Shown piece after piece: positions 1 through 5,498 of a stretch of DNA of 5,498 bases (positions within the stretch are counted from its first letter, which is position 1; each line of letters starts with the position of its first letter). Source of the stretch: Alphaproteobacteria bacterium (GTDB lineage: Bacteria > Pseudomonadota > Alphaproteobacteria > UBA8366). Below the pieces are notes generated by a model that saw only the letters and a program-made list of their open reading frames with translations, was not told where the DNA came from and searched no databases. Location of the stretch: the NCBI GenBank assembly GCA_018665505.1, contig JABJCS010000444.1:1-5498 (forward strand), written 5' to 3'. A program made the translations under genes and the position numbers.

Positions 1-389
1 GGAACGGGGGTGCCCTTCCTTGCCTCAACCGCTGGGTTGCGCTTTGGCGAGGGGGCGCTGTGTACTGGTTTCGTTGGCACAAACGCGGCCTGTTTGATCG
101 GTGGTGCGGTTTTTGGCACTTGTGCTTCCATAATCGGTTTCGTTCTCTGTTCGTCCACCGGCTTTGGTGCCGCCTTCGCGACAACTGGGGCTGATTTAGG
201 TTGCGCGATGGGTTGGGGTACCTCGGCCACATTGTCGACCACTGTCTTTTTCGCTTTATGGCTCAAGGCGTCGATCGCGGAGACCGCGGCTTCAGGAAGT
301 CCCGCTTGGCGGGCGGTCGCGCCGGGATCGCCTACCAGCAGGTAGATGGCGGCGGCGCCGACGGCGATGTTAAATAATAGGAATTTCAT
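1..389 (-). CDS. N-terminal part of a membrane-anchored proline-rich protein, TonB/TolA-like or stator-partner-like; cut by window edge
   Basis: 129 complete codons are visible and the frame is open at the left edge. The start is firm: AGGAG lies 6 bases before the ATG, 9 bases after the stop of the channel-like gene. Residues 3-19 form one hydrophobic helix (FLLFNIAVGAAAIYLLV) that should remain as an anchor, followed by Asp21. After a short helical part (31-55), residues 58-129 are rich in Pro, Lys, Ala and Val, with 16 prolines in 72 positions (for example PKTAPPIKQ), like the periplasm-spanning linkers of TonB-type proteins. The order channel gene then single-helix gene matches exbB-exbD, tolQ-tolR and motA-motB. 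The TonB Ser-His signature in the helix is absent, and so is the mid-helix Asp of ExbD/TolR/MotB. The C-terminal domain, which would settle the type, lies outside the window. Confidence 0.8.
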   Translation of the reverse strand, partial: MKFLLFNIAVGAAAIYLLVGDPGATARQAGLPEAAVSAIDALSHKAKKTVVDNVAEVPQPIAQPKSAPVVAKAAPKPVDEQRTKPIMEAQVPKTAPPIKQAAFVPTKPVHSAPSPKRNPAVEARKGTPV

Positions 390-398
390 GATTATCTC

Positions 399-932
399 CT
401 ACTGGCTTTCATCGGGACGGTGGACCAAAACGTGTTGGCTTTCTTCGATCCGGCTGCGGGTGACGAGCAGGACCGCGCGTAGCGCCGCCGATACCGGCAG
501 GCCAACGACCGTGGACATAAACGCCATGCTGAAATGTTCGGTTAGGCCTTTGATCACCTCTTGGATGGTCTCGGGCGATAATGTTTGGTCTGAAAGACTG
601 CCAATACCGAGGCTGATACCGAGGAGTGTATAGGTCAGCGCCAAAGTGGCGATGCCGTTCGATGCTTGGACACCCGTCTCAAACCAACTGCGATGGCCTG
701 GTGCGTAGGGCGGAATGGCGCGGACCTGAACGATGGCAAGCAAGGCCGTGTAGACCATGCCGGCGAACATCACGATGAAGACCGCGCCGAAGATCCTCTC
801 CGCCCAGTCGACGACCCCGCCGACATCCATAGGTGTCGCGAAAACGGCAATGGCGAGGCCGATGACCGAGAGGCCGAGGAACCCGCTAAGTGCGCGGGAA
901 CCCGCCCCGAATGTCTTGGCGACGGAATGCAT
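399..932 (-). CDS. MotA/TolQ/ExbB-family proton channel-like protein
   Basis: The 177-residue inner-membrane protein has four hydrophobic segments at about 15-33, 47-70, 93-112 and 134-157. Segments three and four match the core of the MotA/TolQ/ExbB family. TLALTYTLLGISLGIGSL (96-113) corresponds to the T...L..TLLG..LGI helix. After a short amphipathic stretch (SPETIQEVIKGL), AFMSTVVGLPVSA (137-149) corresponds to the A...TT..GL.....P helix, with Thr102 and Thr141 as candidate pore-lining residues. Family members assemble as five copies around two single-helix partners and use the ion gradient to drive movement across the envelope. It is shorter than MotA and lacks its large cytoplasmic domain, and it has one helix more than TolQ or ExbB. 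Start: ATG three bases after the previous stop with no Shine-Dalgarno site, so reinitiation is likely. Which subfamily it belongs to I cannot tell. Confidence 0.82.
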   Translation of the reverse strand: MHSVAKTFGAGSRALSGFLGLSVIGLAIAVFATPMDVGGVVDWAERIFGAVFIVMFAGMVYTALLAIVQVRAIPPYAPGHRSWFETGVQASNGIATLALTYTLLGISLGIGSLSDQTLSPETIQEVIKGLTEHFSMAFMSTVVGLPVSAALRAVLLVTRSRIEESQHVLVHRPDESQ

Positions 933-935
933 GAT

Positions 936-1328
936 CTAGCGCCGACGCCGGGAAGCGGCCATCAACGACTTTGCCGATAGGCCCAATTGTTCGAACCAGT
1001 GGTCGGTGACGCTGAGGTTCTTCTCTGCCGAGGCATGCACCAGGAAGCTGGTGTCGTAGTCGGAGAAGATGCGTTTTACGATCGGTGTGTTACGGCCCTC
1101 AAGGGATTTATCCCGAAGGACGATCCGTTCGAGGTCGATCAGACGCTTCTGCGAGAGTGTTGATTTCGAGTGACGTTCTTCCTGGCTCATGTTGGGGTCG
1201 AGCATGGTCTGCAACATGATGGCGCGCTCACGCTCCATGTTCTCGACGCTGCCCGCTTGGGCGTTGGCGGCGATGCCGGCGCTCGCGACGAGCAGGGCGA
1301 TGCCGAGGGCTTTGTGGGTGGGTTTCAT
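936..1328 (-). CDS. Small exported helical protein of unknown function with RRRR C-terminus
   Basis: The 130-residue product has a clean Sec signal peptide (MKPTHKALGIALLVASAGIA..., cleavage after NAQA at residue 25). The mature ~105 residues are strongly charged and helical, with many Arg/Glu (MERERAIM, SQEERHSK, KRLIDLERIVL). A more ordered C-terminal part follows (SFLVHASAEKNLSVTDHW, then FEQLGLSAKSLMAA) and the protein ends in four arginines. There are no Cys residues. The family is unknown to me. The ATG at 1328 is chosen over an in-frame ATG 24 codons upstream. AGGAG stands 8 bases before it, the signal peptide begins there, and the longer version would run back into the preceding gene. 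Its stop is three bases before the start of the channel-like gene, so the two are probably translated in series. Confidence 0.87.
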   Translation of the reverse strand: MKPTHKALGIALLVASAGIAANAQAGSVENMERERAIMLQTMLDPNMSQEERHSKSTLSQKRLIDLERIVLRDKSLEGRNTPIVKRIFSDYDTSFLVHASAEKNLSVTDHWFEQLGLSAKSLMAASRRRR

Positions 1329-1362
1329 GTCAGCTACTCCTTTGAGAAATTGTTTGCGGGGA

Positions 1363-2244
1363 TCAGAACAGGTTGACCGCGTCCGAGACCTTGGCAGCAC
1401 CGGCGGTGCCTTCGATCACGTCGGCGCCTTCGGAGACGGTCTCCTGTAGGCCCATCGCGTCGAGGGCGACCAGTTTGGCCATTAGGCCGACGATCTCGGA
1501 TTCCTGTTGCAGCACCTGATAGTCACCTTCGGCTTCGGTCAGGAGTTGGCGTAGGAAATCCGGCTTGGTTTTGGCGTCACCGGTGATATCGAGCTTCGCC
1601 TTATGTGGATGCGCCTCGATCTTGGCCACGAGCGCGTTCAAGGCTGAGACGTTCTGGGAGTATTCCTTCGAATACTTCGACGTGTTGGTCAGACTCGTTG
1701 CGAACAGTTTGGCGTCGATGGTATCGACTGATCGATCCAGGCGGGCTCGGGCGGCGGCCTGCTGCTGCACCAATTTCGTCTCCGATGACGTCTTGGCCGC
1801 GGATTCCCGCTCGATCTTATTCAACAGCCGTTGGTAGACCTTGATGCGGGTCTTGAGATGTTTGCTCCGCATGTTGTGCTGCTCCTGCACGATGGCGAGA
1901 TATTCTTTCTTCTCGGCCAGGAATTGATGCTTGAGCTCGACCTGGATATCACCGTCAGCTTGATCGATGGCCGATTGCAGATCGTGGAGCGTCTGTAGCT
2001 TCAGCGCGATTTCCGCATCCGTGTCCCGCAGCGCTTCGGCCAGGGGCGAGGCGTGAAAATCCTTATCGAGCGCCTTTTTGATATTCATGCTGGGCAGCTT
2101 CACCAGACGTTCGGTGATCGATGGCTTCCAAGCCGCACCACCCGGCCGCTGTGCCGCGGCCACGTCTAATGCGGTGAGGGCAGTACCTGCCAGCAACATG
2201 GCGAAGATGCCGTTTCGCAGGGGTTTTTTGAGTGTATGTGTCAT
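1363..2244 (-). CDS. Exported coiled-coil protein of unknown function
   Basis: The 293-residue product begins with a signal peptide (MTHTLKKPLRNGIF..., core AMLLAGTALTAL, cleavage likely after Ala31 in VAAA-Q). An Asp27 near the end of the signal is a little unusual. Residues about 65-160 are long, charged and heptad-like (for example EIALKLQTLHDLQSAI, then HLKTRIKVYQRLLNKIERE), so a coiled-coil or helical hairpin is expected. Residues 160-255 continue mostly helical. No Cys is present. I do not recognise the family. A weak GGGA site 9 bases before ATG supports the start; the gene lies 39 bases after the lipoprotein stop and 34 bases before the next start. A periplasmic rod or spacer working with the stator-like proteins encoded downstream is a reasonable inference, no more. 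Confidence 0.87.
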   Translation of the reverse strand: MTHTLKKPLRNGIFAMLLAGTALTALDVAAAQRPGGAAWKPSITERLVKLPSMNIKKALDKDFHASPLAEALRDTDAEIALKLQTLHDLQSAIDQADGDIQVELKHQFLAEKKEYLAIVQEQHNMRSKHLKTRIKVYQRLLNKIERESAAKTSSETKLVQQQAAARARLDRSVDTIDAKLFATSLTNTSKYSKEYSQNVSALNALVAKIEAHPHKAKLDITGDAKTKPDFLRQLLTEAEGDYQVLQQESEIVGLMAKLVALDAMGLQETVSEGADVIEGTAGAAKVSDAVNLF

Positions 2245-2283
2245 GGGTCTGTTTCCCGTTTCCTGACGTTGGCCGACGGCGGA

Positions 2284-2865
2284 TCAGTTCTTTTTCCAGT
2301 ATTTCAACCGCTCGAATTCGGACTCCACCTTTCGGTCGACGTTGAGCATCGAGAGTTCATAAGAACTGGGTACCGCACGCTTACCGGTGAGGATCGACAT
2401 GGTGTCGACGAAGGACGCACCGTTCGGCAGGTAAAGATCGTAATTGCCGAAGGCTTGTTTGAACTTGCCAAGGTTTTCTTGGGCCTTGGCAAGGTCGCCG
2501 CCCTTCGTGTAGTTGACGATCCCGAGGGCATAGGCGCGCATGCGCTCTTCCACCGCGACATGGGCCGCTTCGGGGCCGAGGTCCGCTTCGCATTTCTCGA
2601 TCAAGCGGGCGCTGGCGAGGTATCCGCCGGGATTTCCCTTGGCGCGGGCGTCGGCATCCAATTGCGCCGCGTCATCGACGCAACCGCGATAGTTTTCCAT
2701 CGCGGAGATTTCCTGGAAGCGCGCTTCCCGGAAGCCAATTCCCTCGGAAGGACTGGTGGTGGTTTGACAGGCGGAAAGTAGTAATGCGGCTGTGAGGCCG
2801 GCTAGTCCCGCGACCGCCCTGCGACGGCGCGTTTTTGCGGGAGATTGGGTATTCGTTTTGGTCAT
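2284..2865 (-). CDS. Lipoprotein with helical, TPR-like mature domain
   Basis: The 193-residue product has a basic N-terminus (KTRRRR, residues 11-16), a hydrophobic stretch and a lipobox LSAC at 30-33. Cys33 should therefore be lipidated after signal peptidase II cleavage. Gln at the next position is not the Asp that retains lipoproteins in the inner membrane in enterics, so outer-membrane location is expected. The four arginines hint at, but do not meet, a twin-arginine motif. The mature part is mostly helical. Residues about 112-140 (AYALGIVNYTKGGDLAKAQ...) resemble a single tetratricopeptide-like hairpin, which suggests protein binding. Cys62 and Cys92 could form a disulfide. AAGGAG 7 bases before the ATG supports the start. 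I cannot assign a named family. Being followed by four more envelope genes, it may be the outer-membrane attachment of the complex (inference). Confidence 0.88.
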   Translation of the reverse strand: MTKTNTQSPAKTRRRRAVAGLAGLTAALLLSACQTTTSPSEGIGFREARFQEISAMENYRGCVDDAAQLDADARAKGNPGGYLASARLIEKCEADLGPEAAHVAVEERMRAYALGIVNYTKGGDLAKAQENLGKFKQAFGNYDLYLPNGASFVDTMSILTGKRAVPSSYELSMLNVDRKVESEFERLKYWKKN

Positions 2866-2869
2866 CGCT

Positions 2870-2897
2870 CGACTCCTTAATTGGCTATTCGGAGTCG
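2870..2897 (-). promoter_or_regulatory. Inverted repeat covering the lipoprotein gene's ribosome binding site
   Basis: On the minus strand CGACTCC (2897-2891) and GGAGTCG (2876-2870) are a perfect 7-base inverted repeat around a 14-base, A+T-rich loop. The second arm contains GGAG of the AAGGAG Shine-Dalgarno site (2878-2873), which lies 7 bases before the ATG at 2865. In RNA the stem would hide that site. A GGCTAT direct repeat (2883-2888 and 2897-2902) overlaps the structure. Translational control is an inference; an alternative is a DNA operator or chance. Confidence 0.45.
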
Positions 2898-2938
2898 GCT
2901 ATGAACGGGTTTAGCGAATTATTCCCTGCTGGAGGAAA

Positions 2939-2944
2939 TTTATA
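2939..2944 (-). promoter_or_regulatory. Possible -10 box before the lipoprotein gene
   Basis: The minus strand reads TATAAA in an A+T-rich patch directly after the end of the small exported protein gene. It sits 74 bases before the lipoprotein ATG. No convincing -35 hexamer lies 16-18 bases upstream, so this is only a weak candidate. If used, the leader would contain the inverted repeat at 2870-2897. Confidence 0.2.
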
Positions 2945-2957
2945 TTCAAAATTGCCT

Positions 2958-3374
2958 CTATTCGATTCTTACGACATCGCCTTTCAAATGAAAGGTCCGC
3001 TTGGCGACAAACTTGTTGCCGGAATCGTCCTTGCCCCAATATTCGACGGTGACGGTTTCCTCGTCCAAAGTAGTGGACACCAAATGACGGGGCTCCGTCA
3101 GGGATTTTCCCGCATCGATGCGATATTCAACCACGGCACTCAGGCATTTTTTCTGCTCGATATAGCAGATTTTTCCTTTGACCAACGTGACACCCACATC
3201 GTTGCGGACGACGTAACGTCGGGCGTGGTGATATTTGTGGTTGCCGTCGACAAATTCGTACTTCAATCGGTCGATTTCCATTACGAAATCGGCTGCCTTA
3301 TCCGCCGCGGTCGCTGTACCGGTGCACGCAAGCCATACACCTACGCTCAAAAAAAGATTGCGATATATCTTCAT
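2958..3374 (-). CDS. Small exported protein of unknown function with a close Cys pair
   Basis: The 138-residue product starts with a Sec-type signal peptide: basic MKIYRN, hydrophobic core LFLSVGVWLACTG, and likely cleavage after Ala23 or Ala24 (ATA-AD). Cys17 lies in the core, but WLAC is not a proper lipobox, so a soluble periplasmic protein is more likely than a lipoprotein. The mature part (~115 residues) looks beta-rich, with alternating strands such as YVVRNDVGVTLV and ETVTVEYWG. Cys70 and Cys77 are close enough for a small disulfide loop. I do not recognise the family. AAGGA 8 bases before the ATG supports the start. It lies 70 bases after the Lon-like gene and 92 bases before the lipoprotein gene, the two widest gaps here. 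It also appears richer in A and T than its neighbours, so it may be a later arrival. Confidence 0.85.
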   Translation of the reverse strand: MKIYRNLFLSVGVWLACTGTATAADKAADFVMEIDRLKYEFVDGNHKYHHARRYVVRNDVGVTLVKGKICYIEQKKCLSAVVEYRIDAGKSLTEPRHLVSTTLDEETVTVEYWGKDDSGNKFVAKRTFHLKGDVVRIE

Positions 3375-3401
3375 GAAATCTGTCCTTATGTCCGCACATA
3401 C

Positions 3402-3430
3402 ATGCTGCCGGGCTGCCCCGCAGGGGTCAA
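3402..3430 (-). promoter_or_regulatory. Possible internal promoter before the envelope-protein genes
   Basis: In the 70-base gap after the Lon-like gene, the minus strand carries TTGACC at 3430-3425 (five of six matches to a -35 box). A 17-base spacer and CAGCAT at 3407-3402 (three of six matches to a -10 box) follow. The spacer holds a short GC palindrome (CCCC-TGC-GGGG, 3416-3426). The -35 is good and the -10 poor, so it may be weak, activator-dependent or chance. If real, it would let the five downstream envelope genes be expressed apart from the protease genes. Confidence 0.25.
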
Positions 3431-3444
3431 CCAGTGAGATGAAT

Positions 3445-4803
3445 TTATCGCATCAATGTGAAGGCGGCATCGACCAATTCGATGCCCCGCGCGTTGAGTG
3501 CCCGCCGACGCTCCTCCCAACCGGTCATAATGTTGTCGGGATGGCCGGGCGGAAGTTGCTCGGCAACCCATCCCGATGCGCCGTCGACCGGCTGGTCGCC
3601 CGCCGCGACGACGATATGCATCTTAAAATCCCGTTTTAATCTCCGAGGTAGATCGATTTTCCAGCGTAATTCCCGGCGGCTTGGGCCATGGACGATGGTC
3701 TCGGAAATTTCGCGTTGACCGCTTGGCCACCGGACGTACCGCCCCCAAAGATAGGTTGTGTTTTTATCGGTCTCGGCGATGAATTCGAGCTGGCAGAGGC
3801 CATCGAATTGAGCTGCTTCGAATACCCTATCGCCGCTACGTCCAGCTTCCTTCAGGACGGCTTTTGCCGCACCGAAGTGAACGGCGGCGCAGGTTTTCCC
3901 TTCCGGTGCGCGATGTTCGATCAGTTGAATGCGGACTTGGTCTTTATTCGGCCGGGTTTCGGTCAGATAGTTTTGGTAAATATTGGCGCGTAGCCGGTCC
4001 AGGGAATCGCCGTCCGCGGCCTTACTGAGGGCGGTATCGAGTGCGCGGTATTTGCCTGCGCGCTCGAGTGACATCCAGGTCTTGAACCCTGTTGAGTAGG
4101 CGGTGTACGCGCCCAAAGCGCTGACCGAGAAGAGTAAGGTAATGGCGAGCACGAGGTGCCGGGTCGTATTAACCGGTTTGTCGGGAATTGTTTCCGGTGC
4201 GACGATTACGGGCGGCGTTTTGCCAGTCTTAGGTTTGGTCGTGAGGCCGACAGCATCCAGCGCTTCTGCGACAGTGGCGACACCATGAAGTTCGACGTCG
4301 CTATGCGCCCAGCCGTCAGGCACGTCGTCGATGTTCTCTGACGGTACAATGATGATGACCCGCCCGCCGGCCGCTGAGAGCGCGGTCACGTGATCCTTCA
4401 AACGATTCAGTTTCACCGCGACATGGTCGACGGCCAGAACCTCTAAATCCACGTTTACTTCACCGGTGGCGAAGATATGCACCGCGCCGGTGGAGGCGTC
4501 GCCGATGAAGCGGTCTGCCGATGCCGCAGCATGGCCAAGGTAGAGACCCAATTGCCAACTATAGCCGTCTTCTATAGTAGCGGAGAGGTCGACGCGATAG
4601 GATCCATGACCGAAATCTCGCTGCACGACTCCGGTTGGTTGACGGACGAAATCTTGGTAGGCGTTGCTGATCGGCAATGGCATGGCTTTACCGGCCAGGC
4701 ATACGACGGAATCGATATCGGGATCTTCTTCGGTAATGCGCTGGATGCCGACCGACCCGTTGGTCGTGGCAATAAAGATGCCCAGATCTGCGGGTTCGTT
4801 CAC
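3445..4803 (-). CDS. Membrane-anchored Lon-like (S16) serine protease without AAA+ domain, with periplasmic C-terminal domain
   Basis: The protein has 452 residues. Residues about 8-187 follow the order of the Lon proteolytic domain. DGYSWQLG at 79-86 stands where Lon has DGPSAG, putting candidate nucleophile Ser82 in place. TGEV at 113-116 matches Lon TGE(I/V). LKDHVTALSAAG at 135-146 matches the (L/I)KEKLLAAHRAG segment, putting Lys136 at the catalytic lysine. VIIIVPSEN at 149-157 matches VILPKEN, and VELHGVATVAEALDAVGL at 170-187 matches the closing helix region. About seven extra residues precede Lys136. There is no AAA+ ATPase. A linker rich in Pro/Thr/Lys (188-213) leads to one transmembrane helix (about 217-236). 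With no signal peptide, the protease should face the cytoplasm and residues 241-452 the periplasm. That part is mixed alpha/beta with Cys305 and Cys337, a possible disulfide. The family call rests on motif alignment by eye; activity is inferred. The gene overlaps its upstream neighbour by four bases. Confidence 0.8.
   Translation of the reverse strand: MNEPADLGIFIATTNGSVGIQRITEEDPDIDSVVCLAGKAMPLPISNAYQDFVRQPTGVVQRDFGHGSYRVDLSATIEDGYSWQLGLYLGHAAASADRFIGDASTGAVHIFATGEVNVDLEVLAVDHVAVKLNRLKDHVTALSAAGGRVIIIVPSENIDDVPDGWAHSDVELHGVATVAEALDAVGLTTKPKTGKTPPVIVAPETIPDKPVNTTRHLVLAITLLFSVSALGAYTAYSTGFKTWMSLERAGKYRALDTALSKAADGDSLDRLRANIYQNYLTETRPNKDQVRIQLIEHRAPEGKTCAAVHFGAAKAVLKEAGRSGDRVFEAAQFDGLCQLEFIAETDKNTTYLWGRYVRWPSGQREISETIVHGPSRRELRWKIDLPRRLKRDFKMHIVVAAGDQPVDGASGWVAEQLPPGHPDNIMTGWEERRRALNARGIELVDAAFTLMR
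4096..4155 (-). other. Single transmembrane helix of the Lon-like protein
   Basis: Residues 217-236 of the Lon-like protein are uninterruptedly hydrophobic or small (starting LVLAITLLFSVSALG). They are preceded by Arg215 and several lysines and followed by the charged periplasmic-side region. This divides the protein into a cytoplasmic protease half and an exported half. Confidence 0.75.
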
Positions 4804-5342
4804 CGCAGGAATACCTCCGTCGCGATGTCGCGCAACCCTTTCACTGCATCGGAATTGGCGTCGAGCAAGAGTTGGATACGGCCGTCTCTTGCTTCCGGGA
4901 GTTCGACTTTCGACATCGGTTTGTCTTGGCCGCAGATGAATAATGCGCTTGGCCGGGCGGATTTGTCGGTGAACTCGATGATGATAAAAACTTGGTCCGG
5001 ATCGGCTTTCGACGCGCGGAACGTCATCCGGCACCCGTCGATCTCCCGCGTCGAGATTTCGCCGCTGCTGGCAGCCGCGACCTGGGGCATCCAATAGACG
5101 GAAACGTTCTTGAGTAATGCCTCGAAGTCGCGCCGGACACGACCGTCGGAATCGAGGGCGCGAAGCAGAGCGTCGCTCGGACTGTGATCGGGACGCGTCG
5201 CATAGGCATGGATTTCCGCAAAGCCGACGGTCGTCGTTTTACCACCTTCTTTGAGCAGGCGTCCGGCTATTTCGGTGGCATCCAGAGTATTGCGAACGAG
5301 CGTCAGTTCCCGGTCGTTCAAAGTATTCGGGTCAGTCGCCAT
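4800..5342 (-). CDS. Unrecognised 180-residue soluble protein, possible partner or substrate of the Lon-like protease
   Basis: No signal peptide or membrane helix is visible, so it is expected in the cytoplasm. Residues about 8-32 and 40-79 look helical. The second block (FAEIHAY... ALDSDGRVRRDFEALLK) faintly recalls the helical N-terminal domain of anti-sigma factors, but there is no His/Cys zinc motif. Residues about 95-180 look beta-rich, with hydrophobic strands (VFIIIEF, ALFICG, IQLLLDA) and the ending TEVFLR. The stop overlaps the GTG start of the next gene (GTGA), so the two should be translated together. Together with the opposite overlap at its own start, this makes three linked genes. 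I cannot name the family; a regulator, adaptor or substrate of the protease encoded next is an inference from coupling alone. The start rests on the GGAG site 6 bases before ATG. Confidence 0.85.
   Translation of the reverse strand: MATDPNTLNDRELTLVRNTLDATEIAGRLLKEGGKTTTVGFAEIHAYATRPDHSPSDALLRALDSDGRVRRDFEALLKNVSVYWMPQVAAASSGEISTREIDGCRMTFRASKADPDQVFIIIEFTDKSARPSALFICGQDKPMSKVELPEARDGRIQLLLDANSDAVKGLRDIATEVFLR
4814..4818 (-). promoter_or_regulatory. Ribosome binding site supporting the GTG start of the Lon-like protease gene
   Basis: GGAGG lies 10 bases before the GTG at 4803 on the minus strand, inside the end of the preceding gene. The reading frame is open for a further 97 codons upstream (to an ATG at 5094). 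That extension would overlap the 180-residue gene almost completely and gives a low-complexity, Arg-rich, unprotein-like sequence. The GTG start is therefore chosen. Confidence 0.65.
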
Positions 5343-5496
5343 TGAGGTCTCCATAGAGCAGTTGAAATTGTTGGGTAAAGACCTCCCTGTCTTCCGTAAA
5401 CGGACGACTCCAGTCCGTCTCTTCCGCGCATTTGAGAAACGAGCTCAGTTCCTTGCGTAGCGCCAAAAGTGGCGTCACCGCGTCCGCGAAAGTATC
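5332..5496 (-). CDS. C-terminal fragment of an unrecognised protein, cut by the window edge
   Basis: Only the last 54 codons and a TGA stop are visible; the start lies beyond the right edge. The readable tail is charged and probably helical (it begins DTFADAVTPLLALRKELSSF and ends LLYGDLNGD), with one Cys and no membrane segment. I do not recognise a family. This frame is preferred because it is open to the window edge, has a plausible soluble-protein composition, and its stop overlaps the next gene's ATG by 11 bases (ATGGCGACTGA), a usual sign of translational coupling. It is therefore probably the upstream member of the same operon as the 180-residue protein and the Lon-like protease. The tail does not look like a sigma factor region 4 helix-turn-helix, so its role stays open. 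Confidence 0.7.
   Translation of the reverse strand, partial: DTFADAVTPLLALRKELSSFLKCAEETDWSRPFTEDREVFTQQFQLLYGDLNGD
5349..5352 (-). promoter_or_regulatory. Ribosome binding site that decides the start of the 180-residue protein
   Basis: On the minus strand GGAG is followed by 6 bases and then ATG at 5342. An in-frame ATG four codons earlier (5354) lies inside or before this site and has no Shine-Dalgarno sequence of its own. The start giving MATDP is therefore preferred over METSMATDP. Confidence 0.6.
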
Positions 5497-5498
5497 GA

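Follow-up and report, generated by a model that had tools for sequence, protein, structure and literature searches.

A membrane-anchored Lon-like protein with a predicted Ser-Lys dyad and a conserved partner gene

Genes of the window and their recurrence

The window, i.e., the whole 5,498-nt stretch of DNA analyzed here, carries on its minus strand a 452-aa gene (P0001; positions 3445..4803) for a predicted membrane-anchored Lon-like protease. Its GTG start codon overlaps the stop codon of the upstream gene, and its translation contains the motifs DGYSWQLG, TGEV, LKDHVTALSAAG, and VIIIVPSEN in the order given in a preliminary description of this DNA. A phmmer search of 5.8 billion proteins yielded 39 homologs, among the 7,994 best-scoring candidates only, and a profile of that set yielded 105, among the 7,995 best-scoring candidates only, which together indicate that the reading frame is a real gene of a conserved family. 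The single sequence matched no Pfam or NCBIfam family at E ≤ 1 and, with phmmer, no PDB chain at E ≤ 10, and 40 family members gave no Lon match in curated models at E ≤ 0.1. That P0001 does not reach the cut-off of the curated Lon model reflects a detection threshold, not a biological feature.

The neighboring genes lie on the same strand. Directly upstream is a 180-aa gene of the P0002 family (4800..5342), preceded by the C-terminal end of a conserved gene of about 543 aa (5332..5498; profile match, E 1.1e-8) that is cut by the window edge. On the other side are a 138-aa small protein with a signal-peptide-like start (2958..3374) and four genes of a conserved operon: a 193-aa lipoprotein with a lipobox-like LSAC (2284..2865), exported-looking proteins of 293 aa (1363..2244) and 130 aa (936..1328), and a 177-aa multi-helix membrane protein (399..932). 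The last gene, also cut by the window edge (3..389), encodes a protein whose N terminus is hydrophobic and whose long tail is rich in proline; L001 and L035 contain relatives (E 4.7e-20 and 6.9e-5, respectively). The 177-aa membrane protein is highly conserved, with the motif GIATLALTxTLLGISLGI, and recurs in the cluster; it gave no family match and no convincing PDB match, and a relation to MotA/ExbB was considered and not supported. An ORF resembling the 138-aa protein, as judged by eye, occupies the corresponding position in L001 (L001:11453-11866).

We compared 31 loci, comprising a set of 20 (the window, L001, and L034-L051) and a further set of 11 (L088-L098), the latter from 10 genomes that were new in a search of the phylum. 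The 543-aa family was present in 17 of the 20 and in all 11, and SLT lytic transglycosylases in 14 and 7, respectively, the window ending before the place where they would lie; these counts, like those for P0002, come from six-frame searches. For the other neighbors, the 20 loci were covered by an ORF-choice search and the 11 by a six-frame search, and the counts are lower bounds, since greedy ORF choice missed overlapping genes. Specifically, the lipoprotein family was found in at least 9 of the 20 and 7 of the 11 loci, the 293-aa family in at least 10 and 7, and a caspase-profile match in at least 4 and 3 (confirmed by Pfam in L001 and L094). The genes near the lipoprotein gene include those of the multi-helix membrane protein and of the two families that look exported. 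A DUF4384 protein is encoded in L001, with profile matches in other loci.

Several individual loci add detail. In L001, a caspase-SH3 protein and the DUF4384 protein flank the cluster (L001:4386-6005 and L001:18007-19545); the latter has a weak TolB_N match below the cut-off, and profile matches to one or the other protein recur in several other loci. A frame of 757-776 aa in L094 and L096 matches the caspase profile, with Sel1 repeats by Pfam in L094, where this was checked. A trypsin-like gene lies downstream in L049 and L050, together with an OmpA gene in L049. In L039 (L039:9160-12534, genome G301), stop codons interrupt both the Lon-like and the 543-aa gene, and P0002 and the transglycosylase are each matched in a single frame; from the pieces, which were what we examined, this could be decay or sequencing error.

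A profile match was found in 22 of 385 genomes of the class, of which 19 were counted; the other three (G140, G320, and G378) were excluded because they match only model positions ~104-245, in frames of 779-814 aa that have the size of canonical Lon. In the phylum, 13 of 398 genomes matched at E ≤ 1e-6, some of them also in the class set. An 815-aa frame in the L001 genome additionally encodes an ordinary Lon. The plasmid and phage sequences searched gave no match to the Lon-like family.

A Lon fold with a conserved Ser-Lys pair

A Lon proteolytic fold for residues 4-190 (4234..4794, minus strand) is supported by both profile and structure comparisons. The profile-profile score to Lon was 55.2, against a maximum of 19.3 among 40 column-shuffled controls, so that the assignment is far above chance; the N-terminal profile used for this match left out P0111, a C-terminal fragment, and P0041. 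Further, a 40-sequence profile matched 23 distinct PDB sequences at E values up to 10, all of them Lon or Lon-like, the best (E 0.0026) being the proteolytic domain of A. fulgidus Lon, which we take to be an archaeal LonB. Foldseek returned three matches to the model at E ≤ 1e-3 and no others, all Lon, and VIA returned, among the matches listed, 50 of 50 entries that were Lon, LonC, RadA, or ComM. The S16 (Lon) domain proposed earlier for the N terminus was thus borne out by the two tests set for it, the profile match and the fold match. The proposal that the chain lacks an ATPase domain also stood: the Pfam search detected no AAA+ module, and with the Lon domain starting at about residue 4 and no Pfam AAA match, no module of the AAA or AAA-like kind was detected ahead of the protease domain.

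RadA and ComM are DNA-handling helicases with Lon-like domains that, to our knowledge, have no working dyad and are inactive. That they are such close structural matches, and that catalysis in the window protein is so far a prediction, leaves room for an explanation in which the protein is likewise a catalytically dead scaffold of the Lon fold that would bind P0002 and cut nothing. The conservation of the putative active site makes this quite unlikely in our view. Ser82, the predicted nucleophile within a GxSW motif (4558..4560, minus strand), pairs in the profile-profile alignment with the Ser of the LonA GPSAG motif, and Lys131, the predicted general base (4411..4413, minus strand), pairs with the second Lys of LonA GGLKEK. 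Their counterparts in E. coli Lon, by residue count, are presumably Ser679 and Lys722. The available part of PMC9569914 names Ser679-Lys722 as the Lon catalytic pair. The preliminary description had placed Ser82 at the catalytic position, which agrees with the alignment and with its presence in 105 of 106 sequences, and had paired it with Lys136, which must be given up: position 136 is Lys in only 12 of the 106, compared with 105 of 106 for Lys131. With Lys131 in its place, the pair is conserved among homologs as had been expected, and the sole miss for both residues is the C-terminal fragment P0111.

The same figure, 105 of the 106 sequences, holds for Gly80, Trp83, and Gly114. None of the 20 loci (the L039 gene being in two pieces) and none of the 11 further, mostly more divergent loci has lost the Ser, Trp, Thr/Ser-Gly, or Lys, the three sets sharing members in part. 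In the divergent L047-L050, some or all of C35, R70, D72, and H91 are lost and the dyad is retained. A dyad that stays where other conserved positions go is the best available argument for catalysis, and a dead scaffold would have no need to keep both Ser and Lys, which are among the most deeply kept residues. Hence, the dyad appears to be under selection, and we predict that the protein is proteolytically active.

Two further observations concern this region. R70 and D72 (4588-4596 in the window; 105 of 106 sequences) align, by global hhalign, with two conserved His of the LonA strand preceding the catalytic Ser, a possible active-site difference. The GxSW motif and the Lys are also retained in the divergent L049, L050, L094, L096, and L098, and Gly80 is replaced by Ala in L095.

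Orientation across the membrane and the P0002 gene

A linker (residues 191-215) leads from the Lon domain to a single transmembrane helix at residues 215-239 (4087..4161, minus strand), which is a helix in the model and the only hydrophobic segment by hydropathy, as the preliminary description had it. At the limit used, exactly one such segment was found in 94 of the 106 sequences, two in 6, and none in 6, so that 100 of 106 have a segment. In these 100, the excess of Lys and Arg lies on the N side of the segment in 77 and on the C side in 5, with equal numbers in 18, among them the window protein (2 and 2). A homolog in L091 combines in one chain the Lon domain, a protein kinase domain (Pkinase PF00069, E 3.8e-35), a hydrophobic stretch (judged by eye), and a TonB_C domain (PF03544, E 2.6e-18). 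Kinase domains of the PF00069 type usually work inside the cell and TonB_C domains outside, so that the fusion supports the same orientation. The earlier placement of the protease inside and the C-terminal domain outside thus finds support in the charge bias and in one fusion homolog, and we take the Lon domain as probably cytoplasmic and the C-terminal domain as probably periplasmic. The L091 fusion (L091:9724-12345) is encoded in a different genome of the phylum, within the same kind of operon, and the next gene has a marginal FHA match (E 9.5e-4) below the cut-off.

The putatively periplasmic part is a beta domain formed by model strands (residues 285-452; 3448..3951, minus strand), for which the matches to Ig-like folds are weak. 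It contains exactly the two Cys that had been noted, C305 and C337, conserved in 103 and 102 of the 106 sequences, respectively, and exactly two Cys follow the segment in 95 of the 100 sequences that have one. A C305-C337 disulfide is therefore probable.

The tightest association of the Lon-like gene is with P0002, a candidate substrate or partner. In six-frame profile searches, P0002 lies directly upstream in 30 of the 31 loci (20 of 20 and 10 of 11), the exception being L097, where it was not detected. It is on the same strand in all 20 loci measured, and the distance from its stop to the first aligned Lon codon is -3 to 50 nt in 18 and 84-85 nt in the remaining two. Across the 385 genomes of the class, all 19 with the Lon-like gene have P0002 (in G158, on different contigs), and P0002 occurs without a detected Lon-like gene in 2, one of them at a contig edge, with cut-offs of E 1e-3 for the Lon-like gene and 1e-4 for P0002. 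Homologs of P0002 include proteins named for Hyphomonas adhaerens and Puniceispirillum marinum, each of which probably carries both genes. P0002 probably starts at the ATG at 5342 rather than at position 5354, since 56 of 57 sequences share this Met and the remaining one is gapped there. In the P0002 model (mean pLDDT 85), helices make up the N-terminal part and beta structure the C-terminal part; the protein shows no obvious membrane segment, and searches for its fold or family returned nothing convincing. The two parts are joined by a loop of lower confidence (block 91-100, pLDDT 73) with the motif AAASSG (5061..5078, minus strand), in which A93-A95 do not vary across 56 of 57 proteins, with a gap again in the remaining one; A94, A95, and L152 are invariant in the 20 loci. 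A joint whose small residues are strongly conserved, in a protein encoded beside a protease, looks like a cleavage site, and the loop is a candidate for one. A structural role could possibly account for the conservation of the triplet instead.

The P0002 loop also bears on a different route, in which the Lon domain would cut its own linker, leave the membrane, and carry the signal itself. Residues 191-215, the linker, are modeled as disordered, with pLDDT below 50, and the length of the linker differs among homologs, as self-processing might lead one to expect. Its alignment contains no conserved motif, whereas P0002 has one, and we hold self-processing to be very unlikely.

A receptor-like reading and the known Lon relatives

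From the fold, dyad conservation, lack of a detected AAA+ module, helix, orientation bias, and gene pairing computed here, we infer a transmembrane receptor-like protease, a reading to which we give a probability of roughly 45%. In this model, an N-terminal, cytoplasmic Lon-fold peptidase with the Ser82-Lys131 dyad and no ATPase would cleave a chosen substrate at an exposed loop; a protein without an ATPase or unfoldase would not unfold proteins and would need such a loop, which the P0002 model offers. The single helix would tie the peptidase to the disulfide-bearing periplasmic beta domain, which may respond to the condition of the envelope, or of an exported machine encoded alongside, by activating the protease, probably through oligomerization or reorientation of the Lon domain. 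The most likely substrate would be P0002, cut at Ala-Ala-Ala in the loop that joins its two parts, and the effect of the cut would plausibly be signaling, as the preliminary description had proposed, a role best supported by the recurring neighbor gene and by the fusion homolog with kinase and TonB_C domains.

A plainer role would be that of a housekeeping or maturation protease of an envelope machine, which trims cytoplasmic parts of the membrane proteins of the operon, or removes them, and senses nothing, the C-terminal domain serving only for docking. The operon, which encodes membrane proteins along with exported-looking ones and often includes lytic transglycosylases, would suit it, and MtaLonC degrades unfolded proteins without ATP, according to the available part of PMC3391209. 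Yet the protease is paired most tightly with P0002, a protein that lacks an obvious membrane segment and persists even in loci where the greater part of the operon was undetected (L043, L049, and L050), and the L091 kinase fusion points to signaling. We therefore regard the housekeeping role as unlikely.

Extending the receptor-like reading to the family as a whole is more tentative. We would then have in Pseudomonadota a new class of one-chain receptor in which the periplasmic domain gates an AAA-less Lon protease through one helix, P0002 is cut at the Ala triplet, and the two form the signaling core of an undescribed envelope system. As parts of the same tentative reading, that system may comprise the 543-aa protein, P0002, the Lon-like protease, lytic transglycosylases, the lipoprotein, and exported proteins, and at least one lineage may have added a Ser/Thr kinase and TonB_C to the Lon-like chain. 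The gene suggests an undescribed route of transmembrane signaling by protein cutting, and as the surrounding genes recur together and are largely unannotated, it could be an entry point to such a system. Having a candidate substrate and a candidate cleavage site makes the idea testable with two purified proteins.

Among described Lon proteases, most have an ATPase of their own to supply them with substrates. If the receptor-like reading is true, this widespread, motor-less Lon family, with its dyad retained and its protease domain at the inner end of a single helix, would form a proteolytic switch acting directly from outside to inside. Judged by its domains, the window protein fits none of LonA, LonB, LonBA, LonC, YlbL, or CalpL: the absence of a detected AAA+ module sets it outside the first four, the lack of a PDZ domain and an anchor on the other side set it outside YlbL, and the lack of a detected SAVED domain sets it outside CalpL. 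Unlike RadA and ComM, it keeps the dyad and has no detected ATPase domain in its chain. Archaeal LonB and firmicute LonBA share with it a Lon proteolytic domain and membrane attachment and, in the available part of PMC9569914, differ in having an ATPase domain in the same chain, which was not detected here. LonC is described there as a soluble cytoplasmic enzyme, and the available part of PMC3391209 gives MtaLonC (TTC1975) a possible non-functional AAA-like domain; in contrast, the window protein has a membrane helix and no detected AAA-like region.

The preliminary description had held that no described family has this layout. In its broad form, this does not stand, as an AAA-less membrane Lon-like protease, YlbL of Bacillus subtilis, has been published (PMC6051672, available part). 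For the exact layout, and for its operon, it does stand within the literature searched, which took in few subscription journals; a term search of the available part of PMC7159879 returned no mention of Lon. As described in the available part of PMC6051672, YlbL has transmembrane, Lon, and PDZ domains and no AAA+ domain, and acts on the division inhibitor YneA, with no in vitro activity seen. The likeness to the window protein lies in a Lon-like Ser-Lys protease domain, the lack of AAA+, and one membrane anchor. In YlbL, however, the anchor is N-terminal, a PDZ domain is present, and the Lon domain is likely extracellular (PMC6051672), whereas the window protein, which has no PDZ match in Pfam at E ≤ 1, has the Lon domain first and probably inside, followed by the helix and an outer beta domain.

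CalpL, of type III CRISPR systems, shares with the window protein an N-terminal Lon domain without AAA+, which in CalpL is joined to a C-terminal SAVED sensor (PMC11417357, available part). It is activated by oligomerization, a dedicated partner, CalpT, is cut in two, and the signal is passed on, according to the available parts of PMC11417357 and PMC12751052. A search of the available part of PMC11417357 for the term "transmembrane" returned nothing, nor did a term search there for the cleavage site. The SAVED domain of CalpL senses cA4; the window protein has a transmembrane helix instead, with no SAVED match in Pfam at E ≤ 1 and no PADLOC match at E ≤ 0.01, and its partner, P0002, belongs to no detected known family. 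By analogy, and on the available parts of these papers, CalpL appears to be the nearest working precedent for the proposed mechanism, and the layout proposed here would be the reverse of that of YlbL and the membrane counterpart of CalpL.
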